Assembly (NCBI GenBank): GCA_030619925.1
Contig: JAUXAL010000022.1
Coordinates: forward strand, 1-50,388
Direction of reading: 5' to 3'
From: Phycisphaerae bacterium
GTDB taxonomy: Bacteria; Planctomycetota; Phycisphaerae; Sedimentisphaerales; Anaerobacaceae
DNA length: 50,388 nucleotides
The notes beneath the pieces were generated by a model. It was not told where the DNA came from. It ran no database searches and worked only from the letters and a program-made list of their open reading frames with translations. Shown piece after piece: positions 1 to 50,388 of this stretch. The position numbers and the translations under genes are program-made. Each line of letters begins with the position of its first letter. Position 1 is the stretch's first letter.

Positions 1-1
1 C

Positions 2-1015
2 AACAGTTCGGCTAACGAGGGTACTCCGGAGATCTCGTCCGACGGCCTCGAACTGTACTTCGAGTCCGACCGGCCCGGCGGGTACGGTCTCGACGACATA
101 TATGTGACGACGCGGGCAACGACAGAAGACGACTGGGGCACCCCGGTGAACCTTGGCCCGACTATCAACAGTTCGCTTTGGGAACATTGCCCGACCATCT
201 CGGCCGACGGCCTTACGCTCCTCTTCGACTTAGATATTCCCGCCGGTGACCTAATGGTGACCAGGCGGGCGACGAAAGATGATGACTGGGGCGAGCCCGT
301 TAATCTCGGACACTCAGCTTCCGGTCACTGGGCTTCAGACATCTCGGCCGATGACTCTACCCTCTACTTTACTTCCGATCACGACGGTGGTCAGGGCGGC
401 AGCGACATTTGGCAGGTGCCAATCATTCCGGTCGTTGACTTTAACGGGGACGGAAGGGTGGACACCGCAGACATCTCCATAATGGCTGGCTACTGGCACA
501 CGGATGAGCCATTGTGTGATATTGGCCCGACACCTCTCGGAGACGGTATAGTAGATGCCCAGGACCTGCTCGTCCTTACTGAGTATTTGGCGAAGGAAAA
601 GGTAGATGTCGAAGCCGACATCGCTGCAATCGAGGAGGTTCTGAACCAATATGCTGTCAGTGCGAACGCTGGAGATTTAGAACTTTGGTTGTCCTTGCAT
701 GCAGATGACGTAGTAAAGATGCCACCAGACGCACCTGCCATTTTCGGAAAAGAGGATTTACGGGCTAATTTTAAGCCCGCCTTCGATAACTTCAACACTA
801 TTTGTGTCATCTATCCCGAGGAAACTCAGGTAGATGGTGACTTGGGATTTGCTCGTGGTACTTACACTTTATCAATAACTCCCAAGGCAGGGGGCGAGAC
901 AATTAGTGTAATGCCGGATGGTAAATACTTGACCATCTGCAAAAGACAGGCCGATGGTTCTTGGAAGATTTCCCACGATTGCTACAACAGCAATGTACCA
1001 CCAACACAGGAGTAA
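2..1015 (+). CDS. Secreted beta-propeller / dockerin-like / NTF2-like protein, 5' partial
   Basis: The reading frame is open from base 2, so the start lies outside the window; 337 residues are visible. The first ~140 carry PD40/TolB-like propeller repeats (TPEISSDGLELYF, CPTISADGLTLLF, ASDISADDSTLYF). Residues ~144-195 form a type I dockerin-like pair of calcium loops (DFNGDGRVDTADI and a second GDGIVDAQDLLVL). From ~202 to the end is an NTF2/SnoaL/DUF4440-like domain (AIEEVLNQYAVSANAGDLELW, then GSWKISHDCYNS). Propeller plus dockerin is common in secreted planctomycete proteins; an NTF2-like domain after the dockerin is unusual. Enzymatic function cannot be assigned. It is probably exported, but the signal peptide is not visible here. 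Confidence 0.8.
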   Translation, partial: NSSANEGTPEISSDGLELYFESDRPGGYGLDDIYVTTRATTEDDWGTPVNLGPTINSSLWEHCPTISADGLTLLFDLDIPAGDLMVTRRATKDDDWGEPVNLGHSASGHWASDISADDSTLYFTSDHDGGQGGSDIWQVPIIPVVDFNGDGRVDTADISIMAGYWHTDEPLCDIGPTPLGDGIVDAQDLLVLTEYLAKEKVDVEADIAAIEEVLNQYAVSANAGDLELWLSLHADDVVKMPPDAPAIFGKEDLRANFKPAFDNFNTICVIYPEETQVDGDLGFARGTYTLSITPKAGGETISVMPDGKYLTICKRQADGSWKISHDCYNSNVPPTQE

Positions 1016-1040
1016 CAAACCAAGCTGTTAGTTAAGCTTT

Positions 1041-1071
1041 GTTGGATGGGCGGTTCTGCCGCCCATCCAGC
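1041..1071 (+). terminator. Hairpin after the propeller gene, possible terminator
   Basis: A 13-bp stem (1041-1053 with 1059-1071, one G-T pair) closes a 5-base loop and is followed by ATTTTACC. It lies 26 bases after the stop of the upstream gene and before a convergent gene. The T-run is short, so a weak or bidirectional terminator is inferred. The arms resemble the GGGCGGCC repeats at 15824 and 39177. Confidence 0.5.
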
Positions 1072-1188
1072 ATTTTACCAGTCAGCTCAGTTCAAAGCCC
1101 ATCCTGGCGCCGCTTATGCCCATGCCGTTATGGAAGAAATGAAACTATCTTACCACTGCTCGGCTTGGGCTTTTTTAAGAAAAAGAGG

Positions 1189-2616
1189 CTATTCAACCGC
1201 TGCTCCATTCTGAATCGGCACGCTGACCGCTCGGCGCTTGAACAAGTCTATCTGCATCCACCTGTTACTCTTAAATCTCCAGCGATTAGCCAGCCCCACT
1301 GCCGCGATACTGACAGCCGCCGCAATCCACGGCCCCATATATTCTAAAGATGGCACCAGCTTGACTACGAGCCAGCCGCCGAGCCCCAGTATCAATGCCG
1401 CTCCAGCCGCCGAGACCACAGCCAGCCATACCGTATCACCGGCCCCACGCAGAGACCCGCTATAAATAATACGTGCAGCGTGAAAAACCTGATATATAGC
1501 GGCACAAATCAAAATATCAGCTCCAGCCTTGATTACCTTATCGTTGGAGGACCAAAACGCCATCAGCGCATTTCTAAATACGAAGAAGCAGAGCCCCACC
1601 AGTCCCATATAAACCAGTGCGACTCTTAAACAAACACGCGTTTGTTTGGTTGCCAGAGTTTTTTTGCCGTCGCCGATTGTCTTGCCCACCGCTGCTGTCA
1701 GGGCCGTCCCCACGCCCACAATCGGCATAATCGAGAGACTTGTGTACGAAAGCACGGCGCTTGTCGCAGCCAGCGCCTCTCTGCCGAATCTCCCCACCAG
1801 CCCAAACAAAATCATACCCCAGAACGCAACATTCACCATCAACCCGAACCCTGCGGGAAGCCCCACTTTCAGCAAATCATACATCTTGCCGAAGTCCACA
1901 CCCAATGATCGCCGCGATTTGAAATTTCGGTTGATACCACCGCTCAAAAACACGGCTATATTTACACCAGCCCCGACAGCTATCCCGATAAATGTCCCCC
2001 AGCCTGCACCTGCAATTCCCATCGCCGGGAAGCCCAGCTTGCCAAAAATTAACACGTAGTTAGCCGCAACATTGACCACCTGCCCACACAACGATGCACC
2101 CATCGTAATAATCGGCCGGTGTATACCCATAAAGAACTGACTGCTCGACCAGTTAACAATCGCCAGAATATGGGCATAGAGCATAATTCGAAGATATATT
2201 ACTTCCATATCGGCCACCGCCGGCGGTTGTCCCATCATTTTGAATATCCACGGCGCCGCCGGCCACATAATCGCCACCACAACCAAAAAATAGGCGAATC
2301 CCATGTATATCGTCTGCCAGAAATAATTCGAGCAGTCCTTTTTGTTGCCTCTGCCAAGACTTTGACTTACGAACGTGTTAAGGCCTGTCAACGTGCCTAT
2401 AGCGAAGCCGCTGGGCAGGAAACTGACAAACCCGGCCGGCAAAATCGCCGCCAGCGCATCTGTGCCCAGGCGTGAAACCATAAACCTGTCAACGAACTGC
2501 ATAACGGTGAAAGATATGGTCGTTACCACCATCGGTGCCGCCAGCTTCAGCATATATCTTAGCGAAGTTGGGTCTTCGACATGACTCTGTGAAATCAAAG
2601 ATGATTTGTCCGTCAT
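1189..2616 (-). CDS. MATE family multidrug/cation exporter
   Basis: This integral inner-membrane antiporter of ~475 residues has the usual length and about 12 hydrophobic segments. The N-terminal half shows MATE signatures such as KLAAPMVVTTISFTVMQFVDRFMVSRLG and FGLGTLTG-like glycine-rich turns; the C-terminal half repeats the pattern around GLPAGFGLMVNVAFWGM. MATE proteins exchange Na+ or H+ for organic cations or other metabolites; the substrate here is unknown. ATG at 2616 is preferred over TTG at 2622 because AGGAC lies about 8 bases upstream. The gene stands alone, converging on the preceding gene, with a cluster of palindromic repeats upstream. Confidence 0.9.
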   Translation of the reverse strand: MTDKSSLISQSHVEDPTSLRYMLKLAAPMVVTTISFTVMQFVDRFMVSRLGTDALAAILPAGFVSFLPSGFAIGTLTGLNTFVSQSLGRGNKKDCSNYFWQTIYMGFAYFLVVVAIMWPAAPWIFKMMGQPPAVADMEVIYLRIMLYAHILAIVNWSSSQFFMGIHRPIITMGASLCGQVVNVAANYVLIFGKLGFPAMGIAGAGWGTFIGIAVGAGVNIAVFLSGGINRNFKSRRSLGVDFGKMYDLLKVGLPAGFGLMVNVAFWGMILFGLVGRFGREALAATSAVLSYTSLSIMPIVGVGTALTAAVGKTIGDGKKTLATKQTRVCLRVALVYMGLVGLCFFVFRNALMAFWSSNDKVIKAGADILICAAIYQVFHAARIIYSGSLRGAGDTVWLAVVSAAGAALILGLGGWLVVKLVPSLEYMGPWIAAAVSIAAVGLANRWRFKSNRWMQIDLFKRRAVSVPIQNGAAVE

Positions 2617-2642
2617 TAACAAAAGTCCTGTTTATTGCACAT

Positions 2643-2848
2643 GTCATTGCGAAGCCTACGGAGTAGGCCATGGCAATCTTATCTTCTACAGCCTTTGGCG
2701 CATACGAAAAATGATACTGTTTAGTATCTGTTGTGGAAACCAAAAACTGACGTTGTCACCCCTGCGAGGGACCCCGCCTTGCGGGAACCCAAAGCAGGGG
2801 TCCAGAACGAAAAAACTGGATTCCCGCTTCCGCGGGAATGACAAATAT
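2643..2848. repeat. Cluster of dispersed palindromic repeats
   Basis: Two repeat types lie side by side. At 2643-2681 is GTCATTGCGAAGCC followed by GGCCATGGCAATCT, related to 8662-8702 and, inverted, to about 47470-47518. At 2754-2848 are GC-rich inverted arms: GCGAGGGACCCCGC with CTTGCGGG, then ATTCCCGC with GCGGGAAT around TTCC. No coding potential was recognised. They sit in the leader side of the MATE gene. Confidence 0.6.
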
Positions 2849-2892
2849 GGATACATACGCTTCTAACAGGTGTACCGCTTCCGCAACAGGAA

Positions 2893-3195
2893 CTATTTAT
2901 TCAAATTCAGTTTCTTCAGCAGCGTATCAACAGAAATACCTGAAGCCTGCACACGCTTGACGGGGCTGTTTTTGCCCGAGATTATACTAACTGCATTCTT
3001 TTTCACACCGAGTTGTTTAGCCAAAAACTTGAGCAGGCACTGAGTAGCTTTTTGCTTCTGCGGTGCCGCTGAAACTTTAATCTTCAGCATATTGTCGAGC
3101 AGGCTGCAAATCCGCGTCGGCCCGCTGCTGCCGGGCACAACCTTTACTACAAAAACCACACCCTCATCAACTTCTTGAACCGTCAGATTACTCAT
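2893..3195 (-). CDS. DUF167 / YggU family protein
   Basis: This 100-residue protein matches the DUF167 (YggU) family throughout: VVFVVKVVPGSSGPTRI at the start, LKIKVSAAPQKQKATQCLL in the middle, then a GVKKNAVSIISGKNSPVKRV region typical of the C-terminal half. The family is small, cytosolic and structurally known, but its biochemical role is not settled. It is probably co-transcribed with the unknown 100-residue gene 43 bases upstream on the same strand. Confidence 0.88.
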   Translation of the reverse strand: MSNLTVQEVDEGVVFVVKVVPGSSGPTRICSLLDNMLKIKVSAAPQKQKATQCLLKFLAKQLGVKKNAVSIISGKNSPVKRVQASGISVDTLLKKLNLNK

Positions 3196-3238
3196 CTCAA
3201 TAGTCAGCCCCGGCTTTTACCCAGGGTTTACTCGCGAA

Positions 3239-3541
3239 TTACTCAATGTTTTCCCGCAGGTTCGCGCCGATTGCCAGCTGCACATACTTTTCAATCTGCT
3301 CGGCAAGTTCGCCTAACGAGGCGAGTTGAAAATCCTCATAATGCCCCGGGACAAGCTCGCCCACCAGTGTCCTCTTGAAGATTCTAACCCGTATAACGGA
3401 AGGCTGGCCCTGGGCCTTGCTGAAATCGCTGTCTTTGTGCTCGGTAAGCTCAACGCGCCAGTCCTCGCTTATGAAGACCAGGCACTTGCCGGTAAAAACC
3501 GCCATCGGAAAATAATCACGTAATAGCTTAAGTGTTTCCAT
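3239..3541 (-). CDS. Conserved-looking hypothetical protein
   Basis: This 100-residue acidic, soluble protein has no signal peptide or membrane segment. It begins METLKLLRDYFPMAVFTGK and ends in a probable helix (LGELAEQIEKYVQLAIGANL). I do not recognise the family. Its codon use resembles neighbouring genes, and it lies 43 bases upstream of the DUF167 gene on the same strand, which suggests a two-gene unit. It could be a small planctomycete-specific family. Confidence 0.6.
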   Translation of the reverse strand: METLKLLRDYFPMAVFTGKCLVFISEDWRVELTEHKDSDFSKAQGQPSVIRVRIFKRTLVGELVPGHYEDFQLASLGELAEQIEKYVQLAIGANLRENIE

Positions 3542-3721
3542 CGGTAACCTATTGAATTCTTTTCCTTGTTATTGAGCTTTGCGTTATTAGCCGAACCCAG
3601 GGTGGCACCCTCTCGTTCTCACAATAGTTTCATTTATTTTGCAAAGATCAATAATTTAGCACCGAACAATAATTCGTTGCTCATTGCTTGTTGTTCATTG
3701 CTCGTCCAACGAGCGACTAAA
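3542..3721. other. Intergenic region with low-complexity repeat
   Basis: There is no supported gene here. About 3645-3720 is a run of near-repeats (ATTCGTTGCTCATTGC, TTGTTCATTGCTCGTCC), resembling other spacer repeats in this window. A small GGGTGGCACCC palindrome lies near 3600. Confidence 0.4.
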
Positions 3722-3892
3722 TCAGAACGAAAGCAGACACTGCCAGATATACACATAGCCGAGCGCGTCAATGTCTTCCCACACTTTCCGGACGAGCTCT
3801 TTATCTCCCGAAATCTCAGGTAGCTCCTTCTTCTTCTCCTCCCAGGGGATGCAAACGCCCGGCTTTCTCTTCGCTTTCTTTTGTGTGGCCAT
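3722..3892 (-). CDS. Small lysine-rich hypothetical protein (56 aa)
   Basis: This short ORF starts at ATG 3892, with GGAG about 9 bases upstream, 25 bases after the URO-D-family gene on the same strand. The product begins MATQKKAKRKPGVCIPWEEK and ends DIDALGYVYIWQCLLSF. The basic N-terminus and Trp/Tyr-rich C-terminus look protein-like. No family is recognised. A role tied to the upstream methyltransferase is possible from position only. Confidence 0.5.
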   Translation of the reverse strand: MATQKKAKRKPGVCIPWEEKKKELPEISGDKELVRKVWEDIDALGYVYIWQCLLSF

Positions 3893-3917
3893 TTGGATAG
3901 CTCCGTCAATAATCAAT

Positions 3918-5114
3918 TCAGTACACGCCGTATTCGCGGGTGAAGTCCGTAATCGCTTTGATGTTCTCAACCTTAGCGTCATCCTGGACAATAGCGCTGG
4001 CGTCCATAATATAACCGCCGTCACCGGCTACACCGTCAATCACTTTCTTGCAACAGTCGCGTACCTCGTCCGGCGTACCATTACTCAACAGCCAATTGGC
4101 AATGCCGCCGCTGATGCAGAACTTCTGCCCAATCGTCTTGTGCACCTCGAAGATGTCAGCCTGGTCAACGTGGTACACGATTGATTGGTCCGGCAGCTCC
4201 GCAAAGGCATTCAAATGCGCGTTCCAATCGCCCTCGGCGTAGAATAGAACCTGATGCCCATGGGCCCAGATTTCCTCGATGATTGGCTTGAGTGTTGGCC
4301 AGTAAAACTTTTCGAAATGCTTCTGAGAGACGAACGGTACACATCCGCGGTGCATCCAGAACCCGATAGGGACGTTCTTTTCGGGGTCTGCGCCGGAAAG
4401 GGCCACGTGCAGCAGGTGCGGCATCAGAGCCTCGCAGGCGGCCAGCACCTTGTCCGGCCGCTCCATCACATCAGTAACGAGCCCAAGATAGCCTCGCAGC
4501 TTGTCGGCGATAATATCGAACGGTGCCTTGAGAATCCCCGAGATAGCTGAGACTGTCCCCGACCCGGTTCTCAGCAATTCGTTCTGCCTGCCGAACGCGT
4601 TGAAGTAGTTCAGCATTGCCATGCCGCCTTTTAGAAACGACAGATTGTTTCTGTATGATGTCGGCTCGCCCATCGCGCTGACGTCAGCCGAGACACGTGG
4701 AAGCCAGACGTTGAATAGAAATCCGGTCGGGTCTTCGATGAGCTGGTCGTATTCGTCCGGCTTCATAAACGCCTTTTCCTCAGACGGCTCGATATACTGA
4801 AAGCCGATATCCGGTGAAATGTCGATACCCGGGACCCCATAGTACGTTAACCCGATGGCCTGTGTCAGCCCTGTCCAGACATAAACCATGTTGCCGACGA
4901 CAGCGTCCCAGTCGAAATCGGCAGCGCACTTACGGGCCGCAACAAATGCCTTCTCGAAGTCATGCGCTACCTCCTGACATGTGTACCCGGCGTATTTGGC
5001 CGTGAATTCTGCAACAAACGGACGAATCGGAATCATATCAGGTTTCTCGTTCCGCATCGCCGTAACGTAGCGCTTCAACCGTTCGGCATACAGTTGTTCC
5101 ATATCTTTCGCCAT
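3918..5114 (-). CDS. URO-D family protein, probable corrinoid-type methyltransferase
   Basis: This 398-residue cytosolic protein has the uroporphyrinogen decarboxylase/MtaA-like TIM-barrel fold. Supporting segments are YYGVPGIDISPDIGFQYIEP, a histidine in GFWMHRGCVPF, LFYAEGDWNAHL on a late strand, and ISGGIANWLLSNGTPDEV near the end. True HemE proteins are shorter and keep an N-terminal arginine/aspartate substrate motif not seen here. No other haem genes are nearby, so a URO-D-like methyltransferase, as in methoxy-aromatic or betaine demethylation, is more likely. No corrinoid protein is adjacent. AAGGAG precedes the start. It is last in the run beginning with the symporter at 12689. Confidence 0.75.
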   Translation of the reverse strand: MAKDMEQLYAERLKRYVTAMRNEKPDMIPIRPFVAEFTAKYAGYTCQEVAHDFEKAFVAARKCAADFDWDAVVGNMVYVWTGLTQAIGLTYYGVPGIDISPDIGFQYIEPSEEKAFMKPDEYDQLIEDPTGFLFNVWLPRVSADVSAMGEPTSYRNNLSFLKGGMAMLNYFNAFGRQNELLRTGSGTVSAISGILKAPFDIIADKLRGYLGLVTDVMERPDKVLAACEALMPHLLHVALSGADPEKNVPIGFWMHRGCVPFVSQKHFEKFYWPTLKPIIEEIWAHGHQVLFYAEGDWNAHLNAFAELPDQSIVYHVDQADIFEVHKTIGQKFCISGGIANWLLSNGTPDEVRDCCKKVIDGVAGDGGYIMDASAIVQDDAKVENIKAITDFTREYGVY

Positions 5115-5167
5115 CTTGCTCTGCTCCTTTTGGGCAGTATTGATACCTGTGTTATTAAAGGCTTGTG

Positions 5168-5181
5168 CCCGCGAGAGCGGG
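5168..5181. other. CCCGC-GAGA-GCGGG tetraloop hairpin
   Basis: A perfect 5-bp GC stem closed by a GNRA-type loop lies between the lyase and URO-D-family genes. No T-run follows on either strand, so it is not a typical terminator. It could be an RNA-stability or processing element within the operon. Confidence 0.35.
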
Positions 5182-5287
5182 TGAACAAACCGTGATTGGA
5201 GTTTTGAGTCTTCAGTTGTGTCACCCGAAGCAGTGTAAGCATACCCAAATCACGGAAAAACGTCAAGCAAGGCTTCTTCTCGTCCAG

Positions 5288-7705
5288 TTATTCACCAGGC
5301 CCAAGGATTTCGGCTGGCTCGCCGGCTCGCTTCAGCCGGCACTTGATAGCTCCCTTGCTTTCCAGACCGTGCCCTTTCAAAGTAATGTGGTCGTCGGTGG
5401 GAAGAAGTGCTGTGAACCAGCCATCAGTAAGTTTCGCCTTCAGCGCATAACCGCCCTTAATCCGCTCAAGACCGGCCTCATCCGGTATCCGGTCCTTGAT
5501 ACGATGCGGACGATAGAGTGTTACGAATTCCATGCGTTTCTTTTCTTCTGCTGTCTTTGCCGTCAGGTGCCATTCGCGCAGCGTGATACGCGGGCGGGGG
5601 TTGGGGTCGTACTGGTCGGTTTGCCTGAAGGTCAGGCCGGACGGTGTGAGAAAATCAATATCACAAACCACGTCATCGTTTCGGACCCGGATGTTGTGCT
5701 GGTCCTCCACGGCAATTTTTTCAATGGCGTGAAGCCAGTATTCAAACGTCGAGGGCTCTTTGGCCTCCAAGCGGTCGTAGACGACCACCAGCTCGGGCTT
5801 GACAAAAATGATGGCACGGGTAAAACGGTCGAGGACAGGCGGTTCATAAGCTCCACCTGCCTCGCCGACAACAATGTCCATCGATGGCGTAGTTTCAAAG
5901 GCGACTATCCGGCCCCGCGCATCGGCGGTTCGTTTTCGCTGGCCGCGCCCGTTGACCGTGATATTGTTAACTGAGCGCGTGCTCCACATCCAGTCGCGAT
6001 GGTGCGGCCCTCCGTAGTTGTAATAGCGGCCCGTGCGAATCAGCAGGCGCTGGCCGTACGCCCAGAGCACAAACGAGTTGTTGCCCGCATTGCCGTGCGA
6101 CTGGGTTCCCATCGGGCTCGACTTGAAGATGACCTGCACGTCTTGGCCTGCGTCCTTCAACGTCGTGTTGAGATAAGCCTGCCCGATGCCGCTGAAGAGC
6201 TTGGATGCGGGCAAATCATCAGGCGGCTTGGATTCCACCTTCGGCAGGGCGCCGCGGAGAAACCCAATATAGCCGGATGTTACGGCCGGGCCGCCCATCT
6301 GCTCGACGTACCACTGCCAGTGCCCGTTGCCGGCCTGCGCCGCTAATTGGCTCACCAACGGCACGAGGCTTGAGGCCCTCTTGCGATTGGCCCCGTCGCC
6401 GAATCCCCCGCTAACCTTGCCGGGCGGCATCAGATACATCGGGTAATAGCCGACCCTGGAAAAGTACGGCTTGTCATAGGCGTTGATCCCCATGGCCGCT
6501 CGCATCACATCCGCCCACCAGGTGAAGCGGCCGATGTAACTGGACCAGTAGCTGACGCCCTCGTGCCAGCCGCCGTCGTCATCGCACCAGGCTGGATACA
6601 CATTGAAAAAGACGTTCGCAGCGAACCAGACCCAATCCTCGGCACCTTCGACCTCACCCAGAAAGGCGATGCCGACCTCACCTAAGAAGTGCCACGCACG
6701 GTTGGAGTGGCTCGAATACGGCCGCCACAGGTGCCGTGGACAAAGATGACGGTACATCTCATCCCCGCGCACCTTCATCACCTCTCGGCAGATTCTCTTT
6801 TCCCGCTCGCTAAGCAGGTCGTTGACAAACGTATATGTGCGCGAAAAGTAATAATTGTAGGGCATACCCGCCTCATCGTTGTAGCGATAGCCCGTACTGC
6901 CTTTCGGGTCCCACCTGGCACAGTCTAACAGAATGCGTTTGGCCTCGAGGCCGTATTTTTCCTGGCCGCCGAGCAGCCGCGTAAAGGCCAGAGTCGCGGC
7001 GCCGTTCAAGGCCCGGATGGTATATGTTCGGTTACCCCACCAAATCTCCCGCCAGCGCTCACTGCCGCGCACTATATCTTTCGGATACTTCGACGGCTCC
7101 TCGGTTGAAAGCGGCCTGGCTAAAAGTCTCTCGCATTCACTCACGAGTTTGTTATACTCCTGCTTCATTTTGCCCCGTGCCAGTTTCCGCAGGCGCTTGA
7201 GGTCCTCGGGACGGACGAACAGCCGCGGGTGGGTTTTTGGTATCCTGGACATCAATTCTTCACGAACCGGCAGTGGCATAGCCGCGGCGTCACCGGCGAT
7301 GGTGAACGTTCGTGCACGGCTCCAATTGGTATAACGGCCATTCCTGTCTTTTCCACGGTAGCGCCACGTGTAAGTTCCGGGCTTGAAAGTCCGGGGCGGA
7401 CAGTGCACGTTAAACTCAATATTTTTCGCGCGGTATTCGATCTTTTTGAACTTCGTGTCGCGCGCGCACTGGATTTCCCACGTCTGGTTCCTTTGAGGCT
7501 GCCAGCTAAAACTCGGCGGATTGACCCTATACACCGCACCGGCGGCGGGGCGATAGCCCCATTCCCCGGGTTCGGCAGGGCGTTCGTCCAGCCTGAGCTT
7601 CTGTTGTGCTGCCGGTGCCGGCACAACCGATAACGACAGAAGCACAATAGCGGTCAAAAGCAGTTTACACAGGATTTTCTCGAAGCCAAATATCTTGCTG
7701 GTCAT
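5288..7705 (-). CDS. Secreted DUF4962 / heparinase II/III-like polysaccharide lyase
   Basis: This 805-residue protein has a signal peptide (basic start, hydrophobic LLLTAIVLLSLSVVP, cleavage near APA-AQ). Residues ~35-150 form a beta-rich DUF4962-type N-terminal domain (PPSFSWQPQ, TYTWRYRG). An alpha/alpha toroid with many Trp/Tyr/His follows to ~480 (MPYNYYFSRTYTFVNDLL, YSSHSNRAWHFLGEVGIAFL). The C-terminal heparinase II/III beta-sandwich begins around residue 500 (SSPMGTQSHGNAGNNSFVLWA, PHHRDWMWSTRSVNNITVNG). Family members cleave uronic-acid polysaccharides by beta-elimination; the polymer here is unknown. The start lies 2 bases after the pyrD stop, and its AAAGGAGGAA ribosome-binding site is inside the pyrD 3' end, so the two are translationally linked. 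Confidence 0.85.
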   Translation of the reverse strand: MTSKIFGFEKILCKLLLTAIVLLSLSVVPAPAAQQKLRLDERPAEPGEWGYRPAAGAVYRVNPPSFSWQPQRNQTWEIQCARDTKFKKIEYRAKNIEFNVHCPPRTFKPGTYTWRYRGKDRNGRYTNWSRARTFTIAGDAAAMPLPVREELMSRIPKTHPRLFVRPEDLKRLRKLARGKMKQEYNKLVSECERLLARPLSTEEPSKYPKDIVRGSERWREIWWGNRTYTIRALNGAATLAFTRLLGGQEKYGLEAKRILLDCARWDPKGSTGYRYNDEAGMPYNYYFSRTYTFVNDLLSEREKRICREVMKVRGDEMYRHLCPRHLWRPYSSHSNRAWHFLGEVGIAFLGEVEGAEDWVWFAANVFFNVYPAWCDDDGGWHEGVSYWSSYIGRFTWWADVMRAAMGINAYDKPYFSRVGYYPMYLMPPGKVSGGFGDGANRKRASSLVPLVSQLAAQAGNGHWQWYVEQMGGPAVTSGYIGFLRGALPKVESKPPDDLPASKLFSGIGQAYLNTTLKDAGQDVQVIFKSSPMGTQSHGNAGNNSFVLWAYGQRLLIRTGRYYNYGGPHHRDWMWSTRSVNNITVNGRGQRKRTADARGRIVAFETTPSMDIVVGEAGGAYEPPVLDRFTRAIIFVKPELVVVYDRLEAKEPSTFEYWLHAIEKIAVEDQHNIRVRNDDVVCDIDFLTPSGLTFRQTDQYDPNPRPRITLREWHLTAKTAEEKKRMEFVTLYRPHRIKDRIPDEAGLERIKGGYALKAKLTDGWFTALLPTDDHITLKGHGLESKGAIKCRLKRAGEPAEILGPGE

Positions 7706-7707
7706 AA

Positions 7708-8649
7708 CTATTCCTCCTTTAAAAGTGAGCCGACCAAATCTCTGATTTGAGCCACATTATTACGGGTGCAGTATTTTTTTATACCTTCAATGATTTTTGC
7801 TGCGCATCCCGGCTCGACAAAATTCGCCGTACCGACGGCAACCGCCGTTGCGCCTGCGATAATATACTCGATAGCGTCGGAAGCGTTCCTGATTCCCCCC
7901 ATACCCAGAATCGGTACCCCGCGGTCTTTCGCAACCTCATTGTAAACCTTATTGACTAAATAAACCGCGATTGGTTTTATCGCCGGCCCCGACAATCCGC
8001 CTGTCTTATTTGCCAAAACCGCCTTGCGACTTTCAATATCGATAACCATAGCTGTGAAGGTATTCACCAGACTAAGCGCATCGGCACCGGCATCAACTGC
8101 TGCTCGGGCGATTACGCTTATGTCCGTAACGGTAGGGGACAGCTTGACCATTAGAACCTTTTCTCCGGCAGCCTTTTTCACCGCCGAAGTAATTTCCTTT
8201 ACCTGTACAGGCTCGGTGCCGAAACTTATCCCGCCTTTCTTGACGTTGGGACAACTGATATTCAGCTCAAACCCGGCTATCGCTTTTTCGTTAGCCAATC
8301 GCTCAGCTACAGCCACGTATTCATTAATGGTCTCACCAGCCAGATTGACAAACACCGCCGCGGACATCTTCTCAAGAACCGGTAATTTTTCTTCGATGAA
8401 TTTGTCTAATCCGATATTGGCCAATCCAATCGCATTTAGCATCCCCGAGTTGGTCTCAACAATCCTCGGCGTCGCATGGCCCTTTCTGGGCCGGCGCGTA
8501 ATACTTTTCGTGATAAATCCGCCGAGGCGGTTTATATCCATATATTCACCCAGCTCGTCGGCGTACCCGCAAGTCCCCGAAGCGGTAAATACCGGATTAG
8601 CTAAATGTATCCCCGCAAAATCAACCGAAATGTCAACGCTTTCATTCAT
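7708..8649 (-). CDS. pyrD: Dihydroorotate dehydrogenase B, catalytic subunit
   Basis: This cytosolic FMN enzyme oxidises dihydroorotate to orotate in UMP synthesis. The 313 residues match the class 1B type: FTASGTCGYADEL near the N-terminus, FELNISCPNVKKGG in the middle, VKLSPTVTDI, and the phosphate-binding end ILGMGGIRNASDAIEYI plus GATAVAVGTANF. Class 1B enzymes work with a PyrK electron-transfer partner, encoded immediately upstream on the same strand. AAGAAGG precedes the ATG. Confidence 0.95.
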   Translation of the reverse strand: MNESVDISVDFAGIHLANPVFTASGTCGYADELGEYMDINRLGGFITKSITRRPRKGHATPRIVETNSGMLNAIGLANIGLDKFIEEKLPVLEKMSAAVFVNLAGETINEYVAVAERLANEKAIAGFELNISCPNVKKGGISFGTEPVQVKEITSAVKKAAGEKVLMVKLSPTVTDISVIARAAVDAGADALSLVNTFTAMVIDIESRKAVLANKTGGLSGPAIKPIAVYLVNKVYNEVAKDRGVPILGMGGIRNASDAIEYIIAGATAVAVGTANFVEPGCAAKIIEGIKKYCTRNNVAQIRDLVGSLLKEE

Positions 8650-8659
8650 ACAAACCTTC

Positions 8660-8765
8660 TTTTGTCATTGCCAGGCCCCCAGAGCAGGCCATGGCAATCT
8701 AATCTGTAGGGTGGCCCTTGCCCCCACCACTCATAAGTCCTCTGCGTAATCTGTGAAATCTGTTG
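8660..8765. repeat. Dispersed repeats between pyrK and pyrD
   Basis: The short spacer is filled by two repeat types. GTCATTGCC...GGCCATGGCAATCT (8662-8702) matches the element at 2643. GTAATCTGTGAAATCTGTTG (~8742-8763) matches the run at 44336-44396. The spacer lies inside a probable operon. Confidence 0.55.
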
Positions 8766-9710
8766 TTAAAAAACCACCTCCATCCCATCGAAAACAGGCC
8801 CATCCTCACAGCACAATTTATAAATCGTCTCGCTCGAGTCGCTGACTCTGCATTCCACCGCGCAGCTCTGGCAGACTCCAAACCCGCAGGCCATCCGCCG
8901 CTCCATGCTGACCTGACAATCGATTTTCTTTTCCTTAGCGATTTCAGCCACTCTTGCCAGCATCACCTCAGGCCCACAGCTATAAATAATCATACTCTCA
9001 CTGGCTAAATCAGGCCCGCCAAGCCATTCGGAAAGACAATCGGTAACAAGTCCGTGATGGCCAGCTGAGCCGTCATCCGTTGCGACCACCGATTGTATGC
9101 CGTACTTGGCAAACACCGGCAATGAAAATCCCAATTGTTGTGAAATCTCATCCAGTCGTCCCTCGAATGGTAATTCTTTTGCCATCTTCGCCCCGGCCAA
9201 TGCAATCGCTTCAATACCGGGGTAATCGGCGGTAAGAATCTTCGCCAGATACTCCAATGGGCCGGCCCCCATCCCTCCGGCAACCAGAACGGCCCTTTTC
9301 TTACCGCCCGGCACCCAAAAACCATTGCCTAACGGCCCGATTATGCTGACCGAATTGCCCGCGGCTAACGTTGTCATTCGTAAAGTAGCTGGCCCAACAA
9401 CACAATAAAGAATATCAACGAGAGTCTTATCACCCTGCATAGTAACGTCAGTAAAACTAAAAGGTCTCCGCAGCAGTATCTTTCGGCCGGCCGCATTGCT
9501 CAAATCTTCCGGTATGGTTTTTGCTGGCGGCAGGGCGGTATCGCAAAGGTCTAATTCGGCGAACTGACCAGGCTTAAAATTACTGAAGGCCTCTGCACCG
9601 GCCCCCGAAAATTCCAATCTAAGCCGATAGAATCGCTGCCTAATCTGCCTATTGGCACAGACAGCAGCACAGAACACACCCTTATTCGCCGAGGAACGAT
9701 TTTTCGTCAT
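8766..9710 (-). CDS. pyrK: Dihydroorotate dehydrogenase B electron-transfer subunit
   Basis: This 314-residue iron-sulfur flavoprotein passes electrons from PyrD to NAD+. It has an N-terminal FAD-binding barrel (KILLRRPFSFTDV, with the R-x-F-S/T FAD motif), a nucleotide-binding domain (VLVAGGMGAGPLEYLA; IYSCGPEVMLARV) and a C-terminal [2Fe-2S] cluster with cysteines in CGFGVCQSCAVEC plus the later KLCCEDGPVF. The pairing with pyrD is typical. AAAAGGTTGCT precedes the ATG. The 47-base gap to galactokinase suggests co-transcription with sugar-use genes. Confidence 0.93.
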   Translation of the reverse strand: MTKNRSSANKGVFCAAVCANRQIRQRFYRLRLEFSGAGAEAFSNFKPGQFAELDLCDTALPPAKTIPEDLSNAAGRKILLRRPFSFTDVTMQGDKTLVDILYCVVGPATLRMTTLAAGNSVSIIGPLGNGFWVPGGKKRAVLVAGGMGAGPLEYLAKILTADYPGIEAIALAGAKMAKELPFEGRLDEISQQLGFSLPVFAKYGIQSVVATDDGSAGHHGLVTDCLSEWLGGPDLASESMIIYSCGPEVMLARVAEIAKEKKIDCQVSMERRMACGFGVCQSCAVECRVSDSSETIYKLCCEDGPVFDGMEVVF

Positions 9711-9757
9711 AGCAACCTTTTATAGTATTACCTGCAAAAATCCAGGATACACCTTTG

Positions 9758-11008
9758 TCACTGTCCAAGCAAGTCTTCATAAACCCTAACACCATCCACT
9801 ACCTTGCAGACATGAACGGCATATTTGTCAGCAAACTCAGGGCAACTGCGCCGATAGGCGGTATCGACCGCTTGTTTAACCGCTTCGATACTTTGGGCCC
9901 GAACCAAAGCTCCCGATGCCCCTTTGTCGCCGCCGCCTAACATCCGTTCTCCCAACACACCGGGCACAGTCCTCACAATGTCACACATTGTCTCTAATTC
10001 CGGCCCGGATATCTTATAATCATCTCGCAGCCCAATGCCGTCCTGCCTGAATATCTGTCCAACGGTTTCAACGTCACCGGCCTTCCACGCCTCCAGCATC
10101 TTGTAGAACCGCTTTTGCGCGCCAAAAATATATTTTAACCGGTCGCACAAGTCTGGATGGCTTTTGCTGAACTGACTCATTATTTCTTCATAAGTTCCAT
10201 CGTCTCTGACATCCGCGAGACACGACAACTCAAAGCCGGCTTTTTGCAGCATCGCAGCGAACTGCTCACACTCTGCTCTACGGATGGCATACGTCGACTT
10301 CTCCAGGCCCGGCCGGTCCGTACCCGTATCCAGCACAACGATTCGGAAATCCGCCGCCCCCGCACCAATCGGCGCGTACTCTATTGACCGGTCTTTGGGG
10401 TTGTAGTATGTCCCCATTCCTTCACGCCCAAAAAGGATCATAGTCTGGTCCAACTTGCCGCACGGTGAGCCAATATAGTCATTTTCCACGGCCTGCGCCA
10501 GGTCAACAATCTTGATTTTGTCCCCTACTTCCACGCCGTTGGCATCAAACAGCGAGAGAATCAGGTTCAGCGTCAAGGACGCCGACCTGCTCATCCCGCC
10601 GCCCGGAATATTCCCGTAAATAACGCCGTCGATACCTTGGGTCAGTTTGTACCCTTCGCGTCTCAGGATAAAATCAACGCCATACGGAAAACGTCCCCAC
10701 GTCTCTGCAATTTCGGGCGACTTCGGTTCAGGAACCCGGCCTAATTCAAATTCAATAGTGCCATCATCAGGAAAATTCCCGCTAAACAGCCTGACTTTCT
10801 TGGTTCCATTCGGTTTATAGCCCAACCAGATAAACCGATCTGTCGCTACCCCGAACAGCTCGGTGCCGTTGTAGTCACCGTGCTCAACCCCAAGACAGAA
10901 ACGAGATGACGTCCTTCTAATCTTGCCGCCCTTGATATCAATATCATTATCCTTCGAGAACTTCAGAATTTTATCAATGGCTGCCTGGTCCTGCGAGGTT
11001 AGTTCCAT
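9758..11008 (-). CDS. galK: Divergent galactokinase (GHMP kinase)
   Basis: This 416-residue cytosolic GHMP kinase probably phosphorylates galactose at C1. Galactokinase landmarks survive in order: VEHGDYNG (canonical GEHTDYNGG, the sugar-binding Glu/His/Asp), the ATP loop GGGMSRSASLTLN, CGKLDQTMILFG with the catalytic-base Asp, and ERMLGGGDKGASGALV near the C-terminus. The usual GRVNLIGE prefix is changed to SSRFCLGVE, and the canonical G-FGG end is altered, so substrate preference may differ from free galactose. It lies 70 bases downstream of a Na+/sugar symporter on the same strand, consistent with uptake followed by phosphorylation. Confidence 0.85.
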   Translation of the reverse strand: MELTSQDQAAIDKILKFSKDNDIDIKGGKIRRTSSRFCLGVEHGDYNGTELFGVATDRFIWLGYKPNGTKKVRLFSGNFPDDGTIEFELGRVPEPKSPEIAETWGRFPYGVDFILRREGYKLTQGIDGVIYGNIPGGGMSRSASLTLNLILSLFDANGVEVGDKIKIVDLAQAVENDYIGSPCGKLDQTMILFGREGMGTYYNPKDRSIEYAPIGAGAADFRIVVLDTGTDRPGLEKSTYAIRRAECEQFAAMLQKAGFELSCLADVRDDGTYEEIMSQFSKSHPDLCDRLKYIFGAQKRFYKMLEAWKAGDVETVGQIFRQDGIGLRDDYKISGPELETMCDIVRTVPGVLGERMLGGGDKGASGALVRAQSIEAVKQAVDTAYRRSCPEFADKYAVHVCKVVDGVRVYEDLLGQ

Positions 11009-11078
11009 TTTCTAAAAATCCTTCATCAGTCTATGGCACCTTGAAACATTATCAGCTCTTCTGCTCGGTTACCATTCA

Positions 11079-12689
11079 TTACCAGAAGACAATATAAAGA
11101 CCTATCGTTACTGCTATCACTATTGCACCTAGCCACACAACCGAGGGTGCCGGCCTCATATCAAACTCTTCTCGTACCGGTATGACTTTCGGCTCAGCCA
11201 ATGGCTTCATATACGTTATCAAGGCCATTACTACAAGGATGACAACAAAGGTTATCGCCATGCGGTTCAAAAACGCAATTTCACTGAACTGCCAATGCAA
11301 AAACCCGTAAACCGGAACGCTAAGAATCAGCCCTGTTACGCCGGCCACCGGCGGGGCTTTCTTGAAAATCATGCCGAACACAAACACCCCGAGTATCCCC
11401 GGAGAAATATAACCCTGGAACTCCTGGATGTACGTGAAGATGCCCATAAATCTGGGATCTCCTAACATCGGCGCTATCAGCATCCCGATAACCACGAACA
11501 CACCGGTCGCAATCCGGCCCGTCCATATAAGGCTCCTGTCCGACGCTTCTTTCCTCAAGTGACGCTTGACCAAATCCATAGTAAAGATCGTCGATGCAGA
11601 GTTCAGCATAGACGCTAAGCTGCTGATGACCGCTCCGCTGATAGCCGCGAATATAAATGCTCTTGCTCCCGGCCCCACAAGATGCCTTATCAAAAGTGGA
11701 TATGCCGCATCCGTCCCGCTTTCGCTCGTCATCTTATCGCCGTAAAGCTGAAGCGACATTATGCCGGGGAGGATAATGATAAACGGAATAATCAGCTTTA
11801 ACGACGCCGCAAAAATAACTCCGAGCTGGCCCTGCTTTAGGGTCTTGGCAGCCAGCGTCCTCTGGCAGATATACTGATTCAGACCCCAGTAATAAAAATT
11901 CGGTATCCACAAGCCAACCATTAAAGCCGTCCAGGGCAGCACTGAGTGGTCTTTGGGAAGGATCATATGCAGCTTGTCGGCGTTCTTTTCGCTGAACAGT
12001 TGTATCCCGTTTGATAGCGTACTGAGTATGCCGGCCCCGGCTTCAGTCGATGGATGCAGCTTGCCTATCGCGATAAAGCCCAGTACCATCGTTATCGCTC
12101 CCCCGATTATCAGAGCCGAGCCCTGAAAAAGGTCCGCCCAGGCCACCGCCTTTAATCCACCCCAGATAGTGTATAGTCCTGCTATGCCTCCTATGACCAG
12201 GATCCCATACAATAGATGTCTTGGATTGTCCAAGTCTCCAAATATCGTCTGTAGCGTCAGACCGCCGGAATAAATGACCGCCGCAATTGTAACCCCGATG
12301 TATATCACCATCGTATAAAAGGCCATAATCGCTCGTGCAGTTGGATTGTAGCGATATTCCAGATACTCCGGAATTGTAAAGATTCCACTTCGTAGAAACC
12401 TCGGTAAGAAGAAAATAGCAACAAAAACCAGAGTTATCGCCGCAATCCACTCGTAGCTGGCTATAGCCAGACCTGCTATTCCGGCCCCTTGACCGGCCAT
12501 TCCAACGAAGTGCTCGGTCGAAATATTCGCCGCTATCAGCGAAAGCCCTATGAACGGCCACAACAAACCGCGACCTGCCAGGAAGAAATCTTCGCTGGTT
12601 TCTTCCTTTCGGCTCTTGTACATGCTCACGCCGATTACTACGCCGAAAAATGCCAGAAAGACGCTAATGTCAAGCCAGCTTAGCTCCAT
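11079..12689 (-). CDS. Sodium:solute symporter, SGLT-type sugar transporter
   Basis: This 536-residue inner-membrane protein has about 14 hydrophobic segments. Signatures of the SSS family, sugar branch, are EDFFLAGRGLLWPFIGLSL, NISTEHFVGMAGQG, the PEYLEYRYNPTARAIM loop and GLKAVAWADLFQG. These resemble the Na+/galactose and Na+/glucose transporters. It is the first gene of a minus-strand run with galactokinase next, so galactose or a related sugar is a reasonable substrate guess. A TTGCGG-16-TATAAT promoter and a purine-rich AAGGAAGG site lie upstream. Confidence 0.9.
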   Translation of the reverse strand: MELSWLDISVFLAFFGVVIGVSMYKSRKEETSEDFFLAGRGLLWPFIGLSLIAANISTEHFVGMAGQGAGIAGLAIASYEWIAAITLVFVAIFFLPRFLRSGIFTIPEYLEYRYNPTARAIMAFYTMVIYIGVTIAAVIYSGGLTLQTIFGDLDNPRHLLYGILVIGGIAGLYTIWGGLKAVAWADLFQGSALIIGGAITMVLGFIAIGKLHPSTEAGAGILSTLSNGIQLFSEKNADKLHMILPKDHSVLPWTALMVGLWIPNFYYWGLNQYICQRTLAAKTLKQGQLGVIFAASLKLIIPFIIILPGIMSLQLYGDKMTSESGTDAAYPLLIRHLVGPGARAFIFAAISGAVISSLASMLNSASTIFTMDLVKRHLRKEASDRSLIWTGRIATGVFVVIGMLIAPMLGDPRFMGIFTYIQEFQGYISPGILGVFVFGMIFKKAPPVAGVTGLILSVPVYGFLHWQFSEIAFLNRMAITFVVILVVMALITYMKPLAEPKVIPVREEFDMRPAPSVVWLGAIVIAVTIGLYIVFW

Positions 12690-12749
12690 AATATATTCCT
12701 TCCTTTCTTTTCGCTTTACCTTTCTGCCATCTCATCGAATTCGGCTGCC

Positions 12750-12777
12750 ATTATAGCTGCTTTGCTGCTGACCGCAA
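12750..12777 (-). promoter_or_regulatory. Sigma-70-type promoter of the symporter/galactokinase run
   Basis: On the minus strand, TTGCGG (12777-12772) is followed after 16 bases by a perfect TATAAT (12755-12750), about 60 bases upstream of the symporter ATG. Confidence 0.65.
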
Positions 12778-12953
12778 CAAAATAGAAATGCAGACAGACA
12801 AAGCTTAACCGACATGCTAGAATCAGTCAAATACGCAAGTTGGTTGAAAACGGGCGGAAAAAATGAGTAACAATTGAGAAAAAAGGAGAACCAATTAGCT
12901 TTGAGTTCGGGGCTCGCAGTTCCCCCGACGTCCCGGATTTTCCGCCAATCTTC

Positions 12954-12981
12954 TTGACAACGAGACGCCAAAGCGTATAAT
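12954..12981 (+). promoter_or_regulatory. Near-consensus sigma-70 promoter
   Basis: TTGACA (12954-12959), 16 bases, TATAAT (12976-12981). Both hexamers are perfect. The predicted start near 12988 lies about 40 bases before a 43-codon ORF that has its own AAAGGAGG site; the DUF362/beta-helix gene follows. Of the 338 bases between 12690 and 13027, the rest shows no gene. Confidence 0.75.
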
Positions 12982-13027
12982 TATATTATCTCCTATTGCT
13001 TTCAAAACACTGAAAGGAGGACAACTT

Positions 13028-13159
13028 ATGCAAGTCCTGTCGTTTGAGTTTATAGAGTTCTTACGGCGGTGGTGTCTTTCTGCACGCCAGTGCACCGTGA
13101 AAATAAAAAATTCGAGAGTGAACTTGCATACGACTATTACGTATGCCGTCGTGGGATAA
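13028..13159 (+). CDS. 43-codon ORF with strong promoter and ribosome-binding site
   Basis: ATG 13028 follows AAAGGAGGACAACTT, one of the best ribosome-binding sites in the window, and a near-perfect promoter. The product begins MQVLSFEFIEFLRRWCLSAR, is basic, has two cysteines and ends TTITYAVVG. No membrane segment or family is recognised. It ends 63 bases before the DUF362/beta-helix gene. It could be a small protein, a translational leader or the stub of a decayed gene. Amino-acid-specific attenuation is not suggested by its composition. Confidence 0.5.
   Translation: MQVLSFEFIEFLRRWCLSARQCTVKIKNSRVNLHTTITYAVVG
13126..13146. promoter_or_regulatory. Perfect 7-bp inverted repeat
   Basis: GCATACG-ACTATTA-CGTATGC spans the last third of the 43-codon ORF. 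It may be an operator-like palindrome or an RNA hairpin between the two cistrons. There is no T-run. Confidence 0.4.
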
Positions 13160-13222
13160 TAATATATGTAAGTTATGAAATTCTAACATAGGCAAAAGCC
13201 CGAAGCTTCTGGAGGACCGGAA

Positions 13223-15727
13223 ATGCTATTCAAAAAAGCTAAAAACAGTTTGTCAGCTTGTCCAAAGACAGGCAAGTATCCTGGGCACAAGAGGAAATAT
13301 TGTTGGTTGATATGGGTGTTTCCCATTGCGGGGTTGTTGTCGCTAATCTGGTTCCTGATCCGCGTTGTGCCAAAGCCTTCACGGGCGACGTATCCCTGCC
13401 AGCGGGTGGCGGCGCCGCTTGCCGGCGGTTTTGTAGTCTGGCTCACGGGGCTGATTGGTTCAATGTTGGCATACCGTAAAGCAAGGCGATACCTTCGTCA
13501 ATCGCGATACGTGGTTGCGGGAATTTGTGTGGTTGTGAGTGTTATGGCGATATGGTGGTCTCTGAGCGTAACTGGAGAAAACCCTGCAAGCGCAGCATTT
13601 ACGCCAACCGATCCGCCGAACACCCCGATAGGCGTAGCAAAAGGGATCCATCCCGGTCGAGTAGCGTGGGTGCGGGACCCCGGCGCAGCGAAGTGGGATG
13701 GCTCTACCGGCAGCTGGTGGGATGACGATAACACCGACCAAGAGGTAGTTGATTATATGATGTCCAAGTCCATCCAGACGTTGACGGGAGAGTCGAACGA
13801 CCCAAATGCGTGGGACGTGCTTTTTAGACACTTCAACCAGACAAAGGGCTTTGGCGACATCGGCTATCAGGCGGGAGAAAAGGTTGCCATCAAGATTAAC
13901 AAGAACGAAGACGATAGGCAGTCTTGGTCTCCAGGCAGAGGTGTGCCCAGCCCTCATCTGATTCATTCGGTGCTGGACCAGCTTATAAATGTGGTCGGCG
14001 TACCGGGTTCTGCGATTACCATTTACGACGCCTCGCGGTACATCGGCGACCCGATTTTCGACAAGGTCAGGAGTAACCCCGACCCGAATTTCCAGAACGT
14101 TACGTTTGTGGTCAAGTCCACCAGAGCAGGCAACGGGCGTATCGGAGCAATTCACGACCCGGGCAACCCAATCTATACCAAGGCCGGAACCGCTTACCTG
14201 CCCCAATGTGTTACTCAGGCCAAGTACTTAATCAATATGGCACTGCTCAGACCTCATACGCTTTATGGCATCACGCTGTGTGCAAAAAATCACTTCGGGT
14301 CGGTGCGGTTTCCGAGCGTTTCGGGCAACGGTGGCTGGACACCTTCGCCGCTGCACAATTACGGTGGTCGGACTAAACCCATGGACACATATAACTGCCT
14401 GGTCAATTTGAATGGACATCGGCATCTGGCTGGAAAGACACTGTTGTATATGATTGATGCATTGTACCCGTCGAGAAATCAAAATCGTAACGAAGGCTAT
14501 GTGATAAAGTATATATCTTTCGGCGACGAATGGCTTTCGAGTCTGCTTATTTCGCAGGACCCTGTGGCTATCGATTCTGTCGGATTGGATTTTATGCGGT
14601 CTGAGCCAAGGTGTGTTGATGTGACCGGTTATCCGGAAAACTATCTGCACGAGATGGCACAGGCGGATAATCCTCCCTCGGGGACGTTTTATGACCCGGA
14701 AGGGGACGGAGTTCGCCTGGAAAGCATGGGTGTTCACGAGCACTGGAACAATCCTGTAGACAGGCAGTACTCTCGCAACTTAGGAACCGGTGAGGGCATT
14801 GAACTGGTTGCGCCATCGCTCACCAGTGCGGACGGACCGGTTGAGAACGTAACCGCCGGCAAAAGATACGATTATATTCGCCATGCCATCAGCGATGCCG
14901 ACCCCAGCGATGAGATAGTAGTGGGCCCGGGAATTTATAACGAAAGCGTTAACCTCAGCGGCAAGAACTTGACGCTCAGGTCAGCTGACCCCGCTGACCC
15001 GGCTGTTGTGGCAGCCACTATTATCAATGGTGGCGATCGAGTGGTAACTTTTTCCGGCGGTGAAGATACGAGCTGTGTCCTGGCCGGTTTTACCGTTACA
15101 GGCGCAAGCACGGGCATCTACTGCTCCGGTGCATCCCCCACAATTAACACTTGCAGCATTGAAGGAAATGGTGGTGCTGGAATCGAGTTGCACAACGGTA
15201 GTAGCCTGACAATCATCAACTGCCGCATTGCCGCCAACGCAGGTGCCGGTATCCAGATGTGGGCGCTTACGGGTGGGCGGGTCATCATCTACAACTACCC
15301 TACAATCACAAACTGCACTATTGCCGGAAATCTGGAACAAGGTATTTTGGGCGGCATCCCAACAATCACGAACTCTATAATCTGGGCCAATTCGCCCCAA
15401 CAAATTGCAGAGGCCCGGGGCACTATCTCGGTCACCTACAGCGACGTTCAAGGCGGCTTTGCCGGCGAAGGCAACATTGACGCTGACCCGTTATTTGCCG
15501 ACCCCGGTAATGGCGACTATCATTTGAAGTCGCAGGCAGGCCGATGGGACCCGAACAGCCAGACCTGGGTGCAGGACCAGGTTACGAGTCCCTGTATCGA
15601 TGCTGGGGATGTGAGTACCCCCATTGGTTTCGAGCCATTTCCCAATGGCGGCGTGATAAATATGGGGGCGTATGGCGGCACTGCCGAAGCCAGTAAATCC
15701 CTTGGCTCACCCGTACCCATCTTCTGA
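13223..15727 (+). CDS. Membrane-anchored DUF362 / right-handed beta-helix protein
   Basis: This 834-residue protein has three domains. Residues 1-115 hold three hydrophobic segments (WLIWVFPIAGLLSLIWFLI, GGFVVWLTGLIGSML, VVAGICVVVSVMAIWW). Residues ~130-525 are a DUF362 domain (GEKVAIKINKN, AITIYDASRYIGDP, KYLINMALLRPHT, ISQDPVAIDSVGLDFM). Residues ~545-830 form a parallel beta-helix (NLTLRSADPADP, SSLTIINCRIAANAGAGIQ, PTITNCTIAGN) ending in the planctomycete tail GGVINMGAYGGTAEASKS. DUF362 proteins have no firmly known role; some carry iron-sulfur clusters, but no CxxCxxC is visible here. GGAGG precedes the ATG. A dockerin normally follows such tails, but here a TGA cuts it off. Confidence 0.82.
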   Translation: MLFKKAKNSLSACPKTGKYPGHKRKYCWLIWVFPIAGLLSLIWFLIRVVPKPSRATYPCQRVAAPLAGGFVVWLTGLIGSMLAYRKARRYLRQSRYVVAGICVVVSVMAIWWSLSVTGENPASAAFTPTDPPNTPIGVAKGIHPGRVAWVRDPGAAKWDGSTGSWWDDDNTDQEVVDYMMSKSIQTLTGESNDPNAWDVLFRHFNQTKGFGDIGYQAGEKVAIKINKNEDDRQSWSPGRGVPSPHLIHSVLDQLINVVGVPGSAITIYDASRYIGDPIFDKVRSNPDPNFQNVTFVVKSTRAGNGRIGAIHDPGNPIYTKAGTAYLPQCVTQAKYLINMALLRPHTLYGITLCAKNHFGSVRFPSVSGNGGWTPSPLHNYGGRTKPMDTYNCLVNLNGHRHLAGKTLLYMIDALYPSRNQNRNEGYVIKYISFGDEWLSSLLISQDPVAIDSVGLDFMRSEPRCVDVTGYPENYLHEMAQADNPPSGTFYDPEGDGVRLESMGVHEHWNNPVDRQYSRNLGTGEGIELVAPSLTSADGPVENVTAGKRYDYIRHAISDADPSDEIVVGPGIYNESVNLSGKNLTLRSADPADPAVVAATIINGGDRVVTFSGGEDTSCVLAGFTVTGASTGIYCSGASPTINTCSIEGNGGAGIELHNGSSLTIINCRIAANAGAGIQMWALTGGRVIIYNYPTITNCTIAGNLEQGILGGIPTITNSIIWANSPQQIAEARGTISVTYSDVQGGFAGEGNIDADPLFADPGNGDYHLKSQAGRWDPNSQTWVQDQVTSPCIDAGDVSTPIGFEPFPNGGVINMGAYGGTAEASKSLGSPVPIF

Positions 15728-15763
15728 ACCGTTACGGCAGGGGATATAAACGGCGACGCAACA
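15728..15763 (+). pseudogene. Dockerin remnant after an in-frame stop
   Basis: Directly after the TGA at 15725-15727 the same frame reads TVTAGDINGDAT, the start of a type I dockerin calcium loop. Beta-helix proteins with the same GAYGGTAEAS tail usually continue into a dockerin. The frame then loses similarity, so this looks like a decayed module. Confidence 0.55.
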
Positions 15764-15823
15764 CATTCAAAGATATTTAGTCCCCCAGAGTTTCGCATTT
15801 GTCAACCCCCAAAATCGCGAAAG

Positions 15824-15851
15824 GTAGGGGCGGCCCAATGTGGCCGCCCAA
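15824..15851. repeat. GGGCGGCC palindromic repeat, copy 1
   Basis: GTAGGGGCGGCCC followed by ATGTGGCCGCCCAA is almost identical to 39177-39204 and related to the hairpin at 1041. The arms GGGCGGCC and GGCCGCCC form a strong hairpin. It lies in the 346-base gap 15728-16073. Confidence 0.7.
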
Positions 15852-15914
15852 CCCTCAATTGTTCAGATTGCCAAATTAGTTGCTAAGGCGTTGTCCAATA
15901 TTGACGATGGGATA

Positions 15915-16022
15915 ATAAGTATCCCATTACCACAGGGGTGCGGTAGAGGTAGGGTTTTTCTTTAAGCCATAAGTATCCCATTACCACAGGGGTGCGCTGG
16001 AGGAAGGGCTCTTCTTTAAGCC
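15915..16022. repeat. Two adjacent 54-bp tandem repeats
   Basis: Copies at 15915-15968 and 15969-16022 start ATAAGTATCCCATTACCACA and end TTCTTTAAGCC, with a handful of substitutions. The unit is 18 codons; on the minus strand both copies are open and encode similar peptides (RTPVVMGYL shared). I see no ribosome-binding site or start, so it is listed as a repeat. Confidence 0.75.
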
Positions 16023-16073
16023 CCGTAATACACGGTTTAGACAAATGCTGATGGGGGGATTGGAAGCTATTTA

Positions 16074-16916
16074 GTGGCTGAAAATCCGCCGACAACGGTG
16101 GGGGGTGAGCCCATGAGGACGGGTGACACTTACAACTGCGCCGCAGAGGTTATCGGTCTTGAACTTGATATCCTCGGCAAAGAGGTGAATTTTCCTATTG
16201 GTGTGGGCAAAGGGCAAGCGGGACTGGCCGACATTGTCCCGCTGGCCCGTACGCTTTGCGCAAAAATTATCGATGTCGTACTTGAAAACATACGCAGCGA
16301 TGGAGGCCGCATCCCGTGTTGCAAAGGCTGTGCAGCTTGTTGCAGTCGCTACCTTGTGCCGCTGTCAGTTCCGGAAGCACTTCGGTTGAAGGAGGAGATT
16401 TCAGCCGCTCCAGGGTATCGCCGTGAATCAATGTCGAGAGCCTGTCTTCTTGCGGCGCGCCGTATCTTGAGTCAAGAACCCCCAAAACCATTCATGGGCC
16501 AACCAGCACAGGTATCCCCGGCGGGCCCCGTTGACCTGGATCTGATGTCAGACTGGTATGCGGGTTTGAAGCTGGCCTGTCCTTTTCTCGACAACAATCT
16601 GTGTACCATTTATGAGCAGAGGCCGTTGGCGTGCAGGGAGTATTTTGTAAAGGGTTCTGCCGGGGTGTGCAAAGGCCAGCGTGGTATCGCAGAAGTGGTT
16701 GAGATGCCGGTGCAACTGCCAAATGCTCTTGCTCAATTGGCGAGCGAGCTTGAGGGTACGAGCGTCGAGGCGGTCATATTGCCGTTGGCGCTGGTCTGGT
16801 GCGAGGATAATCCGGCCCGTGCCGAGCGGACTTGGCCTGCCGCGATGATGGTCAAGCGGTTTGTTGAGGTTGTAAAAGCGATGGCGCGCAAGGATTCTAC
16901 AGCGGTCGTTGCGTAA
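16074..16916 (+). CDS. YkgJ-family cysteine-cluster protein
   Basis: This soluble protein of up to 280 residues has the metal-chelating cysteine pattern of the YkgJ/CxxCxxCC family: CCKGCAACC at ~95-103 and, ~90 residues later, CPFLDNNLCTIYEQRPLACREYF. Family members are thought to bind iron-sulfur or zinc; the function is unclear. The GTG at 16074 has GGAAG 7 bases upstream. An ATG at 16113 with a GGTGAG stretch is a credible alternative and would shorten it by 13 residues. It converges on nnrD. Confidence 0.83.
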   Translation: MAENPPTTVGGEPMRTGDTYNCAAEVIGLELDILGKEVNFPIGVGKGQAGLADIVPLARTLCAKIIDVVLENIRSDGGRIPCCKGCAACCSRYLVPLSVPEALRLKEEISAAPGYRRESMSRACLLAARRILSQEPPKPFMGQPAQVSPAGPVDLDLMSDWYAGLKLACPFLDNNLCTIYEQRPLACREYFVKGSAGVCKGQRGIAEVVEMPVQLPNALAQLASELEGTSVEAVILPLALVWCEDNPARAERTWPAAMMVKRFVEVVKAMARKDSTAVVA

Positions 16917-16926
16917 ATAAGCACAA

Positions 16927-17787
16927 TTACTTGTTTTTCAAAAACGCATCGGGCAGTGATTCGATCATATCAGTAGCCATTAAGCTGACCCGGCCGACTT
17001 TTTCTGCTGCGATGTCACCTGCTAAGCCGTGGATGTAAACGCCCAGAACCGCGGCATCAAAGTTGCTCAAGCCCTGGCCCATAAGTGCGGTTATAGCGCC
17101 TGTTAAAACGTCGCCTGAGCCGGCCGTGGCCATACCGGGATTGCCCGTTTTATTGATATAGATTTTTTGCCCGTCGGTAACCACGGTCCCCGCTCCTTTC
17201 AGGGCCACGACGCTTCCGGTGTGCTGGGCTAATTGCCCCGCCTGTTGCTGGCGCTGCGACGGCAGTGGTTCTCTAAACAGGCCTGACCATAGTCTTTTCA
17301 TTTCGCCGGGATGAGGCGTCAAAATCAGCTTTGCTTTTAGCTTCGCAGGCCATTCTTTCAGGGCGGCGAGGTTATTCAGGCCGTCGGCATCTATAATCAG
17401 CCTTAATCCTTCCTGTTCAAGGAGGGTTTCAAGGACCGACCGAAGTCCGCCGCTGACGCCGATACCCGGGCCGAAAGCCACAGCATCGTTTTCGCCGACG
17501 GCATCGAGGATGGTATTGATTGCCTTTGCGGATATTCGGCCGACGCCGTCTTCGGGCAGCGCAATAGTGGTAAAGGACGGCTCTATTGAAGCGACTATTG
17601 GCAGGACACTTTTTGGAGTTGCCACTCGTACAAGGCCGGCACCGGCCCGCAGGGCGGCTCGGCCTGCCAACGCCGCGGCCCCGCTCATACCGGTACTGCC
17701 GGCGATAATACAGGCCTTGCCAAAATCGCCCTTGTGAGCATCAACTGCTCTCGGCCTTAGCTTCGGGATAGATTCTATTAACTGCAT
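16927..17787 (-). CDS. nnrD: ADP-dependent (S)-NAD(P)H-hydrate dehydratase
   Basis: This 286-residue ribokinase-fold enzyme repairs hydrated NAD(P)H using ADP. Family motifs in order: HKGDFGKACIIAGSTGMSGA near the N-terminus, AFGPGIG, LILTPHPGEMKRLW and the nucleotide-binding NPGMATAGSGDVLTG. Many bacteria fuse this domain to an N-terminal NAD(P)HX epimerase; here the epimerase half is absent and no nnrE is seen in the window. The gene stands alone between a convergent gene and hicBA. Confidence 0.92.
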   Translation of the reverse strand: MQLIESIPKLRPRAVDAHKGDFGKACIIAGSTGMSGAAALAGRAALRAGAGLVRVATPKSVLPIVASIEPSFTTIALPEDGVGRISAKAINTILDAVGENDAVAFGPGIGVSGGLRSVLETLLEQEGLRLIIDADGLNNLAALKEWPAKLKAKLILTPHPGEMKRLWSGLFREPLPSQRQQQAGQLAQHTGSVVALKGAGTVVTDGQKIYINKTGNPGMATAGSGDVLTGAITALMGQGLSNFDAAVLGVYIHGLAGDIAAEKVGRVSLMATDMIESLPDAFLKNK

Positions 17788-17844
17788 ACAAACTCGTTTC
17801 GTGCAGTATATTACAAATAATGCAGGATATGGTCAATAAAAGAT

Positions 17845-17872
17845 TTGACAAGCAGACAGGAAAGTTTATAAT
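17845..17872 (+). promoter_or_regulatory. Sigma-70-type promoter of hicBA
   Basis: TTGACA (17845-17850), 16 bases, TATAAT (17867-17872), both perfect. It lies 74 bases before hicB. The short inverted repeat GCGG/CCGC near 17910-17926 in the leader could be an operator. Confidence 0.75.
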
Positions 17873-17946
17873 AAGGAAATAAAGTGAAGAATTTGTTTGG
17901 GATCAGCGGTAAAAGAATCCGCCAGTTTTAGTAGAGATTAAAACCT

Positions 17947-18153
17947 ATGAGTGAAATTATATTTATCGTTGAAAATTCCGATGAGGGTGGTTACACCGCT
18001 AAATCTCTCGGTTACTCTATTTATACCGAAGGTGAAACATTAGACGAGTTAAGAGAAAATGTCAGAGATGCGATAAAATGCCACTTTGACGTAAAGGAAA
18101 TGCCCCATATTGTACGCTTACACATAGTAAAAGATGAAGTAATAGCAATATGA
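17947..18153 (+). CDS. hicB: HicB-like antitoxin, short form
   Basis: This 68-residue protein has the partial RNase H-like HicB fold (IIFIVENSDEGGYTAKSLGYSI, then GETLDELRENVRDAIKCHF). It neutralises the adjacent HicA toxin. Classical HicB has a C-terminal DNA-binding domain; this one lacks it, as do many short HicB relatives, so autoregulation may differ. Its stop overlaps the hicA start by 4 bases (ATGA), which couples their translation. A strong promoter lies upstream. Confidence 0.88.
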   Translation: MSEIIFIVENSDEGGYTAKSLGYSIYTEGETLDELRENVRDAIKCHFDVKEMPHIVRLHIVKDEVIAI

Positions 18154-18389
18154 AACTTCCCCGAGAAATCAGTGGCGAAGAACTCGCAAAACTTCTTAAA
18201 AAACACGGCTATGAAATAACCCGGCAAACCGGCAGTCACATACGACTTACCACTACTGCCAAAGGCGAACACCACATCACTATCCCTGCCCATAAATACC
18301 TTAAAATAGGCACATTGAGTAGTATTTTGAGCGATATCGCTATCCATTTCAAAATAGACAAAGGCGATTTAATTAAAGAATTATTCTAA
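18150..18389 (+). CDS. hicA: HicA mRNA interferase toxin
   Basis: This 79-residue double-stranded RNA-binding-like toxin cleaves mRNA during stress. The motif GYEITRQTGSHIRLTT contains the catalytic histidine (GSH), followed by HHITIPAHKYLKIGTLSSIL, typical of HicA. It overlaps hicB by 4 bases. Antitoxin-before-toxin order is the reverse of the classical hicAB arrangement but common in other families. Confidence 0.92.
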   Translation: MKLPREISGEELAKLLKKHGYEITRQTGSHIRLTTTAKGEHHITIPAHKYLKIGTLSSILSDIAIHFKIDKGDLIKELF

Positions 18390-18580
18390 TTGGAAAGTCT
18401 CAAGTAAGAATATCAGCAGATATTTTGATATTATCCTGGGAATTTCAATAATCTTGATGATGGAATCATAAGGTATGTAATAATGTTTGTTCCGTGGGCG
18501 TCTTATATTGTCAAAAGATGTACAAAGGTGGTTTATGTGTAACCATATAGTTTATATTTCGTTGGCCTTAAGAAAGTGAG

Positions 18581-19054
18581 ATGAACGCTATGATGTATGA
18601 AGAAGTCATTCGTGACTTTGCCCAAAGAACCCAGAAGAACTTGCAGGCAATCGAATATCTCCTCAAAGGAAGAAAAGAAGGAAGGGAAGTCCCTGAAGTA
18701 TTTGAAACAACTCAGCTTGTAAACTCGACCCTTGGATTGCTTGTTTTTCCACAGCAGCAATTCGTTAACGACATTCCAAAAACCCCGATTAATGAGCTCA
18801 AGGAAATGGGCTGGCCTGTACCGAAAGTGTGCAGTGCCTTCCCTCAGGTGAAGAACCTTAATCAGTTGATTCGGTACCTACGGAACGCTGTTGCTCACTT
18901 CAACATCAGGTTCATCGGAGATGGTCAAAACCAAGTTAGTTTTATCAAGGTGTGGAATTGCCGCGATAATAAAAAAACATGGGAGGCGGAACTGAGCGTC
19001 AGTGATCTCCAAAGCATTACCGAGAGATTTATCGAACTGCTGTTGAGTAAGTAG
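18581..19054 (+). CDS. HEPN family protein (pEK499_p136-like)
   Basis: This 157-residue all-alpha protein has the HEPN RNase motif R-x4-H in LIRYLRNAVAHFNIRF at ~104-119. The N-terminus (YEEVIRDFAQRTQKNLQAIEYL) and the rest resemble the plasmid pEK499_p136-like HEPN family. HEPN proteins of this type are usually toxin, defence or RNA-processing nucleases; the substrate is unknown. It lies ~190 bases after hicA on the same strand, so a small toxin/defence patch is possible. No dedicated antitoxin is seen beside it. Confidence 0.75.
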   Translation: MNAMMYEEVIRDFAQRTQKNLQAIEYLLKGRKEGREVPEVFETTQLVNSTLGLLVFPQQQFVNDIPKTPINELKEMGWPVPKVCSAFPQVKNLNQLIRYLRNAVAHFNIRFIGDGQNQVSFIKVWNCRDNKKTWEAELSVSDLQSITERFIELLLSK

Positions 19055-19152
19055 TGGCCGCTTGGCAAATAACTTTAGCCTTAGTTGATCGTCCCTTTAT
19101 CACCCCAATCACAACTGGGTATCTATTCTGAACAGTCTGCGAAGCGGTTCCT

Positions 19153-19917
19153 TTAACTCGCTTCTATTTTCCTATTTATCAGGGTGGCGGTAACAGCCGC
19201 GGAGAAGCCGTTGTCGATATTGACGACGGTAACGCCGGCAGCGCAACTGTTTATCATCGTCAAAAGGGCCGAGAGTCCCTCGAAGCTGGAACCGTAGCCG
19301 ACGCTGGTCGGCACAGCGATTACCGGACAACTAACCAGGCCGCCTACGACACTGGCCAGCGCTCCTTCCATCCCTGCTACGACAATGGCGACGTTGGCGC
19401 TCTGGAGTTTCGGCAGATGTTTGAATAATCTGTGCAGGCCGGCCACTCCGACGTCACAAATAAGCTCCGTTCGCTGGCCCATAATCTCGGCGGTAACTTT
19501 CGCCTCGGCTGCAACGGGCAAATCAGCGGTGCCAGCGGTAACTATCGGCAGGACAGTTTCAGATTGGGGGAGCCCTTTATGTTCTAAGATGATGGCCTTA
19601 GCTAATTTGTCGTATCGAGCCTGCGGAAATTTATTTGTTTTAGCCAGCGCATCGAAAACTTCTTTGTCGGCTCTGGTAGCTAAGACATTATTACCTCTTT
19701 TGGCGAGGCTCTCGAAGATTTTAATTATTTGTTCGGTAGTTTTACCGGGGCAGAAGATAACCTCCGGAAAGCCCCGGCGGATCTCCCGATGGTGGTCTAT
19801 GCACGCAAAACCCAGATCCTCAAACGGCAGATGGCGTAGTTTCCCAATCGCCTCATCGATGGTTATTTCACCGTTCTTAACCTGCCCCAACAGTTTTTTT
19901 AGTTGTTCAGCCTGAAT
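19153..19917 (-). CDS. larB: Nickel-pincer cofactor synthesis protein LarB
   Basis: LarB carboxylates and hydrolyses nicotinate adenine dinucleotide in making the nickel-pincer cofactor of lactate racemase-like enzymes. Family blocks are LPFEDLGFACIDHHREIRRGFPEVI, a PurE-like core with VTAGTADLPVAAEA, VAGMEGALASVVGGL, PVIAVPTSVGYG and VNIDNGFSA. No standard ATG or GTG gives a full N-terminus. TTG at 19890 has no ribosome-binding site. ATT at 19917, preceded by AAGGTAGGTGA and directly after an in-frame stop, restores the usual N-terminal helix, so I place the start there; 19890 is the conservative alternative. No larC, larE or larA is seen in the window. Confidence 0.88.
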   Translation of the reverse strand: MQAEQLKKLLGQVKNGEITIDEAIGKLRHLPFEDLGFACIDHHREIRRGFPEVIFCPGKTTEQIIKIFESLAKRGNNVLATRADKEVFDALAKTNKFPQARYDKLAKAIILEHKGLPQSETVLPIVTAGTADLPVAAEAKVTAEIMGQRTELICDVGVAGLHRLFKHLPKLQSANVAIVVAGMEGALASVVGGLVSCPVIAVPTSVGYGSSFEGLSALLTMINSCAAGVTVVNIDNGFSAAVTATLINRKIEAS

Positions 19918-19949
19918 ATGTCACCTACCTTATTTAGTTCGTAGTTATG

Positions 19950-19989
19950 AGTTCGCAGTTCATAGACAATGAACTGGCAACTGCGAACT
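19950..19989. repeat. Palindromic repeat spanning the tsaD stop codon
   Basis: AGTTCGCAGTT (19950-19960) and AACTGCGAACT (19979-19989) are perfect 11-bp inverted arms inside a longer run of GTTCGTAG/GAACTATG near-repeats. On the minus strand it directly follows, and partly forms, the tsaD 3' end. It may act as an mRNA 3' hairpin. Confidence 0.6.
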
Positions 19990-21028
19990 ATGAACTACTT
20001 GCTTTTGGATCGAGAGTCAAATCTGCAAAGAGTCCTGCTTTGAATTTATGGTACGCCAGAGAGGCTACCATAACAGCGTTGTCAGTGCAATATTGTTTTG
20101 GTGCTATGAGCAGTTTTTTGGGCGGTTCAGCCGATTCACACATCTGTTGCAGGGCTGTTCGCAATTGATTGTTGGCTGCGACTCCGCCGCCTAACAGAAT
20201 AGTCTTTGCGCCGATTTTTTCAGCGGCCCGCTGCGTTTTTTTGATGAGGACATCAATCACCGCCGCCTGGAATGACGCTGCGATGTCGGCGATTTGCTGG
20301 GCGCTCATCGAATCGACCCTATCTTCGCCTTTCATATCCTGCCCGCGACAGTAATACAGCACAGCCGTCTTGATACCGCTGAAAGAAAAATCCAGCGAGT
20401 CGGAGCCCAGCATCGAGCGCGGGAATTTGATTGCGTTTGGATTTCCTTTCGCCGCTGTCTCTTCAATACTGGGCCCGCCGGGATAGGGCAATCTCAGAAT
20501 TGTCGCAACCTTGTCGAAGGCCTCGCCGGCGGCATCGTCAATGGTGGAACCCAAAAGTTCAGGTTCCAGCGGCGAACGGTAATCGTAAAGGCAGGTGTGT
20601 CCGCCTGATACGATTAGAGCCACAGCAGGTAATTGCAAGTTTTCTTCTGACAGCATCGCCGACTGCAGATGGGCGTGCAAATGATTGATTGCTATCAACG
20701 GCTTGTCCCAGGCGAAGCTAAGAGTCTTAGCGGCGGTGACGCCGACAACCAGAGCGACCGTCAGGCCGGGCTGATTGGCGATGGCGATTGCATTGATATC
20801 GTCTTTGCTTGTCTGGGCTTGGGCCATTGCCTCGGCTATGACCGGGTATATCTTCTCGATATGTGCGCGGGAGGCGATTTCAGGAACAACACCGCCGTAT
20901 TTTTCGTGCAGTTTGGTCTGCGAGGCTATTACAGATGATTTGACGATTCGGCCGTCGGCAACAACTGCCGCCGCAGTCTCATCACAACTGGTCTCAATAC
21001 CGAGAATATTTATGGATTTATCCTGCAT
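19988..21028 (-). CDS. tsaD: tRNA N6-threonylcarbamoyladenosine transferase
   Basis: This 346-residue cytosolic ASKHA-fold enzyme transfers threonylcarbamoyl to A37 of ANN-decoding tRNAs with TsaB and TsaE. Motifs: ILGIETSCDETAAAVV at the start, EIASRAHIEKIYPV and AINHLHAHLQSAML (metal-binding histidines), VSGGHTCLYDY, FSFSGIKTAVLYY and LGGGVAANNQLR. No tsaB or tsaE is nearby. The last residues and TAG stop are encoded inside a palindromic repeat, so the end ...LDPKASSS is probably repeat-derived. Confidence 0.96.
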   Translation of the reverse strand: MQDKSINILGIETSCDETAAAVVADGRIVKSSVIASQTKLHEKYGGVVPEIASRAHIEKIYPVIAEAMAQAQTSKDDINAIAIANQPGLTVALVVGVTAAKTLSFAWDKPLIAINHLHAHLQSAMLSEENLQLPAVALIVSGGHTCLYDYRSPLEPELLGSTIDDAAGEAFDKVATILRLPYPGGPSIEETAAKGNPNAIKFPRSMLGSDSLDFSFSGIKTAVLYYCRGQDMKGEDRVDSMSAQQIADIAASFQAAVIDVLIKKTQRAAEKIGAKTILLGGGVAANNQLRTALQQMCESAEPPKKLLIAPKQYCTDNAVMVASLAYHKFKAGLFADLTLDPKASSS

Positions 21029-21183
21029 AGAACTGGATATTAGCCAAATAAGCAGCGACTGTCAATGTTCCAAGAATTGGCCTTTGCAGTATAAAAGTGT
21101 GCCACAATCTCTTGTTGTAGGAATTATAATATGGTATGCTATTTTGTGCCGATTCGTAACTCTGCGCTAAACAAAGGTTGTGT

Positions 21184-21729
21184 ATGAGTGAAGAACTTGA
21201 AGTTCTGAAGATAGTTACTCAGCGCTTAAAAAAAGCTGACATCAATTATATGATTTCCGGCTCTATCGCCGCAAATTATTACACAATACCACGGATGACC
21301 AGGGATATAGATGTGGTAATAGAATTAAAGCAGGGAGATATTGATAAATTTATCGTCCTTTTTGAAAGTGATTTCTACGTAAATAGAGAAATGATTACAG
21401 ATGAAGTTTCTCGCCGGGGCATGTTTAACTTAATCTACAATCGCTATGTTATCAAAATAGACTTCATTATTAAAAAGTCCTCCGCATATCAGCAAGCCGC
21501 ATTTTCACGCAGAAAGCAGGTTCTAATAGAACAAAGTCCTATTTGGTTCGTCTCTGCCGAAGATCTGGTTATATCCAAGCTGCTCTGGGCAAAAGACAGT
21601 CACTCTGAGATGCAGTTAAAAGATGTAGGAAATCTGATAGAAACAGTTGACAATTTAGAATTGAAATATATTGATAATTGGGTTCGAGAACTGGGTTTGG
21701 AACAGATTTACAAAGAGGCAACACAATGA
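21184..21729 (+). CDS. Nucleotidyltransferase-fold protein
   Basis: This 181-residue protein has the polymerase-beta-like nucleotidyltransferase core: GS at 26-27 (ISGSIAANYY), the metal-binding pair in TRDIDVVIE (Asp41, Asp43) and a third acidic strand IKIDFII (Asp93). The catalytic triad is intact. Such standalone enzymes are often parts of toxin-antitoxin or abortive-infection pairs. Translation from ATG 21184 is preferred (AAAGG 6 bases upstream). It overlaps the next gene by ATGA, so the two are made together. A weak TTGTTG-17-TATGCT promoter lies at 21113-21141. Confidence 0.75.
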   Translation: MSEELEVLKIVTQRLKKADINYMISGSIAANYYTIPRMTRDIDVVIELKQGDIDKFIVLFESDFYVNREMITDEVSRRGMFNLIYNRYVIKIDFIIKKSSAYQQAAFSRRKQVLIEQSPIWFVSAEDLVISKLLWAKDSHSEMQLKDVGNLIETVDNLELKYIDNWVRELGLEQIYKEATQ

Positions 21730-22004
21730 ATGACACAAATCCTGACGTTGCTATTCGATTTCGAAATTTAATGATGCGTAAATCCGGCCAGGAGCGTTTG
21801 CTCATGGGCTGTTCTATGTATGATACTGCCAAACAGATAGTGCTCAGTGCTATTCATAATCGCCGGCCCGGGATAACGGATGCGGAAATCAAAAGAGAAA
21901 TTTTCTTAAGATTTTATGGGCTGGAGTTTAGTCGGGCCGACAAAGAAAAGTTCCTTTCAGCGCTTGGTTTGATGGGCTTTAGCCCACCAAACGAAACCAT
22001 GTAA
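21726..22004 (+). CDS. Small partner of the nucleotidyltransferase-like protein
   Basis: This 92-residue soluble protein begins MNDTNPDVAIRFRNLMMRKS and contains ERLLMGCSMYDTAKQIVLSAI and EIFLRFYGLEFSRADKEKF. The phrases MGCSMYDTA and LRFYG look like a conserved small family I recall next to nucleotidyltransferase genes, but I cannot name it. AGAGG precedes the ATG, and the start overlaps the upstream stop by 4 bases. By architecture it is likely an antitoxin or cofactor, but that is inference. Confidence 0.65.
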   Translation: MNDTNPDVAIRFRNLMMRKSGQERLLMGCSMYDTAKQIVLSAIHNRRPGITDAEIKREIFLRFYGLEFSRADKEKFLSALGLMGFSPPNETM

Positions 22005-22040
22005 TCAATAGTTAGCCGAACACAAAGAGGATCCAGGAGT

Positions 22041-22748
22041 ATGCCATCCCAAAAAACCGGCTTCGTTCAAAGAGTATTCTCGGAGGTGCCAGCGACATAT
22101 GAATTGATAAACCATATCTTGACGCTCGGGTTCGACATTATATGGCGCAGGCGGGCCGCAAGAATTGCTGCAATGACTGATGGTGATCAATGGGCTGACA
22201 TGTGTACGGGTACCGGTGAGATGGCCGCTTACCTAAGCCGTCTGGCTCCAAAGGGGACAAGAATTTATGCCATAGACTTCTCGCCGCCCATGTTGGAAGA
22301 AGCGAGCAGAAAACCGGAAGCAGACCGTATCACCTTTGTTTCTTCCGATATCAAGGCTTTGCCTTTTCCTAATGAGAGCTTTGATCTGATAACTATGTCA
22401 TTTGCTACGCGCAACATCAATCTAAGCAGGGACATATTGGTTCAAAGCTTCGCCGAGTATTACCGAGTCCTAAGACGAGGGGGCCGTTTCGTAAATCTCG
22501 AAACCAGCAGGCCATCATTTGCGCCCGTCAGAAAATGCTTTGACCTGTACATAAAGCTGTTTGTGGAATTGATAGGAGGCCGAATATCTGGATCCAGAAC
22601 TGCTTATGCCTATTTGGCAAAGACAATACCTCGTTTCTACCCCCCGGAAGAATTGGCCGGCATCATGTGCCAGGCTGGTTTTGAGAAAGTCACCTTTCAA
22701 CAACTACTCTTCGGATTGGCAGCTATTCATCAGGGTACGAAACTCTAA
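22041..22748 (+). CDS. UbiE/MenG-like class I methyltransferase
   Basis: This 235-residue SAM-dependent methyltransferase looks like demethylmenaquinone/ubiquinone methyltransferases: start region VQRVFSEVPATYELINHILTLG, SAM motif I WADMCTGTGEMAAYL, acidic IYAIDFSPPMLEEA, DIKALPFPNESFDLITMSFA, then a PRFYPPEELAGIM tail. The usual D-x-G/A-x-G-T-G has Cys-Thr in place of small residues, seen in some homologs. No other quinone genes are nearby, so the quinone role is inferred from the family. AGAGG and AGGAG lie just upstream. Confidence 0.83.
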   Translation: MPSQKTGFVQRVFSEVPATYELINHILTLGFDIIWRRRAARIAAMTDGDQWADMCTGTGEMAAYLSRLAPKGTRIYAIDFSPPMLEEASRKPEADRITFVSSDIKALPFPNESFDLITMSFATRNINLSRDILVQSFAEYYRVLRRGGRFVNLETSRPSFAPVRKCFDLYIKLFVELIGGRISGSRTAYAYLAKTIPRFYPPEELAGIMCQAGFEKVTFQQLLFGLAAIHQGTKL

Positions 22749-22796
22749 AATGGTCTCACGAACACACATTCATCGTCGAGGCCGGGAAGCCTTTTA

Positions 22797-22835
22797 ATTT
22801 TTTCTCTGCGCACTCAGCGTTCTCCGCGGTTAATT
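22797..22835. repeat. Dispersed CTCTGCG/CGCGGT repeat at a gene end
   Basis: TTTTTTCTCTGCGCACTCAG followed by CGTTCTCCGCGGTTAATT resembles a widespread intergenic repeat phrase. On the minus strand it encodes the last residues (NRGER) and the TGA stop of the DUF362 gene. Confidence 0.5.
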
Positions 22836-23782
22836 CTTTTCACGGCCGATTTGCCCAGCAGTAATATTTGTTTGCAGATGCTTTTGCAAACGTGCAGTAA
22901 TGAAAACCTCAGGCCGATAAGTTCGGCTAATTCGAAATCTGTGCATACACTTTCCGAGGAATCATCGCCTAAAATTTCTATTTTGTCCGGGTCCGGGCAG
23001 CCGAATCCCATTTGCCTTGCCGTTTTGATAATCGGCAGCTCCTCAGGCTTGATATTGACCAGTTTGCAGCAAACAGTCTCGCAGGCGATCGGGTCGGTTC
23101 CACCGATGAGCCAGCCGAGGTCTCTGGCTCTGCCGCGAATTGGGCCGCGGCCGTCCATTGCTGTGACGGCATCGATAATGGTCAAGGCAGGATTCAGAAA
23201 TTTGAATATCTCGATGAGCAATTCGCAAAAATCTTCGGCCTTTCGGCCTTTCCTGAAGTGCCAGAGGGCCTTTCGCTTGCCGCTGACGCAGCCAAACATA
23301 TTTTTAACCGCAAACGTAGCCACTAATTGCTGATGTGATTTGAACTTGGGCAAGTTTATGATTACGTTAGCGTCGAGCGCAACTGAACTTATGCCGACCC
23401 TGGTGTTCTTTGCTCCTACCAGAGGCCATTTTGGTTTATCGAGCTGTTTTACCGGCACTGACAATTTCTTCAGCGGCTCTTCCAGCTTCAGTGCCTTTGT
23501 GCAGCTAAACACATTGCCCCAGGCTGGTGAATCACCGACGAAAGGCCTTGCGCCGAAATCTTTTAAGAGACGGGCGGTCTCGAGAATTACCGCCGGGTCC
23601 GTTTGGGTGGCATGTCGGCGGGACCTTGGAGCGATGAAATTCGGCTTAAGCAAAACGGTATCGCCCGGCCTTACGAATTTTTCCAGCCCGCCGAGGAGCT
23701 TGAACTGTCTTTGTAATGCTTCGGCAATCTTGGGCCGGCTGTAATCACTGCATCGAGTTAATGTTACTACTGGGTCGGCCAT
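22814..23782 (-). CDS. DUF362 domain protein
   Basis: This 322-residue protein consists of one DUF362 domain: VRPGDTVLLKPNFI near the N-terminus, PFVGDSPAWGNVFS, DANVIINLPKFKSHQQL, FAVKNMFGCVSGKRKALWH, TIIDAVTAMDGRGPIRG and GTDPIACETVCCKLVN. There is no signal peptide and no ferredoxin cysteine cluster, unlike iron-sulfur DUF362 proteins. The exact function is unknown. It lies 7 bases from the lipoprotein gene downstream of it on the strand order (23790), suggesting co-transcription. The C-terminus is supplied by a dispersed repeat. Confidence 0.83.
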   Translation of the reverse strand: MADPVVTLTRCSDYSRPKIAEALQRQFKLLGGLEKFVRPGDTVLLKPNFIAPRSRRHATQTDPAVILETARLLKDFGARPFVGDSPAWGNVFSCTKALKLEEPLKKLSVPVKQLDKPKWPLVGAKNTRVGISSVALDANVIINLPKFKSHQQLVATFAVKNMFGCVSGKRKALWHFRKGRKAEDFCELLIEIFKFLNPALTIIDAVTAMDGRGPIRGRARDLGWLIGGTDPIACETVCCKLVNIKPEELPIIKTARQMGFGCPDPDKIEILGDDSSESVCTDFELAELIGLRFSLLHVCKSICKQILLLGKSAVKRINRGER

Positions 23783-23789
23783 ATGGTGG

Positions 23790-24713
23790 TCAATAATTTA
23801 TCCCGGTACAAACGAGTAAAAATATTCTGACCGCTGGTTTACGTTCGGGCCCTTTACGTTCGGTCGCGCTGAAGAACAGACTGCCTTCGGGTTTGCTGAA
23901 GAACAGACCGCCTAAAGTTGTCTGGTCGCCGACGTATTTTTCCGGCCCAAGGAAGACAAAATCGCCTGGGCTCATTCTCAGTCCAAAGGCGGCGGAGGTA
24001 AAGGGAAACTCGCGCAATTTCGCCCGAGCAGTTAATTGCGGGATTGAGCTGCTTAGTATCGGTGGCGAAAATACCGGACAGGCATTTACGTTGCATACAC
24101 CTCTTAAGCCGGGGATCTTTTCAGCTTTTATCCGCAGCCCAAGAATACCCGGCCCAACATTTGCTCCTTCCCTCGAGCCGCTGGTTGAGGTGAAGAAGAC
24201 GGTTCGTGGACTGTCTAATCCGGCAACGACAATGCTCTCAGCCTGGCCGTCAGCCAACAATAGCGCAGCTTTTGTTATTTTTTGGCCACCGGCGGCAAGC
24301 AGTAAATCACCGACCCTGTTCCACATTGGGATTTGGCCGAAGCAAACTGAAAACGAGTTGGCACTGAAAGCGTGAGGATTATCAAATCGCATCGGTCTTC
24401 TGTATTTCGCCCTTAAGCCCGACCAAATGTCGTCCAATTTGCTGATGTTTTCGGCTGGTATTTCAAAAATATCGACGTCGAAGTTTATTGTCTTTAACAG
24501 TTGCGCTTGTGGCGGTTTGCCACTGCGGTAGGGGGCTAAATCGCCGATTTTGACCTTCTCCCATACAGGCTCTTCTTTAGGCTCGGTGCAACCTATCAGG
24601 CAAAAACTCAACAAGACACAGGAGACAAAACCCACGACACGAGACCCAGGTCTTGGGTCTTGAGTCTTGGGCCTTGAGTCTGACACAACCGCAATTTGAA
24701 AGGCACGAATCAT
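23790..24713 (-). CDS. Putative lipoprotein, function unknown
   Basis: The up to 307-residue product has a lipobox-like VLLSFCLIGC, so Cys42 would be the lipidated first residue of the mature protein. The mature part contains FDNPHAFSANSFSVCFGQIP and GPGILGLRIKAEKIPGL, beta-rich, with no family I recognise. The ~20 residues before the signal sequence (SDSRPKTQDPRPGSR) are encoded by a palindromic GACCCAAGAC/GTCTTGGGTC repeat. The true start could be a GTG at 24635, just before the hydrophobic stretch, though no clear ribosome-binding site precedes either. It is immediately upstream of the DUF362 gene. Confidence 0.65.
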   Translation of the reverse strand: MIRAFQIAVVSDSRPKTQDPRPGSRVVGFVSCVLLSFCLIGCTEPKEEPVWEKVKIGDLAPYRSGKPPQAQLLKTINFDVDIFEIPAENISKLDDIWSGLRAKYRRPMRFDNPHAFSANSFSVCFGQIPMWNRVGDLLLAAGGQKITKAALLLADGQAESIVVAGLDSPRTVFFTSTSGSREGANVGPGILGLRIKAEKIPGLRGVCNVNACPVFSPPILSSSIPQLTARAKLREFPFTSAAFGLRMSPGDFVFLGPEKYVGDQTTLGGLFFSKPEGSLFFSATERKGPERKPAVRIFLLVCTGINY

Positions 24714-24824
24714 AAAAATAGATTAGCAATTGTGTAAGTGGCTGTCAATGCTCGAGCGAAGTGTAAGTCCACTGAAAGCGGGCGCAGCAATTCCTCTCCC
24801 CGCAAGCCGTTGGTGGAGACCCAC

Positions 24825-24931
24825 CCCACAATAATATTGCCATCCCCGCGAAAACGGGGAGCATGGACAATAATATTGTCATCCCCGCGTAGCCTGTCCC
24901 CGTGAAAACGGGGAGCGGGGACAATAATCAA
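24825..24931. repeat. Tandem ATCCCCGCG...CGGGGA palindromic repeats
   Basis: Two adjoining copies of AATAATATTGYCATCCCCGCG plus CGTGAAAACGGGGAGC. A relative lies at 27452-27510. Each has inverted CCCCGC/GCGGGG arms. They occupy much of the 433-base gap 24714-25146. Confidence 0.7.
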
Positions 24932-24934
24932 TTT

Positions 24935-25012
24935 TTAAGCGTCTGCTAACCAGTTATCAGCAAACTCTTTCAAATCATTAAGGTCGACCTTGCCGCCATT
25001 GGCAGCCTTGAT
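24935..25012 (-). pseudogene. Detached dockerin C-terminal half
   Basis: On the minus strand this frame reads GKVDLNDLKEFADNWLADA then TAA, the second half of a type I dockerin. It lies about 135 bases downstream of the stop of the beta-helix gene at 25147, in a different frame, with a GC-rich repeat in between. It looks like the original C-terminus of that gene, cut off by repeat insertion and a stop. Confidence 0.65.
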
Positions 25013-25080
25013 CCTACCCGCGGCTCGACTGAGCCGAAGTCCTTCGGCAGGTTGGCAGCGCCCTCCGGGCTACGGCTCGG

Positions 25081-25119
25081 GCCTTCCGGGCTACGGCGGG
25101 CTCCGCCCCGACGAGCGCC
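25081..25119. repeat. 39-base repeat, copy 1
   Basis: GCCTTCCGGGCTACGGCGGG followed by a CGACGAGCGCC end. The reverse complement at 41176-41214 matches with about two differences. It sits between the dockerin remnant and its parent gene. Confidence 0.75.
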
Positions 25120-25146
25120 GGGGTTCAAGTCGGGGGCAGGTGGAGG

Positions 25147-26910
25147 TTAAGGTGCAGGTACCCACTCCACCTTGTCCACCCAGCCGCAGTCGCTACCAGA
25201 GTCAAAGCTCCCATCCTTTATGTATCGCCATTCCAATATGTGCAAACCCGGACGAGCGATCGTGTATGTTTTCTGTTCCCAGTCCACCGAATGACTGATC
25301 TGGCCCTCCAGCGAGTCGTCGATGTAAAACTCCAGGAAGTCAAAATCCTCCTCAGACGATACTTTCCAGTAGAACGTCAGCGTTCCTTTCCCGCTCACTA
25401 TCGTCTGTATCCACGAGTTCTGACTGCGCGAGATATCTCCGCTTTGTGCCGCAGATCCCCCGTAGTAGGACGTCGTGGTCTGACCAAACCAGATCGCATC
25501 GCCACCCGTGATGAAACTCAAAGTTGTGTCCAACGGCCCGGACAGGGACTCAGCCACCTTAAAGCTCCAGATATCGCCCTTCCATGGACTGTCCGGGTTT
25601 AGCTCATCGACCCCATCGATTCGCCAGTAGTAAGTCGCCCCTTGAACAAGACCCTCCGGATAAGGAAATCCAGGAGAACCAATAATAAGAGAACTTGCGG
25701 TCTGGTTGCCCAGGAACGTGCCTCCGGTGCCGGCAGCCACATCGTCGAAATTCTCGCCGAAGTACACATTGCATGAGGTCGCGTGACATACTGGCGACCA
25801 GCTAAGGAGCACCCATGTCTTCGTAAGGACGTCGCCGTCCTTCGGGCTAGGGCCATGGCCCTTTGGACGAGTCCCCAGCCAACCGTCTTGACGGTCCCAT
25901 GGAAGATAATCCGCCCCGTAGGTGAAGGCGTAGGGGTCATCGACAAAGCCATCGCACTCGGCATCAGGGGTCCTCCAGTCACTCCAGTAGTTGCCACCTA
26001 CCGGCCTATCCAGGTTGAACATATTGCTGTGGCTGCCGGTAACATAAGCCTGTACGGTGTTATCGATAAAGTTGTTGTTGTAGATTTGGTTATAGTTGGA
26101 AGAGTCGAGCCTGATTCCAGTGTCGTGGCCCCGGATGAGGTTGTCCGGCCCGACCGTGTTGTCGTCGGCATCATTTCTGATGACCACGCCATGGGCACAG
26201 GTGCCCAGATTAGCAGTGCCAGTGGCATCGGTGCCGATGTAGTTGCCTTGCACCTTGTTCCCTATCGAATTCCCAAGGAGGATTTCCACGCCCGAATCCT
26301 TGTTGTCCGAGATAACATTGCGGGCCTTTGCCGTGCTACCCCCGATCCTGTTGTCGGGTGCACTCTCGATGCGCACGCCATATCTGAAGTTGCCCCGGGC
26401 CTCGGTGCCCGTGACATCGGTGCCGATGAAGTTGCCTTCGACTATGTTTCCCCCGTTCCCCTGTAAGTGGATTCCCGCATTGCCGAAGCGATTGATCACC
26501 AGGCCTCGCACGGTGCTGTTCCCGGCGGAAATGTGCAGCCCGCTGTCATAGTGGAGTTTGACCACGTTGATTCCATCCAGCTCGATAAGCAACGTAGCCG
26601 GGGAATCCTTGGCGGCCGGCGCCGCGCCGGGTTGAGTGTACCCGTCAATGGTCACCGGTGAGGTGATCTGCGGCAAGGGCCGTATCGGCGCAATGGTGTG
26701 CGGACCTGCGCCGGGGATGTTGAAGGCAATGACGTCCGGCCCAGCACTGGCGTTGGCGATCTCGATTGCCTGCCTTAAAGAACCAGGCCCATCGTCGTTT
26801 GTGTTAAGCACAGTAAAGGTTTCGCCGGCAAGAACGCCCTGAGCGACCAGTATCAAGATCACCACAGCAAAAATCGCTGGAAGGCTTTTATGTAGGTTTG
26901 TATTTGCCAT
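25147..26910 (-). CDS. Secreted beta-helix protein with fibronectin-like and jelly-roll modules
   Basis: This 587-residue protein has a signal peptide (LPAIFAVVILILVAQGVLA). The N-terminus is CSLREA-like (FTVLNTNDDGPGSLRQAIEIA). Residues ~95-310 form a parallel beta-helix with repeats such as GNFIGTDVTGTEARGNFRYG and GNYIGTDATGTANLGTCAHG. About 350-455 is a fibronectin/Fn3-like module (ATYYWRIDGVDE). The last ~120 residues form a jelly-roll-type module (TLTFYWKVSSEEDFDFLEFY, SDCGWVDKVEW) shared with the next gene. The ribosome-binding site is AAAGGA. It is likely a cell-surface carbohydrate-associated protein; catalytic residues are not identifiable. The dockerin has been lost after WVPAP. 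Confidence 0.78.
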   Translation of the reverse strand: MANTNLHKSLPAIFAVVILILVAQGVLAGETFTVLNTNDDGPGSLRQAIEIANASAGPDVIAFNIPGAGPHTIAPIRPLPQITSPVTIDGYTQPGAAPAAKDSPATLLIELDGINVVKLHYDSGLHISAGNSTVRGLVINRFGNAGIHLQGNGGNIVEGNFIGTDVTGTEARGNFRYGVRIESAPDNRIGGSTAKARNVISDNKDSGVEILLGNSIGNKVQGNYIGTDATGTANLGTCAHGVVIRNDADDNTVGPDNLIRGHDTGIRLDSSNYNQIYNNNFIDNTVQAYVTGSHSNMFNLDRPVGGNYWSDWRTPDAECDGFVDDPYAFTYGADYLPWDRQDGWLGTRPKGHGPSPKDGDVLTKTWVLLSWSPVCHATSCNVYFGENFDDVAAGTGGTFLGNQTASSLIIGSPGFPYPEGLVQGATYYWRIDGVDELNPDSPWKGDIWSFKVAESLSGPLDTTLSFITGGDAIWFGQTTTSYYGGSAAQSGDISRSQNSWIQTIVSGKGTLTFYWKVSSEEDFDFLEFYIDDSLEGQISHSVDWEQKTYTIARPGLHILEWRYIKDGSFDSGSDCGWVDKVEWVPAP

Positions 26911-27545
26911 TTCTTTCGTTCCTTTCTATTGTTCGTTCTTTCGCAACAAGATATGGTTAATTTATGAAAACTTATGGCAGACTGCGGTGGAGGGCGAGGA
27001 CGTAAACTGGCCGAGTTTTCTGCTAAAGGATATATCAACGGCCTTTGCAGACTCAGGACTTTTCCATATCTCCATTCCCTGGGATTGTACCCTTCTCGAT
27101 ACATTGACATGCCCTCCTCACCTGGCATTTTAGCAGCGGCGCGAACCAATAGCCGAACATCCTACAAGAAATTTCTTGCCGCGAGAAACCCTGTAGAACC
27201 ATCAGGGTGAAAGATTAACCCGGCATCCTGGCCGCTCCTGCCTTTTTTATCTTACTTGCCTATCTTAACAAGCACAATCTCCAAATTCAAGGAAATTATC
27301 GGACATTTTCTGTTTTTCTTTGGCAGTATTCCTGTAAATTCTTCATAAAAATCGGGTTTTTTGCAGAAACGAGGGCGTATGCCTTTTTTTGGTAGATTCT
27401 TCTTGGGACAGTTATCTCGATTTGTGCGGGATGCCGCAATCCCAAAAAAACCGTCCCCGCGAAGCCTGTCGGCGTGAAAATGGGGAACCGGGACAATAAT
27501 ATCGTCATCGGCGCACAGGCGGGGGCAATTCTCAACGCCTGCCAG
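26911..27545. other. 635-base intergenic region with palindromes
   Basis: There is no convincing gene here. It holds a perfect 14-base palindrome CAAGAAATTTCTTG at 27165-27178, a CCCTG/CAGGG stem near 27190-27210, a T-rich stretch after GCTCCTGCC near 27240 and a repeat near 27452-27510. It serves as the leader of the beta-helix gene (minus) and the trailer of the GH99-like gene (minus). Confidence 0.4.
27452..27510. repeat. CCCCGCG/GGGGA repeat
   Basis: CCGTCCCCGCGAAGCCTGTC followed by GGGGAACCGGGACAATAATA is related to the pair at 24825-24931. Confidence 0.6.
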
Positions 27546-29537
27546 TTAGTTAGTCACCCACTCCACCTTGTCCACCCAGCCGCAGTCGCTATCAGAGTCC
27601 ACGCTCCCATCCTTCACGTATCGCCATTTCAATGCGTGCAAACCCGAAGTAGTGATCGTGTACGTCTTCTGTTGCCAGTCCACCGAGCCGCTGATCCGGT
27701 CCTGCAGCGAGCCGTCAATGTAAAACTCCAGGAAGTCATAATCCTCCTCAGACGATACCTTCCAGTAGAACGTCACCGTTCCTGTCCCGCTCACCGTCGT
27801 CTGCATCCACGAATCCTGACTGTGCGAGATATCCCCGCTCTGTGCCGCATCTCCATCGTAGTAGGATGTCGTGGTCTTGCTGAACCAGTCCGCGCTGCCA
27901 CCCGTGATGAAACTCAAAACCGTATCCAACGCCTCGGACAGCGAGTCGACCTCAAGGGAACAGGTCTCTTCGCGAAGGATATCCAGATACAGATAGCCGT
28001 AGTCGGTGTAGTGGTCGCCCTGGGTGTAGTCGCTACCGGAATGCGAATCGTCTACGTTGGTTGTGCCGGCCGTCCCTGTCGTAGGCTCAATCTGCGTGTC
28101 CTCATGCCATTCGTTGAACGAGGTAACCATTAGGATGTTCTCGGCTAACGGATCAACTTTGGGCACAACCACCTCACGAAGCATCGCCCTGAATAGATCA
28201 CCTTCGACGGAAGTAGGGTCATTTTCAAAATACCGAGGTGCGCCATTATGACCATCCCGCACACCCTTATCGTTGAATCCCGGCGTTGCGAATGGAATCA
28301 GCCCGACACCTACACTATTGGCAGCGGTTTTGGCTTTAGACAAGATACTCTTGAGCTGGTCGAGTGCAGCTCTGGTTGCCCCGTGGGGTTGCAGCGTCTG
28401 GCCATATACATCGTAGGCGGTAACGGCATCCCATCTGCTTGCATAGGCCGGCGAGTAGTTACGGCCAAATATGTCATCCGCGACAATGTATAAATTAGGA
28501 AAGGCGGCACGCAAAGCGGCGAGGGCATTGTGACCTAACGTCTTGCGAAAATAGACCCGCGTCAGGTAGATGAAGACGACGGGGTGCCCATCGATCTTCA
28601 GGTAGTTCGGATTGCTAAAGTAGTTGTCGGCAAAATATTGAAAGTCAGGCACCAGGTTGGAGTAGTCAGGATTTGAGAAGGACCCTAACCGACCGGTTGA
28701 TTCGTACAGGATCGCGTACCTCAACTCTCCGGCGCAGCTATGTGGCAGGATCCGGTTCTTGAGAACGTTGTCCGTATAGTTACCCGGTCCCCACCAGCTA
28801 CATGCCCAGAAATGGATATTGGCCCGGTGACTGTAATCGATATGCTTGGCTATCACCGCCGGGCTGGAGCTGTCGTATTCGCCGAGCTCTGCAGTTTGTT
28901 GCGGCACCAGGTGCCGGCGAAGCGAGCGGGAAACGGGATGCGCCGTTGGCCCGTACCAGGGATAGTAGTAAACGCCTACCAGAATGCCACCATCATATGT
29001 CCACCCGCCGCCGTATTTTTTCAAAGCAACGGCGTCCAAGTTGAAATAGAAAAAGTCCGCGCTGTTAGGTGGCGGAATGGTCTCACCGGTCAGGTGAACC
29101 AAATCATCCGTGAAAGTTAGCCTGAGGAGTATGTTGGTGTCTGTGCCATCGGCAGTCCGGCCCGCAAAGTCGATTGTCGTATCGCCGGCAATGGTGCCGA
29201 CCAGCTCGGTCATGTTAAAAAGCTCACCCAGACTTTGGGTAGGCAAAAAAGGGCTTTCGTCAAGTAAGTTCGCATCGACCTGAGAGAACGAGGCGGTACC
29301 TGCATCGAAATCGATGGACAGCCGGAACTGGCCTTCAATGGGGTAAATTTCATGTACGCCTGCAATTCCGCCGGTCTGAACTACGGTACTTTGGTCGGAC
29401 AGGAACACGTAGGTGCTCGTCTCCGCAGGAGCCATTGTTCCGCTGTCCCCGCCATATTCGGCTTGTGCAGGTAGACCGAATAAGCAGATAGCAAGCAATA
29501 CAGAGAACGGGCCAAAAGTCTTGCTTGACCTGTACAT
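27546..29537 (-). CDS. Secreted GH99-like/WbsX-like glycoside hydrolase with jelly-roll module
   Basis: This 663-residue protein has a signal peptide (FSVLLAICLFGLPAQA). Residues ~30-175 are a beta-rich domain of unknown type. From ~185 the GH99/WbsX-like TIM-barrel begins (GGILVGVYYYPWYGP, HFWACSWWGPGNY, GHPVVFIYLTRVYFRKTLG, ADDIFGRNYS, MVTSFNEWHEDTQIEP), the last containing the Glu typical of this clan. GH99 enzymes act on mannose-containing glycans; the exact substrate is unknown. The last ~120 residues are nearly identical to the end of the neighbouring beta-helix protein. AAGGAGGG precedes the ATG. Confidence 0.82.
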   Translation of the reverse strand: MYRSSKTFGPFSVLLAICLFGLPAQAEYGGDSGTMAPAETSTYVFLSDQSTVVQTGGIAGVHEIYPIEGQFRLSIDFDAGTASFSQVDANLLDESPFLPTQSLGELFNMTELVGTIAGDTTIDFAGRTADGTDTNILLRLTFTDDLVHLTGETIPPPNSADFFYFNLDAVALKKYGGGWTYDGGILVGVYYYPWYGPTAHPVSRSLRRHLVPQQTAELGEYDSSSPAVIAKHIDYSHRANIHFWACSWWGPGNYTDNVLKNRILPHSCAGELRYAILYESTGRLGSFSNPDYSNLVPDFQYFADNYFSNPNYLKIDGHPVVFIYLTRVYFRKTLGHNALAALRAAFPNLYIVADDIFGRNYSPAYASRWDAVTAYDVYGQTLQPHGATRAALDQLKSILSKAKTAANSVGVGLIPFATPGFNDKGVRDGHNGAPRYFENDPTSVEGDLFRAMLREVVVPKVDPLAENILMVTSFNEWHEDTQIEPTTGTAGTTNVDDSHSGSDYTQGDHYTDYGYLYLDILREETCSLEVDSLSEALDTVLSFITGGSADWFSKTTTSYYDGDAAQSGDISHSQDSWMQTTVSGTGTVTFYWKVSSEEDYDFLEFYIDGSLQDRISGSVDWQQKTYTITTSGLHALKWRYVKDGSVDSDSDCGWVDKVEWVTN

Positions 29538-29679
29538 ATTTTTACCCTCCTTATGAAAGGTCGAGAGTTTCTTCTTGTCTCAAGTATAATTCTACCACTT
29601 ATTGGAGCTACAGTCAAGGTTCTGCGGGCGAAGTTTGGATAAAAACCCGGCATTGAGTATCAAGCATCCGCCAATTTTC

Positions 29680-29708
29680 TTGACCGGCTTTGTTGTTTTG
29701 TTTTTAAT
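29680..29708 (+). promoter_or_regulatory. Promoter of the aminotransferase operon
   Basis: TTGACC (29680-29685), 17 bases, TTTAAT (29703-29708), about 50 bases before the aminotransferase ATG. Good spacing, one mismatch in each hexamer. Confidence 0.55.
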
Positions 29709-29759
29709 AGCATGCTGGTTGTGCAAAAAAAGAATTCAAATTGGAAAGGTACAGGTAAG

Positions 29760-30950
29760 ATGAAAATCAGTAAACGGTCTCAGGAAGTGCCGCCCTCGGC
29801 AACTATCGCTGTTACTGCCCGGGCGCAGGAATTAAAGGCCCAGGGAGTGGACGTAGTTGGCTTCGGCGCAGGAGCCCCGGATTTTGACACGCCCGATTAT
29901 ATCAAAGACGCTGCTATAGAGGCTCTGAAAGCGGGCAAAACAAAGTACACAGCCGCAGCCGGCATAGTCGAGCTGCGGACCGCCATCGCCGCCAAGCTCC
30001 GAAAGGAAAATGGTCTCGAATACAGCCCCGACCAGGTCATTGTCAACATCGGCGGCAAACACTCGGTTTATGAGGCGATGCAGGCCGTGCTTGACCCCGG
30101 CGACGAGGTTATTCTGCCCACGCCATACTGGGTAACATATCCGGAGACAATAAAACTCGCCGGTGCCACCGCCAGAATTATTCAAACCGATAAGAATAAC
30201 AGCTACAAAATTACACCGTCGCAGCTAACAAAAGCCATCACGAAAAAAACCGCTATGCTGCTGATTAACTCACCTAATAATCCCGGCGGTTTCACTTATA
30301 CGCCCGAAGAGCTAAAAGCCATTGCACAGGTCCTCGAAGGAACAGATGTGTACGTGCTTTCAGATGAGATCTACGAAAAACTAATCTATGGTGATACCAG
30401 ATTTGTGAGCTTTGCTTCACTAAGCGAAGATGCCTACAGCAGGACTCTGACTCTCAACGGCTTGAGCAAAGCCTTCTCTATGACCGGCTGGCGTCTGGGA
30501 TACACAGCGGGACCGCTGGAAGTTATAAAGGCGATGGGGCGGCTTCAATCTCATATGACTTCGAACCCTGTAACCTTTGGTCAGTATGCGGCAATTGCAG
30601 CCTTTGGCGAGCCTGCCGAGCAGGCCATAGAGAATATGAGAGTAGAATTTGAACGGCGAGGAAAGTATATGGCCGAGCGGCTCAACAGTATCAAAGGCGT
30701 CCAATGCTCCAAACCTACCGGTGCTTTTTACTGTTTCCCTGATGTTTCGAGCCATTATGGCCGAAATATTAATGGTACAACAATAAATGGCAGTATGGAC
30801 TTTGCAAAAGCGCTTCTGGAACAGGCTAATGTTGCCCTGGTTCCGGGCCTGCCGTTCGGCTGCGACAACAATGTTCGTTTGAGTTTTGCCTGCTCGCTCG
30901 AGCAGATTACCAAGGGATTAGACAGACTGGAAAAATGGTTAAGTCAATAA
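29760..30950 (+). CDS. Class I aminotransferase, aspartate/prephenate type
   Basis: This 396-residue PLP enzyme is of the AspC/AspAT-Igamma type, probably transferring amino groups from aspartate or to prephenate. Motifs: FGAGAPDFDTPDYIKDAAIE, TAAAGIVELRTAIAAKL, LINSPNNPGGFTY, LSDEIYEKLIYG, the PLP lysine at Lys237 in NGLSKAFSMTGWRLGY, and VRLSFACS with the carboxylate-binding Arg. ATG 29760 is chosen over ATG 29712 because GGAAAGG precedes it and homologs start near this point. Its 3' end overlaps the next gene by 16 bases, so it is co-transcribed with glycosylation genes. Confidence 0.9.
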   Translation: MKISKRSQEVPPSATIAVTARAQELKAQGVDVVGFGAGAPDFDTPDYIKDAAIEALKAGKTKYTAAAGIVELRTAIAAKLRKENGLEYSPDQVIVNIGGKHSVYEAMQAVLDPGDEVILPTPYWVTYPETIKLAGATARIIQTDKNNSYKITPSQLTKAITKKTAMLLINSPNNPGGFTYTPEELKAIAQVLEGTDVYVLSDEIYEKLIYGDTRFVSFASLSEDAYSRTLTLNGLSKAFSMTGWRLGYTAGPLEVIKAMGRLQSHMTSNPVTFGQYAAIAAFGEPAEQAIENMRVEFERRGKYMAERLNSIKGVQCSKPTGAFYCFPDVSSHYGRNINGTTINGSMDFAKALLEQANVALVPGLPFGCDNNVRLSFACSLEQITKGLDRLEKWLSQ

Positions 30951-33514
30951 GGACCAAAAAGCGCACCGGCTTATCCGCTCTACGGGTGGATGCACCAGCA
31001 GCTCCTGAACAGCCGCTAAAAACCACTGAACGCAGCGCCTTATCCGGCTGGCCGATGATTTTAGGCTGGCTGGCAATGCTCATCTTCACCTTCCACGCCT
31101 GCACCCACATGGTTGCAGCCGGCGATACCTGGGTCGCGATGGCCTGCGGCCGACACTTTGTCAATCACGGAGTGGACACTGTCGAGCCGTTCAGCGCAAA
31201 CTCGCACAAAGCAGGACCGACAGAAGAAGAGATCAAAACCTGGCCAAAATGGGCCCAATGGATTGCGAACAAAGTCGGCATCGAAACAGTCAAATACTGG
31301 CATCCCACCGGCTGGGTCAACCAGAACTGGCTGACACACGTCATCTTTTATTCGTTGGTTCCCAAATCATCCTATGCAGACGGTATGAGTTTCACGTCTA
31401 ATGCGCTGGTCTATTGGAAAATCGCCATTTACATATTGACCGTGATTTGCGTCTATTACACCGGCCGGTTATTGGGGGTCAACCCCGCGCTCTGTGCAGT
31501 TTTTTCCTGCTTCGCAATGTTCGTAGGGCGTTCATTTCTTGATGTTCGTCCTGCCGGTTTCTCAAATATGCTGGTCGTTGTCTTTTTACTTGTTATTGCC
31601 CTCGCCGCATATCGAAACATATTGTTTATATGGCTCATCGTCCCGCTGACGGTCTTCTGGTGCAATGTCCACGGCGGATACATCTACGCGTTCATAATGC
31701 TTATTCCATTTATAGGTTTGCACATGCTGACCAGCTGCAGCAAAAAATGGACCGCAATTTTATACAATGTTACTGCCTGGCCGTTCTTATATTTTGTCGT
31801 TTCCAAAGCCGGCCTTACTATGTCCACATTTCTGTTTTTAATCCTGGTAATAGTTTTGGATTTCGCCCTGATTTTTTTCAAGAAGAATCTTGTCTCTATT
31901 GGATGGCGGGGCGTATATCATACAATCGCCGCTTATTTTGTTGCTTTCTTAGCTACGGTTTTGTTCAACCCCTTTCATCTAACGAACCTGACCCACACTT
32001 TTGTCATTAGTGCAAGCAAACACGCCGAGCGCTGGCGTGACATCCACGAATGGTGGCCTGCTTTCGACTGGTCCAATCCTGTCGGCACTGCGGTACCTTT
32101 TTTGGTAATGTATATTATTGCGTGGGTGGCCCTTGCTTCCTGGATTGTTGTCCTGATGGTAACTTATCGCTCTGTCAGCCGATATCCCAAGCGAAAGGCA
32201 AAGAGTTCTGACGAGTATCAGTGGCCTAAGATTGATTTATCGTTAATGCTTATTGCCGCCCTTACCATTTATATGGCCATTCGTTCTCGCAGGTTTATAC
32301 CCATAGCTGCCATCGCAGCCTGCCCGATTATAGCAATGTTTATTGACCAGGTAGTTCGCGCAATTTCAGCAACGGTTAACTTCCACAAACGCAATCGTTT
32401 ATTTGTCAGCCCAATGCCAAAAATTCTGCAATCGACTTGTACGGGCCTCGCGTTTTTGACGGTCTTGTTTTTCGGCACATGGTGGGGGGCTAAATTCAAA
32501 CGCGTTTATCTCGACCCCTGGCCCGCTGACACGAAACTAAACTCTGTTTTTATGCGGATGACCGCCTCGGACGCAAAACCGTTTTACGCCTTGAAGTTCA
32601 TAAAAGACAACAAATTAAAAGGAAAAATGTTCAATTACTGGACCGAAGGAGGCATCATCGCCTTCGGTCAGGAGCCCGACCCGAACACCGGCCGAACGCC
32701 TCTGCAGTTATTTATGGATGGTAGAGCACAGGCAGCTTACGACCGCAGAGCTTTTGACCTTTGGAGCAATATTATGGCCGGAGGACCCTTTGGTTCGATC
32801 GGGAGACAAGTAATCCAGGCCGCCACGGTGAGAGCCATCACAGCAGGAAAGAAAGTACAGGAAGTATTGACAACTGCCGATTATGTCAAAGTCGGCCGGT
32901 CAATAGGCGACGCCCTTAAACAACACAACGTCTGGGTGGTCTTAATGCCCTTCGGGCAGTTTGATAGTAACTTCCTTAAAGGGCTCGAGCGCAATGGCGA
33001 TTGGATTCTTGTGTTCCTCAATAACAAGCAAAAATTGTTCGTCGATATAACAACCCCACGTGGCAGGGAACTTTTCGATGGCATATTTGACGGAACAACC
33101 CTCTACCCTGATGATTACCACAGGAATCTTATTCGCGCCCATAGCTGGCTTTTGTATCGTCGCGGAATAGCCGAAAAAACCAAAGGCCTCAATTATGCCA
33201 TCGAAGCCTTCAATTTAAACCCATCGCCGGCCCCCATGCTGGAAATAATACTTGTTGCTGCGATGTTTGCTGAGCTGAGACCCGACATTAATAAGTTTTG
33301 CGAAGATTATATCGACAAATTCGCAGAGAATAAGGACAGTTGGCCCGAACAGGACGGCTATCGCCACAGAGTTGAAGCCGCACGCCTGGCATGCTTCCAT
33401 TTGGAGAATGTCGCCCGAGCGCAGAAAGATATAAAACTCGCGGAATTCTATGCTGACGCAAGAAGACGATGTGTTAATGAGCGAGTGATGCTCGCTAAAG
33501 AAAGAAGGTGGTAA
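30935..33514 (+). CDS. Large GT-C-like integral membrane protein
   Basis: This 859-residue protein has about ten hydrophobic segments between residues ~40 and ~540 (WPMILGWLAMLIFTFHA, LTVICVYYTG, ILFIWLIVPLTVFW, LTVLFFGTWWG) and a soluble C-terminal part of ~320 residues. The first loop DTWVAMACGRHFVNHGVDTVEPFSAN carries the acidic pattern typical of GT-C-type mannosyl/arabinosyltransferases. A transfer from a lipid-linked sugar donor at the membrane is likely, in partnership with the GT2 encoded 3 bases later. Substrate and product are unknown. It overlaps the aminotransferase by 16 bases. Confidence 0.75.
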   Translation: MVKSIRTKKRTGLSALRVDAPAAPEQPLKTTERSALSGWPMILGWLAMLIFTFHACTHMVAAGDTWVAMACGRHFVNHGVDTVEPFSANSHKAGPTEEEIKTWPKWAQWIANKVGIETVKYWHPTGWVNQNWLTHVIFYSLVPKSSYADGMSFTSNALVYWKIAIYILTVICVYYTGRLLGVNPALCAVFSCFAMFVGRSFLDVRPAGFSNMLVVVFLLVIALAAYRNILFIWLIVPLTVFWCNVHGGYIYAFIMLIPFIGLHMLTSCSKKWTAILYNVTAWPFLYFVVSKAGLTMSTFLFLILVIVLDFALIFFKKNLVSIGWRGVYHTIAAYFVAFLATVLFNPFHLTNLTHTFVISASKHAERWRDIHEWWPAFDWSNPVGTAVPFLVMYIIAWVALASWIVVLMVTYRSVSRYPKRKAKSSDEYQWPKIDLSLMLIAALTIYMAIRSRRFIPIAAIAACPIIAMFIDQVVRAISATVNFHKRNRLFVSPMPKILQSTCTGLAFLTVLFFGTWWGAKFKRVYLDPWPADTKLNSVFMRMTASDAKPFYALKFIKDNKLKGKMFNYWTEGGIIAFGQEPDPNTGRTPLQLFMDGRAQAAYDRRAFDLWSNIMAGGPFGSIGRQVIQAATVRAITAGKKVQEVLTTADYVKVGRSIGDALKQHNVWVVLMPFGQFDSNFLKGLERNGDWILVFLNNKQKLFVDITTPRGRELFDGIFDGTTLYPDDYHRNLIRAHSWLLYRRGIAEKTKGLNYAIEAFNLNPSPAPMLEIILVAAMFAELRPDINKFCEDYIDKFAENKDSWPEQDGYRHRVEAARLACFHLENVARAQKDIKLAEFYADARRRCVNERVMLAKERRW

Positions 33515-33517
33515 CCT

Positions 33518-34246
33518 GTGACAGTCAGATCTGGCGACGAGCGACCTGCGGCGAATTCTATCAGCGTTTTTTTCCCCTGTTACAATGAACAAGACAATAT
33601 CACCCGCGTAGTAGAGCAGGCACTTACTGTCCTGGAAAAGCTCGATGTTGACTTTGAAGTAATTATCGTTGACGACGGCAGCTCCGACGGCACCGGCCAA
33701 ATCGCCGACCGGTACGCCGCCCGGAGCGGCAGGGTAAAAGCGGTGCATCATCGCACTAATCTTGGTTACGGCGCCGCCCTGCAATCCGGATTCAAAGCAG
33801 CGACGAAAGAGCTTGTCTTTTATACCGATGGCGATGGCCAGTTCGATATTAACGAGATGCCGCCGCTGCTGCCGTTGATGGAGCGATACGATATTGTTAG
33901 CTGCTACCGGCTGAACCGGCAGGACAAGCTCATACGCAAAATCAACGGCTGGTGCTGGACGAAGCTGGTTTGCCTGCTGTTCGGTATGAAAATCCGCGAC
34001 ATCGACTGTGCTTTCAAGTTATACAAGAGACAGATTTTTGATAACATTAAAGTGTTAAGTGCCGGTGCCTTGGTCGATACTGAAATCCTGGCTCGGGCCG
34101 TCCGCAAAGGTTACTGCGTAACTCAAAAAGGCGTCCATCATTATCCGCGGACAGCCGGTGCACAAACCGGTGCGAATTTGCGCGTAATTCTTCGTGCGTT
34201 CAAAGAGCTATTCAAGTTGCGAAGCCAAATCCGCAGCGGAAATTGA
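33518..34246 (+). CDS. GT2 glycosyltransferase (polyprenyl-phosphate sugar synthase-like)
   Basis: This 242-residue GT-A-fold enzyme resembles dolichyl/undecaprenyl-phosphate mannose synthases. Motifs: ISVFFPCYNEQDNITRVVEQ, nucleotide-binding IIVDDGSSDGTGQIA, the DxD-type YTDGDGQFD, and SCYRLNRQDKLIRKINGW near the acceptor site. It lacks C-terminal membrane helices. It likely makes the lipid-phosphate sugar used by the preceding GT-C-like protein. The GTG start has AAGGTGG upstream and a 3-base gap from the previous stop, so the genes form one operon. Confidence 0.88.
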   Translation: MTVRSGDERPAANSISVFFPCYNEQDNITRVVEQALTVLEKLDVDFEVIIVDDGSSDGTGQIADRYAARSGRVKAVHHRTNLGYGAALQSGFKAATKELVFYTDGDGQFDINEMPPLLPLMERYDIVSCYRLNRQDKLIRKINGWCWTKLVCLLFGMKIRDIDCAFKLYKRQIFDNIKVLSAGALVDTEILARAVRKGYCVTQKGVHHYPRTAGAQTGANLRVILRAFKELFKLRSQIRSGN

Positions 34247-34289
34247 TTATTAAAATGCAACACGAAATACGGGACACGAAATACAACCT

Positions 34290-36242
34290 ATGAGCAACGA
34301 AAAAGTCAATCTGTTCGTCTACGGCTCGCTTCGGGACCGCAGAATCTTCCAATCGGTCAGCGGCCTCCAGTTTACCAGAAAGGCCTTTAAGATCAACGGC
34401 AAGACCCTTTTTGCCGAACCTGCCTTACTCCCGCATTACCGAAGAGTCAGCCCGGACAATGTCTATTTCTATGCCATCGCAGCGGCATCTTCAAGAATCG
34501 AAGGCTTCGTAGTCTACGATGTCCCCGCCTGGGCAATGGCTGAAATCGACAGGTACGAAGGTAAGCGGTACGAAAGGGAAACGGTACGAGTCAACACGGC
34601 AAAGGGTCCGATCGAAGCCCAAGCTTATTTGGTAACTCAAGAGTCGATGAAAAAACGCTTCGGTGACAGGTTCCACGTTAATCTGATTCACGAACTTTGG
34701 CTGCGAAAACGCATTGAGAAATTTATCAAAAGGCACATTCGTCCCGGAGAACGGACAGCAGACGCCGAATCGGAACGCCGCGCCGACCGAGAGCTGCTCG
34801 CAACCACAGAGCGCGACCTGGTTATGAGCCATTATCAATCTGATGCCGTTAGTGATTATTACCTCGAGCACGAATTGGACCGGCCCCGCCCAACGATAAA
34901 ATACTTATACGACGACTTACAGGCCAAGCCCTTTATAAAAAATTATTTAGCTTTAGTTGTGAAGCAGGTCTTGTTCAATCAGCTCGACGAGGAAATCCAG
35001 TCCCGATACCGCTTTGAACTCGAGCGTATGCGCACTTCAGAAAGATATTTCAAGCGGTCGGTTAGTTTGCTTGCGGCTTTGCGAATGATAAATGCGAACA
35101 GCCCGGCTATTGATTTGATTATTGACAAATGCCTTCAAACGATGCCCTATGACAAACACGACCTCGTTGACTATGTAAAATACGCCGTACGCGCAGCAAG
35201 AAGTATTTTTGTACCTCGTGTTGCCGAGGCGCACTTGAATCGTATTCGTTCGAGCCGTCAGCCGGGTCTTGTGCCGCTCGGAATTGAGATTGAGTTGAGC
35301 AATCTTGGCCCGGCGGCCGTCGAGCCGCAAAGAAGCATTCAAAAAAAGTTTGACCCGATGTACGACGGCTTTAAGTATTTCTACGACTTTCGCCTGGATG
35401 TCTTGTCCTGGAAGCTCGGCGGATATATTGACGACCACACCGGCTCAACCGACCAGGCGCGCCGCTCCGGCTTTTTGGAGCTTGCCCCCGGAAGGCTGAA
35501 TATCGCCGGAGAACTGTCTCGTCCGGCAACCGCAGACCCATGGCTCCTTAATCAGTTAATACACGAGATTGTCAATTTCTACCCCGTCCGCCCGCACAGT
35601 TTGCATCTGTCTTTGCAGCTTCGAAAAAACCAGCTCGGCAATCAAAAAATCCTACCCTTGGGTTTTGTCAAGTGCCTGCTTGTGCTCGGCGGTGGTCCGG
35701 AACTAAAGGGCACCGGCAGACTGTGGGTTTCAAGAATGGGCTATGATGAGATAACACAGTACGGCTACGGTGAGGAGCTCGTTTTTGCCAGAACCAGCAA
35801 ACGCAGATGGTACCTGGGCGAAGACGACATTGCAAACAAAACCCCGGCCCAGGCGACTACGTATGTCCAGCAGTATAAATTTATTCGTCTGGAAGAAAGA
35901 GCCAATTACGAGCCGTTAATCTTGTGCCTTAAGGGCCTGCAGTTGGCTTACAACCCCGCCGATTATTTGACTGTCGAACAGTTAAAGAGCAGCAAAAAAT
36001 TACGGCAGCAGTACGAGGAATTAAAAGGATGGGCTGCCGAACCTACGGAAATCAGCCCCCAGACAATAAGCAAATTCTTGAAAACCGTCCAGAATGGCTT
36101 AATGAATGAAAGACACCGGGGTCCCGCCCACAGCTTGCACTATATTGATTGGGCCTTAAGCGCTATTGATATACAGCTGCGTATGTTCAACAAACAGCTC
36201 AAAAAAACGCAAAACTATGGCGTAAAATCCAAAAACATATAG
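34290..36242 (+). CDS. GGCT/AIG2-like domain fused to an amidoligase-like protein
   Basis: This 650-residue cytosolic protein has an N-terminal gamma-glutamylcyclotransferase/AIG2-like domain at ~1-130: FVYGSLRDRRIF and AEIDRYEGKRYERETVRV, the latter with the conserved acidic residue. A helical linker follows. From ~330 the sequence has amidoligase/glutamine-synthetase-like features: PLGIEIELSNLG (acidic strand), SGFLELAPGRLNIAGE, VRPHSLHLSLQL (paired histidines on a strand) and GPAHSLHYIDWAL. The fusion suggests paired formation and removal of a gamma-glutamyl or similar amide. The linked glycosyltransferase operon may supply its target. Family assignment of the second half is from motif memory. 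Confidence 0.6.
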   Translation: MSNEKVNLFVYGSLRDRRIFQSVSGLQFTRKAFKINGKTLFAEPALLPHYRRVSPDNVYFYAIAAASSRIEGFVVYDVPAWAMAEIDRYEGKRYERETVRVNTAKGPIEAQAYLVTQESMKKRFGDRFHVNLIHELWLRKRIEKFIKRHIRPGERTADAESERRADRELLATTERDLVMSHYQSDAVSDYYLEHELDRPRPTIKYLYDDLQAKPFIKNYLALVVKQVLFNQLDEEIQSRYRFELERMRTSERYFKRSVSLLAALRMINANSPAIDLIIDKCLQTMPYDKHDLVDYVKYAVRAARSIFVPRVAEAHLNRIRSSRQPGLVPLGIEIELSNLGPAAVEPQRSIQKKFDPMYDGFKYFYDFRLDVLSWKLGGYIDDHTGSTDQARRSGFLELAPGRLNIAGELSRPATADPWLLNQLIHEIVNFYPVRPHSLHLSLQLRKNQLGNQKILPLGFVKCLLVLGGGPELKGTGRLWVSRMGYDEITQYGYGEELVFARTSKRRWYLGEDDIANKTPAQATTYVQQYKFIRLEERANYEPLILCLKGLQLAYNPADYLTVEQLKSSKKLRQQYEELKGWAAEPTEISPQTISKFLKTVQNGLMNERHRGPAHSLHYIDWALSAIDIQLRMFNKQLKKTQNYGVKSKNI

Positions 36243-36449
36243 CCACGAATTCCCCAAAAGACGCGCCGAGACAGACATCATGCAAATATATTTCTAAGCC
36301 GGCCAAAAAGGGCATTGTGATTGATTCCGGCACGGACGGATTCAGCCGGGTGGCGGGTCTGGAGACTTCGATATTTATAATCTTTGAACAAAAATGGTGG
36401 GATTTTCGATTTACGGTTTTTGAGTAGCAACGCAAATAGAACCTGATTG

Positions 36450-36836
36450 TTAGTAGCGACGTCCGCCACGCTCACCACCCCTAAAACCTTCTCGTCTGTC
36501 TCTGCCGCCGGGACCTCTGCTACCGGGACCTCTGCCGCCACGACCACCGCCGCCAAAACCGCTTTGTTGTCTGCCTCCGCCGGTCCAACGCGGTGTTTTC
36601 CGCCGACCCTCTTCGACGTTAATGGCCTGTCCCTTCAAATCCTTACCGTTCATTTCGTTGATTGCAGTTTGGGCTTCATCCTTGGAGGGCATTCCCAAGA
36701 ACCCAAATCCCCTTGATTCGCCGCTGTCTCTGTCCCTGACGATGTTGACGAATCTGACTTGGCCAAAGGCTTCAAAAGCATGACGCAAATCGTCTTCAGT
36801 TGTCTCAAGTGACAAATTCCCTACGTAGATGTTCAT
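36450..36836 (-). CDS. RRM RNA-binding protein with RGG tail
   Basis: This 128-residue protein has one RNA-recognition motif: RNP2 MNIYVGNL, RNP1 SRGFGFLGM, followed by a glycine/arginine-rich tail (GGGGRGGRGPGSRGPGG). Such single-RRM glycine-rich proteins in bacteria act as RNA chaperones, often cold-induced. A cold-shock protein gene lies upstream on the same strand, which fits. It could also be involved in mRNA stability. Confidence 0.93.
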   Translation of the reverse strand: MNIYVGNLSLETTEDDLRHAFEAFGQVRFVNIVRDRDSGESRGFGFLGMPSKDEAQTAINEMNGKDLKGQAINVEEGRRKTPRWTGGGRQQSGFGGGGRGGRGPGSRGPGGRDRREGFRGGERGGRRY

Positions 36837-36851
36837 TTTCGATTTCCTTTT

Positions 36852-37020
36852 CTAACCTTTGAACTGGACCTTAAACGTTTTGTGCCGGCATCCAGCAGTG
36901 GCAATAACTCCAATACCACCGGCATTTGCAACAGCTGAGGCTAAACTTGATAAACAAATACCAACTCTCATCCCTCCTTGAGCGATTGGAATATCAGCTT
37001 CCAAATCACTTTCTTGGATG
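36852..37020 (-). pseudogene. N-terminal fragment of a nitronate monooxygenase
   Basis: Between the cold-shock and RRM genes the minus strand encodes ESDLEADIPIAQGGMRVGIC, followed by LSSLASAVANAGGIGVIATAG and then unrelated residues and a stop at 36852. This is the FMN-binding N-terminus of 2-nitropropane dioxygenase/nitronate monooxygenase; full enzymes are over 300 residues. The rest of the gene is missing. It may be a recombination scar left when the RRM gene was placed here. Confidence 0.8.
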
Positions 37021-37061
37021 GAAAGGAGGGATTCATGGTTTTCACGACACGATGTTCAGCT

Positions 37062-37268
37062 TCAGCAGGGCCGTACTTTGACCGCACAACGACGGTCCTT
37101 TTCGCCTTTGCCTATCTCGTACTCGACCTTCTGGCCTTCACCAAGGGACGTTCCGCCCTCCGACTGGATTTCGGAGTGATGGACAAATAAATCGTCACTG
37201 CCATCGTCGGGAACGATAAAACCGTATCCCTTCCTCTCGTTGAACCATTTTACTGTACCTGTACTCAC
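37062..37268 (-). CDS. Cold-shock domain protein (CspA family)
   Basis: This 68-residue nucleic-acid chaperone is one OB-fold. RNP1-like KGYGFIV and RNP2-like DLFVHHSEI are intact after [12 protein letters not shown]. It begins with GTG at 37268 with GGAG 8 bases upstream. The leader carries a 6-bp hairpin next to the ribosome-binding site, a possible point of temperature control. The RRM gene lies downstream on the same strand. Confidence 0.95.
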
Positions 37269-37281
37269 GTGTTCTTCTCCT

Positions 37282-37301
37282 TAGGCCTTTGTATCGGCCT
37301 A
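37282..37301 (-). promoter_or_regulatory. Leader hairpin next to the csp ribosome-binding site
   Basis: TAGGCC and GGCCTA arms (6 bp) with an 8-base loop end directly before AGGAG of the cold-shock gene. In RNA the stem would abut the ribosome-binding site, as in temperature-sensitive leaders. Inference only. Confidence 0.4.
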
Positions 37302-37516
37302 CAACACAATATCCTCGTCTTTTATTGGGAGTACGCCCTCGAGGAATTACGGGATACTCTTCATAAGACCTGTCATTAAATCAAAAACCAAGGCCCAAGT
37401 AAACAAATATATAAGAATATTCAGGCCGAAACCACACATAGTTCGTAGATTTTTTTCTGTGTTCTTACCGCTTTCTGCGGCAAAAATACGCGATAGACAA
37501 TCAAACGCCGCAAGTC

Positions 37517-37972
37517 TCAAATCATCCCTTTTATCTTTTCGATAGCAAACTTGACTATTTCATTATGGTCGAATCCCATATCTTTCGGCAGTTTTTCTAT
37601 ATCGAACCATCGCGCCTCTGCCGCATCGTCGCCGGCTTTTATCTTATTCTGTCCATCGGTCGCGATGCCCATAAATGCTATCGTAATCTGTCTGCCCCTC
37701 GGGTCTCTGCCGCATTTGCCGAAGGCACGCATCTGCTCCAGGGGTACATCGGCCAACCCCGTCTCCTCCTCCAATTCTCTGACAACAGCGTCCTCCAGTT
37801 CCTCATCGATATCCACAAATCCGCCCGGCAGCGCCCATTGACCTTTGAATGGCTCGTATCTGCGATTGATAAGCAATACTTTGGCCTTGCTACCGGAAAG
37901 AGTGAAGACCACAGCATCAACGCTAACAGTCGGCCTCGGCCAATCATAAATATATTTGCCTTTTTTTGCCAT
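37517..37972 (-). CDS. Nudix hydrolase, ADP-ribose/NDP-sugar type
   Basis: This 151-residue enzyme hydrolyses nucleoside diphosphates linked to another group. The Nudix box is complete (GX5EX7REX2EEXG) in GFVDIDEELEDAVVRELEEE plus TGL. YDWPRPTVSVDAVVF precedes it, as in ADP-ribose or NDP-sugar-type members. ATG 37972 (MAKKGKYIYDW) is preferred to the upstream ATG at 38029 because the preceding stretch is hydrophobic and unlike homologs. It is divergent from the GT9 gene. Confidence 0.85.
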   Translation of the reverse strand: MAKKGKYIYDWPRPTVSVDAVVFTLSGSKAKVLLINRRYEPFKGQWALPGGFVDIDEELEDAVVRELEEETGLADVPLEQMRAFGKCGRDPRGRQITIAFMGIATDGQNKIKAGDDAAEARWFDIEKLPKDMGFDHNEIVKFAIEKIKGMI

Positions 37973-38098
37973 ACGACACAAATCCGCCTCAAAAATCAAA
38001 AACGACAAATAGAATCTCAGGAAGAACACCGAGAAGACTCTGCATTTTAATATGCAGTTTTGATTTTTGCATTTTATTTTTTAATTTTCTTATGCCGA

Positions 38099-38127
38099 TT
38101 GCTTGAAGTCTGTCTTTTGCTTACAAT
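38099..38127 (+). promoter_or_regulatory. Promoter of the GT9 gene
   Basis: TTGCTT (38099-38104), 17 bases, TACAAT (38122-38127). The predicted start at ~38133-38136 is within a few bases of ATG 38137, and no ribosome-binding site is visible, so the mRNA may be leaderless. Confidence 0.5.
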
Positions 38128-38136
38128 TGTCTGGTT

Positions 38137-39180
38137 ATGTCGGAGAGTCTCAAAAACATCTTGATAATAAAGCCCAGTTCACTGGGCGATATAGTCCTGG
38201 CTTTGCCGGCCCTTACGGCCTTGCGCAAAAGTTTTCCTGACGCAGGGATTAGCTGGCTCGTCCGGCCCGAGTTCGCGCAGCTTCTGGAAAATCATCCTCA
38301 CCTGACCGAGATAATCCCTTTCGACCGTGAGTTTCTTGGCAAAGCCTGGTTCCGTCCACATGCATTTGGCTCTCTTCTGTCGCTTATTCGGCGACTCCGC
38401 CGCAGTAAATTTGATGCCGTAATCGACTTTCAAGGCCTTTTTAGAACCGCTTCTTTGGGATGGCTGACCGGCTGTAAAAAACGCTTCGGAATGACAGACG
38501 CCAGAGAGATCGCCCACATTTTTTACACGCATAAGGTTCCCCAGAATCGAGATTGTATTCACGTGGTCGACTACTACTTAAAGATAATCCGCAGTGCCGG
38601 TGCCCCCGATGTCGCCGTACAGTTTGTATTGCCGCATGATTCCCGCGCTGCCGATTCAATCAGCAGGTTGTTAGCGACTCACGGGATTGCACACGACAAT
38701 TACGCAGTTCTTGTGCCCGGCTCTGCCCACGAGGACAAGCGCTGGCCTATCGAGCGTTTTGCCGCTCTGGCTGATAAGATTTCATCGCAGTTTGGCCTTT
38801 CTCTGATTGCTGTTGGAACTGCACCCGAAGCGAGCATTGTTGAAAGGTTGAAGAGCCTGGCCAACGTCCCCTTAACGAACCTTGCCGGGCAGACTTCTCT
38901 TAGCGAGCTGATAGCCCTGCTAAGAGCTGCCAGGCTGGTCGTAAGCAATGATACCGGCCCGGGGCATATTGCCGCCGCTTTAGGGACGCCGTTGGTTTTG
39001 ATGTTCAGTTGGTCCAATCCAGCCAGGATAGCGCCGTACGGAAGGCCCGAATGTATGGTGGCCCGCGAACCATACAGCAGGGGGTTTAAGATAAAAAGCA
39101 CTGACCCAAAACACAATGTCGATACCATAACCGTCGATGAAGTCTATCAAAAGGTCTGCGAACAGATGGATTCGTCGTAG
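38137..39180 (+). CDS. GT9 heptosyltransferase-type glycosyltransferase
   Basis: This 347-residue GT-B enzyme resembles lipopolysaccharide heptosyltransferases (WaaC/WaaF/RfaQ): ILIIKPSSLGDIVLALPAL at the N-terminus, FDAVIDFQGLFRTA, VPGSAHEDKRWPIERFAAL, and the donor-binding VVSNDTGPGHIAAALGTP. It would add a heptose or related sugar to lipid A core or another glycolipid at the inner membrane face. No other LPS genes are adjacent. A leaderless-type promoter lies upstream. The TAG stop is the first part of a GGGCGGCC repeat. Confidence 0.9.
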   Translation: MSESLKNILIIKPSSLGDIVLALPALTALRKSFPDAGISWLVRPEFAQLLENHPHLTEIIPFDREFLGKAWFRPHAFGSLLSLIRRLRRSKFDAVIDFQGLFRTASLGWLTGCKKRFGMTDAREIAHIFYTHKVPQNRDCIHVVDYYLKIIRSAGAPDVAVQFVLPHDSRAADSISRLLATHGIAHDNYAVLVPGSAHEDKRWPIERFAALADKISSQFGLSLIAVGTAPEASIVERLKSLANVPLTNLAGQTSLSELIALLRAARLVVSNDTGPGHIAAALGTPLVLMFSWSNPARIAPYGRPECMVAREPYSRGFKIKSTDPKHNVDTITVDEVYQKVCEQMDSS

Positions 39181-39204
39181 GGGCGGCCCCATGTGGCCGC
39201 CCAA
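39177..39204. repeat. GGGCGGCC palindromic repeat, copy 2
   Basis: GTAGGGGCGGCCCC followed by ATGTGGCCGCCCAA, matching 15824-15851 in all but about one base. Its GTAG contains the TAG stop codon of the GT9 gene. Confidence 0.75.
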
Positions 39205-39252
39205 TCCGGTAGAGGAATTATTTAGCCGTCGTCGGAACGACGACGCTTCCTA

Positions 39253-40626
39253 CTACTTTGCTATCCTGACGGTGTCATCAACTTTCGGACTTTCTTCAGT
39301 GTCGGCCTTGGCGCGTTCGCAAGTGACTTTAGTTTCTGCAAGTGGCCGTCGCACTGACGATAAAGCTACTCCTTCCTTAAGAGCTGTCATTATACCGACA
39401 GCCTCAGGATAGTTTTCTGCGATAAAGAGCTTGCCCGGCCCAAACGGCAGTTTTCCCAGGTCATTTCTCATGCGGTTGCGGTTCTCGCGCACGGCGATTA
39501 CCGGTATGCCTTGTTCCAAAGCAGCCAGCGTAGGTAATCCCACACAACCATCCGGTATGACCAAACACGAAACATCCGCAGCAGTCAATACTCCCGGATG
39601 GGTGAAAACCATTTTGTCGGTTATGATTCGGGGGCTTCGGTGAAGTCCTTTCAAGACGCAGTGAAGAAAACACATCGATACAGTTTCGGCCGACATTCGC
39701 GGGTCAACTACACCCACTTCAAGATTCGCAATCTCCATGGATTCAAACATAGGTGCATGTGCCGCTGGAACACCGAACAACACACTTACAGCGTGAGTCA
39801 GCATCGCCTCAACCCCTCCCCATGGATTAACCATCTCCCCATGCCGTTCGAAGTACTCCGTATGAAACTCCATTGGAACATCTATCACCGATGCCAGAGC
39901 CACGGCATCGAACTCGGACCTGTATCGCACTAACACTTCACACAGCCGCTTCAAACCGTCAACACGTCCTACCGCACGACCCGAACTCGAATATCCCGCT
40001 CGCATCTTAATCGGCGGGTCAACCTCTACAACTAAAGGACAGTCCAGCCCCAGCGAGGCACGAGCGGCAGAAGCCGCGTTGATGGTACGCCACGAAATTC
40101 GCTTTTCCTTGTGCTTGTCAATCATCAGTATCACACGATTTGCCCGAACTTTTTGCAAGCCAACCGTACCCATCAATAGTTGTGCAAGAACGCTTCCTTC
40201 AACATATAAGCCATTTTCAGGTAGCTCATTTATATCAGACGCATTTACTACATTCGGATGAGTTATCAGCGTGTCACACGCCCCGGCCAACAATCTTGCC
40301 GCAGGTGCGGCGTCACCCGCATGCCCCCCTATTTCCGCACCAATCCCGGTCGGTACTATCATTACCACATTGAACTTCTCGGTGTTTTCAACTCCCCTCG
40401 GCACAAAGTCAAAAATAGACGTTGCCTGCGCAACACCACCATCGTCCATCCCCGCGAGGACACCTAATTCGCAGTGGTATCCTCTGTTATCGCTCTGCGT
40501 CACTGCAAATCTTATAGGGATTCCGTTAGTAGGAAGATACTCACCGACAGCTTGTCCAAAATATGGCAGTAAAGAAGTGTTTCGCTGCTTCGGTGGTATA
40601 TCGATCTCCTGCTCAATCAGTAGCAT
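39253..40626 (-). CDS. DUF3326 family protein
   Basis: This 457-residue cytosolic protein matches DUF3326: VVMIVPTGIGAEIGGHAGDA, ITHPNVVNASDINELPENGLY, and KMVFTHPGVLTAADVSCLVIP. The family has no known biochemical role. A glycine-rich GVVDPRMSAETVS region and the sugar-phosphate-like VIPDGCVGLPTLAAL hint at a binding protein or enzyme. ATG 40626 is preferred because AAAGGA precedes it and the start lies 1 base after the SpeD-like stop, so the two genes are translated together. Confidence 0.8.
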   Translation of the reverse strand: MLLIEQEIDIPPKQRNTSLLPYFGQAVGEYLPTNGIPIRFAVTQSDNRGYHCELGVLAGMDDGGVAQATSIFDFVPRGVENTEKFNVVMIVPTGIGAEIGGHAGDAAPAARLLAGACDTLITHPNVVNASDINELPENGLYVEGSVLAQLLMGTVGLQKVRANRVILMIDKHKEKRISWRTINAASAARASLGLDCPLVVEVDPPIKMRAGYSSSGRAVGRVDGLKRLCEVLVRYRSEFDAVALASVIDVPMEFHTEYFERHGEMVNPWGGVEAMLTHAVSVLFGVPAAHAPMFESMEIANLEVGVVDPRMSAETVSMCFLHCVLKGLHRSPRIITDKMVFTHPGVLTAADVSCLVIPDGCVGLPTLAALEQGIPVIAVRENRNRMRNDLGKLPFGPGKLFIAENYPEAVGIMTALKEGVALSSVRRPLAETKVTCERAKADTEESPKVDDTVRIAK

Positions 40627-40627
40627 T

Positions 40628-41011
40628 CTAAATCCTTTCAATAAAGTGCGTCCTGCACCCATTTGCCCCAAACCACTCTTTGGTTAACTCTTCTGCAACC
40701 TTCCTCTCAAATGGCTTGCACGCGAATATATTCACATATACGGTGCCTAATATGTCTAAAGTATGGACAACAATCGTGCTTGTGAGGATAAACTGAACAG
40801 CTGAAGTCCCCTTTGTATGGGGCAAAGTCTGCCTCTTCTCTGGCGGAAGGCCCACATCGTCCCAGAAGTACAATTCGCATCTCTTCATATCAATTGCCTT
40901 GCAGACTTCTTCAAAATAGTTGTCCAGACTCGTTCTATTGAACTTCGACGCATCGCAGCCGTGCAAATCCATGATCAGCTCATATCCGTAAGGTTTTTTT
41001 GATTCATCCAT
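40628..41011 (-). CDS. SpeD-like pyruvoyl S-adenosylmethionine decarboxylase homolog
   Basis: This 127-residue protein aligns without gaps to class 1b SpeD over the catalytic region. The proenzyme serine is Ser78 in SAVQFILTSTIVVHT, followed by His83 and Cys98 (VNIFACKPF), matching the Ser-His-Cys set. The usual ES-H processing site reads TST. SpeD autocleaves at this serine to form a pyruvoyl group that decarboxylates AdoMet for polyamine synthesis; relatives with altered motifs can act on other amino acids. It is tightly coupled to the DUF3326 gene, and no speE is seen. Confidence 0.75.
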   Translation of the reverse strand: MDESKKPYGYELIMDLHGCDASKFNRTSLDNYFEEVCKAIDMKRCELYFWDDVGLPPEKRQTLPHTKGTSAVQFILTSTIVVHTLDILGTVYVNIFACKPFERKVAEELTKEWFGANGCRTHFIERI

Positions 41012-41159
41012 AATCTGTCCCTCGCAAATACAGCCAATAAATTTGTTAATGACCGCAGAATTGTACGATTTCCCGCCTGCCCGGCAAGCAAAAAACCGCC
41101 CCTCCCCAAAAAAAATGGCTCGGTGGTTCTCACTTACGCTGTTGATTTGGCCACGCCTG

Positions 41160-41313
41160 CCGCAATACTCGTCTCGGCGCTCGTCGAGGCGAAGCCCGCC
41201 GTAGCCCGGAAGGCCTCCGCAGGAGCAGGACGCTTCGTCCTTCGTAGTGGCTATGCCACGGAGTAGGGCAATCCCGCCCTCGAGCGAAGCGAAGGGACGA
41301 CCTGCGCAATGCG
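41160..41313. repeat. Repeat-filled intergenic region
   Basis: This ends the 302-base gap 41012-41313. It holds 41176-41214 (the reverse complement of 25081-25119), GTGGCTATGCCACGGAGTAG (related to the CATGGCAATC family) and CGAGCGAAGCGAAGGGACGA. The rest of the gap is T/C-rich with no gene. Confidence 0.6.
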
Positions 41314-44247
41314 CTATACGCTATGCGCATCACGCACGACGAACACGCATCGCTCGCACAAATCAGGATATTCCGTGTCGGCCCCAACGCTTGGCCAGTA
41401 GTTCCAGCACCGCTGACATTTTTTGAAACTGCTTTTTTCAGCCGTAACTGTCGTCTCGCCGGCAGCTTTTTCCACTTTTACCTCGCTGACGATACAAAGT
41501 GCCGCGAATTGTTCAATGCCGAACTCATTTAGAACCCCGGCAGCTTTATCATCACAGCAGATAGTTACGCACGCTTCCAGATTACTTGCAATCTTTTTCT
41601 CTTGTCTCAAACCTTCCAGAATCCGCAAAACCTCATCACGCAGCCCCATCAGCTTCTGCCACTTGGGCTCCTCACTCTGCCAGTCGATCGATTCATCAAC
41701 TTTCGGCATCAAAGCCAAATGCACGCTCTCTATCTCGTATTGCGTATTGCGTATTGCGTCGGGCGTTTTATCTTTTTCGCGATACGCATCACGCACGACG
41801 CACGACGGTTTCATCGCCGCCCAGACCTCTTCTGCGGTATGCACTAATATAGGTGCCAGCATTCGAACCAGGCAATCTAATATCCTGTGCATTGCTGTTT
41901 GGCCGCTTCGCCGGGACAAACTCTCGGACGCATCGCAGTACATCCTGTCCTTGAGTACATCCATATAGATACTGCTCATCTCGACCGTGCAAAAGTTGTA
42001 TATTAGCGAAAAGACCCTGTGAAAGACGAAGTTCTCATAGGCTTTTGTTACGTCGCCAATCAGCTTTTGCAGCTGCTGCATTGCCCATTTGTCTATCTCG
42101 AACATCTGGTCGTAGGCTATCGCTTCGACCTCAGGGTCGAAATCGTCGATATTGCCGAGCAGGTATCGCAGTGTATTTCTGATTTTCCTGTAGGCCTCCT
42201 GTGTTCGTCCTATTATCTCATCGTTGCACCGGATATCCTCCTGGTAATTGACGCTCGCCACCCACAGCCGCAGAATATCCGAACCGTATTTTGCCACCTC
42301 CTCCTGGGCGTTAACGTAGTTGCCCAGCGACTTCGACTGCTTCATTCCCTTCTCGTCAACGGTAAAGCCGTGCGTCAAAACGCTTTTGAATGGTGCTTTG
42401 CCCGTTGCTCCAAGCCCCGGCAGAAGTGACAGTTGAAACCATCCGCGATGCTGGTCCGACCCTTCTGAATACAAATCAACCGGAATAGGCCACCCCGCCT
42501 CTTTCTCGCACACGCTGTGCCAACTGCATCCCGACTCAAACCACACATCGAAGATATTCTCTTCCTTTTGCAGCTCGTCGAGTTCAAAGCCCTCCGGCAG
42601 TTCAAACCCCTCACCCAGAATCTCACGAGCCGAATCGGTAAACCAGCTGTCCGACCCTTTTTCTCCGATATGTTTCGCCACAGCCAGCACCGATTCCTTC
42701 GTCAACAAACTCTCTCCTTTCGCATTCGTAAAAACGGGAAGTGGCAACCCCCAACTCCTTTGCCTGCTGATGCACCAGTCCGGCCGCGATTCCAACATCC
42801 CCGCGATTCGTTTTTCGCCCCACGCCGGAATCCATTGTACCTTCTTGACGCTCTCCAGCGCCAGATTACGCAGACTCTTACCTACATCAGGCAGCTCTTT
42901 ATCGACACTGATAAACCACTGCTCCGTCGCCCTGAAGATTACCGGCCCTTTGCTCCGCCAGCAGTGCGGATAGCTGTGCGTGATTTCGCCCTTGGCAAAG
43001 AGCAGCCCTCTTTTCTCCAAGTCGCTGTTGACAACCCCATCGACCTCCAGCACGTTTTGTCCGGCCAGCCAGTTCGGCACCGTCTTGTCGTACCGCCCAT
43101 CGTCCATTACCGGCGAATATATCGCTAGGCCGTTCCTTTGCCCAGACATATAGTCCTCAACACCGTGCCCCGGCGCAGTATGTACAAGTCCGGTTCCGTC
43201 CGCGGTGGTAACATAATCGGCGAGTATGACCATAAAGGCGTCTTTCTCCGTCGGATTATTCTCCACAAACGGATGCTCATACCGCAGTCCTTCCAGGTTC
43301 TTGCCTCTTATTGATTTCTTGCTAACCTTATATTTTCCCTCGTCGAGACCGCCAGCCGCGACCACCGCCTCAATACAGTCTTCCACTACCACCGACACAA
43401 ACTTATCTCCATCCTTTTCGTAAATCAACGCCTTATAGTCCAGATGGGGATGCACCGCTATCGCTAGGTTGGCGGCCAGCGTCCACGGCGTCGTAGTCCA
43501 TATCATAAAAGAAACCTTCGCATCCTCGGCCTGGCCCTGCTCGACCAATCCAAGCTCGATTAGCTTGCCGACGCTCTCCTTAGCGACGGGGAAATTCACG
43601 AAGATACTCGGCGACGAAATGTCTTTGTATTCCAGCTCGGCCTCGGCAAGGGCCGTCTCGCAGCCTATCGACCAGTGAATCGGCTTGAGTTGTTTATAGA
43701 CCAGCCCCTTGCCGACTAATTCGGCGAATACCTCCAGAATCCCCGCCTCATACCCCGGCTTGAACGTCAGATATGGATTATCGAAATCGCCGAACACACC
43801 CAGCTCCTGAAACTGCCTGCTCTGTACTTTGACATATTTGCTCGCATATTTTTTGCAATCTCGTCGGATTTCGAGCTTGCTCATCTGCTGTACCTTATCT
43901 CCGAGGTCTGTAACCACTTTCGACTCGATAGGCAGGCCGTGGCAGTCCCAGCCCGGAATATAAGGCGCATCAAAGCCCGCCATTGTCTTGTACTTGACGA
44001 CAAGGTCCTTGAGCACCTTGTCTATGACGGTCCCCATGTGGATATCGCCGTTGGCGTAGGGCGGGCCATCGTGCAGTATATACAATGGCGCTCCCTTGCG
44101 TTTTTTCCTGATTTGGCCGTAGATATCGTCTTTTGCCCATTTCTTTCGCATCTGCGGCTCACGCTGGGTAAGATTGGCCTTCATAGAAAAGCCGGTCTTC
44201 GGCAGGCACAAAGTATCTCGATACACTTTTTCCTTCTTATCCGACAT
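41314..44247 (-). CDS. ileS: Isoleucyl-tRNA synthetase
   Basis: This 977-residue class Ia synthetase charges tRNA-Ile. HIGH-type HDGPPYANGDIHMGT is near 65; the editing domain includes TTPWTLAANLAIAVHP and GTGLVHTAPGHGVEDY; the KMSKS loop reads GMKQSKSLGN; a zinc ribbon CQRCW...CERC closes the protein. HMGT and KQSKS deviate from HIGH and KMSKS. Two palindromic repeats are in frame: residues ~814-838 (CVVRDAYREKDK...) and the C-terminus (VVRDAHSV, stop). The leader contains an isoleucine-rich attenuator peptide and terminator. Expression is likely tuned to isoleucyl-tRNA supply. Confidence 0.96.
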   Translation of the reverse strand: MSDKKEKVYRDTLCLPKTGFSMKANLTQREPQMRKKWAKDDIYGQIRKKRKGAPLYILHDGPPYANGDIHMGTVIDKVLKDLVVKYKTMAGFDAPYIPGWDCHGLPIESKVVTDLGDKVQQMSKLEIRRDCKKYASKYVKVQSRQFQELGVFGDFDNPYLTFKPGYEAGILEVFAELVGKGLVYKQLKPIHWSIGCETALAEAELEYKDISSPSIFVNFPVAKESVGKLIELGLVEQGQAEDAKVSFMIWTTTPWTLAANLAIAVHPHLDYKALIYEKDGDKFVSVVVEDCIEAVVAAGGLDEGKYKVSKKSIRGKNLEGLRYEHPFVENNPTEKDAFMVILADYVTTADGTGLVHTAPGHGVEDYMSGQRNGLAIYSPVMDDGRYDKTVPNWLAGQNVLEVDGVVNSDLEKRGLLFAKGEITHSYPHCWRSKGPVIFRATEQWFISVDKELPDVGKSLRNLALESVKKVQWIPAWGEKRIAGMLESRPDWCISRQRSWGLPLPVFTNAKGESLLTKESVLAVAKHIGEKGSDSWFTDSAREILGEGFELPEGFELDELQKEENIFDVWFESGCSWHSVCEKEAGWPIPVDLYSEGSDQHRGWFQLSLLPGLGATGKAPFKSVLTHGFTVDEKGMKQSKSLGNYVNAQEEVAKYGSDILRLWVASVNYQEDIRCNDEIIGRTQEAYRKIRNTLRYLLGNIDDFDPEVEAIAYDQMFEIDKWAMQQLQKLIGDVTKAYENFVFHRVFSLIYNFCTVEMSSIYMDVLKDRMYCDASESLSRRSGQTAMHRILDCLVRMLAPILVHTAEEVWAAMKPSCVVRDAYREKDKTPDAIRNTQYEIESVHLALMPKVDESIDWQSEEPKWQKLMGLRDEVLRILEGLRQEKKIASNLEACVTICCDDKAAGVLNEFGIEQFAALCIVSEVKVEKAAGETTVTAEKSSFKKCQRCWNYWPSVGADTEYPDLCERCVFVVRDAHSV
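41733..41808. repeat. In-frame palindromic repeat inside ileS
   Basis: On the minus strand CGTGCGTGATGCGTATCGCG is followed by a spacer and three ACGCAATACG-type units ending ACGAGAT. It adds about 25 residues to the tRNA-binding region. Near-identical motifs occur at the ileS 3' end (~41306-41340) and inside polA (48441-48507). Confidence 0.7.
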
Positions 44248-44335
44248 CTAACAAATCCTTAAAAAGTCTAAAAAAATCAAACGCTATATGCTAAGTGTTC
44301 TGACCATCATTGTCAACATCACCTCACCGTCCTAA

Positions 44336-44397
44336 ATCTGTGCCCATCTGTAATAATCTGTGAAATCCGTGGTTCCAATCTGTGAAATCTGTGTAAT
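44336..44397. repeat. AATCTGTGAAATC repeat between attenuator and ileS
   Basis: Several degenerate copies of AATCTGTGAAATCYGTG, related to 8742-8763. It lies between the terminator and the ileS start and does not contribute to the attenuator structures. Confidence 0.6.
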
Positions 44398-44436
44398 AAA
44401 AAAGCCTTCCGGAGTTCGCTGCTCTGGAAGGCTTTT
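44398..44436 (-). terminator. Attenuator terminator upstream of ileS
   Basis: On the minus strand AAAAGCCTTCC (44436-44426... with GAG extension) pairs with GGAAGGCTTTT (44410-44400) to form an 11-bp stem plus GAG/CTC above one mismatch, with six T's ending at 44398. It lies 150 bases upstream of the ileS ATG, inside its own transcript, with no other minus-strand gene upstream to end. The 5' arm can pair instead with region 2 near the leader stop, so termination is conditional. Confidence 0.88.
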
Positions 44437-44467
44437 AATACGCGTAATATAGCTTTCTCAGGGCAGC
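44418..44467 (-). promoter_or_regulatory. Antiterminator of the ileS attenuator
   Basis: Region 2 (44467-44451, GCTGCCCTGAGAAAGCT, containing the leader stop) can pair with region 3 (44433-44418, AGCCTTCCAGAGCAGC). Blocks of 5, 3, 3 and 3 Watson-Crick pairs give 14 pairs with two mismatches and one bulge. Region 3 is also the 5' half of the terminator, so the two structures exclude each other. A ribosome stalled on the Ile codons leaves region 2 free; one at the stop covers it. Confidence 0.8.
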
Positions 44468-44520
44468 TTGAGCTTCTCCGCAATAATTATGATAATCGCA
44501 ATGTTTGAAATAATAATCAT
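44458..44520 (-). CDS. Isoleucine-rich attenuator leader peptide of ileS
   Basis: This 20-codon ORF encodes MIIISNIAIIIIIAEKLKLP, with nine isoleucines, seven of them ATT, including a run of five (codons 9-13). It starts about 27 bases after the predicted transcription start, followed by the mutually exclusive antiterminator and terminator and then ileS. No strong ribosome-binding site is seen (GGGTTGTGA). The peptide senses charged tRNA-Ile by ribosome stalling; the role is inferred from architecture. Confidence 0.9.
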   Translation of the reverse strand: MIIISNIAIIIIIAEKLKLP

Positions 44521-44553
44521 AAATTCACAACCCAATAAACTATTCACTAATTC

Positions 44554-44582
44554 ACTTTAGTCTATTACTCGGCCAATGTCAA
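44554..44582 (-). promoter_or_regulatory. Promoter of the ileS leader
   Basis: On the minus strand, TTGACA (44582-44577), 17 bases, TAAAGT (44559-44554). The predicted start near 44547 gives a leader transcript of about 150 bases to the attenuator. The same TTGACA-17-TAAAGT pattern precedes polA. Confidence 0.72.
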
Positions 44583-44658
44583 GGCCAAGTTAAAAAAATC
44601 TTTGCAGCCAACTAAACAGGAATCTGTTAAAATACCTTTGTTTGAAAGGCCAAAAAAA

Positions 44659-45927
44659 ATGGGGACTAAAACAAAGCCAAAAATCTGGCTTATGGTGCTA
44701 ATATTTTTGCTGCTGATGGCCCTAATCCTGCTTGAGCCGGACCTGGGCACCGTCATGCTGATGATGCCGATTTTGTTTACAATGCTCTTTGTAGCCGGCG
44801 TAAAGGTTAAGCATTTGCTGATTATAGTGCTTATGGCGCCAATATTTTTGCTGCTGATGGTCCTAATCCTGGTTGAGCCGGACCTGGGCACTGTGATGCT
44901 GATGATGCCGATTTTGTTTACAATGCTCTTTGTAGCCGGCGTAAAGGTTAAGCATTTGCTGATTATATTGCTTATGGCGCTTGCGGTAAGTCCGCTGCTG
45001 TGGCACAAGTGGCACAAGACGAAACCTTATCAGCGAACCAGAATAAGTAGCACTCCGCGTGCAAATAAACGTCCTGGCGTTCCCAGTCCAAATCAGCGAA
45101 CCAGAATAAGTAGCACTCCGCGTGCAGATAAACATCCTCCTGCGGTTCCCAGTCCAATCAGCAACAATGAGTACGAATTTGGCGTGAAAAGACCCTTGGC
45201 TCGCCCAGCATGGTCAAAGAAGGAATTTTGTGATATGGTTCGCGATCCCGTTCAGTTCCAACGGATCCTTTTGGATAAGAAGAATCGATTATTGTTTAGG
45301 GGCAAAGGCGGATTTCTCAATCGCGGGGTGTGTTGGTGGCATTCGCGTCTGACCCGCTCTGCAACATACCTGACGGTTTACCGGCCCGATTTGCCCAAGC
45401 CGACAAAAAAACAAGTTTTGAAGATTTTCGATGCTTACTTTCACAATAACCGGGTGGTCGAAATTCCTGGGTATGAGAACTTGCGGGAGTTTTCCCGTGA
45501 CTGGGAGGATCTTCTTCTGAAAAAACTGGAAGATTGGCAACTGGTGGACGGCATATTCGGCTTTGCAGGGCTACGGGGCCTTGCTGGTAAGACTGAAGTT
45601 TTCCCTGAAGAGCTTAAAAACAAAATGGATAATCTTTTTAAACAAGTTAGGGTTGAAAACGAAATTGTCTATCAGAAGCTTCAACAACCTGGAATTAATG
45701 CTCATTCATGGCTTGTTTTCGATATGAAGAAAACCTCTGACGGCTATGTTTTGAGGACCACCAACAGCAGGTCTTTACGCACGAAAGAGGCCCGCTACAA
45801 GATAGGTGATCAGTACCTTCGACAACGTTTCTTCGTTACGCCCCAAACCTTTGTCCCTTACACCGAGTTCGAGAATGAGTTGAAGAAAATCCGAGCGGCA
45901 CAAGAGAGATATTGCCGTTCAAATTAG
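44659..45927 (+). CDS. Chimera: duplicated RodA/FtsW fragment plus papain-like domain
   Basis: This 422-residue protein begins with two 47-residue copies of a SEDS (RodA/FtsW) segment (LLEPDLGTVMLMMPILFTML, then VAGVKVKHLLII), each from a 141-bp tandem DNA repeat. YQRTRI, as in RodA, follows and is itself duplicated (QRTRISSTPRA, 21 codons apart). The remaining ~240 residues form another domain with a possible Cys-His-Asn triad: Cys225 in GVCWWHSRL, His349 in NAHSWLVFD and Asn369 in TTNSRS. A peptidoglycan-linked or membrane-anchored cysteine hydrolase is plausible but unproven. ATG 44659 is chosen because AAAGG lies 8 bases upstream. Confidence 0.72.
   Translation: MGTKTKPKIWLMVLIFLLLMALILLEPDLGTVMLMMPILFTMLFVAGVKVKHLLIIVLMAPIFLLLMVLILVEPDLGTVMLMMPILFTMLFVAGVKVKHLLIILLMALAVSPLLWHKWHKTKPYQRTRISSTPRANKRPGVPSPNQRTRISSTPRADKHPPAVPSPISNNEYEFGVKRPLARPAWSKKEFCDMVRDPVQFQRILLDKKNRLLFRGKGGFLNRGVCWWHSRLTRSATYLTVYRPDLPKPTKKQVLKIFDAYFHNNRVVEIPGYENLREFSRDWEDLLLKKLEDWQLVDGIFGFAGLRGLAGKTEVFPEELKNKMDNLFKQVRVENEIVYQKLQQPGINAHSWLVFDMKKTSDGYVLRTTNSRSLRTKEARYKIGDQYLRQRFFVTPQTFVPYTEFENELKKIRAAQERYCRSN
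44699..44980 (+). repeat. 141-bp tandem duplication within the RodA-like N-terminus
   Basis: Copy 1 is ~44699-44839 and copy 2 ~44840-44980; they differ at about a dozen bases. The unit keeps the reading frame (47 codons). Homologous blocks begin CTGATGGCCCTAATCCTG and end GCGTAAAGGTTAAGCATTTG. Confidence 0.85.
45031..45159 (+). repeat. 63-bp tandem duplication in the linker
   Basis: CAGCGAACCAGAATAAGTAG starts at 45031 and 45094, 63 bases (21 codons) apart; copy 2 has one extra codon. It encodes QRTRISSTPRA(N/D)K twice. Confidence 0.8.
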
Positions 45928-46062
45928 TTCAAATGTTCGCTTATAATTGGGCATTACAAGACCAATATAATCACAAAAGCGCTTCCCATCAAAGCCAAAA
46001 GGTGTGCAGACTTCGGCGAGCTCAGCTGAGCCGTGCACACCCTACCTGCTGTCCCTATTTTC

Positions 46063-46377
46063 TTATTTTCTCTTCCTTAATATTGCTTCACAGTGTGGGC
46101 ACTTTTTGTCAAAAGGTATTGGTGCCGGATAAGTAAGATAGCCGCGGGCTTTTGTGTTCCAACAGATATAACAGCCACAAGCAGGACACCTAAGGATAAA
46201 TGAAATTATTATGGTTGTAACAAATGCGCATACAAATAAAACGCAGAACATAGTTTTGTTTCCTAGCGCTGCAAAAATTATACCAATGGTGCCTAAAGCC
46301 AATGCAACCAAGAAAATGATAACCTGTCGCTTCCAGAGAGGAGTATAAATATTAGAATAATCCTTCGCGTCATTCAT
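46063..46377 (-). CDS. Small membrane protein with zinc-ribbon-like cysteines
   Basis: This 104-residue protein has two membrane segments (VIIFLVALALGTIGIIFAAL and MFCVLFVCAFVTTIIISFIL) followed by a cysteine pair in LRCPACGCYICWNTK and KKCPHCEAIL, suggesting a cytosolic zinc ribbon. No family recognised. ATG 46377 is preferred because AAGGAG lies 6 bases upstream. The gene is AT-rich compared with neighbours, as is the methyltransferase next to it. Confidence 0.65.
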   Translation of the reverse strand: MNDAKDYSNIYTPLWKRQVIIFLVALALGTIGIIFAALGNKTMFCVLFVCAFVTTIIISFILRCPACGCYICWNTKARGYLTYPAPIPFDKKCPHCEAILRKRK

Positions 46378-46436
46378 TGCGTGCTCCTTTTTGTTTACTC
46401 CCAAATTTAGATATATAATAGTCTATCTTTATTCTT

Positions 46437-46478
46437 CTAACTATTGCTTATATGGTTTCCGTATAAGAACCTACAGCC
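46437..46478. repeat. 42-base direct repeat with hairpin, left copy
   Basis: CTAACTATTGCTTATATGGT followed by TTCCGTATAAGAACC. The core TTATATGG-TTT-CCGTATAA is an 8-bp hairpin. The right copy is at 47224-47265 in the same orientation with about five differences; the two flank the methyltransferase gene. Confidence 0.75.
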
Positions 46479-46552
46479 TTCTAACTCTCCCTTTCGTCAT
46501 TGCAAGCTGTCCCCATTTTCATTATCGACTAAAGACCAGTTTTGGCTTTGAT

Positions 46553-47185
46553 TCAATATATTCCCGGAACAAACCGATACTTCACTTGTTGCAAATAGTC
46601 CACGTAAGAATTGTCATGCGACATAATATCTTCTTCGTACTTTGCTCGTTTAACGTAGAGAACTGTAATAACCATTAAAAGCAAGGTATTGTAAATCGAA
46701 GGATTTTTCAGGACATATCCCGATTTTATGATGATCGACGATAGGTACATGGGATGCCTAACAATCTGATATACATATTCCGTCCTTACATGCCTCAAGG
46801 CGGGCAAAAAATCATAACTCCTTCCGAGTATAAGCGCTGCCCCGATTCCTAAGAAAAGCGCGAATAATATGAGGACATCAGACGTAAACAATAAAACAGG
46901 GTTACTATTCGTACCTTCCCTGACAAAAAAGAAGCCAGAGAAAGAAGTAATCAGGGCAACCGTCCAATGGATGAGATTCATACTCACCACGGAGGGTTTT
47001 ACGCGAATCAAGAAAAGCAACGAGATTGTCACATTATGGATAAGCCACAACAATTCAGTGAAATCAAATCCTTTTAGAAGAGCCCGTGTGTGAATTAAAG
47101 TGAAAGACCCCCAAAATAAACATAACAGGAAACTAAAGGTAAAGCTTTTAAGAAACGACTCAATTGTAGTATTTTTTATTTCCAT
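46553..47185 (-). CDS. Isoprenylcysteine carboxyl methyltransferase-like membrane protein
   Basis: This 210-residue protein has five to six hydrophobic segments and the ICMT/PEMT signature RTEYVYQIVRHPMYLSSIII near residue 135-155, followed by a membrane segment and YEEDIMSHDNSYVDYLQQVK near the end. Such proteins methylate small lipid or thiol groups using SAM. The substrate is unknown. The gene is AT-rich and bounded by matching 42-base repeats, hinting at acquisition as a unit. Confidence 0.78.
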   Translation of the reverse strand: MEIKNTTIESFLKSFTFSFLLCLFWGSFTLIHTRALLKGFDFTELLWLIHNVTISLLFLIRVKPSVVSMNLIHWTVALITSFSGFFFVREGTNSNPVLLFTSDVLILFALFLGIGAALILGRSYDFLPALRHVRTEYVYQIVRHPMYLSSIIIKSGYVLKNPSIYNTLLLMVITVLYVKRAKYEEDIMSHDNSYVDYLQQVKYRFVPGIY

Positions 47186-47223
47186 GAAGAAGTCCTTGCT
47201 CTTCGTTTCTCATTATTGTAGTG

Positions 47224-47265
47224 CTAACTACTGGTTATATGGTTTCCGTATAAGAACCCGTAGCC
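47224..47265. repeat. 42-base direct repeat with hairpin, right copy
   Basis: CTAACTACTGGTTATATGGT followed by TTCCGTATAAGAACC. See 46437-46478. It lies in the 391-base gap 47186-47576 before polA; the rest of that gap holds low-complexity AGTGAATGGTGAATAGTGAT-type repeats and a copy of the CATTGCC/GGAATGAC family near 47470-47518. Confidence 0.75.
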
Positions 47266-47540
47266 GTATCACTGTCCGCATAAAACGCCCCCTTGTAATA
47301 CAAACAGTCTAATCTCTAGCCATGAATCCAAGATGTTCTCGCTTGCTCGCTCGTTAATGAGAAATCTACACTACTGAAGCCGGATTTTCAAGAAAAAAAC
47401 CAACATAGTGGTTAGTGAATGGTGAATAGTGATTAGTTGCTTAGGTTATCAGGTTAGCAGGACAAGGTCTTGAGATTGCCATCCGCCACAGGCGGACTAC
47501 GCAGGGCTCGGAATGACGAACATCCAGTATCGAGTATCTC

Positions 47541-47569
47541 TTGACAACCCAGTCGGCAATACGTAAAGT
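47541..47569 (+). promoter_or_regulatory. Promoter of polA
   Basis: TTGACA (47541-47546), 17 bases, TAAAGT (47564-47569). The predicted start at ~47576 coincides with ATG 47577, implying a leaderless or almost leaderless mRNA; only a weak GTGGCGG is near the start. Confidence 0.6.
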
Positions 47570-47576
47570 GGCGGCA

Positions 47577-50303
47577 ATGGCGAAAAAACTCTACATAATT
47601 GACGGCCACGCACACATTTACGCCGCTTACTATGCCCAGATGCGCCCGCTGACCAGCCCGGCCGGCGAGCCGACCCAGGCCACCTACATCTTCACAACAG
47701 CCATCTTAGGCCTCATCCAGCGTCAAAACCCCGATATGCTCGCTGTGGCGATGGACAGCAAAACCCCGACTTTCAGAAACGAAATTTACTCCGAATACAA
47801 AGCCAACCGCCCGCCGATGCCCGACGATATGCCCCTGCAAATAGATCGAATCGAGCAGATCCTCGAGGCAATGAAGATCCCGATACTGCGGCTGGACGGT
47901 TTTGAGGCTGACGACATAATCGGCACACTCGCAAAAAAAGCCTCGAAAGATGGTATCGACACCTACATCTGCGCAAGGGACAAAGATATGTATCAGCTTG
48001 TCGATGATCACACTTACATTTTCGATATCAAAAAAGGTGAAGTTCTTGACGATGATGCGCTGTTTGAAAAATATAAAATTCATCCAAAAGATTTTCTCGA
48101 TGTATTGGCCTTACAGGGTGATACTTCAGACAATGTCCCCGGCGTACCGCTAATCGGGGAAATGAACGCTGTTAAGCTGATTCAACAATACGGTTCTCTC
48201 GATAAACTATATAAACATGTCGATGAAATAAAAGGCAAACGCGGCGAGAATCTCCGCAAATTCAAAGAACAAGCCTATCTTAGCAAAGAGCTTGTAACCA
48301 TTGATTGCAATGTCCCGCTTGAAATCGATGACGGCGCTCTCGCCGTGAAGGAATTTAACAAATCCGAGCTGGCCCGGATTTTCACTGAGCTCGGCTTTAA
48401 TCGTCTGCTAACGCAATTGGGCTTGACGGAAGACTCGTCGAGCGTATTGCGTGATGCGTATCGCATAGAACAAAAACGCAATACTCAATACGATATACGC
48501 AATACGAAAGATTATCAGCTGATAGATACACAGGCAAAATTCGACGTATTTTTAACCGACCTCAAAAAGCAAAAATTATTTGCTCTCGATACCGAAACCA
48601 CTTCACTTTTCGCCATGCGAGCGGTCCTCGTCGGCGTCAGTTTTTCCTGGCAGCCACGTAAGGGCTCCTATCTTCCTGTAAAGGCGCCGCTCGGCTCAAA
48701 GTATCTTGACGTAGAATCCGTCCGCGGGAAACTCGCACCAATACTTGCGGACGAAAACGTAAAGAAGATCGGCCAGAACATAAAGTATGACTTACTTGTT
48801 CTGGAAAATGCCGGGATGCCGGTAAAAGGGGTTTACTTTGACACGATGGTCGCCTCTTATTGTCTCGACCCTTCGCGCAGTCATTCGATGAATAAAATGG
48901 CGGCCGATTTCCTGAATTACGAGTGCATCCCGATCTCCGCCCTTATCGGCAAAGGCAAAAACCAGCTTACCTTCGATATGGTTGACACAGCCGCTGCCTG
49001 CCGGTACGCTGCTGAGGATGCCGATATAACTTTTCAGCTTTATAATTTCTTAAAAGACCGTCTTGAAACCGAGCCTCTGCTCAAAAAGTTATTTGAAGAG
49101 GTGGAAATGCCGTTGGTCTCGGTCCTGGCCGCTATGGAATACAACGGCGTTTCCCTCGACACCGGCTTGCTGCGAAAAATCTCCGGCCAGGTTACTGAAA
49201 CGCTCAAAACTGTAACCGAGCAGGTTTACGAACACGCCGGCGCCGGTTTCAACATCGATTCTCCCAAGCAGCTTGCTGAAATCCTGTTCGACAGACTCAA
49301 CCTGACACCCATTCGTATCGGCAAGGCGGGCCGGAGCACAGATGCCGCGGTCCTTGAACAATTGACCGACCAGCATCCGATTATCGAGCTGATTCTTCAA
49401 TACCGCACTTTGAGCAAATTGAAAAATACTTATGTGGACAAGCTCGGCGCGATTATCAATCCGCGTACTAAGCGGGTGCACGCTTCCTTTAATCAGACCA
49501 TCACCGCCACGGGCCGGCTGAGCTCCAGCAACCCAAATCTGCAGAATATACCGATACGTACCGAGCTCGGCCGCAAAATCCGCGCCGCCTTTGTTCCAGC
49601 AGAGAAAAGCGATTGCATCCTGAGTGCCGACTACTCACAAATCGAGCTGCGGCTGCTGGCCCACTTTTCAAAGGACCAAACCCTGATGGCTGCTTTCGCC
49701 GCCGACCAGGACATTCATCGCTTCGTGGCCTCGCAGATTTACGGTGTGGCTCTTGAAGAGGTGACGGACGAAATGCGTTCAAACTGCAAAGCGGTCAATT
49801 TCGGCATCATTTACGGCCAGAGCGCGTTCGGACTTGCGCGTTCGATCGGGATAGGCCAAACCGAGGCAAAGAGGTTCATTGAAGATTACTTTGCCCGCTA
49901 CAGTTCGATCCGCAAATTTATGGACGATTGTATATCGCGAGCAGAGCGCACCGGCTACGCTGAAACTATTATGCACCGCCGGCGGAACATCCCAAACTTG
50001 AGCAGCAAAAATGCCAACAAACGTTCACAGGCCCAGCGTCTGGCAATCAACACCGTCATTCAAGGCTCAGCCGCAGATTTAATAAAGATTGCCATGATAG
50101 CCATCCAGGAAAAAATCGAAACGCAGCAGTTGCCCGTCAAGCTGATTCTTCAAATCCACGATGAGCTTGTTTTCGAGCTGTCCGCCGCCGACGCCGCCAA
50201 ACACGCTAAGTGGATAGAGAAGGAAATGACCAGTGCCATAAAACTCAATGTTCCGCTGAAGGTTGATGTAAGCTACGGTCCGACATGGCTTGGGGAGAAG
50301 TGA
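47577..50303 (+). CDS. polA: DNA polymerase I
   Basis: This 908-residue polymerase, with all three domains, fills gaps and removes RNA primers. The 5' nuclease (DGHAHIYAAYYAQ, GFEADDIIGTLAKKA, LQGDTSDNVPGVPLIGE) spans ~1-285. The 3'-5' proofreading exonuclease is intact (Asp338/Glu340 in FALDTETTSL, NIKYDLLVL). The polymerase has motif A SADYSQIELRLLAHF (Asp685), the O-helix KAVNFGIIYG with Phe, and motif C QIHDELVFEL (Asp862). A ~23-residue palindromic repeat is in frame between nuclease and exonuclease at 289-311. ATG 47577 is preferred over TTG 47541. Confidence 0.96.
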   Translation: MAKKLYIIDGHAHIYAAYYAQMRPLTSPAGEPTQATYIFTTAILGLIQRQNPDMLAVAMDSKTPTFRNEIYSEYKANRPPMPDDMPLQIDRIEQILEAMKIPILRLDGFEADDIIGTLAKKASKDGIDTYICARDKDMYQLVDDHTYIFDIKKGEVLDDDALFEKYKIHPKDFLDVLALQGDTSDNVPGVPLIGEMNAVKLIQQYGSLDKLYKHVDEIKGKRGENLRKFKEQAYLSKELVTIDCNVPLEIDDGALAVKEFNKSELARIFTELGFNRLLTQLGLTEDSSSVLRDAYRIEQKRNTQYDIRNTKDYQLIDTQAKFDVFLTDLKKQKLFALDTETTSLFAMRAVLVGVSFSWQPRKGSYLPVKAPLGSKYLDVESVRGKLAPILADENVKKIGQNIKYDLLVLENAGMPVKGVYFDTMVASYCLDPSRSHSMNKMAADFLNYECIPISALIGKGKNQLTFDMVDTAAACRYAAEDADITFQLYNFLKDRLETEPLLKKLFEEVEMPLVSVLAAMEYNGVSLDTGLLRKISGQVTETLKTVTEQVYEHAGAGFNIDSPKQLAEILFDRLNLTPIRIGKAGRSTDAAVLEQLTDQHPIIELILQYRTLSKLKNTYVDKLGAIINPRTKRVHASFNQTITATGRLSSSNPNLQNIPIRTELGRKIRAAFVPAEKSDCILSADYSQIELRLLAHFSKDQTLMAAFAADQDIHRFVASQIYGVALEEVTDEMRSNCKAVNFGIIYGQSAFGLARSIGIGQTEAKRFIEDYFARYSSIRKFMDDCISRAERTGYAETIMHRRRNIPNLSSKNANKRSQAQRLAINTVIQGSAADLIKIAMIAIQEKIETQQLPVKLILQIHDELVFELSAADAAKHAKWIEKEMTSAIKLNVPLKVDVSYGPTWLGEK
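48441..48507. repeat. In-frame palindromic repeat inside polA
   Basis: CGTATTGCGT (48443-48452) and ACGCAATACG (48497-48506) are perfect 10-bp inverted arms; between them GATGCGTATCGC and further ACGCAATAC-type units. It encodes VLRDAYRIEQKRNTQYDIRN, similar to the ileS insert. Confidence 0.75.
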
Positions 50304-50388
50304 GTCGTTAGTTAATAGTCGTTAATATTTGGTTGTGGTGAAACGCATAATGAGGATTAGGGGGCTAAGGAGCCGGGAGAATCATAAT
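50304..50388. other. Sequence after polA
   Basis: A TTAGTTAATAGTCGTTAATA low-complexity stretch and purine-rich end; no gene or terminator seen before the window ends. Confidence 0.4.

Follow-up and report, generated by a model that had tools for sequence, protein, structure and literature searches.

The ileS gene of this Phycisphaerae bacterium, which encodes isoleucyl-tRNA synthetase, is very probably adjusted by a ribosome-mediated transcription attenuator that acts in cis and senses how much Ile-tRNA(Ile) is available. The element lies on the minus strand of the window, as we call the whole 50,388-nucleotide stretch of DNA analysed here, and appears to be one member of a family of attenuators with the same architecture in this bacterial order, Sedimentisphaerales, a family that is not limited to ileS.

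The leader upstream of ileS and its occurrence among relatives

The element (Table 1) consists of a short leader ORF with clustered Ile codons upstream of ileS, a rho-independent terminator between this ORF and the gene, and a predicted antiterminator that uses the 5′ arm of the terminator, so that the two structures are mutually exclusive. In RNA duplex computation, region 2 of the leader pairs with region 3 through 14 base pairs with an energy of −19.8 kcal/mol. The leader end CUG CCC UGA itself belongs to the antiterminator arm. The last Ile codon starts 24 nt ahead of the stop codon, and 210 nt separate the leader stop from ileS. Every part that a preliminary description of this DNA had named was recovered: the upstream promoter P1 on the minus strand, the leader ORF of 20 codons, nine of them Ile and five of these in a run, the terminator with six T's, the 14-bp alternative pairing, and the position just upstream of isoleucyl-tRNA synthetase. 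That description had overlooked a second promoter, P2, which is located between the terminator and ileS.

Table 1. Coordinates of the ileS leader locus in the window
Feature	Position	Strand	Details and basis
Upstream promoter P1	44554–44582	−	TTGACA 44582–44577, 17 nt, TAAAGT 44559–44554; read directly; scan score 10.5
Leader ORF	44458–44520	−	MIIISNIAIIIIIAEKLKLP, 20 codons, 9 Ile; ATG 44520, TGA 44460–44458; homologous leaders in relatives
Five-Ile run within leader	44482–44496	−	ATT ATC ATA ATT ATT; read directly
GGAG, Shine-Dalgarno-like, within leader	44476–44479	−	19 nt before stop codon; tetramer excess over codon shuffles
Region 2, putative antiterminator 5′ arm	44451–44467	−	leader 3′ end and stop region; duplex energy; covariation
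Region 3	44418–44433	−	terminator 5′ arm and loop, also pairing with region 2; duplex energy; covariation
Rho-independent terminator hairpin	44398–44436	−	arms 44436–44422 and 44414–44400, six T 44403–44398; covariation
Downstream promoter P2	44288–44316	−	TTGACA 44316–44311, 17 nt, TAGCAT 44293–44288; scan and recurrence in relatives
ileS, isoleucyl-tRNA synthetase	41314–44247	−	977 aa; TIGR00392, 901 bits, cut-off 621

Two further features were seen around the element. A divergent ORF of 441 aa (window 44602–45927, plus strand) starts 20 nt upstream of P1 and contains an internally duplicated segment with EPDLGTVMLMMPILFTMLFVAGVKVKHLL, and in the stretch from the terminator to P2 (window 44333–44393), inspection by eye found short repeats of the CACAGATT type.

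Taken as a single sequence, the leader gives only a mild signal. A series of four ATH triplets appears three times in the window, each time in the leader region (twice, with overlap, on the leader strand and once antisense), and this count was matched by 7 of 100 shuffles. Folding of the leader (156 nt), a check suggested in the preliminary description, likewise found it mildly unusual, but at a z of only −1.7 it was left unused as evidence. The case rests on conservation in relatives, which shows that the element is not a product of chance.

Indeed, the Ile codons, the terminator and the alternative stem are all kept in relatives, and the stems covary, which is the outcome that the preliminary description had named as a check. 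The element was found upstream of ileS in 43 of 89 distinct ileS upstream regions from relatives and the window; 12 of 128 loci had been skipped in collecting these regions for lack of a usable ileS start. In 26 of the 89 regions, an Ile-run leader and, downstream of it, the common module are present within about 700 nt. L057 and L059 were added to these by eye because their runs contain only four or three Ile, and L074 and L030, which reached the Ile threshold without the module, were excluded. A covariance model built from these 26 elements, R1, added 17 more, mostly farther upstream of ileS with DNA for another gene between. The scores showed a clean gap, with 49 matches of at least 62 bits and the next at 35.7, in a search of 90 sources in which some loci are present twice from two collections. 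Searching the remaining ileS loci added no further element; among the 46 regions without one, the upstream DNA available was shorter than 600 nt in five and no more than 700–1,500 nt in many others.

Presence of the element varies with the identity of ileS to that of the window: 17 of 23 loci at 75% or more, 20 of 32 at 70–75%, 6 of 33 at 60–70% and 0 of 1 below. Of the six element-free loci among those 23 closest, one had less than 600 nt upstream. On the ileS tree, built from 81 of the 89 loci, the elements cluster, though in a patchy way, with 19 changes against a shuffled mean of 27.3, and none of 500 shuffles gave as low a number. A second model, R2, holds only the last four codons, the stop and the terminator and is thus blind to the Ile run; it matched in 93 of 162 genomes of the order. 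In a phylum-wide sample searched with strict filters, R1 matched in 4 of 392 genomes, all from the window's own order. The genome of the window itself contains no second element, the best matches elsewhere in it scoring 19.5 bits (R1) and 20.9 bits (R2).

Leader codons and downstream genes

We compared leader codons in a set of 104 distinct elements (fetched R2 matches plus ileS loci), later extended to 112 by eight further elements, five with and three without ileS; the figures given for 55 elements rest on the set of 104. L228 and L231 were excluded, as neither has a leader ORF of at least eight codons that stops where expected. Of the 112 elements, 60 had ileS downstream, and for the other 52 none was found. 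The last 22 codons contain a median of 6 Ile in the ileS-linked leaders and of 1 in the others, and at least four Ile are present in 54 of 60 versus 4 of 52. Three of these four others (L143, L148 and L161) have a full Ile-run leader on a stretch that ends or is masked before ileS becomes visible. For the set of 104, the corresponding counts are 49 of 55 and 1 of 49 (Mann–Whitney p 2e-17, relatedness ignored). In L047, the module is kept with 2 Ile and no run. The leader of L171, which is not among the ileS-linked ones, ends in SLGMGMGSTGTKGARMLL and is devoid of Ile.

The spacing of the Ile codons is conserved as well: in 40 of the 55 ileS-linked leaders and in all 8 of the elements added later, the last one starts exactly 24 nt ahead of the stop. 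Third-base G is rare in the AT_ codons of the ileS-linked leaders, with ATG accounting for 52 of 362 (14%) versus 28% in nearby noncoding DNA, a depletion that points to coding constraint on the leaders. Biased use of ATA was also considered and was rejected, as ATA makes up 65 of 322 Ile codons (20%) in the leaders versus 16% in ileS bodies.

The same module precedes the gene for aspartate-semialdehyde dehydrogenase (asd) in four elements. In L215, L222 and L225, asd is the first gene and is confirmed by NCBIfam; in L169, it comes after a PhzF gene and is identified from its sequence only. Three of the four asd leaders are Thr-rich, namely those of L169 (KAFTKTTTIKWKWPTP) and of L215 and L225 (VTPTVRTWTTRKWTL), and that of L222 is not. 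In two more elements, L212 and L177, the module precedes the gene for 2-amino-3,7-dideoxy-D-threo-hept-6-ulosonate synthase (ADH synthase), an enzyme that acts early in an aromatic amino-acid route. Both leaders consist of Phe/Tyr/Trp runs (FYFGYWFWFYYEPTKP and GLFYFWFYFSGRSAP, with the aromatic stretches FYFGYWFWFYY and LFYFWFYF). The regulatory codons thus fit the target gene for Ile and ileS, for Thr and asd in three of four cases, and for aromatic residues and ADH synthase in two of two, and this match supports ribosome-mediated attenuation.

A further 25 distinct elements stand before methyltransferase or GNAT genes, as assigned by BLAST to reference proteins, with Pfam support for ten of them. 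They include L165, L168 (which has a MATE transporter too), L170, L172–L176, L207–L209, L213, L214, L216, L220, L224 and L229. Their leaders show no single-residue run and a median of 2 Ile; 16 of the 25 end in KE, two residues and P, and several contain hydrophobic patches such as IFVC, IIVC or MIVA, which are reminiscent of drug-arrest peptides. The 52 others also comprise 18 elements classed as other or unclear, which are weak R2 matches with neither a convincing leader nor a convincing target and may include plain terminators. L204, likewise counted as other, is followed by a methyltransferase near the contig end and could be part of an ileS operon. In NCBIfam, the curated family NF040702 consists of IleRS with an N-acetyltransferase domain, and GNAT-like ORFs adjoin ileS in several relatives; together, these observations hint at a functional link.

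Shine-Dalgarno-like tetramers are overrepresented within the leaders. GGAG, AGGA or GAGG occurs in 43 of 55 ileS leaders versus 21 expected from codon shuffles, mostly 18–22 nt before the stop, and in 38 of 49 other leaders versus 19.8 expected, mostly 11–14 nt before the stop. Such a tetramer may hold the ribosome near the stop codon as a possible pause site, although this is a guess.

Two exclusive structures and the proposed switch

Covariation was assessed in an alignment of 63 distinct elements (A2). The terminator is paired in 94.5% of cells, compared with 23–73% when it is slid along the alignment, and 10 of its 15 pairs have changed on both sides. For the antiterminator, the values are 84.8%, 29–45% when slid, and 7 of 12 pairs; these figures, like those on arm pairing below, are inflated by the relatedness of the sequences. 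The number of antiterminator pairs changed on both sides does not exceed that in column shuffles, 163 of 500 of which were as high. The other four covariation measures of the antiterminator were reached by 0 to 8 of 500 column shuffles. Across the 63 elements, cognate arms pair better than swapped arms, the observed sum being reached in 0 of 20,000 permutations, and in each of them the margin of region 2 over its shuffled versions exceeds 2 kcal/mol. The last leader codon and the terminator arm occur in the combinations CCC/CAGGG (29), CCC/CAGAG (18), CUC/CAGAG (11) and CUC/CAGGG (2); the choice between CCC and CUC follows the terminator arm only loosely.

When the full leader was folded at equilibrium, the terminator formed in 53–54 of 55 elements in every ribosome state, and no switching was seen. 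The choice between the two structures must hence be kinetic and be made during transcription. Folding of the leader as it stands before the 3′ arm of the terminator exists does respond to the ribosome. With a ribosome on the last Ile codon, the antiterminator was predicted in 42 of 55 elements; with a ribosome at the stop codon, in 0 of 55; and with no ribosome, in 36 of 55. These foldings assume a ribosome footprint of −17 to +14 nt around the A-site codon. The ribosome-free result suggests that there is no dominant 1:2 protector hairpin.

The switch that we propose builds on what can be read in the sequence: the ORF, the conserved Ile codons with their spacing, the two exclusive and covarying pairings, the linkage to ileS and the match between codons and targets. 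From these parts we infer that P1 and P2 drive transcription, that the leader is translated and that ribosomes stall on it, as well as the size of the effect. Transcripts from P1 would begin with the leader ORF. With Ile-tRNA plentiful, the ribosome would pass the Ile codons, reach the UGA and cover region 2; the terminator would then form and the RNA would end near position 44398. With Ile-tRNA scarce, the ribosome would stall on the Ile run, at least 24 nt before the UGA, leaving region 2 (44467–44451) free to pair with the emerging 5′ arm of the terminator, and RNA polymerase would continue into ileS. P2 would supply basal ileS expression that bypasses the switch. The reading as an attenuator given in the preliminary description is upheld by the conserved, covarying parts, and is amended in that ileS has its own promoter P2 and that the family is not restricted to ileS.

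Promoters, alternative explanations and known attenuators

A TTGACA-17-TAnnnT site recurs between the terminator and ileS; in 30 of the 32 short-gap loci it lies 24–44 nt ahead of the ileS start codon. Where the leader stop and ileS are no more than 420 nt apart, P2 scored at least 10 in 24 of 32 loci (shuffles: 2.4%); where the gap is longer, it did so in 16 of 23 elements (shuffles: 1.6%), or in 15 of 22 sites when it is considered that the two elements of L038 share one ileS. The region before the leader, where P1 lies, reached this score in 12 of 55 ileS-linked elements (3.5% in shuffles), and P1 is conserved less well than P2. As ileS has its own promoter downstream of the terminator, the attenuator would control only read-through from P1. 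P2 thus probably provides basal ileS expression, and P1 a switchable, starvation-induced supply. Of the arguments against the element having a role for ileS, P2 is at the same time the strongest.

The leader and terminator might instead constitute a separate gene for a small RNA or small peptide, autonomous or trans-acting, with ileS expressed from P2 alone. This would agree with the better conservation of P2, with a leader stop-to-ileS distance that varies from 122 to more than 1,000 nt across elements, and with the thermodynamic dominance of the terminator. A stand-alone gene, however, would not need a covarying antiterminator, nor would it explain why Ile richness goes with an ileS neighbor and other residues go with other targets. 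Moreover, in 20 of the 25 sister methyltransferase/GNAT elements the first ORF starts 3–60 nt past the matched element, which leaves little room for a promoter, and we regard a separate gene as improbable.

The gap between leader stop and ileS exceeds 420 nt in 23 of 55 elements, and a methyltransferase- or GNAT-like ORF is often found within it. L038 has, as seen by eye, tandem attenuators at 996–1107 and 2008–2122 upstream of a single ileS, and each of the two is followed by a methyltransferase-like ORF of its own. The switch could accordingly serve mainly the methyltransferase/GNAT gene, as a translation-stress or drug-response cassette, with ileS as a passenger or secondary target. The ORFs lying between element and ileS in many relatives, the persistence of P2 in longer-gap elements, the 25 free-standing cassettes with the same module and the existence of NF040702 would all be compatible with such a role. 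Yet in 32 of 55 elements, that of the window included, no more than 420 nt lie between leader stop and ileS, and an Ile run marks the ileS-linked elements specifically and is absent from the free cassettes, so that we consider a switch serving chiefly the cassette genes quite unlikely.

In Gram-positives (Firmicutes), ileS is commonly under T-box control. T-boxes act on the same gene and respond to the same signal, the charging of tRNA-Ile, but they bind tRNA with untranslated RNA, whereas ribosome stalling is proposed here. Actinobacterial ileS T-boxes, of the translational type, are described as well (PMC1262725). A T-box or other tRNA- or metabolite-binding leader in place of a translated one can nonetheless be practically discounted for the window, since the T-box covariance model found no match, no Rfam family reached its gathering score there, and what is conserved is an ORF that varies synonymously and is depleted in ATG. 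The Rfam amino-acid leader families, which include the His, Leu, Thr and Trp leaders, likewise gave no match at the gathering score in the window. An Rfam scan of 18 of the 46 element-free ileS upstream regions found nothing at the gathering score, and hence no T-box is seen replacing the element in those 18.

Transcription attenuators with leader peptides are known from amino-acid operons (trp, his, thr, leu and ilv) and from pheST. The proposed ileS attenuator resembles them in its short ORF rich in the regulated amino acid, in that the position of the ribosome would decide the outcome, and in a terminator 5′ arm common to terminator and antiterminator. In contrast to these classical systems, its target is ileS, its leader carries a pure Ile run, and it occurs in a planctomycete order. 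It further differs in that the 5′ arm of the antiterminator extends over the leader's final codons and its stop codon, in that the predicted ribosome-free folding does not indicate a dominant 1:2 protector hairpin, and in having a second promoter after the terminator. The ermC leader peptide, which senses drugs and acts on translation, offers a possible parallel to the free methyltransferase/GNAT/MATE cassettes that carry this module. Aminoacyl-tRNA synthetase or related genes are under leader-peptide attenuation elsewhere: leuS and trpS in Streptomyces (PMC1262725), and hisS/hisZ in bacilli, with a histidine leader peptide (PMC2965389, where an ermC-type drug-sensing leader peptide is also mentioned). 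The present element is set apart from these by its amino acid and its phylum.

In the open-licence literature searched, we found no described leader-peptide attenuator of ileS and no described leader-peptide attenuation in planctomycetes or Phycisphaerae, in agreement with the preliminary description, which knew of no described Ile-peptide attenuator of planctomycete ileS. Because leader-peptide control of other synthetases is already known, we count as new, as far as searched, only the gene, the phylum, the stop-overlapping module and the family of targets; the mechanism itself is known.

A more speculative view, which we put forward tentatively, is that of a modular attenuator regulon within this order in which a single module is combined with Ile codons and ileS, Thr codons and asd, Phe/Tyr/Trp codons and an aromatic route, and drug- or arrest-type peptides and methyltransferase/GNAT/MATE genes. 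It might then serve a general translation-stress response, with over-supply of ileS guarding against natural IleRS inhibitors.

If the attenuator operates as proposed, ileS would join the genes under leader-peptide attenuation, and this mode of control would be shown in Planctomycetota, for which the literature searched offered no described case. The match of Ile, Thr and aromatic codons to their targets within one RNA module makes the mechanism testable across genes, and the module raises the well-defined question of what the leaders of the methyltransferase/GNAT cassettes sense.
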